Assembly (NCBI GenBank): GCA_905147135.1
Contig: LR990039.1
Location: 33,725,708 to 33,789,707, forward strand
DNA: 64,000 bases
DNA from: Blastobasis lacticolella
Taxonomy: Eukaryota; Arthropoda; Insecta; Lepidoptera; Blastobasidae
Reading direction: 5' to 3'
Within the stretch, counting starts at the first letter, position 1. The number at the start of each line of letters is the position of its first letter. The translations under genes and the position numbers were made by a program. Shown here one piece after another: positions 1-64,000 of the stretch. The notes beneath the pieces are model-generated. The model saw only the letters and a list, made by a program, of their open reading frames with translations, made no database searches and was not told the DNA's origin.

Positions 1-182
1 TCCTTCTTGGACAGATTCACTATCCGTTTCTTGTGTTTCTCCTCCTGTTTCTTCTTCAGTTTCAGGTCCGCTTCGCTGTCGAGGTCCACGTCCCGGATCT
101 TCAACTCGAGAAGGCAGTCCAGGGCCGACGGGTGGAGTCTCTCCCCGCGTCGCTTGACGAGTTGGTTTATCAGGCGGACGAT
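1..182 (-). CDS. Noc3: Noc3 exon 8, running off the window
   Basis: Acceptor TTGTCCCCAG before 182. It encodes RLINQLVKRRGERLHPSAL, then LELKIRDVDLDSE and a Lys/Glu-rich tail ending in IVNLSKK, which fits the segment of NOC3L preceding KSLSRMQRKWKK. No donor is seen before the edge. Confidence 0.9.
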   Translation of the reverse strand, partial: MVRLINQLVKRRGERLHPSALDCLLELKIRDVDLDSEADLKLKKKQEEKHKKRIVNLSKK

Positions 183-3100
183 CTGGGGACAAGCATTGAA
201 TAAATAATAGAATCATCTTGGCGTTAATTGCTCATAAGATAGTTAGTTAAGTTGTCTTAGATGACAAAAAGTACAAAAAAAAGTAAAAAATACAATGACC
301 TTAAAAAATGATCACTTAACCCACTCCAAGTTAATAAGTTAGGTAAGTAGATACAAATACAAATACTTTATTGGTAACAGTGTTACAAGTCAATTGATAA
401 TGAATTATACAAGTACGTATTACACTTTCATAAAAAAATTCAACATGTCATCTATTACATAAGTACATTACAGGTAACGCAGTTGTTGACGACCTGAGTG
501 GTTCAATGGTCAACATGCCGGTCTGCCACGCAAGAGGTCCCGGGTTCGATTCCCGGCCGGGCAGAAATTGAAATGATGAATTTTAATTTCTGTTACGGGT
601 CTGGGTGTTCTATGTATAATAAGTATGTATTTAAAAGTATTTAAGTAGTTTATCAGTTATCTAGCACCCATAGCACAAGCTTTGCTTAGTTTGGGGCTAG
701 ATGGCGCTGTGTGAATTTGTCCACGAATATTTATTTATTTTACTAATTACAATAATAATAACAAATAAAAATAGTCAGGTTTTAAGCCAACAAAATAAAT
801 TAAACTACACCTTTTAGTGTGTACGTTTTAAATTGACAAATGCGTCAAAGTCGTAAAAGGATTGATCAAGTAACCATTTTTTTTAGTTTAAATTTAAAAC
901 TATTGATGGCAGTTGCATTCTTGACGTGTTCCGGGAGTTTATTGAAGACTTTTTTTTTTTTTTTTTTTTTATTACAAACAATTCGGGCATTTGACCGCCA
1001 TCTCACCTGTTGGTAAGTGACGATGCGGCCGAAGATGAAGCATGCCCGTCTTGGAACAGCCTATTCACTCTAGCCTTAAAGGCATCCAGATTATATTGAT
1101 CAGGGAACACACCCGCAGGCAAAGCGTTCCATTCCTTAGCCGTACGCATTAAAAAGGTCGAGCCAAAGCGGTTCGTGCGGATGGCTGGAAGATCCACGAC
1201 ATAAGGATGAAGCGCTCGCCCGGATCGCGTTTCCCGATGGCGGAAAGGGGCCGGCGGAATGAGGTCGTGCAGCTGCTTCGCACACTCTCCGAAATGTAAT
1301 CTGTAGAAGACCGACAGACGCGCAACCCTACGCCGATGTTCGAGGCTCTGCAGCCTAGCCTTAATCAACCGCGGGTCACAAATTATCTTCTTTGCACGTT
1401 TTTCCACCGAATCCAAAGCCGCCAGTTGATATTTAGCTGATCCATCCCAAAGGTGGCAGCAGTACTCCATGCAGGACCGCACTTGTGCTTGATATAACTG
1501 AAGCAACTGCCTAGAAGTGAAGTACCGCCTAACCTTCGAGAGGATACCAAGTTTTTTTGCTGCAGTCTTTGCCTTGGATTCGATGTACTGACCGAAGTTG
1601 AGATTTGAAGATAACTCAACACCAAGAAGCTGTAGGTTGTCGGTAATTTCCACAGAAACATCCCGAAAAGTTGGAGTAAGATGGAATGGACTCCTTTTGG
1701 CGGAAAACAAACACGCCTGAGTTTTGGTTGCGTTGAACGCCACCAGATTGGCATCGCCCCAATCAGAAACTGCCTTGAGAGCTATGTCCAAACGATCAAC
1801 CATGGCCTCTCGACAAGACTGAATATCGTCCCTGTTGGCTTTTGCCTCTGACAGATATCTATCCGTTACCGTGCTGTCATCTGCATACCCAAACGTACCT
1901 GGTACAAGCAGATTGTTAATATGCAGCAGGAATAAAGTCGCGGACAGTACAGATCCCTGAGGAACTCCCGCGTCGATAGCCTGGAGATTAGACGAGTAGC
2001 CATCGATAACTACACGGATAGAACGTTCACTCAAAAAATCTGATATCCAGGTGCAAAAGCCAACAGGAATACCAAATGAAGGAAGCTTGCTTAGAAGGCA
2101 AGCATGCCAAACCCTGTCAAAGGCCTTAGAAATATCAAGAGACACAGCAAGAGCCTCGCCATGTCTCTCAATGGCCTCACTCCATAATTGTGTGGCATAC
2201 ACCAGAAGGTCCCCAGTAGACCGACCACGGCGGAATCCGTACTGGTGATCGCTGAGGAGATCGTTACCTTCAAGATGCGCAAGGAGTTTATTGTTCAGCG
2301 CACGTTCCATAATCTTACAGAGTATGGAAGTGACCGAAATAGGGCGGTAATTGGAAGGGTCGGCACGGACACGGGACAATAGGCCCCAAAACATACACCG
2401 ACCGTTCGGATTTTGCAAGCTTATGGAGCACTGGGAGCAGTTGGCCCTCGTCTTTGTTGCTTCTTAAGGCGCGCGACGATGCATGCTTCCGATTGAACAT
2501 AATCACATTCCGGTAAGTGAATATTACAATCTGATATATATGTCGCAGCCGGATGGTTAAATTAGCCAGTTCATTAAACGGCTAGCTTCTTATGTTGTTA
2601 TTTAATTGCAAATTTGCCAATTTCAAGAATTTTTTAAGTAATGTTTAAAGAACGAAATTGACCCGAGTTTACGATACTCCTCCAAATATTGTCACAATGC
2701 TAACTTAATCACAATAATCTCAAAAATAATAAAAGTTTGCATTAGGTTTTAATTCGGTTGGGTTAGATTAGTGTTGTGACAATGTATGAAGGAGCTCCAT
2801 AAACTCGGGGCAATATCGTTCGTTAGACGTAACTTTCAAAGCTCATTGATTCGGCAAATATTCAATAAAATAATTGCTTAAAAAGCTAGCCATTTAATTA
2901 ACCGGCTAATTTAACCATCCGGCTGCGACATATATACTCACATGGTAGTGTGAGTATTCCTGCAGGATTCCTCCTGGTCAGTGATGCCGACAACGGCACG
3001 TACCGCCCGCTTTTGGGCTACAAACGCGCGGCGCCACCCGGAGGCGCGCGCCCATAGTCCCGCCCCGTAAGACAGTACCGAGTGGACAGTGGCAAAATAA

Positions 3101-6100
3101 CATGATCGCAGCACACCGCGTTCGGCGGTGCCCGCGAGGCGACGCAACGCGAAAGAGGCACGGCCAAGCTTCCCGCATACCTCGTCAATATGGGACTCCC
3201 AAGTGAGGGCATTGTCTACGAGGACACCCAACAGTTTAGTGGATTTCACTTGTTGCAGCGGCGCTCCGCCAATATTCACCTGCAATGGACGTGCCCCTTT
3301 GCCGTTTAGTGCAAACCTCATGGAGCAAGTCTTGTCTTTGTTCAGTGCTAACCCATTTGCACTGAACCATCCATCGAGCTGCCGAATCACGTCGTTCAGG
3401 CTCTCCTCAAGTTGCGACTCGGTGCGTCGGCGCGGTGACCACCACCACGACGTCATCCGCATACACATATATGTTCACGCCTCCTATCGACCCCGGTAGG
3501 TCATTCAATAGAAGGCTAAACAACGAATTAGAGAGGCACGAACCTCGAGGAACCCCCATAACGTTGCTCATCTCTGCCGAATCTACTCCACCCTCCGCGC
3601 TGACTAGGACCTGGGACCTGCTGCTCGTGAAGGACAGTAGCAGGGACAAAGTTGGCCCACGAATCCCGTAATGCTGCAATTTGTTTGCTATCAGTCCGTG
3701 GTCTGCGGTGTCGAGGGCACGCGGGAGATCGCAACACACGACTGCGACCTGGCGGCCCTCCTCAGCACCTTGCAAATTACCTCACGCACTAGGTCTGTCG
3801 TCGCGCGGCCGGGCCTGTACGCGTATTGCCGGTCGGACAACACTAGGTCGATAGGACAATAATCTCTCGTTTATCCCTACCTTAAAGACTTTGTTGATCA
3901 ACGGTACTAGAGATATCGGACGATATGACTTTAAGGCTAATTTTTTCCCTTTCCCTTTATAGTAGATTGGAGATATTTTAACTTTCTTTAATGCTGTAGG
4001 GTACATTCGTTAAGTAAGTGGCTTACGACATGACCTATTGACGCTAGAATATTCGAAAGCAGGCTAGACGGCAGGCCGTATAAGTCTGTACTCTTTTTGG
4101 GCGTGATGTGTAGTTCGTACTAGACGCTGCAGTTCTTCGGCAGCGCGCCGCCGCTGTCACTAATTCTAGGTTGAGCGCGTCCACCAGCGCTCGCTTGAAG
4201 GGGAAAGGTGACCCGTCTTCCTGGCGTAGTAGGACTGTGAAATCGGTTCGTTCCCGGGTTCCACGGCCTAGTTCGCTATTTATGAAGTGCCACATACATT
4301 TAGATTTGTTGGGGGCTTCATTAATTAACTTATTATAATAGTGTGTGCGTTTTGTTTTTAATATTACGCCCTATTTGGTGCTCAGGTTGCTTACTATTTC
4401 AGTTAAAATGTCGTTATTAGGGAATCTATTGGATAATTTAATCATGTCAAATACTAAAAATTTTAAATTAATTACTTCGTCGTCAATCCACAATTTCTAC
4501 TTTCCAAGAGTGGGGACGCGTTTTGTATGGGAAACATGTCAAGCTTATTTAATAAAATATTTATAATTGCGTCACAAAGGTCATTGCAATGAGAAGTTTT
4601 CCAATAGGTATCTAAAACATTCCTAACCACTCACTAGATGGCGCCCCAACAATTTTGGGAATTGATAATCGCTTGAAATAGGTTCTTAGCAAACACGATA
4701 TAAACACTGGGCACGTTGTATTGGATAATATTGTATTTGTCAATAGTTTTCAACCATTTTAGAGGTTGTAATAATAATGGAACATAGTGCCAACTTCTAT
4801 AAATATTTCTTTTTACCTATCGTTCAACCTTTAACAGTTATGTTTATATTAATAAACATTTTATTTTTAAGTTACGTATTAATCGGCTGCATTAAATCAC
4901 TGCCACCATCAAACGATTAAAAAATTACCAAAATTGTAGGAGCGCCATCTATTGATGCTTTTTGAAACCAACTATCAATACCTACTGGAAAACTCCTCAT
5001 GATCGTTACAATTTCGAACGATTGCGCCCCAGTCTACCGACTCGAGAGCTGCATCGAAGCTAGCTTTGTTTGCGCGCCGTGGTCGCTCGGCTGAGTGACC
5101 CCGGCGCGCAGCGACAGCACCCGCGACGCGGCCAGGTTCGTATAGGCGGGATCTAGCAACGTTGCACTGTCACCCTCTACTCGAGTCGGGAACTTCACTA
5201 GTTGTTCGAAATTGTAACTCGTCAAAACATCGATAAGACTCCGTTTGACAGGAGTATTATCCAACAAATTAATATTCATGTCACCCATAATTTTACAGCA
5301 TACAAATTGTCGTCGCATATTTAGTAGTCAAAAGTTTTTCATATAAGGTCAGATATTCGGTATGACTAGTTTGGTTGGAGTGGGACACCGAGACAAGTAA
5401 TAAATTATCGTTCACCAAATGCCCGGCACACATTTCAAAGATCTGTTCGTGGGATAGATCACAATAGTCTTGTCCGTTTACTGCTCCAACTCCGGTACGA
5501 ACGTAAATGCAACTACCACCATGTGCTATTTGCGACCTACAATTTAACGAAGTAAGATCGTAATTACACAATGTAACCGATACTAGTTGCTCGTTCCGGA
5601 GCCAATGTTCCGTGATAAACAACGCGTCACAATTCAATTCGTCCGACAATAGCACTACTAATTTTTTAGTTTTATTATTTAAACACCTGATATTTTGGTG
5701 GCATAATGTGACCGTGTTGCTACTACCGTATATCGAAGTGATTATCTTTCGCAGTACGGTGCGTTGCAATTTAAAGGACTCGCAGTTTAGAAATGTCGCT
5801 GTAAAGTACATCGACGCTTATTGGTTTCGAAGCAGCAATGTTTCGCAGTAACGTGTGTCGGAGTTTGTGTTTTCGCTGTTTAGAGATGACGCTGTAAAGT
5901 ACATCGACGTTTATTGGTTTCGAAGCAGCAACGTTCGTCGGGGTTTGTGTTTTCGCTGTTTAGTGATGACGCTGTAAAGTAGATCGAACCTTTGTTAAGT
6001 CGAACCAGCGACTTTTCGCAGTAACGTGCGTCGCGGTCTTGTAAAGTCGAACTTTAAATACATCGTTGTAAAATGGCATCGCAGTTTTGTTAAATCGCAT

Positions 6101-9100
6101 TGGCGATCATCGCAGATTGTTTGTCGCAGAAATAAGGTACAGTTGTCCATGACCGTATGTTTATTTGCTGTTGCTGTCTTCCCCACGCGCGTCGCCCCGC
6201 TCGCCGCGCTGGCGGCGGGGACGCGCGGGAAACCAATCGGAGAACCTCACGCGCGGTGGCCACACAGCCGGCGAGTTGAATTTGTCGAACAAACTTTCCG
6301 GTATGCCGATTACAAACGCTGAGCGGCGATTTGTCCGTATGTCGCGTTTTTCTACGGTATAATCCTTACATTTTTCAACTTTGTTGAGGAATCTAATTAT
6401 GTTTTCCGCAGTAGTGTCCGGCGTAAACGACCAAGCTTGAAAATATTTTATTCGTTCCACTGTCTGGATGTCGACATCTTCAGTACCTGCACCAACCGTA
6501 ACACGTCTACGGGGCGCTTTCCTCCGTTTAGAAGCTACTGTCTTCTTAGATGTCGCAGTTTTCGTGGCCCTACTCGCAAGATTATTACTCGCGATAATGT
6601 TCGGCAGAGGTCGGGCCGGGTCGGGAGTCTTCGTGGTGACGCACGCGAACGAATCTTGCAACGGCTTTCTTGTAGCAGTGCTAGCGCTTTTAGCACTTGC
6701 AGCGCTGAGCGCCGCGATGGCTTTTAAACGCGCCTGTCGAACGGGTCTTCGTTCAGCCGCTGATACGGCGGTCATCATCATCATCTTGGCGTTAATGTCC
6801 CGGTTGTGCTCTCGCGCACGAGGGCCCGGGGTCCGCCTTGACCATGATCCAGGATTTGGCAGGTCAGGTAATTACAGTGGAGCGACTGCCGTCTGACCTC
6901 CATGACCCTGCTAACAAGGGAAACTGACCAGATTGGATCATGGTTACACATCCAGTCGCCTGAATGTGCAGGTTTCATCACGATGTTTTCCCTCACCGTA
7001 AGAGCATCGGTTAGTATTCAACTAATGTACATAACTCAGCCGCTGATACGGCGGTCGTTGGAGAGTAATCTTGCTCGGGGGTAGATTCATTTTTACCCGA
7101 GGTCGTCAGCTGTTCTAGTACTTTTGCTTGATATTGTAATGTTGCACTTTGCTCACTAATGACCGTTTGCATCTGGTCGACTTTATTAGATAAGGTGCAC
7201 ACTGTTTTACACAACTCGCGGATCAACTTTTCTAGTATGTTTTGCGACATTTTACACGCGTTTTAACGTAAATACGGTGGAGCTTAAACGTTACCCGCGG
7301 AGGGGACTTATTTCTGTATGTCTGATAATATAATATATTGATCTAAGTAAGAAATTGATTTTAAGTAACAAATTTAGTTTTATAATGCCTGTTTATCAAA
7401 ATTTTAGACATTTCAAGCATTCACTAAAGTCCCGTTGTGCTCGAGGGGGCGGGGTCCGCCTTGACCATGATCCAGTATTTGGCAGTTCAGATAATTAGAG
7501 TGGAGCGACTGCCGTCTGAGCTCTGTGACAATGCTACCAGGGAACCTGACCAGATCGGATCATGGTTACACATTCAGGCGACTGAATGTGCAGGTTTCAT
7601 CACTATGTTTTCCTTCACCATAAGAGCATCGGTTAGTATTCAACTAATGTACATAACTCAGAAAAGAGTCTTTGCTACATGGCCGCAGTGGGATTCGAAC
7701 GCGGTACCTCGCTTCCGAGCTGGATACCCTAACCACTCCGTCACCGCGCTCCAATTTCGCTATAACAACGAGAACGCTACAACTAGGTTTAACCTGTCTA
7801 TGGAAACTGTATTCCTAAACAAATAACATCGTCAAACTCTCGTAAGCTCGTACGATTCGGATGTGAAATGAGCTCCCAGCCACAGTGTTTCCTTTGGACT
7901 ATGACATGGGATCGTTCAAGAGGTAAGTATATTAGAGGTCTCTTCAGAGGCGGGCAACGCATTGGTGACTCCCCTGGTGTTGCTGATGTCCATGGGCGGC
8001 GGTGACCACGCACCATCAGGTGGCCCGATTGCCTGTTTGACTGCTGTATAACATAACACTTACGGTAAGCGTGATCTCTCCCTTCTTGTCATCGGCGAAC
8101 ACTTGAACGCAGCACTCGGTCACCATTCGCCGCGCCTTGGGCTGCGCGGCGTCCGCGAAGGGCACCACGCTCTGCGCTATGTTCGTGGCGTAGTTGAAGT
8201 GTGGCTTCGACTCGAGGAGCGAGCACATGCACTGGAGAGACACTAGGGCTAGGCTGACGGCGGACTCGTCGGGTCTCCTGTGGAGGTGGAATGTGTGAGA
8301 GATGATGACTGGGTCAATATTCTTTTTAATCTACTAGGTAATTTAGTTCATTAAAAAAGAATAGACACGTATTTTTTATTTATCAAATCAATTAAAAATG
8401 AGAATGATAAAGCGTGTGAAAGTTCATCGTGTCAGTTCTTAGCAAAATTTGACCGCAAGCATGGTGTCACGCAACATTTCAACACACTGTTTAGATGTTT
8501 ATTTTTAACAAAAGCAAAAATACATGTCCAATATGTTTTGATAATCTACTTGAGGGACTTAAAATCAATAGTACTACTAATATCAATAGAAACTAAAATC
8601 AATAGAAACTACAATGGATTATACTAAATGTGGGGTAGAAACGAACTAACATATCGTCAATATAAAATATACAAAAGAGAATGGTCAGTTGTCTCGGTCG
8701 TTATTATAATAATATTACCTTTCAGACACATTCGGAACTAAACTCGAAATAACCCAATTAATTATGTTGACTTATGGTAGGGCATTGCACTCAGACTATG
8801 CACACATTTGATGAATTATTAATTTTTATTGATTTGATTAATGTGGACTGGTTGAAGGTCTCTCATAGTTGTTGGGATAGGGCAAGTGCAATCTAACATT
8901 TAGTTCACATAACATTGGCCTACGTTATCTACATAGCCAAAGACAGAGACACATATACATAATAACCTCTGTTTACACTACGGATTGTTGATCGAAGAGA
9001 ACCTTACCTGGAATCGCCCTTCTTCCTTCGCAGCATCGTGGCAGCTTTCTCCAATCTTTGAAGGTACCGCTTGTAGAACTCCAGCAGCTCTTTCTCATAC

Positions 9101-12100
9101 TTGTAGAGCACCAATGTGTCCTTCTTCACTGTTGAAGTTATAAATGCCAGTTAACCATAAGCGATGAAACTGTTCACAATTTCAAAACAGTCAATAGATC
9201 CGACAAGAAAACTCATAAAAAAGTCTAGTTTCATGATAATTCCGACTGTTTTAGGTATATTTTAGATTATTATTAATTTAAGTTTAGAAATATCTATGTT
9301 GAAATAGAGGTAATTGAAAAATCACCACTATAAAAATACTGGTATCGATTCTATGCAACCCGTATTAAATACACATACACACCCGTCTCCCTTAAGGGCA
9401 CTGTCGAGACAGAGTGACTGTCGACTGTCACAAGCTCCAATCCTTACACACCTCTCTCGCTTCTTCCACATTCATACATCTTAGAATACATTTACACTGG
9501 TTTATGGCGTAATAAATGTGAAAAAATACTCACATTTCACGTTAGAATAGTCTTGATGCCTGATGGGGTACTCCGGCAGTATATCTCTGAACACCTCGCA
9601 GGCGGAGATGGTGGCGATCTTGCGGACCGAGTGCAGGCCAAGGGTGCCGTCCTTCAGCCGTTCATCCATCAGGTACAGGATCGGGTATAAGTTCTTCAGC
9701 TGGGTCGGAAAGGGTTAGCGATTAGTGAAGGGTTGGTTGGTTTCAAGATGTTTAACCTCTCACATCAAAAGCATTCGCGAATCTTTTGTTATTTATTATT
9801 CTCGCGACCCGATACAGTCGCCAGAACGTGATAGGTGAAGGTAACGTTTTATCTTTTTTCCGACTATCATTAACCATGAAAATTTATATTGACACAGAAT
9901 TACTATGTTATAAGTAACCCTGTGACATCGATCAGAGTGGAATTTAGCACCAGCCCTTACCAGTCACGGGTGTCATATCAGATGACTAAAGTCAGAGGCA
10001 GATCAGCTAGGACCTCCATAGACCAGAAAATGGGCAGCAGCATTTTCTGTAGCTTTTAAACACTGCAATCTCCAATCTGAATGCCAAACTGAGGCTATAG
10101 CAAAACCCTCCAGTTCTCATGTGGAGAAGGCTCAAGTCCAGCAGTGGGCTGATGATGATGAATGTGATGAGTGAAAACAGTCAGATAACGTAAAATAAAC
10201 TTTATTGAACTGGCACGTGTGCCAACTTGGCCGTGTGGTGTCCGGCAGAGTAGAATAGCATCAACCCCTTACACTCGTGGGTGTCGTACAAGGCGACTAA
10301 TGTTTTCGAGGCAAAAGATCAAGAGTCTCTGTAGTGTGGAAAATGGGCAGCAGCATTTTCCATTGTTATATTTAAAAACTGCGATCTCCAACCCGCCTGC
10401 CAAGCGTGGAGATTATGGCAATAACCTCCCCTTTCGTGGGAGAGGCCCTGGGTCCTGCAGTGGACTGTTACGGGCTGTGGTGGTGGAACTGGCACGAATC
10501 AAGATCACACTAAAGCACTAAGACACTACGATTTATCACAAAATAACAGGCACTATCACTTTTATTATGGAAATGCATTAATGGTGTTATAATGTTGGTT
10601 AATTAAGTAAAAAACTATTGAGTCATCCAATTTCTTCCCATCAAATTCGGTCCATTTCCCTTGGCCACAAATATTGACAAGTCATGCTATTGTACCTTAC
10701 ATTGAATACAGCTTGACCAATCAGTAAAGAGCTTGGTAGCTAGCACTGAACCACCTACATTTTTATGACTGAAAAGCAAAAAAAGTTACCATTTAAAATT
10801 TATAACAACCTTTTTTTCTGGGCTCTCCAATAATGAAGAGCACAGCGCCCCAATCCTCAGTTTTTCATGCTGGAGCCGCTTCCTTCGAGCTGCCAGCAGC
10901 TCCACAGCCGTCACCACTTCGCCCTCACCATCTGCCTCTTCACCAGTACCTTCCATGCCAGAGTCGGCTGAATCTTCACCGTCATCACCCTCATCAGACT
11001 GTTGAGATGGCCCAGGATCTTCTTTTACGACACTCTCCTCGTCTTCAGATTCTATGTATGACCACAAACTAATCAGTTTATAAAGATAAGGGTTATATAT
11101 AAAGTAATGATATACGTAATACTTAAAAATAAGCAATCAAGATCTTGAAAAATTTCTACAGTCACATATTCCCTTGCGACTTAAGCCTCCTCCGAAGATC
11201 ATCAGTAGTCAACATTAAACAGTATTACAACAAGAGAAATTTCATTACAGCAATTAAATACCTTCAATTTCTTCAGCTTGTTCCACCAATCCTTCTTTCG
11301 TTTTAATTGGGAGTAGCGTCCGGAGCCTTTTTGCAGGTCTCTCTGCCATTTCTTTCTCATACTTGTTCTCAAGATCATCGGAACCATCACTCCCTGAGAC
11401 ATCACCATCAGAACCGTCACTCTCTGCACCGCTGTCGCTGTGCTCTCTTGCAGGTCTTTTGATCCGCTCCTTTTGTTCTCTTTTCCTTTTCTTGGCAGAT
11501 CTGTGGATAGCTAAAACTTTTAAACACAATAATAATGAGGGAAACCTTTAGAGGGAAAATTCATGAGCAATAATCAATTCTGCTTGTATTGCTTAAGATA
11601 TTATTTAATGGATTTTTATTTAGATTTCATATAGAATTGCCACAAAGTTGTGATTGTGTCAGTGTTTCATTTCACAATGCTAGTCTACGAAAATTGTTTT
11701 AACACTGATTACGTCATTGCATCCGGATTTATTGTTACGAATTTAAAGATAATTAAGAAATACATATTATCACTGACTTGTTGGGTTTCTCTTCTGCTGG
11801 TATATTCGAAAGCAGTTGCGGCTGCTTCGCGATGCGTTTCAGGATGTACTGTCGTTCTTCATCATCAAGCATGTCCGCCCACTCGTCCGCAGACGCCTCA
11901 CTCTCACTACTGTATTCCACCTGGGCTTGCTGCTGCTGTGGTTGCTTCTGCTTTTGAACACTCCCGCGGTGCCTCTGCAACTTGAGCTTCCCTTGCTTTT
12001 TCATCTTGTTCGTAGTCTGATTATTCTTCTTCACTTTGCTAATCTTCATCTTCCCCTTTTTCTGCGCGGAGGTAAAGGAAATGTAAAGAAATAATACGAC

Positions 12101-12147
12101 ATATTTTGTAGGTTACAGTTCACGTGGGTTGTAAAACTTACCGCCAT
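1..12147 (-). CDS. Noc3: Nucleolar complex protein 3 homologue, 5' part of gene (exons 1-8, partial)
   Basis: NOC3 is a conserved nucleolar protein that, by family knowledge, acts with other NOC proteins in maturation and export of pre-60S ribosomal subunits. Eight exons are seen on the minus strand: 12147-12142, 12061-11778, 11500-11262, 11051-10810, 9699-9534, 9128-9008, 8277-8064 and 182-<1. All introns are GT-AG and every junction keeps the phase, giving 424 codons before exon 8 and about 60 in it. Residues 1-257 are lysine-rich, then acidic, and contain a block RLRTLLPIKTKEGLVEQ like the LLPIKDKSG block of vertebrate NOC3L. From residue 258 the helical NOC3 core follows, including VFRDILPEYPIR (compare LFKDITPSYKIR in NOC3L). 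The C-terminal half lies to the left of the window. The gene is divergent from Usp8. Introns 4 and 7 are full of transposable elements. The family call is firm; exon 2, 3 and 4 boundaries were chosen by phase. Confidence 0.93.
355..945 (-). mobile_element. 3' end of a LINE (minus), split by a SINE
   Basis: Read on the minus strand from 945, the frame gives FNKLPEHVKNATAINSFKFK and then a stop, a typical ORF2 C-terminus of jockey/CR1-type LINEs. An AT-rich 3' UTR follows and ends near 355 in AATAAAGTATTTGTATTTGT. A SINE occupies 487-735 inside it. Confidence 0.6.
487..735 (+). mobile_element. SINE-C copy, tRNA-derived, young
   Basis: The tRNA-like head has an A-box region (GACCTGAGTGGTTCAATGG) and the B-box GGTTCGATTCCC. 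A body with GCACAAGCTTTGCTTAG and GGGGCTAGATGGCGCTG follows. It is nearly identical to the copy at 49945-50200. Other copies are at 48170-48420, 57484-57767 and 60178-60412. Confidence 0.85.
950..2500 (-). mobile_element. 5'-truncated LINE (jockey/CR1-like) with poly(A) tail
   Basis: The poly(T) at 950-970 is the poly(A) tail of a minus-strand non-LTR retrotransposon. Its ORF2 RT domain is largely intact (1003-2418), and a frameshifted continuation is readable to about 2500. The 3'-end relatives at 58012-58203 and 59533-59885 share the ACTTACCA..TGAGGTGG..GTCAAATG-type tail. Confidence 0.9.
1003..2418 (-). CDS. LINE ORF2 fragment: reverse transcriptase and C-terminal region
   Basis: This is a 471-residue open frame of a non-LTR retrotransposon ORF2, which by family knowledge reverse-transcribes the element RNA at a nicked target. 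Visible RT blocks are YRPISVTSILCKIMERAL near residue 24, the catalytic SLDISKAFDRV at about 93-103, GVPQGSVLS at about 151 and YADD at about 178-181. The C-terminal region includes [16 protein letters not shown], common at ORF2 ends. Upstream (2419-2500) the homologous protein continues in other frames, so the element is 5'-truncated and frameshifted there; the first Met is not a natural start. It lies in Noc3 intron 7 in the sense orientation of Noc3. I place it in the jockey/CR1 group by motif style only. Confidence 0.88.
   Translation of the reverse strand: MQNPNGRCMFWGLLSRVRADPSNYRPISVTSILCKIMERALNNKLLAHLEGNDLLSDHQYGFRRGRSTGDLLVYATQLWSEAIERHGEALAVSLDISKAFDRVWHACLLSKLPSFGIPVGFCTWISDFLSERSIRVVIDGYSSNLQAIDAGVPQGSVLSATLFLLHINNLLVPGTFGYADDSTVTDRYLSEAKANRDDIQSCREAMVDRLDIALKAVSDWGDANLVAFNATKTQACLFSAKRSPFHLTPTFRDVSVEITDNLQLLGVELSSNLNFGQYIESKAKTAAKKLGILSKVRRYFTSRQLLQLYQAQVRSCMEYCCHLWDGSAKYQLAALDSVEKRAKKIICDPRLIKARLQSLEHRRRVARLSVFYRLHFGECAKQLHDLIPPAPFRHRETRSGRALHPYVVDLPAIRTNRFGSTFLMRTAKEWNALPAGVFPDQYNLDAFKARVNRLFQDGHASSSAASSLTNR
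2535..2936. mobile_element. Foldback MITE with arms of about 150 bp
   Basis: The left arm starting TATATATGTCGCAGCCGG (2535) is repeated inverted at the right end, which finishes CCGGCTGCGACATATATA (2936). The complementarity, with gaps, extends about 150 bp inward on each side, so the unit is nearly one large palindrome of 402 bp. The terminal TATA leaves the target duplication ambiguous (possibly TA). No coding capacity. Confidence 0.85.
2938..4300 (-). pseudogene. LINE ORF2 reverse transcriptase, frameshifted
   Basis: Pieces in different frames line up in RT order on the minus strand: WHFINSELGRGTRERTDF, then KKVKISPIYYKGKGKK and SYRPISLVPLINKVF at 3.8-4.0 kb, RQVAVVCCDLPRALDTADHG (motif A, with the usual FD changed to LD) near 3.75 kb, GVPRGSCLSN, and YVYADDVVVVV near 3.47 kb. 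Then come GWFSANGLALNKDKT and the C-terminal LLGVLVDNALTWESHID. Several frameshifts and a gap make it inactive. It is the RT half of the LINE at 2938-7290. Confidence 0.82.
4585..5005. mobile_element. Inverted-repeat element (MITE) nested in LINE ORF2
   Basis: The left end (4585 onward) has GAGAAGTTTTCCAATAGGTA and later ACTAGATGGCGCCCCAACAA. The right end carries the inverted counterparts TACCTACTGGAAAACTCCTC and TTGTAGGAGCGCCATCTATT. The imperfect arms are about 85-90 bp. LINE coding sequence is recognisable on both sides (endonuclease to the right, RT to the left). Exact ends are uncertain and no clean target duplication is seen. Confidence 0.65.
5034..5811 (-). pseudogene. LINE ORF2 APE-type endonuclease domain
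   Basis: Two overlapping frames read as one APE endonuclease: TLCHQNIRCLNNKTKKL, LFITEHWLRNEQL, HGGSCIYVRTG, then GDMNINLL, TNLAASRVLS and PSDHGAQTK. These correspond to the QN, ITE, GDxN and SDH catalytic blocks of non-LTR endonucleases. The frameshift near 5300 separates the two halves. The domain is the N-terminal part of the ORF2 at 2938-4300. Confidence 0.8.
5798..6050 (-). repeat. Three tandem units between LINE ORF1 and ORF2
   Basis: Units begin GCTGTAAAGTA at 5798, 5891 and 5971 (periods of about 93 and 80 bp). They share ATCGACG..TATTGGTTTCGAAGCAGCAA and TTTGTGTTTTCGCTGTTTAG. The third unit is more diverged. Confidence 0.75.
6161..7250 (-). pseudogene. LINE ORF1 remnant interrupted by a SINE
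   Basis: The N-terminal part (7250-7057) starts MSQNILEKLIRELCKTV and carries a coiled-coil-like heptad stretch (SNKVDQMQTVISEQSATLQ). After removal of the SINE and one copy of its target duplication, the frame continues into a basic Ala/Lys/Arg-rich region (6753 downward) and a folded-looking domain with VERIKYFQAWSFTPDTTAEN and FVIGIPESLFDKFNSP. I take this as ORF1 of the same LINE because it is upstream, in the same orientation and interrupted but collinear. The function by family is RNA chaperone; no zinc knuckle is visible. Confidence 0.65.
6774..7035 (-). mobile_element. SINE-A copy, head-less, with a 20-bp target duplication
   Basis: The body matches the other SINE-A copies (CTTGGCGTTAATGTCCCGG..., CAGGTTTCATCACGATGTTTTCC, CATCGGTTAGTATTCAACTA) but lacks the tRNA head. 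The flanking duplication CAGCCGCTGATACGGCGGTC is at 6754-6773 and again at 7037-7056. The TCATCATCA tail lies on the left, so the insertion is on the minus strand. Confidence 0.93.
7428..7752 (-). mobile_element. SINE-A copy, with tRNA-derived head
   Basis: On the minus strand it begins GGAGCGCGGTGACGGAGTGG and has the B-box GTTCGAATCCCAC and the common body, ending in the AGCACAACGGGAC tail. It has the full set of blocks but several changes, so it is moderately old. Confidence 0.85.
7840..8058 (+). mobile_element. 3' end of a LINE, abutting a Noc3 splice donor
   Basis: The plus strand reads like RMWNELPATVFPLDYDMGSFK with frameshifts, then RVNRYLRG, the usual ORF2 end of a LINE family. A tail with GTTGCTGATGTCCATGGGCG and CACCATCAGGTGGCCCG follows. 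The tail is shared with 52640-52855. It reaches the first bases of Noc3 intron 7 (donor at 8063). Confidence 0.65.
8064..8277 (-). CDS. Noc3: Noc3 exon 7
   Basis: Acceptor TCCACAG, donor TTACC|GTAAGT. It encodes CMCSLLESKPHFNYATNI, matching the LCELLVALPHFNFHNNI pattern of NOC3L. The downstream intron begins in an old LINE tail that reaches within about a dozen bases of the donor. Confidence 0.93.
8295..8650. repeat. Diverged repeat also present inside 45205-45890
   Basis: Both loci contain, in the same order, GACTGGGTCAA, TTTATTTATCAAA, AAGATAAAGCGT or AATGATAAAGCGT, TCACGCAACATTTCAAC or AACACAACATTTCAAC, and TTTTGATAATCTTACT or TTTTGATAATCTACTT. The copy here has no visible terminal repeats. 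The 45-kb copy lies in a hAT-like element, so this may be a fragment of the same element. 8651-8990 shows nothing further. Confidence 0.6.
9008..9128 (-). CDS. Noc3: Noc3 exon 6
   Basis: Acceptor TTCAACAG, donor TCCAG|GTAAGG. It encodes KYEKELLEFYKRYLQRLEK, corresponding to FEEGLVSQYKFYLENLEQM in the vertebrate protein. Phase 1 in, phase 2 out. Confidence 0.93.
9534..9699 (-). CDS. Noc3: Noc3 exon 5: start of NOC3 core
   Basis: Acceptor CCGACCCAG, donor AAAT|GTGAGT. It encodes LKNLYPILYLMDERLKDG, then SVRKIATISACEVFRDILPE, the most recognisable NOC3 segment. Confidence 0.93.
9945..10172 (+). mobile_element. SINE-B copy, old
   Basis: A diverged match to SINE-B: CACCAGCCCTTACCAGTCACGGG, GAAAATGGGCAGCAGCATTTTC, CACTGCAATCTCCAATC, and a GATGATGATGA tail. 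It lies in Noc3 intron 4, directly upstream of a younger copy of the same family. Confidence 0.7.
10218..10485 (+). mobile_element. SINE-B copy with an 11-bp target duplication
   Basis: It carries the blocks GGCCGTGTGGTGTCCGGCAG, ACCCCTTACACTCGTGGGTG, TCGTACAAGGCGACTAATG, AAAATGGGCAGCAGC and TGCGATCTCCAACCCGCCTG. GAACTGGCACG occurs on both sides (10207-10217 and 10486-10496). Other copies: 25255-25475, 35838-36095, 47108-47372, 51050-51325, 57588-57700. Confidence 0.85.
10810..11051 (-). CDS. Noc3: Noc3 exon 4: acidic linker and conserved helix
   Basis: Acceptor ACATAG. The first two thirds are highly acidic (Glu, Asp, Ser, Gly). The end, VELLAARRKRLQHEKLRIG followed by SSLLESPEKK, matches the vertebrate pattern of LIERKKKLQEKKMHIAALA followed by ILSDPE. 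The donor AAAG|GTTGTT is weak but gives phase 0 and a good join to exon 5. Confidence 0.88.
11262..11500 (-). CDS. Noc3: Noc3 exon 3: basic, Ser/Asp-rich, conserved LLPIK block
   Basis: It encodes a nuclear-localisation-like KKRKREQKERIKR, a run rich in Ser, Asp and Gly, and the conserved RLRTLLPIKTKEG. The donor is GAAG|GTATTT. The exon ends in phase 1 and joins exon 4 to give a glutamate codon. Confidence 0.9.
11778..12061 (-). CDS. Noc3: Noc3 exon 2: basic and Q-rich N-terminus
   Basis: Acceptor CGCGCAG just before 12061. The exon encodes a Lys-rich start, a Gln-rich stretch (KQKQPQQQQAQ), then the acidic SSESEASADEWADML. I chose the donor ACAA|GTCAGT over the later TCA|GTGATA because only it matches the phase of the exon 3 acceptor CCACAG and yields continuous KPNKSAKKRKREQ. 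The unusual first donor base pairs (C at +3) make this the least certain boundary. Confidence 0.85.
12142..12147 (-). CDS. Noc3: Noc3 coding exon 1 (ATG GCG)
   Basis: A two-codon exon, Met-Ala, followed directly by the donor GTAAG. It joins in frame to exon 2, which opens with lysine-rich sequence and has no upstream Met in a better position; the first internal Met of exon 2 would lose four residues. The context on the coding strand is AACACAATGGCG. It is too short for any ORF finder, and the call rests on the donor and on frame continuity. Confidence 0.8.
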
Positions 12148-12998
12148 TGTGTTGTGTTTTTGCTATAATGAAATTCACCCAATTAATTTACAACAACTTA
12201 TAATAGATACACTTCAGTATTAATTAAAAATTCTCCACAATTCTCAAAATTATACGTATCGAAAAGAATCCACAAAATATTACAACCAGGAACTAACAAA
12301 CAAACAAAACTGAGCAAACAGGCTATTGACAGCAGACAGACAAGTGACAGTCAAGTATGTATGATCCACAGACCACTAAACAATTACATAAACGAAATCA
12401 ATAATTTTATACAGACACTCCTACAAGTTCTGCCCAGTTACTAAACTTCAAGAATTATAATATAGAATCATGTGCTGGGCTACTCTGAAGAATGCCTGAA
12501 ATTGGTATCGGATTGCGCTCCAGCCGTTTTAGGATCTAAAAAAAAAACACATCCATTGTAGCACACCGTCGGAGAACTTGATAAATAACACCTGGGGAAG
12601 AACGCTGTGAAGGGTTTATTAGGTTTAACGATAATAAGTCTAGGTTTTAAGCTTAGTACAATATTTGAGACGGCGAGCGAAGTCGAGTCGGCTCGCGGAC
12701 GTTTCTGACTGAACGTTTAGTTCCATGCGATTGCAGCGCCACTAAAGATGCGTTTACTTCGCCTGCTATACCACTTCATTTGACCTCCATCTCAACTATG
12801 CGGGACGTAGAGGGAGTAGGTATAACACGATGGAACATGTTTTATAGTAGGTAGCCTTATCTTAAAAAAGTCATTGTCGGATTGACAGGCACAGCGTACT
12901 GTAGCGCCTTAAGCCGTAGAGGGAGTATAACATATTGGGATGATTGATTCTTGATCCTAGCCCACACACATAGAAAAAAATTTCAGCCTACGCTAAAT

Positions 12999-13194
12999 CA
13001 GGGTTTCTCAAACTTTTGGATCCACGTACCCCTAACAAGGTTTGCAAATGACAGCAAACCCCTTAACACGCGCAACTTAAAGAAAATAATTAAATTGGCT
13101 GTTTATTTCAATAAAACGTAAATCTTTACGCGAACCCCCTACCGTCGAATGGTGAAACCCTAGCGATTCGCGTACCCCACTTTGAGAAACCCTG
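12999..13194. mobile_element. hAT-like MITE (196 bp) with an 8-bp target duplication
   Basis: The terminal inverted repeat CAGGGTTTCTCAAA is perfect over 14 bp (left end 12999, right end finishing TTTGAGAAACCCTG at 13194). CGCTAAAT is duplicated exactly at 12991-12998 and 13195-13202. An 8-bp duplication and a CAGGG-type end are hallmarks of hAT elements. Confidence 0.93.
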
Positions 13195-13214
13195 CGCTAA
13201 ATAATAAAAGCTTA

Positions 13215-13640
13215 CGCATTAGAATTCATGGAGCGGAGACATGGACTATGAAAAAAGCTGATAGAGCAAGAGTTGACGCGTTCAAGATGTGGTGTTGGCG
13301 CCGCTAACTTAGAATTTCATAGATAGCTTACCGCACTAACGGGTCGGATTTGAAAGAATTAAAGTTAAATAATACACAGCAAGTATTATCGATATGTATG
13401 CTTAGAGTGGTGCGCTATTTCGTACATATCGGTCTAACAACAATCTACAAATATCTAAACAACTCGATACATCCGTTAACGTTGCATTACACTACTGCGC
13501 GACTGATCGTACCCGACGGACGCACTCCTAATTCACACAAACGGTTGACAAACTCCGAAGATATCACGATACCCAGCAGTGAGGGAACGACCAAGAGGAA
13601 TAGGACGCATTAGAAAGCAAAAATCAAGCCAATGGTGAAC
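13215..13640 (+). pseudogene. C-terminal fragment of a LINE reverse transcriptase
   Basis: The plus strand reads HGAETWTMKKADRARVDAFK then MWCWRR, and after a break KELKLNNTQQVLSICMLRVV and RYFVHI. This corresponds to the GAETWTLKK...FEMWCWRR...RILRFFGHI region at the C-terminus of RTE/L2-like LINEs. A GRSPTRW-like Arg-rich end is replaced by frameshifted sequence. It is only a relic and lies in the intergenic region. Confidence 0.7.
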
Positions 13641-13929
13641 CGTTAGAATGTGGACCGCCACTCGAACGAACTCGAACATCGAAATTTTTGGTAGATGGAG
13701 AATTTGGAGATTAGGTACCTAGATATGCAACATGGGCGCTGAGAAAGCTTATAAAAAAATCCGACGAACACGTGTCGGGCCACGTGCAGTGTAGGGTTCC
13801 GTAGTTGCCTGTCAATATGCAAGCTAAAAATAGTAATTTTGGTTTAACCGCCCGCAGAGCCGTTCCCACGGGAACCACTTTGAATTTCAGGATAAATTAT
13901 AGTAAATAATAGGGCTGGGCTATAGGCTA

Positions 13930-14170
13930 TATTGCTGCCAGAAGGATTTGAACCACTTTGTATGAGCGGCTGACATAGTGTTATCCTGATAACCACAGTT
14001 TGCGCACGATGAAATATACATACGCGTTAGACAGTCAGGTGATTCAGCCTGCAACGTCCTAGCCAACTGGGGGAGAACGCACAGTGACTTCTTCACTTAA
14101 GTGTCCCCTATCAAAATCGAACCCGGGTCAAGATACACAAATTCTTTTAACCACTGACTGTCCGAACTGA
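13930..14170 (-). repeat. Two tRNA-like SINE head fragments (low confidence)
   Basis: The minus strand shows GTGGTTATCAGGATAACA...GTGGTTCAAATCC (about 14010-13930) and CAGTGGTTAAAAG...CCCGGGTTCGATTTT (about 14160-14100), spaced like A and B boxes. Neither folds into a convincing complete tRNA, so I treat them as SINE heads. Confidence 0.4.
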
Positions 14171-14653
14171 CTTGTCTTATTTGGTTATGGAAATTATGAA
14201 TTTTAATGGATAATTTGCAGCAGTATTCGTTGAAATTCACATTCAATGTGTTTCTTATATAATTCAAGACGTCTATACACAGTGTACGGAGTGTGGTTCA
14301 TAGTGTTGATACGGCAAGTCGTGATTTTGGGTATTGTTTGTTCAGTAAATAAGACAAGGCAGTCTGGACAGATCATAGATATATTATTGAAATATATTTA
14401 AATAAGTTAGAATTTTACGAGATCTCTAACATGGAGTACGGCACAAGGACTTTATATCTCCTTCATAGATCCTCTAAATATCGATGTACAAAGGTTTCAT
14501 TGTGCGTGGCATAGAAATTAAATTTTGCTTACGGCTGGTTTGGGAATTTCCGAAATTCCCGCAAAATTATGAATATGATATGTTTACAGATAACCGATCT
14601 GCGCGCCGGTAAAAGCCGCTAGTCAATAATAAGTGTAGTGTCCGGCAGATTAA

Positions 14654-17056
14654 CACCCGGTTTCTGAAACGCTTGTCAAATCATTGATTAGCTAACAGAC
14701 TGTCACATTTAACAAGCTGTTAAATCACCGTGGGTTTCTGAAAGGCCAATCAATCTATTGTTAGCTAATCGACCATTAACAAGAGATCAATTTTTTCGTC
14801 TGGCTACCCCTGCTAAAATCAGTCACATCATAGCCTCCTTCATCTACAAGCCATGCTGTAGCACGGAACGGCAACGTCGCTGTAAACCGATTTACTCATT
14901 GTTTACATGTCAATGTGCGGGAAAATTATGAATTTTATGATGATAAATTTAAAATATATTGATAAAACTGTAAATTAACGCGTTTGTATGGACCATCTAC
15001 GAAGGTAAATAAAAGTAAATATATTTATAATTGTGCTAAAATTGGATAAATACGATTTTTGAAAAACAATCCTTGACCATTTTTGTTGTTAGTTTTTAGC
15101 TTATTTCATAAATCAAATTCTGTTGTATATTCGTAATCTTTCTCTAACAGATGCCAAGGCATTTTTGCATTTGAAAAATGCAAGTAACATTATGATTAAA
15201 CCATAAAAATGGGAAAGATGCTGTGCCGATGTTTTGCTTTCCAAAAGATGTAATTCTATTAAATAAATGGACTTGTGCTATTCCCCAAGCATGCTGGTGT
15301 CCCACCAAAGGATCTTTTGTAAGCAGCAAACATTTTTGCATTGTGAAAGTTATCACAACTACTTTAAACCACGATCTCTGATTATCCACGATGATCTTAG
15401 CATTGAAAAAGTATATAGGTACAATAAGTAAGTAAGTAGTTAGTTTTTATATACTTAGGCACTTAAATAAAACTGTTTAAAATCTATTATACCTAATATT
15501 TAATAAATTGGGCAATATTTTGGCTGGCATAGATTATTTTATTTCATAATAGCTTTTGGTCGCGACTGTGTCCGCATAAAATTCTGCTATAACGTGCCGG
15601 ACCCGTTCTCGCGGGAATCACATTAAATATCGGGATAAATTATAGCATATGTGTTATTCGGGGCTATATTCTATATAACTGCCTAATTTCATTAAAATAC
15701 GATCCGTAGTTTTTGCGTAAAGGTGTAACAAACATCCATTACGTACAAAACCAAACATAGATTATATTTCGCATTTATAATATTAGGATAATACAATTGC
15801 AAGTAGGTATATAGGTAAATAGGACAAAAATCTATCCAATTACATATTATCTAACTAATGTATATACTTATTAATATACTTTATCACTTAAATAACTAAT
15901 AACATAAAACGACGACGACCACGATGATAGTTTTACAGAAGTTTTCAGGTTCACTAAAATTCAAAATGCGACGTTGTCAAACTTCTGCGCATGGCTTGTA
16001 AGATGAAGGAGGCTATGGTCACATTCATTCACTCATATATGTTTTGTTTCTGTCTAACGCATTGATTTGTCTCTGTCCCTAGCGGCCTTTTGATAGTGGC
16101 GGGATATTCAACTTTTAGATGAAACTGATAGCGATTGTATAGTTTTCGTGTAAAATCGAATATTATCAAAAAATATATATACAGAGCGAGAAAAGAGAAA
16201 TTATAACAATATTTATGTTATAGGGTCACGGGTTCCAGTAAATCAGTAATCCCATCATCATCATCTTTAGGCAGTTAGGTGAGTCGCGGTCCACTGCTGA
16301 ATACAGTCCTCCCTCGGCTTCGGACCAGGTCCTGGTTCAGGTCTAGGTACTGGCCCCGGACCAGGTACTGGTTCAGGTCCAGGTCCTGGAACCGGATCAC
16401 TTCGTGGTTCAGGTCCAGGTCCTGGCTTCGGACCAGGTCCTGGCACCGCACCAGGTCCTGGTTCAGGTTCAAGCTCTGGCCCCGGACCAGCTCCTAGTTC
16501 AGGTCCAGGCCCTGGACCCTGACATATCCGTGGTTCAGGTCCTGGTCCTGGTTCAGGTCCATGTCTAGGCCCCGAACCAGGTCCTGGTCCAGCTAATATT
16601 TATGGTCTATGTGCTGGCACTGGTCTAGGTCCTGGTTCTGGTTCAAGCTCAAATTGTGATCAAGGTTGCAGTTTTGGTCATGATCCTGGACCAGAACCTG
16701 GACCCTAGACCTGAACTTTGCCTTGGACCAAAACTAGGACCTGGACCAGGGCCAGGACCAAAACCTAGACCAAGAAAATCGGATATAATTTCTTTTGACA
16801 ATCGTTTAATTGGTCGATTTTCGCTAATTAAAATAACAAGGCGATAACATACAGTTAACATGAGAAAAAGCTTTACGGAAACCCAAAATTACATTAATCA
16901 GCCGTTAATTGGAGATTTGACAATCCGTTGACAATCCGTTGACAAGCTGTTAACAAGCCGTCAATTGGCCCTTTCAGAAACCCAAACTGCATTTAATCAG
17001 AGTTTAACAAGCTGTTACGTGATTTTTGCGTTGACAAGCGTTTCAGAAACCGGGTG
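14654..17056. mobile_element. 2.4-kb inverted-repeat DNA element with internal minisatellite
   Basis: The ends CACCCGGTTTCTGAAACGCT (14654 onward) and its exact inverse (finishing at 17056) match over 26 bp. TTAA precedes the left end and TAAA follows the right, so a degraded TTAA target site is possible. Subterminal motifs GGGTTTCTGAAAGG / CCTTTCAGAAACCC and CGTTGACAATCCGTTGACAA recur. A second inverted pair, CATAGCCTCCTTCATCT and AGATGAAGGAGGCTATG (about 14830 and 16005), is nested inside. No transposase is readable. A decayed end of the same type is at about 26885-26915. Confidence 0.75.
16305..16770. repeat. GGTCCW hexamer-based minisatellite
   Basis: About 460 bp made of 6-bp steps of GGNCCN/GGTCCTGGTTCA type (for example GGTCCTGGTTCAGGTCTAGG, GGACCAGGTCCTGG). 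It is far more GC-rich than its surroundings. The short open frames across it (Gly-Pro or Arg-Ser-Trp repeats) are by-products of the repeat. Confidence 0.9.
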
Positions 17057-17631
17057 TAAAACTGGCTCTTTGACTAATGTGGTTTAAGCTCAGCAGTGGA
17101 TGATCTACGCGCTGTTGCTTGTAAGTATATAAAGCACAAACGTGAAGATAGGTTTTTTAAATTTATTTAAAGTTCACTGCACAATGATACCATGTAAACG
17201 ATGGTGACGCCTATAATTTTTTTTTTTGACTTTCTTGTAAGACAGAAAACTAGTTTTTGCTTGAAGGAGTAACCTTCAAAGATCCGTACAAACATTCGCT
17301 TTCAATAATAATATAGATATTATATAAAAAAAACATTTTAAATTTAATTTTTACACGTAAAATTACGTGATCACCATATGGCTGTACCTGTTGCGTTCCT
17401 TAGTCCTTGATTACAAAATGTACAGAAAACAATAAAGTTCCAACAAAAAAACATGACGTTTTCGTGTAATATTTGTGGTGTTCAAGGATTTTTTGTTTTC
17501 AAGTGAATATTTACATCAATCTCTGTGCAATTCGACCAAATGTAGACGTTCGGGTTGACCACGCAATCAACCCGCAAGGATATTTACAAACCACGTAATC
17601 ACCATTGTATTGGTACAGGTAAATTTGCAGT

Positions 17632-17726
17632 ATGACGGAACCGCGTCGTTTACATCTTGGTACACGCATAGAGGATCTGGATAAGCTCCACAATGTCCCC
17701 GATCTCAAGGGGAAGCCCGCCAAGAT
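17632..17726 (+). CDS. Usp8: Usp8 exon 1 (start codon)
   Basis: ATG at 17632, encoding [20 protein letters not shown], similar in pattern to the ELYLSSSLKDLNKKTEV start of human USP8. Donor AAGAT|GTAAGT. TTTGCAG lies one base upstream of the ATG and may be the acceptor of a 5' UTR intron. Confidence 0.88.
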
Positions 17727-20700
17727 GTAAGTATGCAATGGCATCTCACAAAGATTGCGTCGTACTAATGGTTTTGCCTACAACATTACTGATGTCGAAC
17801 TTCTGTTGTTTACAAGGTTATGCAAGACAGCGCAGAAGTTGTTTGCGAAGGCTGAAGAGGCTCGCGCGAAGGGCGACGAGGAGTCGTCATACGTGTACTA
17901 CATGAAGTATCTAAGGGTAGTGGCGTATCTCAGTACGGACAAGGAGTATACGAAGGACAAAACTTACTTTACCAGCATGTTGGGCCTCAAAAACCCCAAA
18001 AAAGCGATAGACACCGCCGAGAAACTCAAGAAGAGCCTAATAGAGAGGTAAGTAAATTAGAGAACTTAGTTTTGTAGTTGTCTCAACACCAAAAAGGTGT
18101 CAAAGCCAGTGGTGTCAGACCAATCTCAGCGTGTTCGTTCCTGGTTTTGTGAAATGTAATGATAGACTATTATAAAAATTCTATCCAATAACTAATCTAA
18201 CCATGTCAAAATCAGGGACAATATCGCCTCTTTGCTTCAATAACATGAAAAGTATGAAAAATCAAAATATTTTTAATTGATAATTTAAAACCGCCATGTC
18301 TGATTTTATTTTCATTAAAAATGCGGTATCGCGATCGAACGTAACAATGCAGTTGCATTGAATCTGCTCGCAATGTGAAAGGTGAACTTGTTTTTCAACG
18401 AAAGCGTGACATTACGACAATATCACGGTTTGGTTGCAAAGGTATGTTTTAGTTCAGTTATATTATTTTATTTTATAATGTTTTATTGTATATTAACACA
18501 GTGTTGTTGAAAAATTTTGTGGTGTTTGTATTGGTACCAATCATCATGTCACCCTTTTGCCAAATTGTAATTTTGCTGTGTGATATCTTAGAATGCAACA
18601 TTGTTGATGATGAAATTTTTGCTATTCAAAATACAAGTTTTTGTCACTTCCTGATGTTGCATTTTTCCATAAACTATTCATACTTTGAAGTGTAATATTC
18701 CAAAATATACCATATAGTAAAACAAATATTTTTACTTGTTTTTTCAGATGGACTCTTAAACTACTTCTGCAACTTGCAATAGTCATGGAGAAATCCAGTA
18801 TTCCCGTTACAGTGCCTATTAGTACAGAAGCCGTCAAATAAGCTCCAAGACCATTAGCAGACTTCCATTGAGAAACTCGGGCGTACAGTCCTTGGCACGT
18901 TGTAAGGGCGCAAAATTGACAAGGACACTGGACGGTAGACTTGAGAGGTACAACAAGCAGTGAGGGACCAAAAGACATGCTTCAAGAAATGGGGTATGAC
19001 AAAAGTGAACGACTGAACTTATAAAATTATTGATCTCAGAATAGGCAGGCGCATGGAACATTAAAGGATGTTGCTTCAGTTGCACAAATTTGATGTATTA
19101 TTGGTATCAGAAACACACTTTACACACTCAGAATACCCCAGTATAATACCTACATTACCAATCATACAGATGGCACAGCTGATGGAGGCACTGCTATAAT
19201 AATAAAATCTTCAGTAAAACATCACCAGCAACCACCTTTTGCTAAAGGGCATGTGCAGGCAACAACTATTATGCATTGAAGCATATGCATAAATGTGACA
19301 GTATCAACATTTCATCCGTTTACTGCCCACCAAAACATCATATTCAAGAACATCATTTTAATGAGTCTCTTTACTCTCTAGAGTAACTTTGGGAAGGTGT
19401 TTCATAGCATGCGGTGACTGGAACTCCAAACTTATCTACTGGGGATCCAGGCTGGGGACTACTAGTGGTAAAGTATTAAAATGTAGTATAGACAAGAACA
19501 ACCTTCAGACATTATCAACCCCAGGATGGACCCACTTGCCAACTGATCCGAATAGAATGCCTGACTTGATTTATTTTTTCGAATGCGGGGGCGCTTGGAA
19601 GATTTCTCTTTCTCGCTAAAACTTGCTTGGACGGTTTATCTAGCCACATTCCCATAATTCTGACAGTAAGCACAACCATACTGCATTGTGAAGCCAACCA
19701 CCATCTTCATAATAGTTGCAGAGATTGGGACTGTTTTCGGACCTATGTGGATGGCAACCTGAACTTAAAAATACCACTGAGAAATTCTGATGATATTGAA
19801 AAAGCCGTGGGTGAATTCACAAACATGGCGCAGAATACATGTTGGAAATGTACACCCGAAAATAATGATAAATCCTATAAAAACGGTATCCCGAGGAAAA
19901 ATACGGCAAAAAAAAATTTTACTGCGTCGTATTCGGCATACTAGTCGTAACAGAGAAGATAAAACGGCATTAACCAAAGCTATCACTAATGTCAAATAAG
20001 CACTTGCTGCAGCAAAAATATGTCCTTAAAGAGTCATCTAGAATCTCTTCCTGCCACCAAGGCGACGGATTATTCCCTCTGGAAAGCCACCCGGAGTCTA
20101 TATCAACCACAAAATAATAAACCACCTATTAAAGTCGTAAACGGCAACTGGGCCCGAACAAGAAAAAGCTGAGGTATTTGCGAGCCACTTACGTAGTGTA
20201 TATACACCAAACAAGGCTGAACCAGGTGTCGATGACACACTGGTGGACTCGGAGCTGAGTCAAGATTTTCAAATGTGCTACTCCTTGATAACAAAAAGGC
20301 TCAAAGGTTTGATCTGATAACTTAGGAAATATTAAGAGAGCTACCCAGAAGAGGCTTGGTATTTCTGACTGGTTTGTTCAACGCTATACTCGGGATCAAA
20401 TGTTATCCGTCACTTTGGAAGGTTTCGCAAATTGTAATGATCCATAAAGAGGGAATTTCATTACACAATGTCGTACAGACCCACTGACATGTCTGACATG
20501 TCAAGACTGACACCAGTAATGTCTAAATTATTCGAGAGGTTACTGGTAAATAAAATGAATGCCACAATTTGAAAATCTGGAATCTTATCTTTCACATAGA
20601 ATATTCCAGGTTAAGGAGGGCCAACATCCCGGTTTTACGATATTGAGGCTAGTGTTCTGCAGGGATCGGTGCTTGGACCTGTATTATACACAATCTACAT

Positions 20701-23700
20701 ATCAGATTTAACACAGATGGCAAATGTAACCATTGCTGATGATACTGCAGTATCAACCAGTGACGAAGATCCTGAAATTGCAACTAAACTCCTGCAGACC
20801 AACTTAAACAAAATACAAGAATGGTTAGAATAATAAAGAATTGAGGCTAGTGCCACCACATCAGTTCGTATTACTTTCGCCTTACGGCAGAGAAACTGCC
20901 CACCAGTTAAACTTGGAGAAGAAGAACATTCACATAAGGACATTGTAAATTATCTGGGTATGCACCTTGACCGTAAACTTCTGTGGAATGCACATATTAA
21001 GGCCAAGAGAGAACAAATCACCTTAAAATGTAGTGGTCTGTAATGGTTGATCGGTAGAAATTCTGTTCTCACTATAGATAACAAGTTCTTAGTCTACAAT
21101 ACTATATTAAAGCCTATTTGGACATACAGGATCCAGCTGTGGGGCTCTGCAAGTGTCTCAAATGTAAACATCATACAGAGAGTGCAGAACTCTATCCTTA
21201 AAACAATTTCTAATGCACGATGGTTCATTAAAAACAGAAGTCCACAAAGCATTAAGGGTCAACACAGTGAAGCAAGAATTGCAATATATTGCCAAACGCT
21301 ATATAGAAAGGCTGGAACACCACCCAAATCCACTGGCTGCACACTTGGTACTGCAGGATCACCAGAGGCGCCTGAAGAGGCTATCAGTTATAGACCTTGT
21401 TAACTAGAGCAGAACTAAATAAGGACTGGGTCCCACTGGGGAAGCAACTCTGAACGTCAAATAACTCCTACATAACATCTGATTATAGTTTGATGGACTG
21501 ATTGCAGATAATATTACAAAAAAAGGGAGTTGTACTTGGGAGCAAAGCGCCGAGCCAAAAATATGGTGGCAAAGTCGCGGTCGGCTCAACTGGTTCTGCT
21601 CTAAGACGCGCTCGACACTGTGGACGGGCAGAATCTTATCTACAATAGCAAAGTCGAGCCGATTTCAAGTATGTAGCCATAAGGAACCAGGACGGCGTTT
21701 TGCTCACAAGTGCCTAGTCGAATAAAGACCGTTGGTGCGCCCATTTCAAAGAACTATCCAACAAGGCCAAGAAGTATGAGCCACAACAGCTTCCCGCAAA
21801 CCTTGGTATGATAATCGCGACTACCCCTAATGAAATGGAGAGGTCACTGGCCCCCATAAAGAATGGAAAAGCTATTGGGCATGATTGAATACCCATAGAA
21901 ACCTGGAAAACTATGGAGACCCGGGGTGTACTCCTGCTCTCTGAACTATTCAACAGGATCGTATTGACGGGACTTATACCTAACGCGTGGCGCGTAAATA
22001 TAATTACTCCTTACGATTAGGAAAGGACAGTGTACAGGAGTGCGAGTACTATATGTAGAGGTATAAAACTTATGAGCCATACAATGAAGCTATTCAAACA
22101 TATCATAGACCAAACACTCCGCCAGGAATGCTCTCTGTAGGGTTTCCATAACGGGTTCAGAAGGTAAAATTCTGCAAGATGCCCACTGCAGTTGAAATCA
22201 ATAATAAATAAAATCTTTATTGTACCAAGAAACAGGTTATAGCAGTACAGAAGCCCTGGAAGTCTGTGTTAGTTAAAATGCGTTGTGGTAGTACGCCAAC
22301 ACTGGGGCCGTTGCCAAAACTATCGTATACCATACTAATCCCTTCCCGATTACCGGACCAGGTATGAATTGTGCTGGATGCCCTCTCTGCCGAAATTCTG
22401 GATGCCTCCATTGCAGATGACATCGCACTGGTTAGCAAGCATACGCAGAATCATGATACCAGGGTAATGCGCGGAAGTAAGTGCTACAAAACGGGGGCTT
22501 AAAGCTAAACGTCGCCAAAACAGAGTACATAGCTAGCCGAAGCACGGATCTTGATATCTACATAGGGAACGAAGCTGTCAATAGATAGATATACCCGGGC
22601 ATTTATCGTAACTCGACGACACTGCGCCTCTTTTAAGTGAGGGTAGAAATTATAGTTTGGGTAACACAAATGTTCGTGCCAACCCAATTCCTCAAGGAAA
22701 TTCAAGAGACCCTTCGGTCTCCGGAGCTGTCAATATATCATTAGACATATGATTAGCTTCTGATGCTCTATGGCTGCAGGACATGGCCATCGCATACGAA
22801 GCACGTCCGCGAACTCCTGGCTAATGAAATGAAAATGCTGTTGTGGATGTGTGGCCTTACGCGACCAGATCGAGTACGTAACGAGTACATTTGTGATAGC
22901 CTTAGCGTGAGACTCATTGCAGATAAGATCGAAGAAGCTCGCCGTCGCTGGTTTGCTCACGTGCTGCGTAAGTCCCAGGGCTGCGCTGGAAAAGCGGCCC
23001 CGCAGGAGACCCTAGAAGCGCAAGGCTTACATCGCGGATTCGGATGCGAGAGCTAACGGCTTACGTAGTAGGGTGCCGAAGATCGGGCAAGGAGAAAGTC
23101 GAGCATGAAAGCGGATCCTGAAAGAATCCGGGATTGACCGCTAGGATGATGTTGATACCCAACTAGCAAAATCAGTAATTCAAGACGTTTTCTAGACTGC
23201 TTTTTTGTACTTTATATACTTATAACGGTCTTATAAGCAACTAACAGAATGTCACTAAATCCTATAATACACTTACGGAAGCGCAATTGCTTCTATAACA
23301 TTATGAGAAAACACATAAACACAAATACTCTTATTTGTATCTGACATAAGTATCTTACTAAAGCAATATTGTTTATAATGTACTTAGTTATTAGTTATAA
23401 GTACGTTTTTCAAGTTTTGGTCATGTTTTGTGAAAAATAAATATTTAAAAACTTAAGTAAACGTCCTATTAATTTAACTATTGTTTAATTTGTATTATTG
23501 TAGAACATAAGTATTGTAAAATTATTGTACATATAGTATGTGAACTCGCCGGGGAATCCATTTTTATTGTAAATGTCTACTAAAATTTGATTAATTTCAC
23601 AACGCCCTTTGAAAAATTGCATATAGTATATTTATTGTTCATTAAACTTACGTTCGACAATTCTTACGACCATGTTTTGAAAGTATGTTATAGAGCAATT

Positions 23701-26700
23701 ATAGGTAAATTAGTACTTATAGCAGTTTCAACCCAGATAACTCGCCTCCATATTAAAACGAGTTAGGGTGCCTAAAGGAATCTGCCTATATCTAGTCTAT
23801 AAATTAACTTTGTTAGGATGCAATTACGAGATGTGTAAATCCCTGGATCACAGCTTCTTCCCGTCATCCATGACAAAGTTTTTGGGTTCCTCTATTACAC
23901 TTTTTTAAATAAATTGTTTTGTACTTTAGCGACGGCGGTATTTTTAGTATGCCCGACGCGGCACTTCAATGTGAATTGTATGGATTTGATAGCTTTACGT
24001 TTGTAAGTAGCTCTATACAAAACTCATATAAACTAACCGTGCCGCGCCGCGCTACGCAAATGCGTGTGGACCAGAAGCGCAAATATTTTAAGGAGTTACA
24101 CAAATAAGTCTTAAACAAAAAGTAGGCTAGTTTTTTTTCCAATTATAAATAAGTTCTCTATTCTGAACAGCTCTTATTAGGAAAAAAATCTGAAATTCAA
24201 GAGAAAACAGATACTCCAGTAGAATAACACCAAAGGAACGACGACAAAATGTGTGAAAAAGTGGATTTTGTCATGGATTTCGGATACAGAATGTTGTTAT
24301 TTACAATTTAATTACTTAATTAGAAAACAAAATTAGCTTAACGTAGTACGACCGATTTATTACTCTAACTATATTGTGCTACCCCATTATAGTAGATAAC
24401 TGTTACTTGTAGGTATTGTAATCACAGTGAGACTTGAAAGATTATATTGTTGATCTTTGTTACATTTGATTTTGTTGAAGAAATTAAAACGTTTATAACT
24501 AGAAAAGAATTTTGTTTACGATAGTCTAAAGTGGCTGACAGACGGGCGAGTAAGTACGCGTACTGTTGGCTCGACGACCTTGCTCGCTCATTTGTCAGCC
24601 TAAGTAGCCTAAGCTTGTATTTTTGTGATGTATCTCGTGCAGTTGTGTTTTATGCATAAAATTAGTTTAATTAACTTTATGGTTTTCTGTTTTGGAAGTG
24701 ACTGATTTTTGAAGCTAATGACTCGAATTATTTACGGAATTCATAAAAATCGAGCTGGATACGTTGGTGTACTTAAAAACCGCATAGTTTTAGTTCGTAC
24801 GTCTATCGCCCATGTTGAGCCGAGTAAGTTCGCGAGCGTGCTTTAAGCTCGTACGTGTGTTGCCTACTTTATTAAAATTTCTTTTTTATAATGTTCATTG
24901 CTTAGTATAAGATTGATAAATATAATTTAGCGTGAAGAGGCATTTTAAGAAATATGTTGTAATAATAATAAAAAAATAATCATCTTGGCGTTAATGTCCC
25001 GGTTGTGCTCTCGAGAATAAGGGCCCGGAGTCCGCCTTGACCATGATCCAGGATTTGGCGATCAGGTAATTAGTACAGCGACTACCATCTGACCTCCGTG
25101 ACCCTGCTACCAAGGGAACCTGACCAGATTGGATCATGGTTACAGATTTAATTGCCTGAATTTGCAGGTTTCCTCACAATGTTTTCCTACACCGTAAGAG
25201 CATCGGTTAGTATTCAACTAATGTACATAACTCTGAAAAGAGTAATTTGTACATAGCACCAACCCAACCCTTACACTCGTGGGTGTCGTACAAGGCGACT
25301 AATGTTTTCAAGACCAAAGATCTAGAGTCACTGTAGGCTGGAAAATGGGCAGCAGTGTTTTCCATTGTTATATTTACAACACTGCGATCTCCAACCCGCC
25401 TGCCAAGAGTGGAGATTATAGCAATAACCTCCCCTTTCGTGGGAGAGGCACTAAGTGGACTGTTGATGGGCTGTGTCGATGACCTCTCGTTTACGAGTTG
25501 GATACTCAACCGCCCGGCTACCGACGCTCTAAACATGTTATAATAACGAAACATTAATTGGAAACTCATTAATGAGATTGATTGATTCGTTGAAATAATA
25601 AATAGGTATATTTATGTGTGTGTATGTATACGTATTTCATTTGATCTTCAGTGCAATTTAAAAGTATTGGATTGAATAAAAGAACGTAATTGTAATAAAG
25701 GTTGTTTTATTTTAAACTTAAAATTAATACCATATGTAACAAAGGAATAAAATATATCCCTGACTTGTAATACCTACTACCTACAAATTTACATTTGACA
25801 TTTTGAACTTTATTATTTACCTCCGATTTACAGCAATCTGTAATTTTTTCCCATACATTTTTGTCCTTCCTCCATCCTTTATTTGCATAAACCTTATTTA
25901 TTGATATACATAATAAAAGTAAAATTTACAGTAACGATACCTTTTGTTAAACACAATAATTTCTTAAAGGATAAAAAATTCTCTCCTGTGAAATTGCATT
26001 TTTCGAGATAACACGTTATTGAAGCAAAGAGGCGATATACAGAATTCTATACTATTTATACTAATAATATATAAAATATTTGAAACCTAGCCTAGTCATT
26101 AAATTTGAAAACTTAATTCTAAATTAATAACATTGCCTATCAACACATTCTATGTACTATTATCTATAATGGAGAATCCAAAATTAACAGTGCACCATTT
26201 TAAGTAGTAGTAGTAGTAAAGTAAGTAAGTACTTAATTCCAACAACATAGCCTATGGCCAGTTTACCTTTTTCTAATATACCATAGTTAGGTAATGGTAT
26301 ATTTACAATACAACAACATATATACAGTTCACTTAGTTAAATAAACTATGGCAATGTCCAAGAGTTAACAAAACACCATTTACGTTAATATAATCATTGT
26401 TTGCAGAAATTAAAACTATTTATTACTCTACAGTTACAAACAATACATAGAATAAATATTTTATATAAAGTCTATAATATGATTAACAGTTGTTTTGGTT
26501 TGTATAAACAAAAGTATGAGATATTAAGAGAAAATTGAATTTCATGCCATATTGATTGTTGCTAAACATCATAAATAGGATGGAGTGCTCCTTAATGAGT
26601 AACAAGGTTGAAGCAATCATAAGAAATATTGGACAACAAGATCTACAATATGCAACCCGATGAATGGGTGTCTGATTTGTGTATCAACGTCATGTGCGCG

Positions 26701-29700
26701 CAACATCTGATTGTGCCATTATCGTATTCAGAATTCATACTACCATTATCGTATTTAGTTTGGTGGTTTGTCTAACGGCCAGTTTCTAATACGTCAATCT
26801 ATTCATAATCTTCAATTAAAGTTCGCCATCCTTATCTATGGTGAGTTGTAGACAGAGACGGAATGTTAGTTGATAATTAACATTAACCAGCGTTTTAGAA
26901 ACCGGTTGTAAGACTAAGTGGATCATGTTAGTCTCATCATCATCATCATATCAGCCGAAAAACGCCCATCAGCTGGTACCTGCGATCTTTACCAGGTTGT
27001 CGGTCCACCTTGTCGGTCATGTTAGTCTGGTCCGATTAATGTTATTCAGCAATATAAACGACGACAAATGTCTTAAAGACTAACAAACTTGGGCCCCCGT
27101 AGACTTGAACGGGCATCAGTGTTTCCTTTTGAATATTTTCAACACTAAGATTTTCACTTGCCAAGTGTGGAGGTTGTAGCAAAACCCTGTACTAATGTTT
27201 AGGAGGTTCAAACCCAACAGTGGGCTGTTACGGACCGTGGATAATGATCGGCTTTCGCTTGCGATAGTGATTTCCGATACCAAAATGTGCTCGAACAATG
27301 AAAACACCGCATTAGCGTAGGAAGTTAACATGCATGTGCGATAGTTACTACTTCGTCTCTACTTTGGCTTTGCATTTGCGAATCTTGTTCTGTACTGTGC
27401 TATAAAGAGTTACTACGTTTGGACGTACAATATTTGTTGGGCGAATGATCGTACTTTAAAAAAAGTTGTGTACACAATCAGTTATTTATTAAAATAAATA
27501 ATTAATAAAAAAAACTGTGGAGAAAACAAAGGAAGTCATCCAGCTTCGCACGTATGTATCAGTCAGCGAGGCGCTGCACACCGATATGCACTAGACCGCG
27601 TTATAACTCACACACGTTAGCTTCGATCTAACCACCCGCGTCTCCCTCGGGGCTCGGAACAAATAAAAATCAAATGACTCTGTCTGTCTGCATTGAAGCC
27701 ACTAGACCAACTACTAACCGGATTCAGATTCTGTGTCGTCACGACCATTATGAGATTTTATGTTTCTGACACAAATATGTACAACCATGCCATGCGGCAA
27801 GATTGTAGAACTCTCTTCCGCATGAAATACGGGATAGCACTTCCTATTTTCATCTTCAAGAAACGTGTAAAAGAGCACTACCTTTCTCTATCTGTCTAAT
27901 ATACGTAAGTATGTGTATATGTATTTGTATGTATGTATGTATGTATGTATATGTATTTGTTTTCAATGTAGGTATATAGGTATGTATTTATTTATGTATT
28001 GTATTAGTTAAGCATCATTATTTTGTTTTTGCTACTGTGCACGTCTTTACTGCATTTAATTATCACGATCTCTCTGCTGTAGGCCTGCTGGAAGAAATTT
28101 CTTTATAGAAATAAGTTGGCCTGTTGTGTCTAATATGTTATGTTATATACTTTTTGTAACAATCTTGTGTACAATAAATGGTTAAATAATAAATAATAAT
28201 AAATAAACCATAGTTTAGTATGTTCCATATGGTGGACCTTTTACGTTCTGCCTAGCGCAGTCATCGCTGTCGTCCATCATCATCTCACTCGCAGTATGTC
28301 CGCTGCTGAACAAAGGCTGCACCAAGCTTTTTTTATGCTACTTAGACAGCCCACCTGGTAGTAAGCTTATGGATTTTTGTGATGTCAAAATAAATAATGT
28401 CTATTTCTATGTCTATCACTTAGATATTCATGCCGATCAGCTTTGTACCTCTGAAATCCGCCGACTCGCCACAACCTTTTCAAGGTCCGCTTATCTCATT
28501 AGGGGGAGGTGTTCCTTCGCGGTGACTAGTCTAATAGTAGAAGCAGTTTTTTTCTTTTCTGTAGTTTTGTCATCATCATCCTCATACTGGCGTCAATTCC
28601 GGTTGTTTTTAGCACGGCAACCGTAGGCCCAGGTTTCGCTTAAGTTTCTTTACTTTACTCAGGTTTTGTAGAGAAACCGGCCAAAGTGCATGTCCTTAGC
28701 ATGGCGGCCCTGGAAATATCGTATGAGGCCTCCTCCAATATTCTGGGGCCTTCTACAGTCGAAGTGTTTGGGGCGAAATGAGGAAATGGTTCGCCTGATG
28801 TATGTTTTGGATCTGTGCGATTGTCTGATGGCAGAATATGTATTCGAAAAACTATATTCGTAAATCGCTTTTTTCTATGCCTAAGCTTAAACGAATGAGT
28901 GTCACGCGGCTGTGCCCGTGTAATATTCATAACGTGTTATGCAGCCAATAAGGCAAAAAACTAAAAAAATTGCTTGCAAACATTTATGCTGCCAAGACAT
29001 TAATAACATTGGCTGGAATTTAAATTATAATTGATATTGAAATATGTTCGTGGAAGGTATATTATATTGGATGATGCGTTGCGAATTTGCCTAAATTTAA
29101 TTTGACGTAATGAATAATATAGGCCAGTCAAATCTTACATCTAAAACGTAAAACGCGATGTAATGCTGCATTTTTTGTATGTTATTTAGACCCCTTTGGA
29201 GAGTGTGGTAATAAAAGTCCCTAGTTTAGATAATTGGATACTGTGAACTATGCACCGAAGACAGAAAAGCTGACAGGGACACATCTGAAACTTTCCTAAC
29301 GCCTAGACCTCCATGTCCATCTCTTTCCAAGATGAATTATCAAGATTTATGTTATGAATTAAAATATAAGAATATGTTTCACTGTGTCGTTGACAACACC
29401 GCAAAACAGAACAACAGAATTAGAATATTTTCTTTAACGAAGTCCGAGAGGGAATAATCAAAACTACCTAGAAGGTGAAGCCACGCCTTGTCGACGACAT
29501 TGTAATAGCAATAGCGTCGAAAGCTGCAGAAATGGTACCAGCCCTCAGACAGCACTCTGGTATATACAGATCGCACTTAAGATTCAAGTCCACAACAATC
29601 ACCCTGAACTCGCGCATGAGGAGCTGTAAATCCTGTAAAACCATGTTCGCATCCCATTTCGTAGGATCCCGTCGTCTAAGTATTTCGTACTACCACACGT

Positions 29701-32700
29701 TAAATTTAGAATTTAGCTTCTTGATAGTCGCCTATTGCTGGCAGCCGACTACTGATTGCAAGAGGTAGCCTTTGTATATAAGATTGCTCGGCTTTTTGTA
29801 GCCGCATAAACTTACAAGCGGCCGGCAGCTTAGATCGTATTTGACCAAGCAAAGCGCCTCTATTGACGGAGTTGAATCCATTTTTTACGTCACCCTTCAG
29901 TACGACTTTAACACTATTACTTGATAGGAACGTTCTCATGGCGTGGACAGTGGCTTCGCAGTCACCTTTAGATCCAAAGTCGAGCTGGATAAGCTCGAAG
30001 TAATTTTTGGGCGGGGGGATGGAAAACCGGCTTCGGTAGGTACTCCCTACCGCAATAGGACGAATTTTTAGTTTTAGGCGCCATAAAGCGTACTTACTAA
30101 ATACTGTTCTACCGATCCTGACAGTGGTGTCGAGAATTAGTTTATAGAGGCTTGTTCCTTGAAGGCCCTAATGTCGTCGTCGTATGAATGTAGATTAAAG
30201 CCAATTTTCGATTTTCAATTTTGAATTTCGGTGTGAAAAATTCAATATTTTTAAAATCACATTCGCAACACCGAAAGAGTATGGACAAAAATAGGGAAAA
30301 TCAGCATAATGGATGAAAATATGAAACTTTTCATGCCGAAAATCAAAATTGAAAATAGTTTGAATCGAGGCGAGCGATTCAAAAATAGGGCCCCTGGTAT
30401 AGCGGCAGCGTGCTTGCGAGAACGATAACCAAGATTAAGCAACGTTCACCGATTCCGAGAACTGGATAGAGGACCGTTTCGTACATTGAGGCTAGTCCAA
30501 TTTCAGCACCGCGACGAGCTCGCCACTTGTTAGGTGCGCCTCCTAATACAATTGGCGAAGCGATGTTGAGCAATATCTTCCGCTGAACCCTGAGACTGAT
30601 AGAACGGTCTCGGAAGCTGATTGGCACCCTGTGGTGGTATTTTATTATTATTAAAACGTGATTTCTAACAAATTTTCTCTTTTCATAAGTGGTTATACCG
30701 ATATTTGGCTGAAAACAATTCCTTTGGTACCATTTACACAAGTAAGTCTATTCACAGAATTAATCAAAAAACCATTTTCAAGATTGTGAGCAAACTATTA
30801 GTCTCACTTAGTTTGTTTTGTACTTTAATGAAAGTAAATTAAATTTACTACAACTTTGTTTTAGTTACTTTTATCATACGACTAGCGATTTTATCAATAA
30901 TTTGCTCCGGACGGGAGCAATACTTATAAATGTGAATTTTCGGAAAAATGTACCATCTTTGAAGAGTCATAACTTGGTCACTGTACATTTTGTAGAGCTG
31001 CGTTTAGGCTTAAATAGTGGCAAACATAATGAACTTTAAAAGCCATCAGGCTTCATTGGTCGAAAAATGCATAGTTTTTGATTTTTAGACCAGAAAGTGA
31101 AAAAAGTCCCAAAATTTACGCAGGAAGCACAATTTTTTTTTTCTTGCAAAATGTAGTTTCACACTCTCTTAAGGGGTCCAAATAACATACCAAAAATGCA
31201 GCGTTACATCGCGCTTTGCGTTTTAGGGCCATTGTTTTGTAAGATTTGACTGGCCTAATATTGGAATGTACAAGAATGATGATCTGCGTAAATAAGAGTT
31301 TCTGAAGTTCATTGGTATTTGGCAATTATACGATTAAATATGAAATTATAATTCGGACGCTATTTTTCCAATAAAACATTGAATAAATAATCCTTTCTGT
31401 TTTTACTGGCAAGCAACAACATATGCTTACGTCGTTGTGATCCGTTTTGAAGGATCAAATAGTAGGTAGCAAGCACATTTCCTGGCTTGAGGTGTCACAG
31501 TGGCATCGCACCTGCGGTTCTGCATTTTTGTTACATGTACTCAGCATGTAAGTGTATGAATCCACACTTTGCCGTCAAGTGGGCTGTCTATTGAGTATCT
31601 AAAACCAATCAACTCAAAAGTTTTCATAATATTTCGATAGAAAGTTGGTCTAAGTCAAATTAAACATCTTGGCGTCAATATTCCGGTTGCGCTCGCGCGC
31701 TCGGGAGTCCACTTCGATTAAAATACAGAATTTGGCGGATTAAGTAATTACAGTATACTTTGTATGTATCCGACTGTCAATAGAATATTCAAAGCGAAAC
31801 AGTTGTTCGAGTACGCGTCGGAAACCAATATCGCTCGTTTAACGTTGCAGTTGCGTGTGCGCAGGAGCGTATCAATAAAATACAGAATAATGATAAAGAA
31901 CGTCCCGGAGTAAAAGATTCGGCAGCAAACCAGCTCTTTGGGTGAGACTCGTGACATCCACTGGGCTTGGTTGCTCAAAATACAAGTACAGACGACGGAA
32001 CCACCGATGAGGGCGACGCCATACTTAGTTCTGGCTAATATGACCTACATACACCCGTGCAGAAGCATTTCTGGCTGGTGTTGTACCTGAACGGAACGAA
32101 CGGAAAAACGTCCTGGAGTAAAAGATGATCTAGTGACTAGGATAGAGAAGGAATGCTGAGTTGATTGCATGGGAGGTGACTAACGAAAAATATATATGGC
32201 AGGGTTGTAAGGGGAACACGAGCCGTACATAACACAATCATACTTGAATCGAAGATATTTTAAAGAACGGTCAGGTCAAGAGTTCCTTATACCTATCGAC
32301 GAGCATGTATGGACAGTAAGATGTATGTGGAAGAAGAGAGAGGGATTTGTCAGAACAGGAGCAGAGGGAACAATGTGGTCTCTGCCTTACCCTTACGGGG
32401 AAAAAAAGCTTGACGTTACGTAGGTGTGTAGTACAATTTTGTTGCGAATGCTGCAGTGGAAATTTCGAGATAGCCCACCTTTGTAAGCCTAACACATTTT
32501 GTTACCGATGTAAGGCTTGACGTTATCATCATTCATCATCACGTCTTACTTCGTCTAACTCGTACACAATCAGGATTCAGAGAAAGTTGCGACGTATATA
32601 GTTCTATTACAAATTTAAAGCCTCTATCCACCACACCAAACTAACGAAACTTTCAGCTTGTCGGCGGATTATTTTTGTACACCACAAAATTGTACCTGTG

Positions 32701-35700
32701 TGTTTATAAAAAGCCAAACTTTCGAAAATGATTGTGAAATTCTACTCTATTTTAAGTCGGAAACAACGTTTCACTGGTCCGGAAATAATACAAAGACTAC
32801 ACAAACTGTATGATATCGGGAATTGCGAATCGCAATTAATTAATAAGCCGTTCAAATAACGGGAAGCGTAAAGGATTTTATGGAAATATTGGTATCGAAG
32901 GCGATTTAGTCTGCGTTTGAATAAACATAACAAAACACAGCGTCGACCGCAGATTATATCAATATTTGCAGCATGCACTCCGCAATATATTAATCACATA
33001 TTTTTCTGTCAATATTGGAGTATCACTCTCCCGCTCGGATTTTAAACGCATACATTATCAAATTTGGTCTGTTGCAATATGTTATCGACCTACCGATATC
33101 CAGTATAAAAGGAACTAACATTGCTATGCGCGTCTATAGAGGCGCTAGCTGGTCTTATACTGGTTTTGGTCAGGTCATCATGCTGTTGACTGCGTTGCTG
33201 CCCTGCTTAGTTTGGAAAAGTAAATTTATTGCGACATTGCGCTAAAATCCTATCCTACATCCCACTAATATTTTTACTGCTTCACGCAAAAAATACTGAA
33301 CGAACTTTATGAAATTTTAACAGTAATGCTTGTACAGCTTGTAGTTCCGGTTTGCATATAGACTTTAAATAATAACTGGCCGTTCTCAGTGGCTTCCCCG
33401 TGCGCTGTTCGGATATCTGTAAACAATCGACTTCCTCGCGGGAACCTATTATTTTCCCGGGATAAAAGTAGCCTATGTGACTTCGTGATAATGAAGAATT
33501 CTATAAGTGAATGAATTTTTAAAGTCGGTCCATTAGTTTCAGTACTCCGGCCCAGTTGTCCACAAATACAAAAATATAATTGTAATAATTCAGCGAGTTA
33601 GGACGGGTCATGTTGTATGTATGTATACTGTATGCTATACCTACTACATACAGTCTCATAAACCAACGTTTTGTCGGAAACGGTTGATAGGTCAAGTTGT
33701 GGCACATATCATAAAATAAAGAACGGCCCGCCCCAAGCAGAAGGTCCGCTGGAATCAATGCGCCATTTCCGTCCCGCACACATTGACGTTACGTTTACTG
33801 GCATTCTCAAGCAGTTTCAAGCAGCACTCGGTCGCGATTGTTAACGCGAGAATTCGTTGTAGTGTCGACTTAAATTGAATATTATTTAATTAAACGATAT
33901 GATTATTGATAAAATAAAAGTACTTGTACGTAACTAAGATTACTTAATAACATAAAAGCAACGCACGCAGAGTCCGAGAACTGATGGGTGACCATTTCAG
34001 ACTTTGAGGCTGGTCGAACTTCAGGACCGCTACGAGTTCTAATGCCGATGGTGAAGCGAGGTTGACCAAGATCTTCCGCTAGAGACCTTAGGACTAGTTG
34101 AATAGTTTCAGGCACCACGTGGCAGTTTTTAACAAGAATAAGAAACCGTAATGGCCACCTTAATGGATCCTAGTCGGAAATGCCTGTGTAGTCTAATAAT
34201 TAAAAATAATTTTGAATGACCACCTTCCTTTTCCATCATCAGATCAACTGACTAATACCGTAATATTGCATTTTCATCAATTTACATGTGTATGAAATTT
34301 TCAATTCATTTGATTACCGGGAAGTTTTTTACTACGCCTACTAAATGCATAATGTCTGAAGTTGGTATGGAAAATCGAATATACTTGAACACAATCTGAA
34401 CAGCTTGGAAACCATTATAATCACATTATGGCAAGGATTAGATTATTGGTCCTTTCCAAGGGACATGTTAATGAGAACGATCTTAAAAATTCTATTCGAT
34501 CTTTAAATACTCTTTTTAAACATTCAGAATAAATACAGTAGCAACCCTAGTGAGACGGCAAGTTTAGGTAATAATTTTCGAAGATGACGGGAGTGGACCT
34601 TCTGTTAGTTTTCTATTTTGTGCACATATCAAGGCTGGTACTTTTAAACCATGCGCTCTCTCGTGTCGAACGGTTTTCCATTTTGATTTTCGGGATAAAC
34701 AACACAATATTTTGATGCATGACACTGATTGTCCTTATTGTGTTGGCAATGGTCATCTTGGCGTTAATGTCCCAGTTTTGCGAGAGCGCACGAGAGTGCG
34801 CGAGGGCCAAGGGTCCGCCGTGTCCATGATCAAGGATTTGGCAGCGTAGCGACTGCCATCCGACCACCGTTAACAGACCATAGGAACCCGAATGTATCAT
34901 GTTTACACGTTCAGTCTCCTGAATATGCAGATTAGATCACGATGTTTTCCCTGACCGTAAGACTATCGTGTATTAGTGTTCAACTAATGTGCATAACTCA
35001 AAGCCATTGGTATATGAAGGCACTGGGGTTCGTACTTGGTACTTTGGTACTAGTCGGACCCCTGAACATGTAATTTAAAAAATATTGAATTTTTCACGCC
35101 GAACATCGAAATTGGAAACAGTTCGACTCGAAACGAGAGCTGTGTAAAATAAAACTCCCACGTTATTAACGGTTACATTACAGAAAGTTAGGAAAAGTTT
35201 ATATTTGCAATCACCGGACTTGAAAGAACATCACATTTTTTATATTTAGTATTTCTTTTTCCGGGTTCACTTTTATTCCTAGAAGATACTGTATACTTTG
35301 TGCATTTATACAGTAATTTTTGTATAAGTAAAGTTAAATAATCATATACTTGACGTTAATGTCCCAGTTGTACCGTCGCGCATGAGAACCCGAGGTCCGC
35401 CTTGAGCGTGATCCAGGATTTGGCAGATCAGGTAATTACAATGGATCGACTGCCATCTGACCTCCATTACCAGGGGAACCTGACCAGATTGGATCATGGT
35501 TACACATCCAGTCGCCTGAATGTGTAGGTTTCATCACGATGTTTTCCCGCACCGTAAGAGCATCGGTTATCATTCAACTAATGTACAAAACTCAGAAAAG
35601 AGTTAGTGGTACATAGCCGAAGCAGGATTCGAACCCGGTACGTTTCGCTTACGAGTCGGATGCCCCAACCGCTCGGCCCCCGATGCTTGGTCTAAGTAGT

Positions 35701-38700
35701 CTCCGATTTTTGTCTGTATTAGTCTATAATAATCAAGCTTAACCTAGCTTCTTATTGGTGTAAGACTTTCGGAAATCAGTTTAACCTCTTTTCAATAGCC
35801 GTAGGTATTAATAAAATTAACAAAATGTGGCAAAGTACGGCCGTGTGGTGTAGAATAGAATATCACCACCCCTTACACTCGTGGATGTCGTACAAGGCGA
35901 CTAATATTTTCGAGGCAAAAGATCTAGGGGGTCCGTAGGCTGGAAAATGAGCAGCAGCGTTTTCCAATAATTATATTTAAAACACTGCGATCTCCAACCC
36001 GCCTGCTAAGCATGGAGAATATGGCAATAACCTTCCCTTTCATGGGATAGGCCCTAAGTCCAGCAGTGTACTGTTATTGGCTGTGATGATCAGTACAAAA
36101 TTAGTCCATTAATTATTTGCTTCCATTATAGACAGGCGTTGTTTCTCTTTCCTTTGTAAACAAAACGGCAAATGAGATGGAAATGCACCGAGAGACTTGA
36201 AATATCTTGCATAAAAACTATAAGTACTTCTTTGAATCTTTGTACGTTTTATTTTAGTTATGTGTGCGTAACTTTTATCTTCCGGTCCCGTATTATCATT
36301 ATTATACTGCCAAGCAACAATGCAGTGTGAAGGATAAGGGCCAATGCAATTACGGGCGCATGAGGCATTTCATCTTAGTCCTTACAGTGACAACGCACCT
36401 GCGGTTCCGCTTTTTGGTGACCTGCAATCTAAATGCATCAATCGTAGATGTTATTTGCAGTTACAGTTTACCATCAGGTGGGCTTTCTGCTTGTTTGTCA
36501 CTGAGTAGATTAAAACAAAATTACCATTAACTTCCCCTCAACCGGCGCCCATTCACGCGTAGAAGATGAGCAGATGTGTGAACCCGAAAGGGGTATAGCG
36601 TATGTCCTGACATCCTGATAAGGAAGAATAGCTCGTGCCTACCCCTACGGGATATAGGCGTTAGTGTGTGTATACGTTTGTACCAACACGCAAAGCTTTG
36701 TGTCTCTCAAAAGATAAATATAGTCCCTAACTAGGCTATGGCCAGGCTATCCGACTATTGATCGTTGATGGAAGGAAATTTAAAATAGAAATAGAAAACA
36801 TTTGTTACGCAGAAAAACAACTTCACAAAATAAATACGTCGCGCAAAGGACGCGCATCTAAAGGAAGTCCATAAACAGCCGATACTTTGATATTACTTTT
36901 ATTGCGCAAACTAGCTCGTTTTCACGCGATTTGTCCGACTTCATCCGCGCAAAACTCTGTTAGTACGTTCCAGAACGCTCCCGGCTTTCTATAGGTGAAT
37001 TTTATAAATTGGTTTGAAGAGTCGTAGGGCGCGGAGTGTAGGGTTCTTGGGTTAAGACTAGGAAAGTTCTTCCCGATTCGACTACAAATTTTTGTCTCAA
37101 TATTACTAGCTTTTGCCCGCTACTTCGTCCGCGTGGAAGTGGAGCAGTTTGTCTTTTCCCGATCGACCATTTTACATGACCTCCCTTATGTATGAATGCT
37201 AGTATTACGGAGGGATCAAGCTTTATCTCTGGTTCTACCCAACCGAATTAGATGAAACAAACTTCCAAACTGTTAAAACCCCATCAAGATCAATTCGGCG
37301 CCATTTCCATATTTCTTATAGTTTAGTTGGTCTATTATCGTTCTACATCAGTTGTTCCAGTTTACAAAATCAATTATACCCTATATGTTGCTCAGGCTTA
37401 ATAGCTACACACCATAAAAAGTTTTATTCAAATCCGTCCGGTAGTTCCGGAGAGACAAACAGAGAGACAAAACTTTGAATCTAATACTGTTTCTTCTTAG
37501 TCCTAAATTATTTTTTTGTAAATATATTCAATGTACAGACATACTTTTTTTACTATTTTATTATACAGGTGTAAAAGGACCGCTAGCATTAATTAAAACC
37601 CCATATTCTAACCATGAAACTGAACAACTTTCCCCAAGAAACATACCTGCGGAAATGACTTCATAATTTCGCTATCTCAAATAAATAATATAATTAATTG
37701 CGACGCGCAATGTACTCATACATCGTCAAGCGTACGCCTCTCGCTCGCCCTTGTGTCCAGTGGCCACTGACCCCGCGTCTGCACGCTTTACATTGCGTGC
37801 TTTTACTTAAAGTGAAACTTTGAGTGTCTAAATTAATTGTGAACGATGTAGTTATCGATACTTGATATTTTTTAGTACAAAAATACAACTTTTATTTTTT
37901 AAAAGATTCTCGATTTCTGCCTAAACTAAGAGTTTCCGCGGGTATATTTCTTGGGGAAAGTTGTTCAGTTTCATGGGTAGGATATGCGGTTTCAATTAAT
38001 GCTAGCAGTCTCTTTACATCCTGTATGTTTAGATAGCAGTAAGGGTCGTAATAAAACACATTTTAATGTATAACAATTTTCACTTTAGTACGTAACATTA
38101 CCGACCGGCGTCGGTGGCCTAGTGGTTAAGGGGTCCGACTCGTAAGCGAGAGGTACCGGGTTCGAACTCCAGTGCCGCAATGTACCAATGACTCCTTTCT
38201 GAGATAAGAACATTAGTTGAACACTAACCGATGCTCTTACGGTGAGAGAAAACATCGTGATGAAACCTGCACATTCACGTGTAACCATGATCCAGTAAGG
38301 TCACGGAGGTCAGAGGGCAATCGCTCCACTGTAATTACCTGATCTTCAAATCCTGGATCATAATCATGGCGGACCCTTAATAGTTAAAGCTGACGAGCCG
38401 CGTTATTGAGCGACAGCGTATTTCGAACTCCGACTTGTCGGCTCTTTATGACGTTATCACTACAGAACCCTAACGCGCCTCACGCATGCGCCAGCAGTGA
38501 GCCCAATGCATCAGGTGTGCCCTGCGAATACCAACAGACATTTGAATTCGCGTTGCCGCGTGCAGTGCATTTCATTCGAGGTGTCGCGCACCGTGCATTT
38601 CCTTGCGTACCGAGTTCGCGGTTTCGTACCCGTTGTTCGTACCGGCCCAGCGATGGCTTGCTGCTTTGCGTAAGTTGCGATTACGTGTTTTGTATGCTTG

Positions 38701-41700
38701 TTTGTTTAGTTGAGTTTTATAAAATTTTAAGGCTTTATTTTTCGACATTGATTTTTATTGCCGGGAAGGCCGTAAACCACTTACGTGCTGTAAATTAAAA
38801 TAAAATGGTTTCTTTTTTATACAACTAAGGGGGCCAACAATGTTCCGGCCTGGCTGATGGTCTTGTTAATTATTGTTAGCTTTGTTTTTTTTGGTATTTA
38901 TTTTTATGTGAATAAAAATTGTGTGATGCAATTAGTTTTGGCGATTGATATTTACTTTTGTTGTATATGTTCAGTTATTGCTAAACATTTTATTGCTTCG
39001 TTCTAACAACTATCTAGTCTAAATTCGTTTGTAATTGTAATGTTTAGACTGTCTAATGAATCGATCTCCTGGACGACGGTAGCTGCTTTCGATTCCGGGC
39101 CATATGGCCGGCATTATAGACCGTTGCATTAGCAATACCACGATAGGCGCCTAGGAAACCATTTTAAAAATATATTTAGAAACTAAGATGAAAGAAAGTC
39201 ATTTTTAACACATAGCACACCACGACACAATAATAGTTACGTAATTGAAAGAAAGAAAGAAAGAAAATACATTTATTACACATAGCACACCACGACACAA
39301 TAACAGTTACAATTACAGACAACGGACACATTAACATTTAAAATATATTAATTAAGACAATATATTGTAGTCTCCCATGACACCGTCGGTGCCGCAGCGG
39401 CTAGCGCAAATGGTACCCACTCAGCATGTGCTGTGAGGCGCAAGAAACGACTCACAGCGCTGGTATTCTGTGGGCCCATTGTTTGGGTACGTCACGGGCG
39501 TTATACTAACTAAATAAAATAAATAAAAATAAATAAATACATAAAAATAAATAAAACATATGTAGGTAATAATTGCAAAAGGAAACATTAATAATAAGAA
39601 CATTTAAACAATGAGTAGCCTCCGATGCCACTGTTGGTGCCGCGGCGGCCATCATAAATGGTACCCACTCAGCATAATCTGTAAGGCGCATGAAGCGACT
39701 TACAACGCTGGTATTTCTGGGCCAATTTTTTAGCTCTGACTTTGTTCTAAGAGAAACGTGTTATGTACCCTTGTGGTGCTTTTTCAGATACAGCCTGATA
39801 ACTCAGACGCAGAAGGAGAGCGATAGAGAGAATAGAGAGATGCGCCAGGAGCCGCCGGAGGACCCGATACCGACGCCGCCGCCGCCGCCTCTGGGCTTCA
39901 AACTGCCTGGTAAGTGATAATTAACCTACTATGAATGTTATGATAATACTTGTCGGTGAGATAGGCAGAAGGCACACAGCGCGCTGGGTCTAGTCTGTAT
40001 AACAACGAATAACACCCTAACGACATTCCACGTAGTTCTAGGGTATATATATATGAGTACTAGGGTTTTCGCGAGTTTACCAGCGTTGAAGCGCCGATGT
40101 CCACTATTCACAATTTCCCTTTAAAATCTGTCCAATAATTTTCGAGTATTTGCTAGACTAGCGCGCGGCAATTGATTTTTGTCGGGATGTACAAAATGGA
40201 GAATATTCTTGCCCAGTAACTTTTAGCTTTCGAATTTTGAATTGATCTTATCAGTGGCGGACTAAGCCCGTCGGAGGCCCGGGGCGGCAAAGCTGAATGA
40301 GGTCCCCCAGTTCTTTTTAGTTACTAAACACACGCAGTGTGACTTATTTAAATTATTGGAGAGCGTAGCGAGGTCGAAATTTTTATAAATTTTAGCTAAA
40401 AAGAGTTGGTGTGAATATGATAAATTCAACATGAACCAATGAATGAGCGACCGCCGCGAGCATGGGATTATTGACATATTAGTTCTTAAAATGTGAGTGT
40501 AGTGTGTTAAGGTGTGAAAGCTGATCGCAGCGAGCTCCTATGTTTTAGAATTTTGGACTGTAGTAATAAACCAACGAATGAGCGAGCTCGAACTCGGAAT
40601 TATTTTATGTTCATAAAATCCAGATTGATCAGGCGACCCGGCGGCGGTTTAAGTGATTAAAATAATGAGCCAGCGAAGCTAGCTCAAAATTTCTGAAATA
40701 TTGACAGGCCCATTTGAATGGGCTAGAATATGAGCAACCGAAGCGAGTTCAAAAGTTTTTGTGGTTTTGCCATCTCACAGGCGCAATTTTAATTAAGTAA
40801 TGAGTGAGCGTGGAGCACCATAAGTTACCTTTTTTTAAAATAAAAACGTTATTAAATAAATAATAATATTCCTTTTCAAAATAGCTAACAGCACCATCGA
40901 CAGTTCTCAACTACTATCACTAATAGATATAAACGTACCAGCCAGGCAATGTAGATCCACCGCTCCTCTGCGACTTCCTATCGTATCGACAAATTATAGG
41001 CAGAATACCTTTGTACTGCGTGCGTCCTATAATAATGTTGTAAGGGATGTCGACGTTGATTTGTCTCACTAGTGCTCCGGCGGCAAGATAGGCCAGTCAA
41101 ATCTTACAACTAAAAGGCAAAACGCGATATAAGGCTGCATTTTTGATATGTTATTTAGACCCCTTAGGAGAGTGTGGAACAACATTACGAAAGCAAAAAA
41201 AAAATTGTGCTACGATTATGGGAATAACAATTAAACATATTATGAAAATACTAATCTGACATAAGACAAATTACAAATTTACAACTAACTAAATTAATAA
41301 AACAATCACCAATTTTGTCGTAGGTCCACAGTATTAGAACTATAAGGAATGCTGCCCAGAAGGCTGGCCGCATTGCCCCCCGTCCGACGTGGAAGCCAGC
41401 CCCATGGTCTTAAGTAATATCGACCAGGCGCTTAGCTAGCTCCCGAAATAAAGAGTGTGCGCATGGTCCCTAGAGTTCAAGGGTTTCCACGCCAAACGGC
41501 GTAAATATGTGGTTTTCACCAACACTTGCGTATTTGCGCCGTTTAACGCTTTCCGCTGAGGCGGCATCGGGCCGCATAACACGCCGTTACTGGAAGATGG
41601 AACTGTGCAAGGATATCGCTACACGTTGCGTCCCTGACCAAACGTCCCAGCTTCCAGGGCGTGAGTGTCATCCCTTCGGCCCTTTTACCGTCATCACGGG

Positions 41701-44700
41701 CCAAACCACCTGGCTCCAGCTTCGCGGGTGCTCCAGCGGAGGTGAAGGCCCGGCGGATGATATAGTGCATAGCGCGGTCGAGTAGTGTCCCAATATTTTT
41801 AGACGACATTGCCTGAAGTTAGATACCCGATTTACACTCGCCAGCAGCCAGCAAACGGGCGCGCTCTGCATGCTCATGCAGGTTGGTTGATGCGCTTAAA
41901 AGGTTGTTTCGCACCAATCTGCACCGAGGCTCGCCCCATAGCCGCTGGGAACAGGAATTTTTCGGGTTCCGGCCTCCGGAAAAGCTTACTCTGGTATATT
42001 CAGATCGCACTTCGAGATTCAAGTCCAAACCAATCACCCTGAACTCGCGCATGAGGAGCTGTGAATCTTGTAAAACCGTGTTCGCTTCACCTCGTAGGAT
42101 CGTCGACTACTGATTGCAAGAGGTAGCCTTTGTATATAAGATTGCTCGGGTTTTTGTAGCATTGCCGCATAAACTTATAAGCGGCCGGTAGCTTAGATCG
42201 TATTTGAGCAAGCAAAGCGCCTCTATTGATGGAGTTGAATCCATTTTACGTCACCCTCCAGTACGACTTCAACACTATTACTTTGGAGTAAAGTTCTCAT
42301 GGCGTTAACAACGGTGCAGTCACCTTTAGATCCAAAGTCGAGCTGGATATGCTGGAAGTAATTTGCTGGGCTGGGGGGTGGAGAACCTGCAACATAACTT
42401 AGCCGTCAGGCGTCGGTAGGTAGTCCCTACCGCAATAGGACGAATTAGTTTTAGGCGCCATAAAGCGTATTTACTGAGGACTGTTCTACGGAGCCTGCCA
42501 GTGGTGTCGAGAATTCGTTTATAGAGGCTTGATCCTTGAAGGCTCTAATGTCGTCGTCGTATGAATGTAGATACAACATTAAAGCCAAGTTATAATACAT
42601 TATTACGATTTCAATAGAACTTTAAAGTTCAGTAACCCATGGTAATTAAATGTGTAAAAGCTTAAAACTAACTTTCCAACGGCCCTGGGTTCCGTTTTCG
42701 AATCACTCGCCTCTATGCGAACGATTTTCAATATTGAATTTCTGCCCCGGTCTAGCGGCAGCGTGCTTGCGAGAACGATAATCAAGGTAAAGCAACGTTC
42801 ACCGAATCCGGGAAGTGGATAGAGGACCGTTTCGTACGTTGAGGCTAGTCCAATTTCAGCACCGCGACGAGCTCGCCACTTGTTAGGTGCGCCTCCTAAT
42901 ACAATTGGCGAAGCGATGTTGACAATATCTTCCGCTGCACCCTGAGACTGATAGAACGGTCTCGCGAGCTGATTGGCACCCTGTGATGGTAAATTATTAT
43001 TATTTAAACGTAATTTCTAACAAATTTTCTCTTAGAATGAGTGGTTATACTGATATTTGGCTGAAAACATTTCCTTTGGTATCATTCACACAAATTAGTA
43101 TTTACAGAATTCTTCAAAAACCTTTTTCAAGGTTGTGAGCTAACAATTAGTCTCACTTAGTTCGTTTTGTACTTTAATGAAAGCAAATTAAATGTACTAC
43201 AACTTTCCTTTAGTTACTTTTATCATAGGACTAGCGATTTTATCAATAATTTGCTCCGGACGGGAGCGAAACTGAAATTATGAATTTTCGGGAAAAATTG
43301 ACCATATTTGAACAGTCATAACTTGGTCACTATACATTTTGTAGAGCTGCGTTTGGAGCTTAAATAGTGGAAAATATAATAAACTTTAAAAGCGATTGAG
43401 TTTAATTTATCTAAAAATGTATAGTTTTCGATTGTTAGACCAAAAATTGAAAAAAGTCCCGAAATTTCGCAATTTCACGTATTACGCAGGAAGCACAATT
43501 TTTTTTCTTGCGATATGTAGTTTCACATTCTCTTAAGGGGTCTTAATAACATTCCACAAATGCAGCATTACATCGCGCTTTGCTTTTTAGGGCAATATTT
43601 TTGTAAGATTTGACTGGCCTAAAGAAGGCTTTTGGTTAATTCTAGTTTTGAAAATTGTCGTTTGAATTAGTTTCTTAACTGTTTCTTTTCGTTTGTAGTA
43701 GTTATGTTGGAGAAATACGTTCGGTTATAAGATGATGTAACCGATAAAAATTGAAACTGTGTTTTAATTTGTCTGTGAGAATCTCTAATTGGCTTTCTGA
43801 TACTTAAGCTTATTTCTAATCCATGGTACAACAGCTGTTGATTTTCAGAATATATAAATAAACAAATAAATAAGTAAGCGAGTAATTTTTAAGGCCTTGA
43901 TTTGGATTTGATCAAGGCAACATGGAGGCGTTTGAGACCCCCAGGACCAGGGTCCCGGGGCGGGCCGCCCCTTCCGCCCCCCTGTTAGTCCGCCGCTGGA
44001 CCTTATCGTTGCTACCCTTCAGCTGAGATATCAAAGTCAGGTCAACTGCATTGTCTTGCCCAGTAAATATCACACAAACGATTTTTTAATGTTAATTTAC
44101 TCCAGGCCCATGTAAAATTGTAATGGAATTGAAGATAATTTTTTTGGGTGATCTATTCTCTCGAGTTCATTCGTGTTTCCAACTCAATATTCGAGAACCA
44201 CCAACTGTGAATATCTACAATTATCAGTTCGCCAGGCGGTCACAGAAACTTACAAACTCCTTTGTGTGAATAATAGGTAAGTCAACTCTTTTCAATAGTT
44301 GACTTACCTCTTTTAATTGCAAAGAGATTGCAAAGAAATAGGTCAGTGGAGATTCCATATAAGCCGATTTGCGCCAATATTCTTCAAAGGATTATTAATT
44401 TTTCGCCTTCAACTTTAGAACTAATTAAAGAGAGTAAGCGTACTAAGGATTATCTGTTTGAAGAAAGAGTATTTGCAGACAAACAATTATAGGATATTAT
44501 TTGTGCACGTTTTGAATATATACTTTCTTAGCATATTCGTCCGATCGCCGATGACGTAATAAGCGCTACTACTCACCCCTAACATCGGTCCGACGCCTCA
44601 GATTTCGGTCCGGAACATGGCGCAAGCCGTTTGGCGGTGCGACTTAAGGGAGCGCCACATTAGGATGATGTGATATGACGTGCGTGATGCACGGGACATC

Positions 44701-47700
44701 AGCTCTCATAGAAAATGTGAAATTCAATTCTGTGGGGAAAATCGCAAGTTAGCAACACACTTGTCTTACGTGACGTCATTTTTGTAACCAAATCCCACTT
44801 CGTGTGCGTCAGAGCCCGTGTGGCGTGTAATGACGCTATCTGGTGCGTCACGCATCATTTGGCCTGCAGATATATGTCACACAGCCTACAAAGACATACA
44901 CAGACAGGCCCCGTATACACGAGTAACGGCTCTAGTGTAACGTCGTGTAAGATCACATCACAACTTCACACCTATTCAAACGCTTAAAGAAAAAATACAA
45001 TTTTTTTACAAAACAATATATAGGACTCTAGGGAATGCAATATCGGGATCCCGAAACACCGGGATCTCGCATACATTTTGCAGGACTAATCTCGGTCGAC
45101 AATTTTGTGGAATCCCGCTGGACTGGTTGGATTACAGAGAAGCGTTGTTGAGTGGACTGGCTGGCTAGGCCCTGGCTATACGATGCGAAGGCGCGGCAGA
45201 GAGAATAGGGATGACGACTGGGTCAACATTTTAAAATTATAATTGGTCTGACAGTTAAATTATAAAGATTTTAGGCACACATTTATTTATTTATCAAAAA
45301 TAAACCAATAAAAACTTATAAAGATAAAGCGTATCAAAGTTTTGGAGTAGGGGTTCCTGACGTCACTTCTGAATAAAATTTCACCTCCAGCGTGACGTAA
45401 CACAACATTTCAACGTTGTTAATTTTTATTGAGTCAGAAAAGAAAAAATAAGTGTACAACATTTTTTGATAATCTTACTATAAAATCATCTTGGCCTTAA
45501 TGCCCCGGTTGTGCTCTTGCGCACGAGGGCCCGGGGTCCGCCGTGACCATGATCCAGGATTTGGCAGGTCAGATAATTACAGTGGAGCGACTGCCATCCG
45601 ACCTCCATGACCCTGCTACCAGGGGAACCCGACCTCATTGGATAATGGTTACACATCCAGTCGCCTGAATGTGCAGGTTTCATCACTATGTTTTCCCTCA
45701 CCGTAAGAGAAAACAGTCATTGGTACATGGCCGGAGCGGGATTCGAACCCGGGACCTCTGGCTTACGAGTCGAATACTCTAGCCGCTCGGCCACAGACGC
45801 TCTTTTTGATAATCCTACTGACGCACTCAAACTATGACGGAAAAAACTAAAATTAAAACCACGAAAACGAGGTCTATAGGGTCATAATTACGATTGATTT
45901 CTGAGGTCTAAGTCCAAACTGCTAGATAAGGGCTAAGATGGTTCAGTGCTGCAAATGCCTGGATTGAAATTATCTCGCAGGATTGCATTCCCTAGATAGG
46001 ACAGTTTATGGTTGTTTCTTATTCATTTTTACTGTGAACTTTTTATACTAATAAAAGCTGTTTGTATAAATGTCCTAAATCTTTAGGGAGATGTTTATGT
46101 GGTATAATTTCTCCATGGAAAGACGGAACATGAATACGGGTTTTCGTTAGCCTACGAAGATAATAAATTTCAATTTTACACGTGATCTTTACAGTAGAAT
46201 AGAATAGAAAAATATTTAAACTCTTAGAAAACAAGGAACAAAAGGTTACATTTACAGTAGGGACTTGCATTTGAGCTAGCGATCGTTATAGCAGCCGTGT
46301 ATTTTTTGTAATTATTAACGATCTTTAGTTATTTTTTATACCACTAGGTCGCAAACAAGCTAAGCTTATTAATTGTCTGATGGAAAGCAGTTTACGTTGG
46401 TATTAGCCCCAGCTCCAGGAAAATGTAATATTCCATTTTCAGTATTATTCAGCACAAGTTAATCTATTTTAATCCTTGCTAATTGGCTGGCTATTTTCTA
46501 TTTCCGAGCACACAGGCCACCTAGAGTCCTAGACGGAGTTAATATTCGGAGTGCATGTCACGATTACGAAGCATGGCCTTACTGTGAAATTTAGTTCTGC
46601 GAGGGACATTGTTGGGATGGAACTTTATATCGCAAAGGGAGGAATGCACTTCAGACGTAAGACCTAAGATTTTGTTGTTGGGCGACTTGAAAAACTATTT
46701 CGGGCTTCATATAAAATATTTCTCTTAATTCGTCTTTAAAATTCGTCTTTAGACGATTGAAAGAGATATGAAATGTCCTTAATAAATAATTTTGAATTTT
46801 GAAAACTCTTAAGGAAATTCACTTGGTGTTTTGGGAAATGAATTAGATCCAGAAATTTATTTGATGATTTGGTTAGTGTTGCGGAAGGACCCAGCGAACT
46901 CATGGCAGTGTATTTGCTCACCTTGAAATTCGAATTAGCTTACTTTTTACCGCTGAGTCAAGTTGAATGAAAATTGTTTTTAGGGTTTCTACACGAAGGG
47001 TTAAAAACGAACTCTACTATAGTCTATTTTTTAACTATAAAGTACTGAGATAACTTACTCCATTCTTATTGGTTACAAGCCAGCGTTCACATTACCCACC
47101 CACTTCATCATCATCATCATCACAGCCCATAAACAGTCCACTGCAGGACTAAGGGCCTCTCCCACGAAAGGGGAGGTTATTGCCGTAATCTCCACGCTTG
47201 GCAGGCGGGTTGGAGATCGCAGTATTATAAATATAACAATGGAAAACGCTGCTGCCCATTTTCCAGCCTACGGAGACTTAGATTTATTCCTCTAAACATT
47301 AGTCGCCTTGTACGACACCCGCGAGTGTAAGGGGTTGGTGCTATTCTACTCTGCCGGACACCACACGGCCGGCAATCAATTGTATTGAAATTTTTGCATA
47401 TACTTGTAAGTTAGATGACAATACGATATTGTGGTATCAGTGAGCTGATCTGAAGATGGAGATGAAAGGTGGCCACAGAGTGTTTTAAACCCTCAAGGGG
47501 TGCCAAGTGGCTCTCAAGACTATTCAACCAGTCTCAGGGTTCCCCGTGAAAGACCTTGATCAACCTTGTTCGTTAATTCAGATATTATTAAAAAAAAATG
47601 GAATATATTTAATATCACTGATACCTGCGATTTACTTTTATAGTAACACAAAAGAAAGTCGGAGGTAACTTTATCCACGCCGTCAAAGCTGCCTTAGCGT

Positions 47701-50700
47701 ACCTAATTTGAATGAATCAATGAGCAGGTCGTATTCAGCTTCAGTAATTTATAGTTAACAATGTAGAGTATAGTTAACCTCCGTCTCTCTGACTGCCTGT
47801 CGCAGGCTTGTATTTTTTTAACCGTGATAGCCAGGTAATTTAAATTTTTATAGTATATATGTTGCAATGGCCGCTGTAACAACAAATAATAAAAATAAAA
47901 TTAAGGAATGTCTCAACGTTTATCAGAGATTTCTTTGTTATTTCTCTCATGTTATATACGTACTGGAAGACGCGGCGTGGGTAGGCCTCCCACAAAATCC
48001 GATGACCTGGTAAAGATCGTAGGTATCAGCTGGATGCGAAGGGCACACGACCGCCCTTTGGACCAGGATGTCTAGGGGAGGCTTATGTCCAGCTGTGGGC
48101 GTCTTCCGGCTGATATGATGAATATCGGCAATAATAATAATCTAATATATAATAAATAATGATGGAGAAATTCACACAGCGTCATCTAGCCCCAAACTAA
48201 GCAAAGCTTGTACTATGGGTGCTAGCTAACTGATATACTTATCTTACTGTATCTGATACTTATATACTTCTTAAATATATATTTATTATACATAGAACAC
48301 CCAGACCCGTAACAGAAATTAAAATTCATCATTAAAATTTCTGCCCGGCCGGGAATCGAACCCGGGACCTCTTGCGTGGCTGACTGGCATATTGACCACT
48401 GAACCACTCAGGTCGTCGGCAATACACACAAGCATCAATTTTTTTCATTATTATAGTGTTAATATTAAAGTATAACAACAAATACTAAAAACCGATCAGA
48501 CTCGCGCGACAAGGTTCCGAATTTCATAAAACTTTACCAATTACTTGTTGCTTTGGGATCAAAATCTTGGTCTCGGTAATACTTACTTGGCCGGGATATT
48601 GCCGGCAAGTGCCATCTCGACATATCTCGGTCGCCGAGCTAGTAATTTTGACGGCCAGTTAGATTCAGACTTTGTAGTTGCTATCCAATCTATTTTTTAA
48701 TATTTTTCATCGGGATTCGGGATATATCTGTCCATTTTTTTCTGCTCCGCATTGTTTTGTCGAACGCACGCCCCGTTGTTTGTTTTGCTATTTCATTGAG
48801 CCAGGCATGACAAATTCCAGCGTGGATTTCTACGTATCAATCTCTGCTTCAAACGAAACAACATTTTTTAATGTAATTGGGCTACGCTTTTTTGTGTGTG
48901 TTTTTTATTTTATTTATTTATTTAATACTTTATGCACAAAATAGTACAAAGGTGGACTTAAAGCTTTGTAGCTTTATCTACCAGTCTACCCCGAAAACTG
49001 GTAATAAAAATTGCAGGCGGTGCATAAAAATTTACAACAACATTACACTTACACTACTAATTAAAAATACAATTCTACCCACCAATATTCACATACCGAA
49101 ACTCAAAATTTTTGTGATATACTAAAAACCAACAACAACAAGATAGAAAAACGCACTTGACGACCAATTTTAATTCGGCCTACCCACCAAGCTCACTCGC
49201 AAAAGTAACCGGTGAAAAAAGAAATAAGTTAAAGTCGGGTGTTACAAAGAATTTAGAAAATGCTCTCGAGCAGCTTTTTTGAAAGAAGGCTTGTTGGGGC
49301 TTTTTATGTATTTCTCCTAACCCTAGTTTTGGTCTAATAAATGCAAAATATTGTACGGTAGAGAATAAACAATTGCGTCCATCCCGGTTGTGCTTTCGCG
49401 CTGCTCGCACGGGCCCGGGGACAGCTTCTTCTCCACTTCGTCCAGTTTTCTCCTCCATCGACTCCTGTAGACGCTACAGGAGCACTACTGGGCCTACTGG
49501 GCCCTATTTAATAAATCACAAGCACCCTCACCATGTCAAGGCTAATCCGCAGTAACAAAAGTAAGTAAAAGTAATAATAAAAAATGTGATAACGCCGTCG
49601 ACGGCTAGCAGAATAGTTAGGATGAATATCGTTCTGTAAGGTTTCGTGTGTTAATTTGTCGCTAAATTTGCTAAATAAAACGTCTCTGTTTTCATATAGG
49701 GCCTGCAATTATTAATTTGTGTCCATTTCAAATAGCAAACAAAAATAGAGAAGTCAAAAACAAGAGTGAAATTGTTTCGACCCTCACGTTCTTTCTTATG
49801 CCTTGACATTGCGTTGTGACAGATGTGTCGAAAAGGTGACATATTTTTCATTACAAATAAGTCAGAGAATATTGTCATAGAGACTCGATAGGTAAAATCT
49901 GACTATTGTCGTCTTTATTAAGCACTTGTCGCGAAATTGACAACCTGACGACCTGAGTGGTTCAATGGTCAACATGCCGGTCTGCCACGCAAGAGGTCCC
50001 GGGTTCGATTTCCGGCCGGGCAGAAATTGAAATGATGAATTTTAATTTCTGTTACGGGTCTGGGTGTTCTATGTATAATAAGTATGTATTTAAAAGTATT
50101 TAAGTAGTATATCAGTTATCTAGCACCCATAGCACAAGCTTTGCTTAGTTTGGGGCTAGATGGCGCTGTGTGAATTTGTCCACGAATATTTATTTATTAT
50201 TTTATTTTTTTGTTATCTGGGTATAAAATATGAGTAAAATGAAACAAAAAGGTTATGAGACTTTAAAGTTGCGATTGCAGGAATAATTTCGTTAGGAGCG
50301 CGAACTCGTGCGTAATGTCACCAGTAGGCCTAGCGCAAGTTGCTCTTGCGCGCGACAAGCGAGAAATGGCGCGACATAGATATTGCTCATTTTAACGGTA
50401 CGTTCCGTGTTTCCTAACACTATGGCGCTATCTATGGCGCGTATTCTTTGTGACTGTATCTTTGGAACCGCTATATCTAGACACTTGATCTTTACATAAT
50501 AATAATTTAATCAAAAATATCGAGTCACGAAACGTGATGGTATGTAAATGGTACGTACAACTTAAAAGCATCAAACTTTGGAAGAATAGCAGCGGTACCG
50601 CCGATCTCCGATAGCACGCCGCCATTTTGAGCCCATAATTATTTTTATTGGGCTAGCCCTGCTTTTGGGCTTATATGACAGTAAAGCCACTGCAACCAGT

Positions 50701-53700
50701 CTCAGAGTTCCCAGCGATGACCAGGGCGGCTGGCCAGGGTTGACCTTGGTTAACCTCGCTTTGCCAATGATATTAGAAGGTTCGCCTATGGCGAGCTGGT
50801 TGCGGTGCTGAAGTTCGACTAGCCTTAATTTCACGAGAAAATCTGTAGACTTAAATATTATTAACTCAGTCATTTATTGACGGATTCCGAAAAATGTTCT
50901 ACTGGTTTGTTAGTTTTTATCTACATGTCATTAAATATGGCTCTCGCTATATCTCATTCGACTTATTTGTCAAAAAGTGACAAAACGCCCCATTGATGGC
51001 GTCGAGGAGTGCCAGTATCCAAAGTAACCACGGAGTAACCAAGGTTCCACTGGCCGTGTAGCGTCCGGCAGAGTTGGCCGTGTGGTGCCCGGAGAATAGC
51101 ACCAACCCCTTACACGCGTGGGTGTCGTGTCGTACAAGGCGACTAATGTTTTCTTTGTAAAAGAGCTAGTTTCCGTAGGCTGGAAAATGGGCAGCAACGT
51201 TTTCCGTTGTTATATTTATAACACTAAGATCTCCAACCCGGCTTAGGAAGATTATGGCAATAACCTCCCGTTTCGTGGGAGAGGCACTTAGTCCTGTAGT
51301 GGACTATTATGGACTGTGGTGATGAACCACGGATCCCAGTGATTACGATTCCTCTAGGCTCTAGATGGGATCGGAAAAGGGGGAAATTAAGGTGAATCTT
51401 GCCGTTAATTTCACAACGCAATAGGTCTAAGTGGGAGCGACGGTGGTCGAGCGGTTAGGGTATCCGACTCGTAACGAGAGGTACCAGGTTCGAATCCCAC
51501 TGCGGCCATGTACCAATGACTCTTTTCAGAGGTGTGTACATTAGGTGAATACTAACTGACGCTCTTACGGTGAGGGAAAACATAGTAACGAAACCTGTAA
51601 ATTTAGGCGACTGAATGTGTAACCATGATCAGGGTCAGGAGTAGCAGAACCAGTAGCAGGGTCATGGAGGTCAGATGGTAGTCGCTTCACTGTAACGATC
51701 CCAAATCCCACCAATGCTACATCCTGAATCATGGTCAAGGCGTACCCCGGGCCCTCGTGCGCGAGAGCACAACCGGGATATTAAGGCCAATATTGTTTTT
51801 GTTTTAATTTGTCAAAGCGAGATTTGTGGGGGCATTATTCCTGTGCGAGCGTACTCGTATTCTGGACGACCTTATCTTTTGCATAATACGCTCTATACAT
51901 CAAAGTTTATACACACCACTCAGCTTTAGTGTCAGTTTGTGAGTATGTAAGGTCAAAATGTGTTGGTGGCTTTGTTGGGTATTGCCCATTATTATATAGT
52001 GGGGGAACTTGTTAGTCTTTGACGTTTATGTGGACACAATGGATATAAGCACCAATACCAATACTTAGCTTTACATTTTTGATAGGAATCAACTCCTCCG
52101 TTGGCCATGTTGGATTTTATTTATTAATTTACAACACTTTATTGATTGTATGGCGGCCTTTTTGAAAAATGTGTATTTTATCAATATCACGATTTCCGTA
52201 TCACTTCGAGTGACAATCTTAGTGTTCCCCGCGGTTTTCACCGCGCGCAGTATGGATTTCTGTAAACATTTAACAATCCCGCGGGATTCCGGGTTCAAAA
52301 GTACCCTATAAGACATGGAGTAAGTGTTAACTGTTGGTGAAACAATTTTCAAAATCGGTTCAGTGATTTCGAAGACGTCCGACGTCCAAAGTAACAAACT
52401 TTTCGTCTTTAAAATGTTAGTAAACATAATTTACCCAACTATAAATTTACTTAACAAGTCTTTGCTTAACACTGAAATTTTTAGGAGAATGGGCGCTTTT
52501 ATAATTTATAACGTGACGATATTATCCTGGACGTCCATGATATAGGGGAGAGGTGGCATGAAAGGGACACGTATTAATAGGGATAAGTCAAATAAAGCAG
52601 CTAAACAATACTCTTTTAAATAGTATTGTGTTTCTGCCGGTGAGTAAGGTTTCCAGTGCTCCATGGGGTGGGGATTTGGGGAACCGTCTTTGGCAGTGGA
52701 GGGACATTTGTCTTTTTGCTGCCAGAGTAACGTGTTATAGAGGTGTGCAACGCATTGGCGATACTTTCGGTGTTGCTAATGTCTATAGGCAGTGGACCAC
52801 TTTCCATTCAGGTGGCCCGCTTGCCTGTTTGCGTACCGTTTGACATAATAAAAAACGGTAAAATAAGAATCGTCACGAGACTACAATACTTTTGTTCTAT
52901 GGCAACCCCAAAGCACAAACATTCGCACATAAAACATCACATTCCTGTCATATTAAATATGGCGACGGCATGAAACCTCGCCCTTATATTGTGGATGTCG
53001 ACGGTAGTATCGTCATGTTATTTATTTATTCATTCATTCTTTATACTACATTACAGTTAAAAACGAATGCGTCGCACAAATTAGTTTATAAATTGCAGCT
53101 ACCATATACAAATTACTTATGACTTAGGTAAAATGTTCAGATAACATTACCAATTCAAACAGATCGCAGTCTGGTACCTCACGCAGCAATTTATTCAGTT
53201 GGATGCTTGCTCTTACCAACGGAGGTTTAAAATTTAAAACAGTCCGCACAGATTTCACTTCGGTCAATCGGCGACTGCGGGGAAGCGTGTGCTTCCTGTC
53301 TATGGGAGACAGGAAACTTGCTCAGCCAAGTTTGAACAGTCTGATTCGCCTCGTAACAAACGAACTGCAGTCATAAGTAGATCAATACTACGTCTTACCT
53401 CTATGGAGTTTAAACTCAGAGTCTCTAGTAAAGGGGGTCCAGTTGCACTGGAAGCCGCGACACGGAGTTTTAACAATGCCACTGGATATAGTTAACTGTA
53501 GGTACATTTATTATTGTTACTCTGTTTTTTTTTTTAATTTTTTTTCTAACCTTTTTTTTTTTTTATGTACCTTAATTACCTTGTTTTTTTTTGGTACCTT
53601 ATTGTCGTGTCGTGGTGTCTACGTGTAATAAATGTCTTCTTTCTTTCTTAAAAACTTTACTGGGTAAAGAAATCGATAATACCCGCCCCGCACCTCTTCT

Positions 53701-56700
53701 TATAAAGAAATCGTAAGAAGGCTTTTTGTACTTTCTCGAGAAGTAGCTGTTTAATCGTCTCATGTGGGCTCCAGACTGTGGGAGCACTTTTAATTTTGCT
53801 CCTTACTAGCGAGGTATAAATGAGCTCTATTGCAGAGGGATCGAAAATAGTGTTACGAATTACATAGCCCAGATTACAATTCTCGTTGTCCCCCGTATGC
53901 TATCCCCCGAATGGGGGACAACGGCAATAATTTACCAGTTATTTTATTGAAAGTTTAATAATAAAACAACATGAAAAGTATGGAGGTGAGGGTCAACAAC
54001 TCTTAATTAAAATGTACTACCAAGGTTTTTAGATATAGACCTTGTATAATAAATTCAAAGTCGAATATAGAGTATAATTTTATCGTCCGATCGATCGCAG
54101 ACGCCCGTGTTGTACTAGGTGGCCTAATAGGCCAGTCAAATCTTACAAAAACGGGCCAAAACGCAAAGCGCGATGTAACGCTGCATTTTTGGTATGTTAT
54201 TTGGACCTCTTAAGAGAGTGTGAAACTGCATTTCGCAAGCAAAAAAAATTGTGCTCCCTTTTTCATTTACTGGTCTAAAAATCAAAAACTATGAATTTTT
54301 AGACGAATGAACCTTAATGGCTTTTAAAGTTTATTATATTTGCCACTATTTAAGCCCAAACGCAGCTCTACAAAATGTACAGTAACCAAGTTATGACCCT
54401 TCAAAAACCCTTCAGAGTCGTACTTACAACAAAATGTCAACGTAATACTAATTTAGATAACTTAGAATCTGGCATGTCAAAGTAATAATAATTTAGAATC
54501 CAAACAACATATAAAATGTCAAAATTAGTCCACTAAATTTGGAATTCAAAATGTCAATATCAGTAATACAATAATAAATAATTAATCGGTGAATTTTATT
54601 TAAGTATTTACCTTCTGAGACACCCGGCACTTGCGCGTGCGCCTGTGCCCAATGTCTCAGAATAGGCCAATCTGTCTTGTCACTGATGACCCTCAAGATG
54701 GTGTCCCCACTCCCCCGCACCCTGCGCAGAAGCGAAGCGATACGGTGCCGCACCACCGTGTGGAACCAATCCATGTGCGCTTGCGCAAACATCGCTGATG
54801 CACTGCAATAGCGCGGGAGCCCCAACAACATCCTGAAGGCGTCATTGTACTGTACTCGGAGAGCGTTGTATATCTCACCCACAAGCTACACGTGTACAGC
54901 GTTTGACAGAAGGCCTTAAAAAGGGTAATCTTTACCTCCACACTACAGCGCGCGAACCTGCGAGCCAGCATATTACAGCGGACTGCCGACGCTCTTACTT
55001 GTGCTAAGAGAAAATGTGATACAAATTACGTTTTAATAATATAAAACCATCACCGGGTGCCAATCAGCTCCCGAGATCGTTCTATTAGTCTCAGGGTCCA
55101 GCGTAGGGCTGCCAACTTTTTTTAGACCAAATATAGTATTTTCGGGTTAAGAAGCCATAAAAGTATAGTAGGTAGGGAATTAAACAAAAAATAAATAGTA
55201 GGATTTTTAAATAAAATGTACGTAACCTATAATTTTTCTTAAATGTATATATTCTGCTACATTGAGCTTCATAGCTGTTTTGTTTTATTTGACTTGAGTT
55301 TGACGTCACGTCATACAAATGTCAAGATTAACATAAGAAGTTAAGATCGTTCTAAAATATTCGATTTGCATCAGGAAATTTTTTCTTTTGAAGATCTTAT
55401 GGACGCGTTCCGTTTTGTGGTAAGTGGTAATGTTGTGCTAATTAAATACAGTAGTTTCGCCTACTATATTTTAATTTTAATTTATAGTAGGTAGACTCAT
55501 AATATAGTAGGACCTGGGTAGGGTTGGCAACCCTAGTCCAGCGCAAGATATTGCTTAATCTCGCTTCGCCAATTGCATTAAGTGGCGAGTTCGTCGCAGT
55601 GCTGAAATTCGACTAGCCTATAATATCCTAATGTAGAAGTTGCTTAGTTTTAAGTTTATCATGGGTTACTGAACTTTAAAGATCTATTGAAATCGTAATA
55701 ATGTATTTTTTGACATAACTTGGTTTTGATGTTGTATCTACCTGTTGTACAAACTGTTGGTGAACCAAAATAAATAAATAAATACGACGACGACATTAGG
55801 GCTTTCAAGAAACAAGCCTCTACCGACGCCGGTTTTCCACCCCCAGCCCAGCAAATAACTTCTAGCATATCCAGCTTGACTTTGGATCTAAAGGTGACTG
55901 CGAAGCCGCTGTCCACGCCATGAGAACTTTCCTCCAAAGTAATAGTGTTACCGTCAATCAAATCAAATCAAAATAATGTTACTTCATCGACAATAATGCC
56001 AAAATCGTTAAACGTGTGATTAGTAGGTTTGACTTGGATGAAACAAGTAATAATTAAATATTTAATTTTCGCGGGCGAGTAAACGGACACACGCCCATCC
56101 TTAGTAAAACTTTGTCAAGCGTGAGAAGTACGCCTGAGTGAGTACCACCGCCTTATCTATTTCTGCCGCTAAGCAACTATGCTTGCAGTGTTGTGTTCCG
56201 GTTTGAAGGATAAGGTAGTCAGCGAAATTACAGGCATGAGGCGTTTCATCTTAATCCTCACAGTGACAACGCACCTGCGGGTTTGAATTTTTGTTACCTA
56301 CAACCTAAATGTATGAATCTTAGATGTTATCGGCGACAGTTTCCACTAACCATCTGCTGTCTGCTCGCTTGTCACTAGAGTAGCATAAAAAATCCTTGGC
56401 AGTGGCCACGGGCAGACTGAGCGTCGAAACTACGCCCGAAGTTCTCGCGCCACCGTACGTTCACGTGACTTAATAAATCACTGTAAATTAATTAGGGCAA
56501 ATATCGTAAAATTACGGGACAATAATTTAGACGAACTAATTACCTTTCTTAAAAAAAGGACCATGTTAATATTCCTAGTAGTTCCGCTGATATTCGAATG
56601 GAAACAACTAAGGAGCAAAGTTATAAATACTTTTGGACCGATATAATGATGAGCAATCGTAATTTCCGCCGACATTAATTTAAAGGAAAGACTGAAGAAA

Positions 56701-59700
56701 TACATGTAAAACAATTGGCTTTGTGACGTAATTGGAAGCATTCGATTTTTCGTGCCAAAAATCAATCATTTCCGAGTACTCTCGAGGCAAAAGCGCTTTA
56801 AAGTAACTTTAAAAAGTACTAACCCTTAGTTTTTACGATTAATAATCCAGACTCCGTTGTCGCGAATGCCTGAATCGGATGGTAGGGATTGAACATCCAT
56901 CGACCGTATCCGTATGCATATCGATATTATAATATATTTTATGTTATGCATTCATCGCCAATCCAATTGCCATTAAAGATTTTTGAGCTTGCCATAAATA
57001 AATTGCTGACCACGTTCTTCTATTAAACATTTCGTTGAGATACAAGATGCCGCCGCGAAAGTTTAGTAACCGTGAAATAACTCATTGAACTTTTTGTATT
57101 ATAAAAAAGGTAAGTGATGAGAAATTGTTCTGTACAAATTGTCATGTAGAACACACACAAGAAGACTTGTATGCTGCGCCATTTAAATTCCCAGCAACAT
57201 CGATATAATATAAAAATAGTCGATAAAATGTAACGTTCAATCACTTCAAAACAATTGTTCGTGCATCCGTTCCGGACGCGCTAGGATCCGGGGTTTGCCT
57301 TGACCGTGATCCAGGATTTGGCAGATCAGGTAAATAAAGTGGAGCGATTGCCATCTGACCTCCGGCCATAACTGGGTCTGATTGGGGGGTGATTGGGGGG
57401 GGGGGGGGGGGGACAAAATATCGAGCCCATGTTCACATTGTTCAAACCTTGTAATGCCCGATATAACGATTTATTTATTTAATGACGACCTGTGTGGTTC
57501 CCGGCCTAGCAGAAATTGCAATGATGAATTTTAATTTCTGTTACGGGTTTATGTATATTTAGTATTATATAGCATATAAGAAGTTATTTACTGCGATCTC
57601 CAACCCGCCTGCCAAGCTTGGAGATTATGGCAATAGCCTCCCGTTTCGTGGGAGCGGCCCTAAGTCCTGCAGTGGGCTGTTATGGGCTATGATGATGAAT
57701 AGTTTTTTAGTTACCTAGCTCCTACACAAGCTTAGCTTTGTCGCCGTATGAATTGTCGATGCATATTCCTTCGTTTGCCGACCAGACGAGGACGAGGTCT
57801 CGATCCGCTGCGAGCAGCTGTACCCGATCCTGAAGAGCGGGCGTGTGCGCGTGATGCTGCTGGACGTGCGGCCCGCGCGCGACTTCGCCGCCTCGCACAT
57901 CAACCACCACACGTGCGTGAGCGTGCCCGAGGAGGTGGTCTCGCCTGGGTGAGTGTCAAATTATCTCTTCTTAGTCGGCAAATCGCTACTGAGTATATTT
58001 TTTTCATTATTGGACTAGCCAAGCATTTGACCGCCACCTCACCTGGTGGTAAGTGACGATGCGGCCGATGATGGAGCATGCCTGTCCAGGGACAGCCTAT
58101 TCACTCTGGCCTTGAAGACGTCTACATTATAATGATTAGGGAAGACACTCGCGGGTAACGCGTTCCATTCCTTAACCGTACGCATTATAAAGGTTGTATC
58201 TTGACTCCTGAGTTTGTCAATTAACTGCCTCCATCGGCTGCCTTCGGCGCTTGGTGTACTGCGGCGCTGACCGGTATTTCGAACTCTTCGGAGATCTGAT
58301 GCAATCATCGCCATGGACTTTTCCCTCCTTTTTCTGTCACCATCACACATTCCGGGTTATCCTTGCCTCTCCGTGCAATGTGGCCAAATTACCCCACTAT
58401 ACGTTGCAAGCAGGTTGTAGACAGGAATAAATTAAAGCACTGTAAAATTTCGTCAACCCCCGTTCAGTAATTTTTACGTGTAGGATTATGGATATCTAAA
58501 AAACTTCCGCATTTAAAATTGTTGTCCAAAATTCAAATTACCGACTTTGTTTCTTCTTACTATTACCACTTATTTCGACCACACACCTCACATATCAATG
58601 GAGCCTTCTATTGGAATGCCTACGAACACTTGCCTCCTTACTGTTGTCTAGCAGATGTTTTTTAGTTACTTCTTCCCTCCCAGTCAATCGGCGAACGTCC
58701 TGGAGCAGAGCCTACCGGCGGAGTCCCGCGGCGTGTGGGGCGAGCGCGCCAACATGGACCTAATCGTACTGATGGACTGGTCCAGCACCAACGTGATACC
58801 TGGGAAGGCGATATACCTGCTCAAGACCATACTGCTGAAGGTCAGATAATGTGTACCTAATCCCTGTCTTTGGCAGCAATGCATTAGTTGTTCTATAGCT
58901 GTTGTGTCTGTTCCATAGCGCGGCAAAATGTTGACAGCAGACCTCACTTTACAGCTCTACTGTCAAAGTAATTAGGACGTTCAATCACCCTTCCCAGAGA
59001 TCTCCTGAGTTTTAAAGGACTTGTAGCGACATCTATAGCTCCAATAGGGAACCGCAACAATACTTACATTACGAGTACACGAACACAAGGTTGGTAAGCA
59101 GCCGCACATAGATGGCGTTGACCGTTCCTACATCGCGCTGGAAAAGTGTGCCAATTTCCGCGGCATAAACGCTACTTCCGACGATCAACTGTCGGACCCC
59201 TGGTCACATCACCCGGCCAGGTGGGTTTCCACCTTCACATCTTACCTTGCTAACATTGGCGGCTACCTTATCCCTTCACCGCCGACGACTCTTGAATTTT
59301 CTTGGGTAACATGGTTGGCAGGAACATTAGTGACACCCAAATAATATGACTCCATACCTACGTGAAATCATCATCATCTTGGCGTTAATGTCCCGATTGT
59401 ACTCTCGCGCACGAGGGCCCGGTGTGCGCCTTGACCATGATCCAGGATTTGGTAGTTCGGGTAGTTACAGCGGAGCGACTGCCATCTGACCTCCGTGACC
59501 CCGCTACTTGACCAGATTGGGTCATGGTTACATTTTTTTTTATATAATAGGCTTGCATTTGACCTCAACTCACCTGGAATGGATGGATGGAAAGCGACGA
59601 TGAGGTCGAAGATGTAGCATGCGTGCCTAGAAGATACTCTTCACTCTTGATTTGAAGACCCCAAGGTTATACTTATCGGGGAACAATGACTCAGGTAGAG

Positions 59701-62700
59701 AGTTCCAGTCCTTTGCAGTGCGCACAAGAATAGTGGATGCAAAACGCTTAGTACGAGATGGTGGGACGTCTACCATAAATGGATGACGATCTTTTGTCCC
59801 CTCGTTGTTTGTTAATAAAAAGGGCACGACGGAACAAGGTTGTGGAGTTCCTGGGAGCACTCACCGAAGTGAATTCGATAAAACATATTCAGTCGTCTGA
59901 ATGTGCAGGTTTCATCACGATGTTTTTCCATACCTCCGTGAAATATTTACCTATAATTTAATTGGACATCCCGTTTGCCCAACAGTGGGACGTGAAGGTC
60001 CACTATCCGCGGCAGCCGGTGACCCTGTGGGGCGGTTTCGAGGATTGGCTGCTCAAGTATCCCTCGTTCACCACTGATCCACTGGTCACCCCGCCTGGAC
60101 AGGCCCAGGTCATGGACGATATGCTGGGTAAGCGAAAATAAAAATGAATGAAAATGAAAAAGTATTTATTGAATTACGACGACCTGAGTGGTTCACATGC
60201 CGGTCTGCCAGGTAGAGGTTCCCGGGCTCGATTCCCGGCCGAGCAGAAATTGAAATGATGAATTTTAATTTCGGTTTCGGGTCTGGGTGTACTATATATA
60301 ATAAGTATGTATTTAAAAAATAGTTTATCAGTGATCTAACACCCATAACACAAGCTTTGCTTACTTTGGGGCTAGATGGCGCTGTGTGAATTTGTTCAAG
60401 CATATTTATGTTATGTTAATCTCTTTTCAAAAGTCAAAAATCTAACGGAAAACAAAGGGAAAGTTAAGCGAGCTCATCCATGGGTCGCCCATGAAGACCG
60501 ATCAGAGCGAACGAATGCTTGCTTACCCCGGCGAGGCTTTAAGATAGATAGATATACTCCTTATTTATTTATTTATTTATTTAAAACAACTTTACAGTAT
60601 TACAGTAATAACCAATTCACTGAAAGCTAAAGATATAAGTATCAGTATCTATTACAAAAAATTATCATTCATTAATCCTCTCGCAGTACTTCAGGCATTC
60701 CTTGCACACATCCATCCATCGCCAGTCAAATAAGTCACACTCGGGTACCGATGCCAGGAGCGCGTTGAGCATACCCAAGGCTCGAATAATGGGTGAATTG
60801 GCGTGCGAAACGGTTCTGACCGCGGGAATAGCGAGTAGACTAGGCTGGCGTGGTCTGAGTTGAATCCTGGGAACCGGAGGTACAAATAGTCGTACCGCTC
60901 TAGACACCAGGCCAAGACAGTCTGACTCACCACGCAAAATACGACAAACCATTACCAAAAGGTAGTAATTACGCCTTACCTCTAGAGAATTAAAGCCTAG
61001 GAACCCCTGTAGAAATTTAGTCGGGTACAAAAAAGGGTAATACCCATACATTTTTTTGTAGAGAAAACGAAGGAATGCCTTTTGAATCTTCTCCAGAAGC
61101 AAGGCGTAAGTACATTGGTAAGGGTTCCACACTATCGATGACGATTCCAGCTTTGATCTTACCAAGGCAGTATAAACCAGCTTGATTGCTGCGGGATCGC
61201 GAAATTCTCTGGCATTCCTGATCACAAAACCTAACCTTTTGTAACACCCCACTGCAAGGTCCCTAATATGTCCGTGGAAGTTCAAGGCTGAGTCGAATGT
61301 GACGCCCAAATCCTTGACCGTCGTGACGCGCCTAATTACTTCATGGCCAAGCTTGTACTGAGCAAGTATTGGGGTCTTAGATCTGCTGAATGATATCACA
61401 CAGCACTTATCAGGATTGAAGAGAAGTTTGTTTTCAACGCTCCATTCCAGTACCGCGTCGATATCATTCTGCAAGGAATTACAATCTGACACTGTATCCA
61501 CGACATGAACGAGTTTGAGGTCATCTGCATAGAGCAGACCTTCAGCTGAGCTAAGAACAGATGTCAGGTTATTAATCATGATGTTAAATAAAAGCGGACC
61601 CAGCACAGAACCCTGGCTTACACCTGAACGTGTGTGATAGAGATCTGACTGGAAACAACCATGGCGTACATACTGCTGCCTATCAGACATGTAGCTGGCA
61701 AAGAGCTGCAACAACTGTGGTGATAAACCAATGGCACATAGCCTACCCAGCAACACATCATTATCCACCCGGTCAAACGCCTTTTTGAAGTCGAAGTAAA
61801 GGACATCAACTTGAGCCCCTCGATCCAGATTTTCGGATATCATGTTGACCAATGTCACTAAATTGGTATTAACAGATCTATTTGACCTAAACCCATGCTG
61901 AGCCTCGCACAAATAAGGTTTAATCTGCAAAGATATACGATTATGGAGAATGCACTCGTATAGCTTAGCCGAAGACGACTGAATCGCTATGGGTCTGCAA
62001 TTCGTAACATCGGAAGAGTCACCAGACTTAGGAATCGGCGTGACACGGGTAGTTTTCCAGCGTTGTGGGTAAACACTTGTGGACAACGAAAAATTAAGAA
62101 TATGGCAAATAGGACCCACGAGCACATCTTTGCAGTCTTTTATTATAAACGCTGGTACATGATCGGGACCAACAGAAAGTTTGAGTTTATTTATGCCCCT
62201 TTCAACTTCCCTGGCTGTAATTTCCGTAATACTAATATAATTGGCAGATGCAGTTTTGTCATTTGAGCAGATCTTTTCGCAATCAAGAAGTGGAACATCG
62301 GGTAGAAATACGCTAGCAAAGAATGAAGCAAATGCCTGCGCTGCCCCACTGCCAGTAAAGCATTTGCCTTCATAGGTGACTTTAGCTTCGAAGCCAGCCT
62401 TGGATTTGAGACTGCTTATGTGTTGCCAAAACGCACGGGGGTTGTCCTTAATCCTATTCTCAATGTATCGAATATAAGTATTATACGCTAGTAGGGAACG
62501 TTTTTTTATATCTGTTCGAAGATAAGCGAATTGAGCATAAGAATCTTATTGCACACGGAATAACAAAAAAGAAAATTTAACAGGTATTTTCAAACATTGC
62601 GGGCAAAGGCGGCCTTTGCCCAAGCGATCTCTTCCAGGCAACCCTTGTCTAGAAGGAGAAAAAGATGAACATCAGTCAGACAAGCAGCAATAATATCATC

Positions 62701-63134
62701 TAGGTAAACAGCCTGTCTGCGTGTCTGCTGTTATAATCCTGTGCTACTCTCCATACCAAGGTTGTCTGGAAGATATCACACTTGTGATAAGACCGCCCTT
62801 TGTACAGTCGAGTTCATTAATATGTGAGCATTGCCAAGGCTTCAAATGTAAATGTACATGGAAGGGTACTTGTGTATCTGAGCAGATTCATCAATCAAAC
62901 ATATGTACATCTGCTCAGATATATAAGTACCCTTCCATACCATACCCACTATTATAGTACCCGTGTACATAATAGGCTGACGTGTAACTTGGTTATTAAT
63001 GAAGAATTTGTATTTGTATTCGTATAGATGACATCGAATACCCTCACTGGGGTGACATGGCGCCGCCCGCGCCGCCGCCGCCCGACGCCGCCCGGCACGC
63101 GCTGCGCGGACCCATGGTGGACCGCTCCAGCAAG
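17632..63134 (+). CDS. Usp8: Ubiquitin carboxyl-terminal hydrolase 8, 5' part of gene (exons 1-7, partial)
   Basis: USP8 is a deubiquitinase of early endosomes acting on receptors and the ESCRT machinery (family knowledge). Exons are 17632-17726, 17817-18047, 39788-39909, 57786-57948, 58684-58840, 59986-60127 and 63028-63134. All introns are GT-AG and every phase agrees, for 339 codons. Residues about 1-110 are the MIT/dimerisation domain ([18 protein letters not shown], compare EERAYVLYMKYVTVYNLI in human USP8). Exon 3 is a charged, proline-rich linker. Exons 4-6 are the rhodanese-like domain: [37 protein letters not shown] and [17 protein letters not shown]. The loop reads LMDWSST without the active-site Cys, as in human USP8 (LLDW), so it is a non-catalytic binding module. 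The catalytic USP domain is downstream. Introns 2 and 3 are 21.7 and 17.9 kb. Confidence 0.94.
17817..18047 (+). CDS. Usp8: Usp8 exon 2: MIT/dimerisation domain
   Basis: Acceptor TTTACAAG, donor AGAGAG|GTAAGT. It encodes [54 protein letters not shown] and [11 protein letters not shown], collinear with human USP8 residues of about 35-110. Confidence 0.94.
18990..21415 (+). mobile_element. Decayed jockey-like LINE (endonuclease plus RT)
   Basis: The ORF2 order is readable on the plus strand through many stops and shifts. Endonuclease blocks are [24 protein letters not shown] and [16 protein letters not shown], then [16 protein letters not shown] and [15 protein letters not shown] blocks are [58 protein letters not shown] and [20 protein letters not shown], followed by [16 protein letters not shown]. 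These are typical jockey-clade patterns. It is inside Usp8 intron 2 in sense orientation. ORF1 is not recognised. Confidence 0.85.
21640..23150 (+). mobile_element. Decayed RTE-like LINE
   Basis: RT pieces on the plus strand: [109 protein letters not shown] and [17 protein letters not shown]. The order and spacing are those of an RTE-type ORF2 C-terminal half. It has frameshifts throughout, and an unrelated AATAAAATCTTTATTG-type tail is inserted near 22203. Confidence 0.8.
23160..24975. other. Intron sequence without recognised genes
   Basis: AT-rich Usp8 intron 2 sequence. The only structure seen is an imperfect inverted repeat at about 24529-24605 (GGCTGACAGACGGGCGAGTA against TTGCTCGCTCATTTGTCAGCC) around the palindrome TACGCGTA. 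The short frame at 23919-24107 has no recognisable similarity and no splice support. Confidence 0.5.
24979..25529 (-). mobile_element. SINE-A copy interrupted by SINE-B
   Basis: The SINE-A body runs from 24979 to 25254 (CATCTTGGCGTTAATGTCCC ... AGAGTAATTTGTACATA). The distal tRNA part reappears at 25476-25529 (GACCTCTCGTTTACGAGTTG ... CCGGCTACCGACGCTC). Between them is a plus-oriented SINE-B (25255-25475). Confidence 0.85.
25255..25475 (+). mobile_element. SINE-B copy inside SINE-A
   Basis: Blocks CCCTTACACTCGTGGGTGTC, AGGCGACTAATGTTTTCAAG, GGAAAATGGGCAGCAGTG and TGCGATCTCCAACCCGCCTG. About 25 bp of the host SINE between GTACATG and the CCTCTCG block are missing, and no target duplication is seen, so a deletion accompanied or followed the insertion. 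Confidence 0.8.
25580..27079. other. AT-rich intron sequence with one RTE tail
   Basis: No genes. At 26885-26915 a fragment (AACCAGCGTTTTAGAAACCG) resembles the right end of the element at 14654-17056. At 26935-27020 an inverse RTE-type LINE tail (CATCATCATCATCATATCAG ... CTGCGATCTTTACCAGGTTG) pairs with the sense tail at 47960-48125. Confidence 0.5.
27080..27245 (+). mobile_element. SINE-B copy, old and truncated
   Basis: Diverged blocks ACACTAAGATTTTCACTTGC, GTGTGGAGGTTGTAGCAAAA and CCCAACAGTGGGCTGTTACG align with the 3' half of SINE-B. Confidence 0.5.
27690..28200 (+). mobile_element. 3' end of a LINE with GTAT microsatellite
   Basis: With one frameshift, the plus strand gives AWNSLP-like sequence, then [14 protein letters not shown] and a stop, the usual C-terminus of jockey/CR1-type ORF2. 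A (GTAT)n stretch at 27908-27955 and a tail ending in repeated AATAATAAATAA near 28200 follow. Confidence 0.6.
29121..31256 (-). mobile_element. TIR-bounded RT-bearing element, copy A (2.1 kb)
   Basis: The left end AGGCCAGTCAAATCTTACAT (29121) and the right end TTGTAAGATTTGACTGGCCT (to 31256) are inverted copies. The similarity runs on inward through GCGATGTAANGCTGCATTTTTGGTATGTTATTTRGACCCC-type sequence, which also appears inverted at the other end. AATAT flanks both sides (29116-29120, 31257-31261), a candidate 5-bp target duplication. Between the ends, on the minus strand, come about 870 bp shared with copies B and C, then a reverse-transcriptase-like pseudogene. No transposase is recognisable. 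Confidence 0.8.
29400..30190 (-). pseudogene. YLDDG-type reverse-transcriptase-like pseudogene in copy A
   Basis: The minus strand reads, in order: [17 protein letters not shown] (about 30190), [40 protein letters not shown] (motif A, about 29890), [12 protein letters not shown] then VGCQQ (start of motif B), FNVW, YLDDG at 29682-29668 (motif C) and [20 protein letters not shown] (motif D/E region). There are several frameshifts, and a gap right after VGCQQ where GDPLG would be expected. The pattern belongs to an RT-like family widespread in arthropods whose element type I cannot name. I see no endonuclease or RNase H. Confidence 0.75.
31380..31610 (+). repeat. Repeat D copy (LINE/SINE tail type)
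   Basis: Shares ACTGGCAAGCAACAA/CTGCCAAGCAACAATG, CACAGTGGCATCGCACCTGC and GTCAAGTGGGCTGTCT with copies at 36285-36525 and 56155-56395. It is a moderately repeated lepidopteran-style tail; class uncertain. Confidence 0.5.
31611..34740. other. Intron sequence with short repeat relics
   Basis: No host exon. 31670-31750 is a diverged SINE-A tail (CATCTTGGCGTCAATATTCC). 33400-33480 looks like a LINE 3' fragment (CCTCGCGGGAACCTATTATT). 33960-34130 is a relic of the shared middle part of the copy A/B/C element (CAGGACCGCTACGAGTTCTA). The open frames here show no recognisable domain. Confidence 0.45.
34751..35062 (-). mobile_element. SINE-A copy, diverged
   Basis: TCATCTTGGCGTTAATGTCC at the left, ATCACGATGTTTTCCCTGAC and TTCAACTAATGTGCATAACT in the body, and a degraded tRNA part with GGGGTTCGTACTTGG. 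Confidence 0.8.
35341..35687 (-). mobile_element. SINE-A copy, full length
   Basis: Minus-strand tRNA head with AGCGGTTGGGGCATCCGACT and the B-box GGGTTCGAATCC, body as in other copies, and a TGACGTTAATGTCCC end. It lies head-side next to a plus-oriented SINE-B at 35838. Confidence 0.85.
35838..36095 (+). mobile_element. SINE-B copy
   Basis: GGCCGTGTGGTG, CCCCTTACACTCGTGGATGT, CGTACAAGGCGACTAATATT and TGCGATCTCCAACCCGCCTG, ending in GGCTGTGATGAT. AGTAC on both sides may be a short target duplication. Confidence 0.8.
36285..36525 (+). repeat. Repeat D copy
   Basis: CTGCCAAGCAACAATGCAGT, GTGACAACGCACCTGCGGTT and TTTACCATCAGGTGGGCTTT. Same family as 31380-31610 and 56155-56395. Confidence 0.55.
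36526..37560. other. Intron sequence with an RTE-like LINE tail
   Basis: No exon recognised. 37085-37470 begins ACTAGCTTTTGCCCGCTACT, followed by TCGTCCGCGTGGAA, a pattern I know from insect LINE 3' regions. It ends near GAGAGACAAACAGAGAGACA. Confidence 0.45.
37566..38023. mobile_element. MITE with 95-bp terminal inverted repeats and TA site
   Basis: The left end CAGGTGTAAAAGGACCGCTA and the right end (inverse) CAGGATGTAAAGAGACTGCT pair. The arms continue through GCATTAATT, CATGAAACTGAACAACTTTC and CCCAAGAAA, about 85% identical. TA lies directly outside both ends (37564-37565, 38024-38025), consistent with a mariner-type target duplication. No coding capacity. Confidence 0.85.
38106..38385 (+). 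mobile_element. SINE-A copy, sense orientation
   Basis: tRNA head GGCGTCGGTGGCCTAGTGGT, then TCCGACTCGTAAGCGAGAGG and the B-box GGGTTCGAACTCC, followed by the common body. It is shortened by about 40 bp in the body relative to 51433-51790. Confidence 0.85.
38400..39220. other. Intron sequence, partly CpG-rich
   Basis: 38440-38690 is richer in CG dinucleotides than its surroundings and has a 130-codon open frame without recognisable similarity or splice signals. No gene is called. Confidence 0.4.
39225..39730 (-). repeat. Duplicated LINE-tail repeat directly upstream of Usp8 exon 3
   Basis: CATTTATTACACATAGCACA and CCACGACACAATA occur twice (39205-39305). The segment GGTGCCGC-GCGGC...ATGGTACCCACTCAGCAT...AAGCGACT-ACA-CGCTGGTATT occurs at 39389-39475 and again at 39634-39720. 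A (GAAA)n stretch lies at 39246-39268. A related ATTTATTACACGTAGACACC block is at 53600-53640 (inverse). Confidence 0.7.
39788..39909 (+). CDS. Usp8: Usp8 exon 3: linker with polyproline
   Basis: Acceptor CTTTTTCAG, donor CTG CCT G|GTAAGT. It completes the Arg codon left by exon 2 and encodes [15 protein letters not shown], a Glu-rich stretch and [19 protein letters not shown] proline-rich sequence (five consecutive Pro after TP). The proline run could bind SH3 domains (inference). It stands alone between introns of 21.7 and 17.9 kb. Confidence 0.85.
39910..40243. other. Start of Usp8 intron 3
   Basis: No feature beyond the splice donor. Confidence 0.5.
41090..43620 (-). mobile_element. TIR-bounded RT-bearing element, copy B (2.5 kb)
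   Basis: The left end AGGCCAGTCAAATCTTACAA (41090) and the inverse at the right end (to 43620) pair over about 125 bp, including CTGCATTT and GACCCCTTA-GAGA-TGTGAAAC. The interior is collinear with copy A over about 1.3 kb: RT-like 42105-42560 against 29750-30190, and 42745-43620 against 30390-31256. It extends copy A with the RT C-terminus to a stop near 41325. No exact target duplication: the flanks are CAAGAT and AAAGAA. Confidence 0.8.
41325..42560 (-). pseudogene. YLDDG-type RT-like pseudogene in copy B
   Basis: The N-side block ([32 protein letters not shown]) matches copy A. After a deletion across motifs B and C come [60 protein letters not shown] and [19 protein letters not shown]. 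The C-terminal [19 protein letters not shown] then precedes a stop. The LEPxGLxRxDGKRxDGMTLxPW signature is the C-terminal hallmark of this RT-like family as I know it. There are stops and frameshifts between the blocks. Confidence 0.75.
44010..45015. other. Intron sequence with one perfect hairpin
   Basis: 44275-44308 holds AGGTAAGTCAACT, a 9-base loop, and the exact inverse AGTTGACTTACCT. No gene is recognised; 44525-44960 is somewhat CG-rich without a supported frame. Confidence 0.5.
45028..45995. mobile_element. hAT-like element with nested SINE-A
   Basis: Terminal repeat CTAGGGAATGCAAT perfect over 14 bp (45028 and inverse ending 45995). ATAGGACT (45020-45027) and ATAGGACA (45996-46003) make an 8-bp duplication with one mismatch. 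It contains the repeat shared with 8295-8650 and the SINE at 45480-45802. Confidence 0.85.
45480..45802 (-). mobile_element. SINE-A copy, full length, 17-bp target duplication
   Basis: Complete head and body (B-box inverse GGATTCGAACCCG). TTTTTGATAATCTTACT at 45463-45479 is repeated as TTTTTGATAATCCTACT at 45803-45819. Confidence 0.93.
46010..47100. other. Intron sequence, no gene recognised
   Basis: AT-rich. 46330-46440 resembles a repeat D-type tail. Short open frames have no recognisable domains. Confidence 0.45.
47108..47372 (-). mobile_element. SINE-B copy
   Basis: Inverse of the family: (CAT)n tail, ACAGTCCACTGCAGGACTAA, AACGCTGCTGCCCATTTTCC, ACACCCGCGAGTGTAAGGGG and CACACGGCCGG at the right end. 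Confidence 0.85.
47960..48125 (+). mobile_element. 3' end of an RTE-type LINE
   Basis: The plus-strand frame reads [20 protein letters not shown], then SWMRRAHDR, a relic of the C-terminal GRPxTRWxDDI region. GGGCGTCTTCCGGCTGATAT and a GATGAATATCG end follow. Confidence 0.6.
48170..48420 (-). mobile_element. SINE-C copy
   Basis: Inverse of the family: CCCCAAACTAAGCAAAGCTT, CACCCAGACCCGTAACAGAA, and the head with GGGAATCGAACCCGGGACCT and CACTGAACCACTCAGGTCGTC. Confidence 0.88.
48430..49940. other. Intron sequence, SINE-A tail relic
   Basis: 49375-49430 (ATCCCGGTTGTGCTTTCGCG ... GGGCCCGGGG) is a SINE-A tail relic. The rest is AT-rich without recognised genes. Confidence 0.45.
49945..50200 (+). 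mobile_element. SINE-C copy, nearly identical to 487-735
   Basis: Same head and body; differences from the first copy are only a few single bases (for example ATTTCCGG for ATTCCCGG). This suggests recent shared ancestry. Confidence 0.88.
50690..50850 (+). repeat. Relic of the shared middle part of the copy A/B/C element
   Basis: CAGTCTCAGAGTTCCCAGCG, ACCTCGCTTTGCCAATGATA and GTTGCGGTGCTGAAGTTCGA correspond to AGTCTCAGGGTTCAGCGGAA ... GGTGCTGAAATTGGACTAGC in the elements. A shorter relic is at 47500-47580. The element ends are not seen here. Confidence 0.55.
51050..51325 (+). mobile_element. SINE-B copy with duplicated start
   Basis: The 5' motif GGCCGTGTAGCGTCCGGCAG is followed by a second GGCCGTGTGGTGCCCGGAGA, and GTCGTGTCGTACAAGGC also has a short internal duplication. 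The rest is a standard SINE-B body. Confidence 0.8.
51433..51790 (+). mobile_element. SINE-A copy, full length, sense orientation
   Basis: The best copy for reading the family. The tRNA-like head GGAGCGACGGTGGTCGAGCG has the A-box TGGTCGAGCGGTTAGGG and, after the CTCGTAACGAG arm, the B-box GGTTCGAATCCCACTGC. The body and the GCACAACCGGGATATTAAGG end follow. It has an internal short duplication (AGCAGAACCAGTAGCAGGG). Confidence 0.88.
51800..52855. other. Intron sequence with two LINE tails
   Basis: 52215-52390 (CCCGCGGTTTTCACCGCGCG ... CAAAATCGGTTCAGTGATTT) is an RTE-like 3' region. 52640-52855 (CTCCATGGGGTGGGGATTTG ... CATTCAGGTGGCCCGCTTGC) is the LINE tail family also seen at 7840-8058. No gene. 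Confidence 0.5.
53105..53900 (-). pseudogene. 3' part of a LINE related to the one at 60555-62553
   Basis: The minus strand gives [24 protein letters not shown] and [22 protein letters not shown] blocks in shifted frames. An AT-rich interruption at about 53490-53650 carries poly(T) and ATTTATTACACGTAGACACC. Then come [20 protein letters not shown] and [14 protein letters not shown]. These match [40 protein letters not shown] and [20 protein letters not shown] of the 60-62 kb LINE. It is inactive. Confidence 0.75.
54405..55015 (-). pseudogene. LINE RT C-terminal fragment inside copy C
   Basis: Minus strand: [34 protein letters not shown], then after a frameshift [40 protein letters not shown] and VRGSGDTIL. 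This is the ARKFSKCS..VK..LF..FC..LY...LW..Y and [22 protein letters not shown] region of a common insect LINE family. It is broken by one shift near 54880. Confidence 0.75.
55104..55535. mobile_element. MITE with an exact 8-bp target duplication, nested in copy C
   Basis: The ends TAGGGCTGCCAAC (55104) and GTTGGCAACCCTA (to 55535) are inverted with one mismatch in 13. GTCCAGCG is duplicated exactly at 55096-55103 and 55536-55543. The 8-bp duplication suggests a hAT-type mobiliser. It has no coding capacity. Confidence 0.93.
55960..57260. other. Intron sequence with repeat D copy
   Basis: 56155-56395 is a repeat D copy (AGCAACTATGCTTGCAGTGT, GTGACAACGCACCTGCGGGT). The rest is AT-rich without a recognised gene. 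Confidence 0.5.
57285..57420 (-). mobile_element. SINE-A fragment ending in a poly(G) run
   Basis: GGATCCGGGGTTTGCCTTGA, CGTGATCCAGGATTTGGCAG and GAGCGATTGCCATCTGACCT match the SINE-A 3' part. A G-run of about 19 bases near 57392-57411 follows. Confidence 0.7.
57484..57767 (+). mobile_element. SINE-C copy split by a SINE-B fragment
   Basis: The head (GACGACCTGTGTGGTT, with the middle of the tRNA part deleted) and body up to 57587 are followed by SINE-B sequence at 57588-57700 (ACTGCGATCTCCAACCCGCC ... GGGCTATGATGATGA). The SINE-C end then resumes (GTTACCTAGCTCC ... CACAAGCTTAGCTTTG). Its tail reaches to about 20 bp before the acceptor of Usp8 exon 4. Confidence 0.75.
57786..57948 (+). CDS. 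Usp8: Usp8 exon 4: rhodanese-like domain, first part
   Basis: Acceptor TTTGCCGACCAG, donor CCTGG|GTGAGT. It encodes [35 protein letters not shown] and [12 protein letters not shown]. It is strikingly GC-rich compared with the flanking introns. A SINE tail ends about 20 bp before the acceptor. Confidence 0.94.
58012..58203 (-). mobile_element. 3' end of the 950-2500-type LINE
   Basis: The minus-strand frame [20 protein letters not shown], then [12 protein letters not shown] and a stop, followed by ACTTACCACCAGGTGAGGTG. It is collinear with the end of the LINE at 1003-2418. Confidence 0.8.
58203..58420 (-). pseudogene. C-terminus of another LINE RT, fused in frame upstream
   Basis: The minus strand reads [20 protein letters not shown], then [16 protein letters not shown], similar to the GRPxxRWxDxIR...RWRxLI end of RTE/L2-like LINEs. 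It is joined directly and in the same frame to the fragment at 58012-58203. It sits in Usp8 intron 4, antisense. Confidence 0.55.
58684..58840 (+). CDS. Usp8: Usp8 exon 5: rhodanese-like domain, middle
   Basis: Acceptor TTCCCTCCCAG, donor CTGAAG|GTCAGA. It encodes [31 protein letters not shown] and [12 protein letters not shown], matching VVLLDWFSSAKDLQIG and LRSLKDALFKW of human USP8. Confidence 0.93.
59369..59927 (-). mobile_element. SINE-A copy (17-bp target duplication) split by a LINE end
   Basis: The SINE portions are 59369-59532 (CATCTTGGCGTTAATGTCCC ... GGGTCATGGTTACA) and about 59886-59927 (TTCAGTCGTCTGAATGTGCA ... ATGTTTT). The target duplication is CCATACCTACGTGAAAT at 59352-59368 and CCATACCTCCGTGAAAT at 59928-59944. 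The copy lacks its tRNA head. It ends about 40 bp before the acceptor of Usp8 exon 6. Confidence 0.92.
59533..59885 (-). mobile_element. LINE 3' end inserted into SINE-A
   Basis: The poly(T) at 59533-59541 is the tail. The minus strand gives [20 protein letters not shown], then [10 protein letters not shown], the same C-terminal region as at 1003-2418 but from a diverged subfamily. ACA lies at both junctions. Confidence 0.85.
59986..60127 (+). CDS. Usp8: Usp8 exon 6: rhodanese-like domain, end
   Basis: Acceptor TTTGCCCAACAG, donor CTGG|GTAAGC. It encodes [20 protein letters not shown] and PLVTPPGQ, matching [20 protein letters not shown] and AKVTPPP of human USP8. Confidence 0.95.
60178..60412 (+). 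mobile_element. SINE-C copy
   Basis: The head GACGACCTGAGTGGTTCACA carries a small deletion; B-box GGCTCGATTCCCGG and the body to GGGGCTAGATGGCGCTGTGT. It starts about 50 bp after the donor of Usp8 exon 6. Confidence 0.85.
60555..62553 (-). mobile_element. 5'-truncated LINE with long open ORF2
   Basis: The tail (AAAT)n with TATT repeats is at 60555-60585, and ORF2 runs 60665-62545. It is truncated at about 62553, where the frame meets a stop. It is inserted antisense in Usp8 intron 6. Confidence 0.9.
60665..62545 (-). CDS. LINE ORF2 fragment: RT and C-terminal domain, intact frame
   Basis: The frame is open for 627 codons from 62545 to the stop at 60665, although the first standard start is further in. 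It reads [33 protein letters not shown] and FASFFASVF upstream of the RT. The RT blocks, counted from a GTG at 62125, are [19 protein letters not shown] (about 42), [10 protein letters not shown] (111), [13 protein letters not shown] (168) and YADD (199-202). The thumb and C-terminus include [20 protein letters not shown] and [20 protein letters not shown]. By family knowledge it encodes target-primed reverse transcriptase; the endonuclease half is lost, so this copy cannot move by itself. The absence of stops suggests a young insertion. A decayed relative is at 53105-53900. Confidence 0.9.
   Translation of the reverse strand, partial: DSYAQFAYLRTDIKKRSLLAYNTYIRYIENRIKDNPRAFWQHISSLKSKAGFEAKVTYEGKCFTGSGAAQAFASFFASVFLPDVPLLDCEKICSNDKTASANYISITEITAREVERGINKLKLSVGPDHVPAFIIKDCKDVLVGPICHILNFSLSTSVYPQRWKTTRVTPIPKSGDSSDVTNCRPIAIQSSSAKLYECILHNRISLQIKPYLCEAQHGFRSNRSVNTNLVTLVNMISENLDRGAQVDVLYFDFKKAFDRVDNDVLLGRLCAIGLSPQLLQLFASYMSDRQQYVRHGCFQSDLYHTRSGVSQGSVLGPLLFNIMINNLTSVLSSAEGLLYADDLKLVHVVDTVSDCNSLQNDIDAVLEWSVENKLLFNPDKCCVISFSRSKTPILAQYKLGHEVIRRVTTVKDLGVTFDSALNFHGHIRDLAVGCYKRLGFVIRNAREFRDPAAIKLVYTALVRSKLESSSIVWNPYQCTYALLLEKIQKAFLRFLYKKMYGYYPFLYPTKFLQGFLGFNSLEVRRNYYLLVMVCRILRGESDCLGLVSRAVRLFVPPVPRIQLRPRQPSLLAIPAVRTVSHANSPIIRALGMLNALLASVPECDLFDWRWMDVCKECLKYCERINE
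62858..62938. repeat. Perfect-looking hairpin in Usp8 intron 6
   Basis: ATGGAAGGGTACTTGTGTAT followed by CTGAGCAGA (62858-62886) is inverted at 62910-62938, with two mismatches in 29. The loop is 23 bases. 62554-62857 shows no gene. Confidence 0.85.
63028..63134 (+). CDS. Usp8: Usp8 exon 7: proline-rich segment after the rhodanese domain
   Basis: Acceptor TTCGTATAG, donor AGCAAG|GTGGGT. It encodes [19 protein letters not shown] and then [14 protein letters not shown]. It corresponds to the LDFTYPSLEES stretch of human USP8. Phase 0 out, so the open frame continues into an exon beyond the window. Confidence 0.9.
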
Positions 63135-63252
63135 GTGGGTTTCCCTCGTTCATTCATTCATTCGTTCGTTCATTCGTTTCAGGGGATGAGGGACCAGAGA
63201 TATACAGAATATTAACAAATAAAAACCGGTAATCGAATACAATATTAACAAT

Positions 63253-63525
63253 TTCACTACACATGTTGTCGGGTTGGTTACCACGGTTAGTATTGTTTTT
63301 ACCTCGATATTTCGACGCAGTTGCATGCGTCATGGTCACGAGTTGACTGGTGCCGCTGTGTGAAGTCGCTCCTGAGGACAGACATATCGGTCCACCCTCT
63401 TTCGGATTCGACGAGAAAAAAGCGGCACCAGTCAACTCGTGACCATGACGCATGCAACTGCGTCGAAATATCGAGGTAAAAACAATACTAGCCGTGGTAA
63501 TAAACTCGATAACATGTGTAGTGAA
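63253..63525. mobile_element. Foldback element, arms about 105 bp and about 95% identical
   Basis: The left arm 63253-63358 (TTCACTACACATGTTGTCGG ... GAGTTGACTGGTGCCGCT) and the right arm 63421-63525 are inverted copies differing at about five positions. The 62-base loop contains GTCGCTCCTGAGGACAGACA. It begins about 120 bp after Usp8 exon 7. Flanking ATTCATTCGTTCGTTCGTT repeats occur on both sides. Confidence 0.9.
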
Positions 63526-63814
63526 AGTGTATTCATTCGTTCGTTCGTTCGTACTTTTAGTTTGTCTAAACTATTATTCATGCTGAAAATTATTTCAAGC
63601 ACTCCTTTTTTAATTGTTTTAAACGAATATAAACAATCCTACAGAAATTAAATTGTTTGTTGTGACTTTTATGAATGACGTTCTGTGACGTTTTAAAACT
63701 TGGCATAAGTTGCCTTATAAAGATTTTTTTTTAAATAAGCGATTTGGACTTAGCGTGGTCTTATCCTAGATATAATACACAATATTTAAAATAAAAATCA
63801 GGCAACTGAATGAT

Positions 63815-64000
63815 GAACTATGATCCAATCTGGTCAGGTTCCTTTGGTAGCAGGATCACGGAGGTCAGATACTATAATTACATGATCGCCAAAAGCTGGA
63901 TTATGGTCAAGGCGGAGCCCGGGCCCTCGTGCTCGAGAGCACAACCGGGACTTTATCGCCAAAATGCAGGCCTAAATTTGCAGGTTTAATCACGATGTTT
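63815..64000 (+). mobile_element. SINE-A fragments in head-to-head arrangement at window edge
   Basis: 63815-63955 is sense SINE-A (CTATGATCCAATCTGGTCAG ... GAGAGCACAACCGGGAC). From about 63970 the sequence GCCTAAATTTGCAGGTTTAA and TCACGATGTTT is the same family in the opposite orientation and runs off the window. 63530-63814 shows nothing. Confidence 0.75.

What the first reader, a model, noticed from the sequence alone, without database searches (positions are those of the whole stretch)
29121..31256. A TIR-bounded repeat family whose only coding remnant is a YLDDG reverse transcriptase
Seen: inverted ends beginning AGGCCAGTCAAATCTTAC and continuing for about 100-130 bp, a possible 5-bp flank duplication (AATAT), and between them an RT-like relic with motif A ([11 protein letters not shown]), VGCQQ, YLDDG and LMREF..DLNLKC. 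Known: DNA elements with terminal inverted repeats normally encode DDE-type or similar transposases, and LINEs lack such ends. Inference: either a DNA transposon captured an RT-like gene and amplified with it, or an RT element uses inverted terminal repeats in an unfamiliar way. Three copies in one window share the arrangement, so it is not a single chance insertion.
Basis: partly seen in the sequence, partly recalled or inferred. Interest (0 to 1): 0.82.

Follow-up and report, generated by a model that had tools for sequence, protein, structure and literature searches.

The report
Moth DNA transposon carrying dead LINE
A few-kilobase moth-like DNA transposon with inverted ends spread through the genome carrying a broken piece of an ordinary R2-like retrotransposon, so the reverse transcriptase in it is a fossil passenger rather than the engine that moves it.

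Summary
In detail: 29121-31256 is bounded by inverted ends and holds a YLDDG reverse-transcriptase (RT) relic. Genome-wide the terminal 18-mer occurs 443 times (control 0). The first 100 places give 40 adjacent pairs, 2.7-10.5 kb, median 3.13 kb. Less deleted copies have ~490-bp inverted repeats.

The RT does not drive the element. It is a 5'-truncated copy of an R2-like LINE (zinc finger, RT, CCHC, restriction-like endonuclease). Relatives with frames of ~970 aa exist in the same genome without inverted ends; a truncated one, L034, has a 12-bp duplication. All 13 long element copies compared share fatal deletions (GDPLGPAI motif, CCHC knuckle), so the gene was dead in their common ancestor and was copied as cargo. 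Copy L014 carries a second, different LINE inserted with a ~16-bp duplication, showing how such cargo arrives. No transposase with these ends and no LINE-free copy was found in limited searches; PIF/Harbinger is tentative.

The parts
29120..31257 (.). Copy A, both ends present, internally deleted (TAGGCC...GGCCTA)
29117..29119 (+). 3-bp target duplication ATA, left of copy A
31258..31260 (+). 3-bp target duplication ATA, right of copy A
29120..29208 (+). Left inverted repeat of A, outer ~88 bp only (inner part missing)
30775..31257 (-). Right inverted repeat of A (matches the first ~490 bp of L016 and L024 in reverse complement, 79%)
29208..30125 (-). LINE-derived relic in A: 5'-truncated RT, motif B deleted, frameshifts and a stop; limits approximate
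41089..43621 (.). Copy B, both ends present; the 3-bp duplication does not fit (AGA/AAG)
41219..42500 (-). LINE-derived relic in B: RT pieces plus a piece of the C-terminal endonuclease ([26 protein letters not shown]); limits approximate
54129..55956 (-). Copy C, right part only (right end at 54129), interrupted by other sequence; no left end found

Best explanation
A non-autonomous DNA transposon family of a lepidopteran-like genome (about 3.1 kb, inverted repeats about 490 bp, 3-bp target duplication), probably moved by a DDE transposase supplied in trans. Before the copies seen today spread, a founder copy carried a 5'-truncated insertion of an R2-like LINE (zinc finger-RT-CCHC-restriction-like endonuclease), lying antisense just inside the left repeat. 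The insert decayed, and the dead LINE was then copied along with the element to roughly 220 or more places (443 exact ends). Shown: the ends, the duplication, the shared lesions, the missing N-terminus, and relatives of the LINE without inverted ends. Inferred: movement by a transposase in trans, and its superfamily (PIF/Harbinger by end sequence and 3-bp duplication, tentative).
For: (1) The unit is repeated as a whole: 443 exact ends; 40 pairs among the first 100 places, 2.7-10.5 kb, median 3.13 kb (20 of the 100 ends unpaired). (2) 3-bp duplication in 12 of 16 complete copies, cross-locus control 0.93. (3) No LINE sequence N-terminal of residue 281 was found in the relic of any copy (tblastn; the only such match, in L014, is its second nested LINE). 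In the frame-aware alignment of 21 copies, 9 start at reference residues 54-57, L022 at 46, six at 77-124 and five at 430 or later. (4) 13 of 13 long copies share deletion of reference residues 203-210 (inside GDPLGPAI), nearly all of 317-336, and most of 516-566 (CCHC knuckle); 11 of 13 share each of the stops at 214, 307 and 501. (5) L030 and L031 have frames of 972 and 976 aa and, like L029 and L034, no inverted ends at E <= 1e-3; L034 is 5'-truncated with a 12-bp repeat at both sides. (6) Of 30 RT hits on contigs C1-C5, 19 lie within 8 kb of a listed element end, 18 of them in frames under 300 aa; the nineteenth (736 aa, L032) contains another, nested LINE. The other 11, nine of them with frames of 401 aa or more, lie at least 34 kb away. 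(7) Relic and left-repeat segments have diverged to a broadly similar degree between copies (84.1% and 88.0% mean identity). (8) L014 shows a second, different LINE inserted in the left repeat with a ~16-bp repeat and an A/T run. (9) The LINE family profile matches R2 proteins through RT, CCHC and endonuclease, E 6.6e-21.
Against: No transposase with these ends was found: five loci with PIF/Harbinger-type transposase that were read lack them, and none of 25 PF13359 hits on C1-C5 lies within 31 kb of a listed end; ends on the other contigs are not listed. No LINE-free copy turned up: none of the 40 scored hits (of 694 candidates) to a joined-flank query spans the junction. I saw no target duplication of the original LINE insertion (by eye). 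4 of 16 copies do not show the 3-bp duplication. In this family the duplication lies outside an extra TA, whereas in the Harbinger-like locus L038 GGCC itself abuts TAT on both sides. With a single LINE sequence instead of a profile, R2 and retron/group II RTs score almost alike (E 8.9e-5 and 1.2e-4).
Confidence: 0.9

Rival explanations
1. A DNA transposon captured a working RT-endonuclease gene, used it for its own spread, and only later lost it in every copy.
For: The 17 complete copies read all carry LINE-derived sequence, and no LINE-free copy was found in 40 scored hits; the association is stable.
Against: The fatal deletions are shared by 13 of 13 long copies and the N-terminus is missing, so the gene was dead before these copies spread. 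The longest stop-free frame in 15 copies examined is 208 aa.
Confidence: 0.03
2. An RT element that uses inverted terminal repeats for its own replication (a new retroelement architecture).
For: RT or LINE sequence lies between inverted ends in each complete copy read.
Against: Relatives with long frames lack inverted ends (L029, L030, L031, L034); L034 has a 12-bp duplication as LINEs do; on C1-C5 the other long RT frames lie 34 kb or more from any listed end; a constant 3-bp duplication is typical of some DDE transposons (stated for PIF/Harbinger in PMC2836001, passages read; otherwise recalled).
Confidence: 0.01
3. The RT relic is a set of independent nested insertions in separate copies.
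For: Independent nested LINEs do occur in single copies (L014, L032).
Against: The relic has the same position and orientation in the copies aligned and shares lesions in 13 of 13 long copies.
Confidence: 0.01
4. The carrier belongs to a superfamily other than PIF/Harbinger (another one with a 3-bp duplication).
For: No transposase with these ends found; the duplicated triplets are not restricted to TWA.
Against: The ends begin GGCCAGTCA as mPing primers do (PMC2836001, passages read); PIF/Harbinger-type transposases are common in the genome (152 matches).
Confidence: 0.4

Closest known systems
Non-autonomous PIF/Harbinger (Tourist-like) elements, e.g. rice mPing
   Same: Ends begin GGCCAGTCA; 3-bp target duplication; no transposase frame seen in the copies
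   Different: About 3.1 kb rather than miniature, ~490-bp repeats, TA between duplication and GGCC, carries a LINE; transposase partner not identified
R2-like non-LTR retrotransposons with restriction-like endonuclease (R2/CRE/NeSL group; group names recalled)
   Same: The relatives with long frames have zinc finger, RT, CCHC and endonuclease in R2 order; profile match to R2 proteins E 6.6e-21; 5' truncation and 12-16-bp duplications in the two cases read
   Different: Catalytic motif YLDDG; copies read lie at scattered sites. The relic in the window element is only a broken piece of one.
Nested transposable elements co-amplified by the outer element (recalled as a general kind)
   Same: One mobile element sits inside another and is copied with it
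   Different: Here the nested combination is present in each of the 17 complete copies read, i.e. it seems to have founded the family

Membership tests
PIF/Harbinger DNA transposons | 3-bp target-site duplication | tested here: met
   12 of 16 complete copies, control 0.93; L035, not in that set, also fits (GTA/GTA, flanks)
PIF/Harbinger DNA transposons | Target preference TWA (recalled; PMC2836001 passages say usually TAA for mPing) | tested here: not met
   Triplets include ATA, TAT, TGA, AAA, CTA, GTG besides TAA and TTA
PIF/Harbinger DNA transposons | Harbinger DDE transposase (PF13359) in the element or in a partner with the same ends | tested here: inconclusive
   Longest frame in 15 copies is 208 aa (these frames were not scanned against PF13359); five of the 152 PF13359 matches' loci were read and lack these ends; 25 PF13359 hits on C1-C5 are over 31 kb from listed ends
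DNA transposon with terminal inverted repeats (general) | Inverted ends and constant-length duplication in many copies | tested here: met
R2-like RLE-type LINE (relatives L029-L034 except L032, not the window element) | RT followed by CCHC knuckle and restriction-like endonuclease | tested here: met
   Profile of 25 sequences aligns to R2 proteins over positions 231-911, E 6.6e-21; C780, C782, H792, C796 and D840, D856 invariant in 25 sequences
R2-like RLE-type LINE (relatives) | 5' truncation with target duplication, no inverted ends | tested here: met
   12-bp repeat at truncated L034, ~16-bp repeat at the LINE in L014; no inverted ends at L029, L030, L031, L034, only short matches (36-82 bp, 72-86%) at L033
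R2-like RLE-type LINE applied to the window element as a whole | Element ends coincide with LINE ends | tested here: not met
   LINE homology stops inside the inverted repeats on both sides
DIRS / Penelope-like retroelements | Tyrosine recombinase (DIRS) or GIY-YIG endonuclease (PLE) beside the RT (recalled) | tested here: not met
   Pfam scan of the LINE relatives: RVT_1 in 25 of 25, one PHD, neither of these domains at E <= 0.01

The most novel reading that the evidence does not exclude
Before the common ancestor of today's copies, a DNA transposon carried a working R2-like RT-endonuclease and used it, for instance to heal or copy itself; what we see is the dead descendant of such a hybrid.
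Probability: 0.02. Interest if true: 0.8.

Novelty: new member of a known kind. Interest (0 to 1): 0.22.

Why it matters
It removes an apparent contradiction (an RT between transposase-type ends): the case is a nested LINE inside the founder of a DNA-transposon family. One LINE insertion is marked in each complete copy read, which could serve to date the burst, and it warns that RT motifs between inverted repeats do not by themselves show a retroelement. Automated annotation could plausibly mislabel such a family.

Tried and rejected
Rejected: working captured RT; RT using inverted repeats; independent nested insertions; 5-bp duplication (2 of 16). Led nowhere: Pfam scan of four single frames (nothing above a cut-off); Rfam scan of window 28000-56000 (no match at E <= 0.5). 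Paper searches: searches found no paper; for only the listings were seen, except PMC2836001 (passages). No listing title described this family; no other search for it in print was made. The 8.35-kb copy L035 proved to be relic plus about 5 kb of other sequence, without a frame over 130 aa. No family tree of the RT was built; placement rests on profile matches and architecture.

Selection to keep in mind: the fetched copies are 20 of the 40 scored hits (of 700 candidates) to copy A's left end; 13 of these 20 have both ends in the stretch read. Added were A, B, L032 (found by RT) and L035 (found by end pairs). L014, L019, L023, L032 and L035 carry extra insertions. One search uses 16 complete copies (L035 not among them) and lengths 2, 3, 4, 5, 6 and 8 bp with offsets 0-2. 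The RT hits are 152 matches from 150 scored of 1174 candidates, list cut; one search uses the 30 places on C1-C5 (one overlapping second hit at C4:8501673 dropped), and two of its 19 'near' hits lie 5.5 and 7.5 kb from a single end. The count of 13 uses copies aligned from residue 130 or earlier to 600 or later. Of the 21 aligned, eight were left out: B by name, and A, L020, L011, L012, L025, L026 and L028 because they do not span that range. A has the motif-B deletion and the stop at 214; B and L020 have a deletion over the motif-B site; B, L025 and L028 have one over the CCHC site; L011, L012 and L026 do not cover these sites. In one search, 39 of the 40 hits cover only the left flank (34 end exactly at its last base, five at bases 141-153) and one covers only the right flank.
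Full report
What is there. The window lies at G000:C30:33725708-33789707 of a 577-Mb genome in 45 contigs. The LINE protein found in that genome has named relatives mainly in moths and butterflies, so a lepidopteran host is likely; no tool named the species. Copy A is 29120-31257 when the extra T and A are included. Its ends are inverted copies, and between them, on the minus strand, lies a broken RT. Copy B, 41089-43621, has both ends and a piece of the C-terminal endonuclease as well. Copy C has one end at 54129 and pieces up to about 55956.

The family. Twenty of the 40 scored genome hits to A's left end were read with 10 kb each; 13 of the 20 have both ends in the stretch. The copies are collinear over most of their length, with blocks at about 75-94% identity to copy L024. 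The inverted repeats are about 490 bp in less deleted copies. The exact terminal 18-mer occurs 220 times forward and 223 times reverse; the control (pattern read backwards) occurs 0 times. Among the first 100 places listed, 40 adjacent plus-minus pairs give lengths of 2.7 to 10.5 kb, median 3.13 kb; the other 20 ends are unpaired. Complete copies read elsewhere go down to 2.1 kb (A, L026). No miniature copy was seen.

Target duplication. For 16 complete copies, lengths of 2, 3, 4, 5, 6 and 8 bp at offsets 0-2 were tested against cross-locus pairs. Three bp outside TAGGCC...GGCCTA match in 12 of 16 (control 0.93); B, L012, L019 and L020 do not match. L035, read later, fits the triplet rule too (flanks).

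The RT is a piece of a LINE. A protein search gave 152 matches (150 of 1174 candidates scored), among them open frames of about 970 aa. Read in context, L030 (972 aa) and L031 (976 aa) encode a zinc-finger-like N-terminus, RT with DD in the YLDDG position, a CCHC knuckle and an endonuclease; L029 is the same with its C-terminus interrupted by an insertion, L034 is 5'-truncated, L033 ends differently. L029, L030, L031 and L034 show no inverted repeats in the stretch read; L033 shows only short ones. L029 and L030 are 99.7% identical over 3.2 kb. L034 has a 12-bp repeat at both sides. A profile of 25 relatives matches R2 retrotransposon proteins over RT, knuckle and endonuclease, E 6.6e-21, ahead of group II RTs at 1.9e-8; with one sequence alone the two were nearly level. 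One of 120 listed relatives is named after SLACS in its source record.

The RT is dead cargo. With the full LINE protein as query, the relic matches begin at LINE residue 281 or later in the copies examined; the one earlier match, in L014, belongs to its second nested LINE. In a frame-aware alignment of 21 copies to the LINE protein, 9 start at reference residues 54-57, L022 at 46, and the rest later. In the 13 copies that span most of the gene, all lack residues 203-210 of the reference (inside the GDPLGPAI motif of the RT), nearly all of 317-336 and most of 516-566 (the CCHC knuckle); 11 of 13 share each of three stops. In 25 LINE proteins the GDP residues and the knuckle C, C, H, C are invariant, so these are lesions, not a trait of the LINE family. 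The longest stop-free frame in 15 copies is 208 aa. Relic and left-repeat segments have diverged to a broadly similar degree between ten copies (mean identity 84.1%, 44 of 45 pairs usable, and 88.0%, 45 pairs), as expected of one unit without selection on the gene.

Where the RT genes lie. Of 30 RT hits on contigs C1 to C5, 19 lie within 8 kb of a listed element end. Eighteen of these have frames under 300 aa; the nineteenth, L032, owes its 736-aa frame mainly to another nested LINE. The other 11, nine of them with frames of 401 aa or more, lie 34 kb or more from any listed end. Hits beyond C5 were not compared, because only the first 100 of 443 ends were listed.

How cargo arrives. Copy L014 holds a second, different LINE of the same kind in its left repeat, in two frames of 600 and 281 aa, flanked by a repeated 16-mer at 871 and 4786, with a run of T on the side of its 3' end. 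This looks like an ordinary target-primed insertion into the transposon, present in one copy. The shared relic is best read as an older event of that sort in the founder copy.

What was not found. No LINE-free copy: a joined-flank query gave 40 scored hits of 694 candidates, none spanning the junction. No transposase partner: the genome has 152 PF13359 matches (150 of 358 candidates scored); five loci were read and none has these ends, and 25 hits on C1-C5 are all more than 31 kb from a listed end. The carrier's ends begin GGCCAGTCA like mPing's (primer sequences in PMC2836001, passages read), and 3 bp is the duplication length given there for PIF/Harbinger, but the triplets are not all TWA and a TA separates them from GGCC. 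I hold the superfamily at about 0.6.

Verdict. It is a new member of a known kind (nested elements copied together), mildly instructive, not a new mechanism.

Noticed in passing
L014:887-4785 (approximate): A second, different zinc finger-RT-endonuclease LINE (frames of 600 and 281 aa, YLDDG) inserted in the left repeat of a TIR element copy, flanked by a repeated 16-mer and with an A/T run.
   Followed up: partly
G000 contig C8: About half of the listed PIF/Harbinger-type transposase matches (PF13359; about 79 of roughly 150 by my count) lie on this one contig, many in open frames; could be a sex chromosome or other special region.
   Followed up: no
L036:810-6834: Near-perfect palindrome: two 2.1-kb arms, 99.6% identical, about 1.8 kb apart, each holding a PF13359 transposase match in a frame of about 380 aa.
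   Followed up: no
L029:3803-4885: A roughly 1.1-kb insertion in a LINE copy otherwise 99.7% identical to L030, with a short repeated stretch at the junctions.
   Followed up: no
window:33956-35118, 47489-47578, 50746-50829: Short matches to the internal spacer of the TIR element outside any copy; the spacer may itself contain another dispersed repeat.
   Followed up: partly
window:60665-62545 and 1003-2463 (-): Long RT frames (626 and 486 aa) with YADD motifs, of other LINE types.
   Followed up: no
L038:292-3003: A PF13359 transposase locus with 32-bp inverted ends beginning GGCCC and TAT on both sides: looks like an ordinary PIF/Harbinger element of the same genome.
   Followed up: partly
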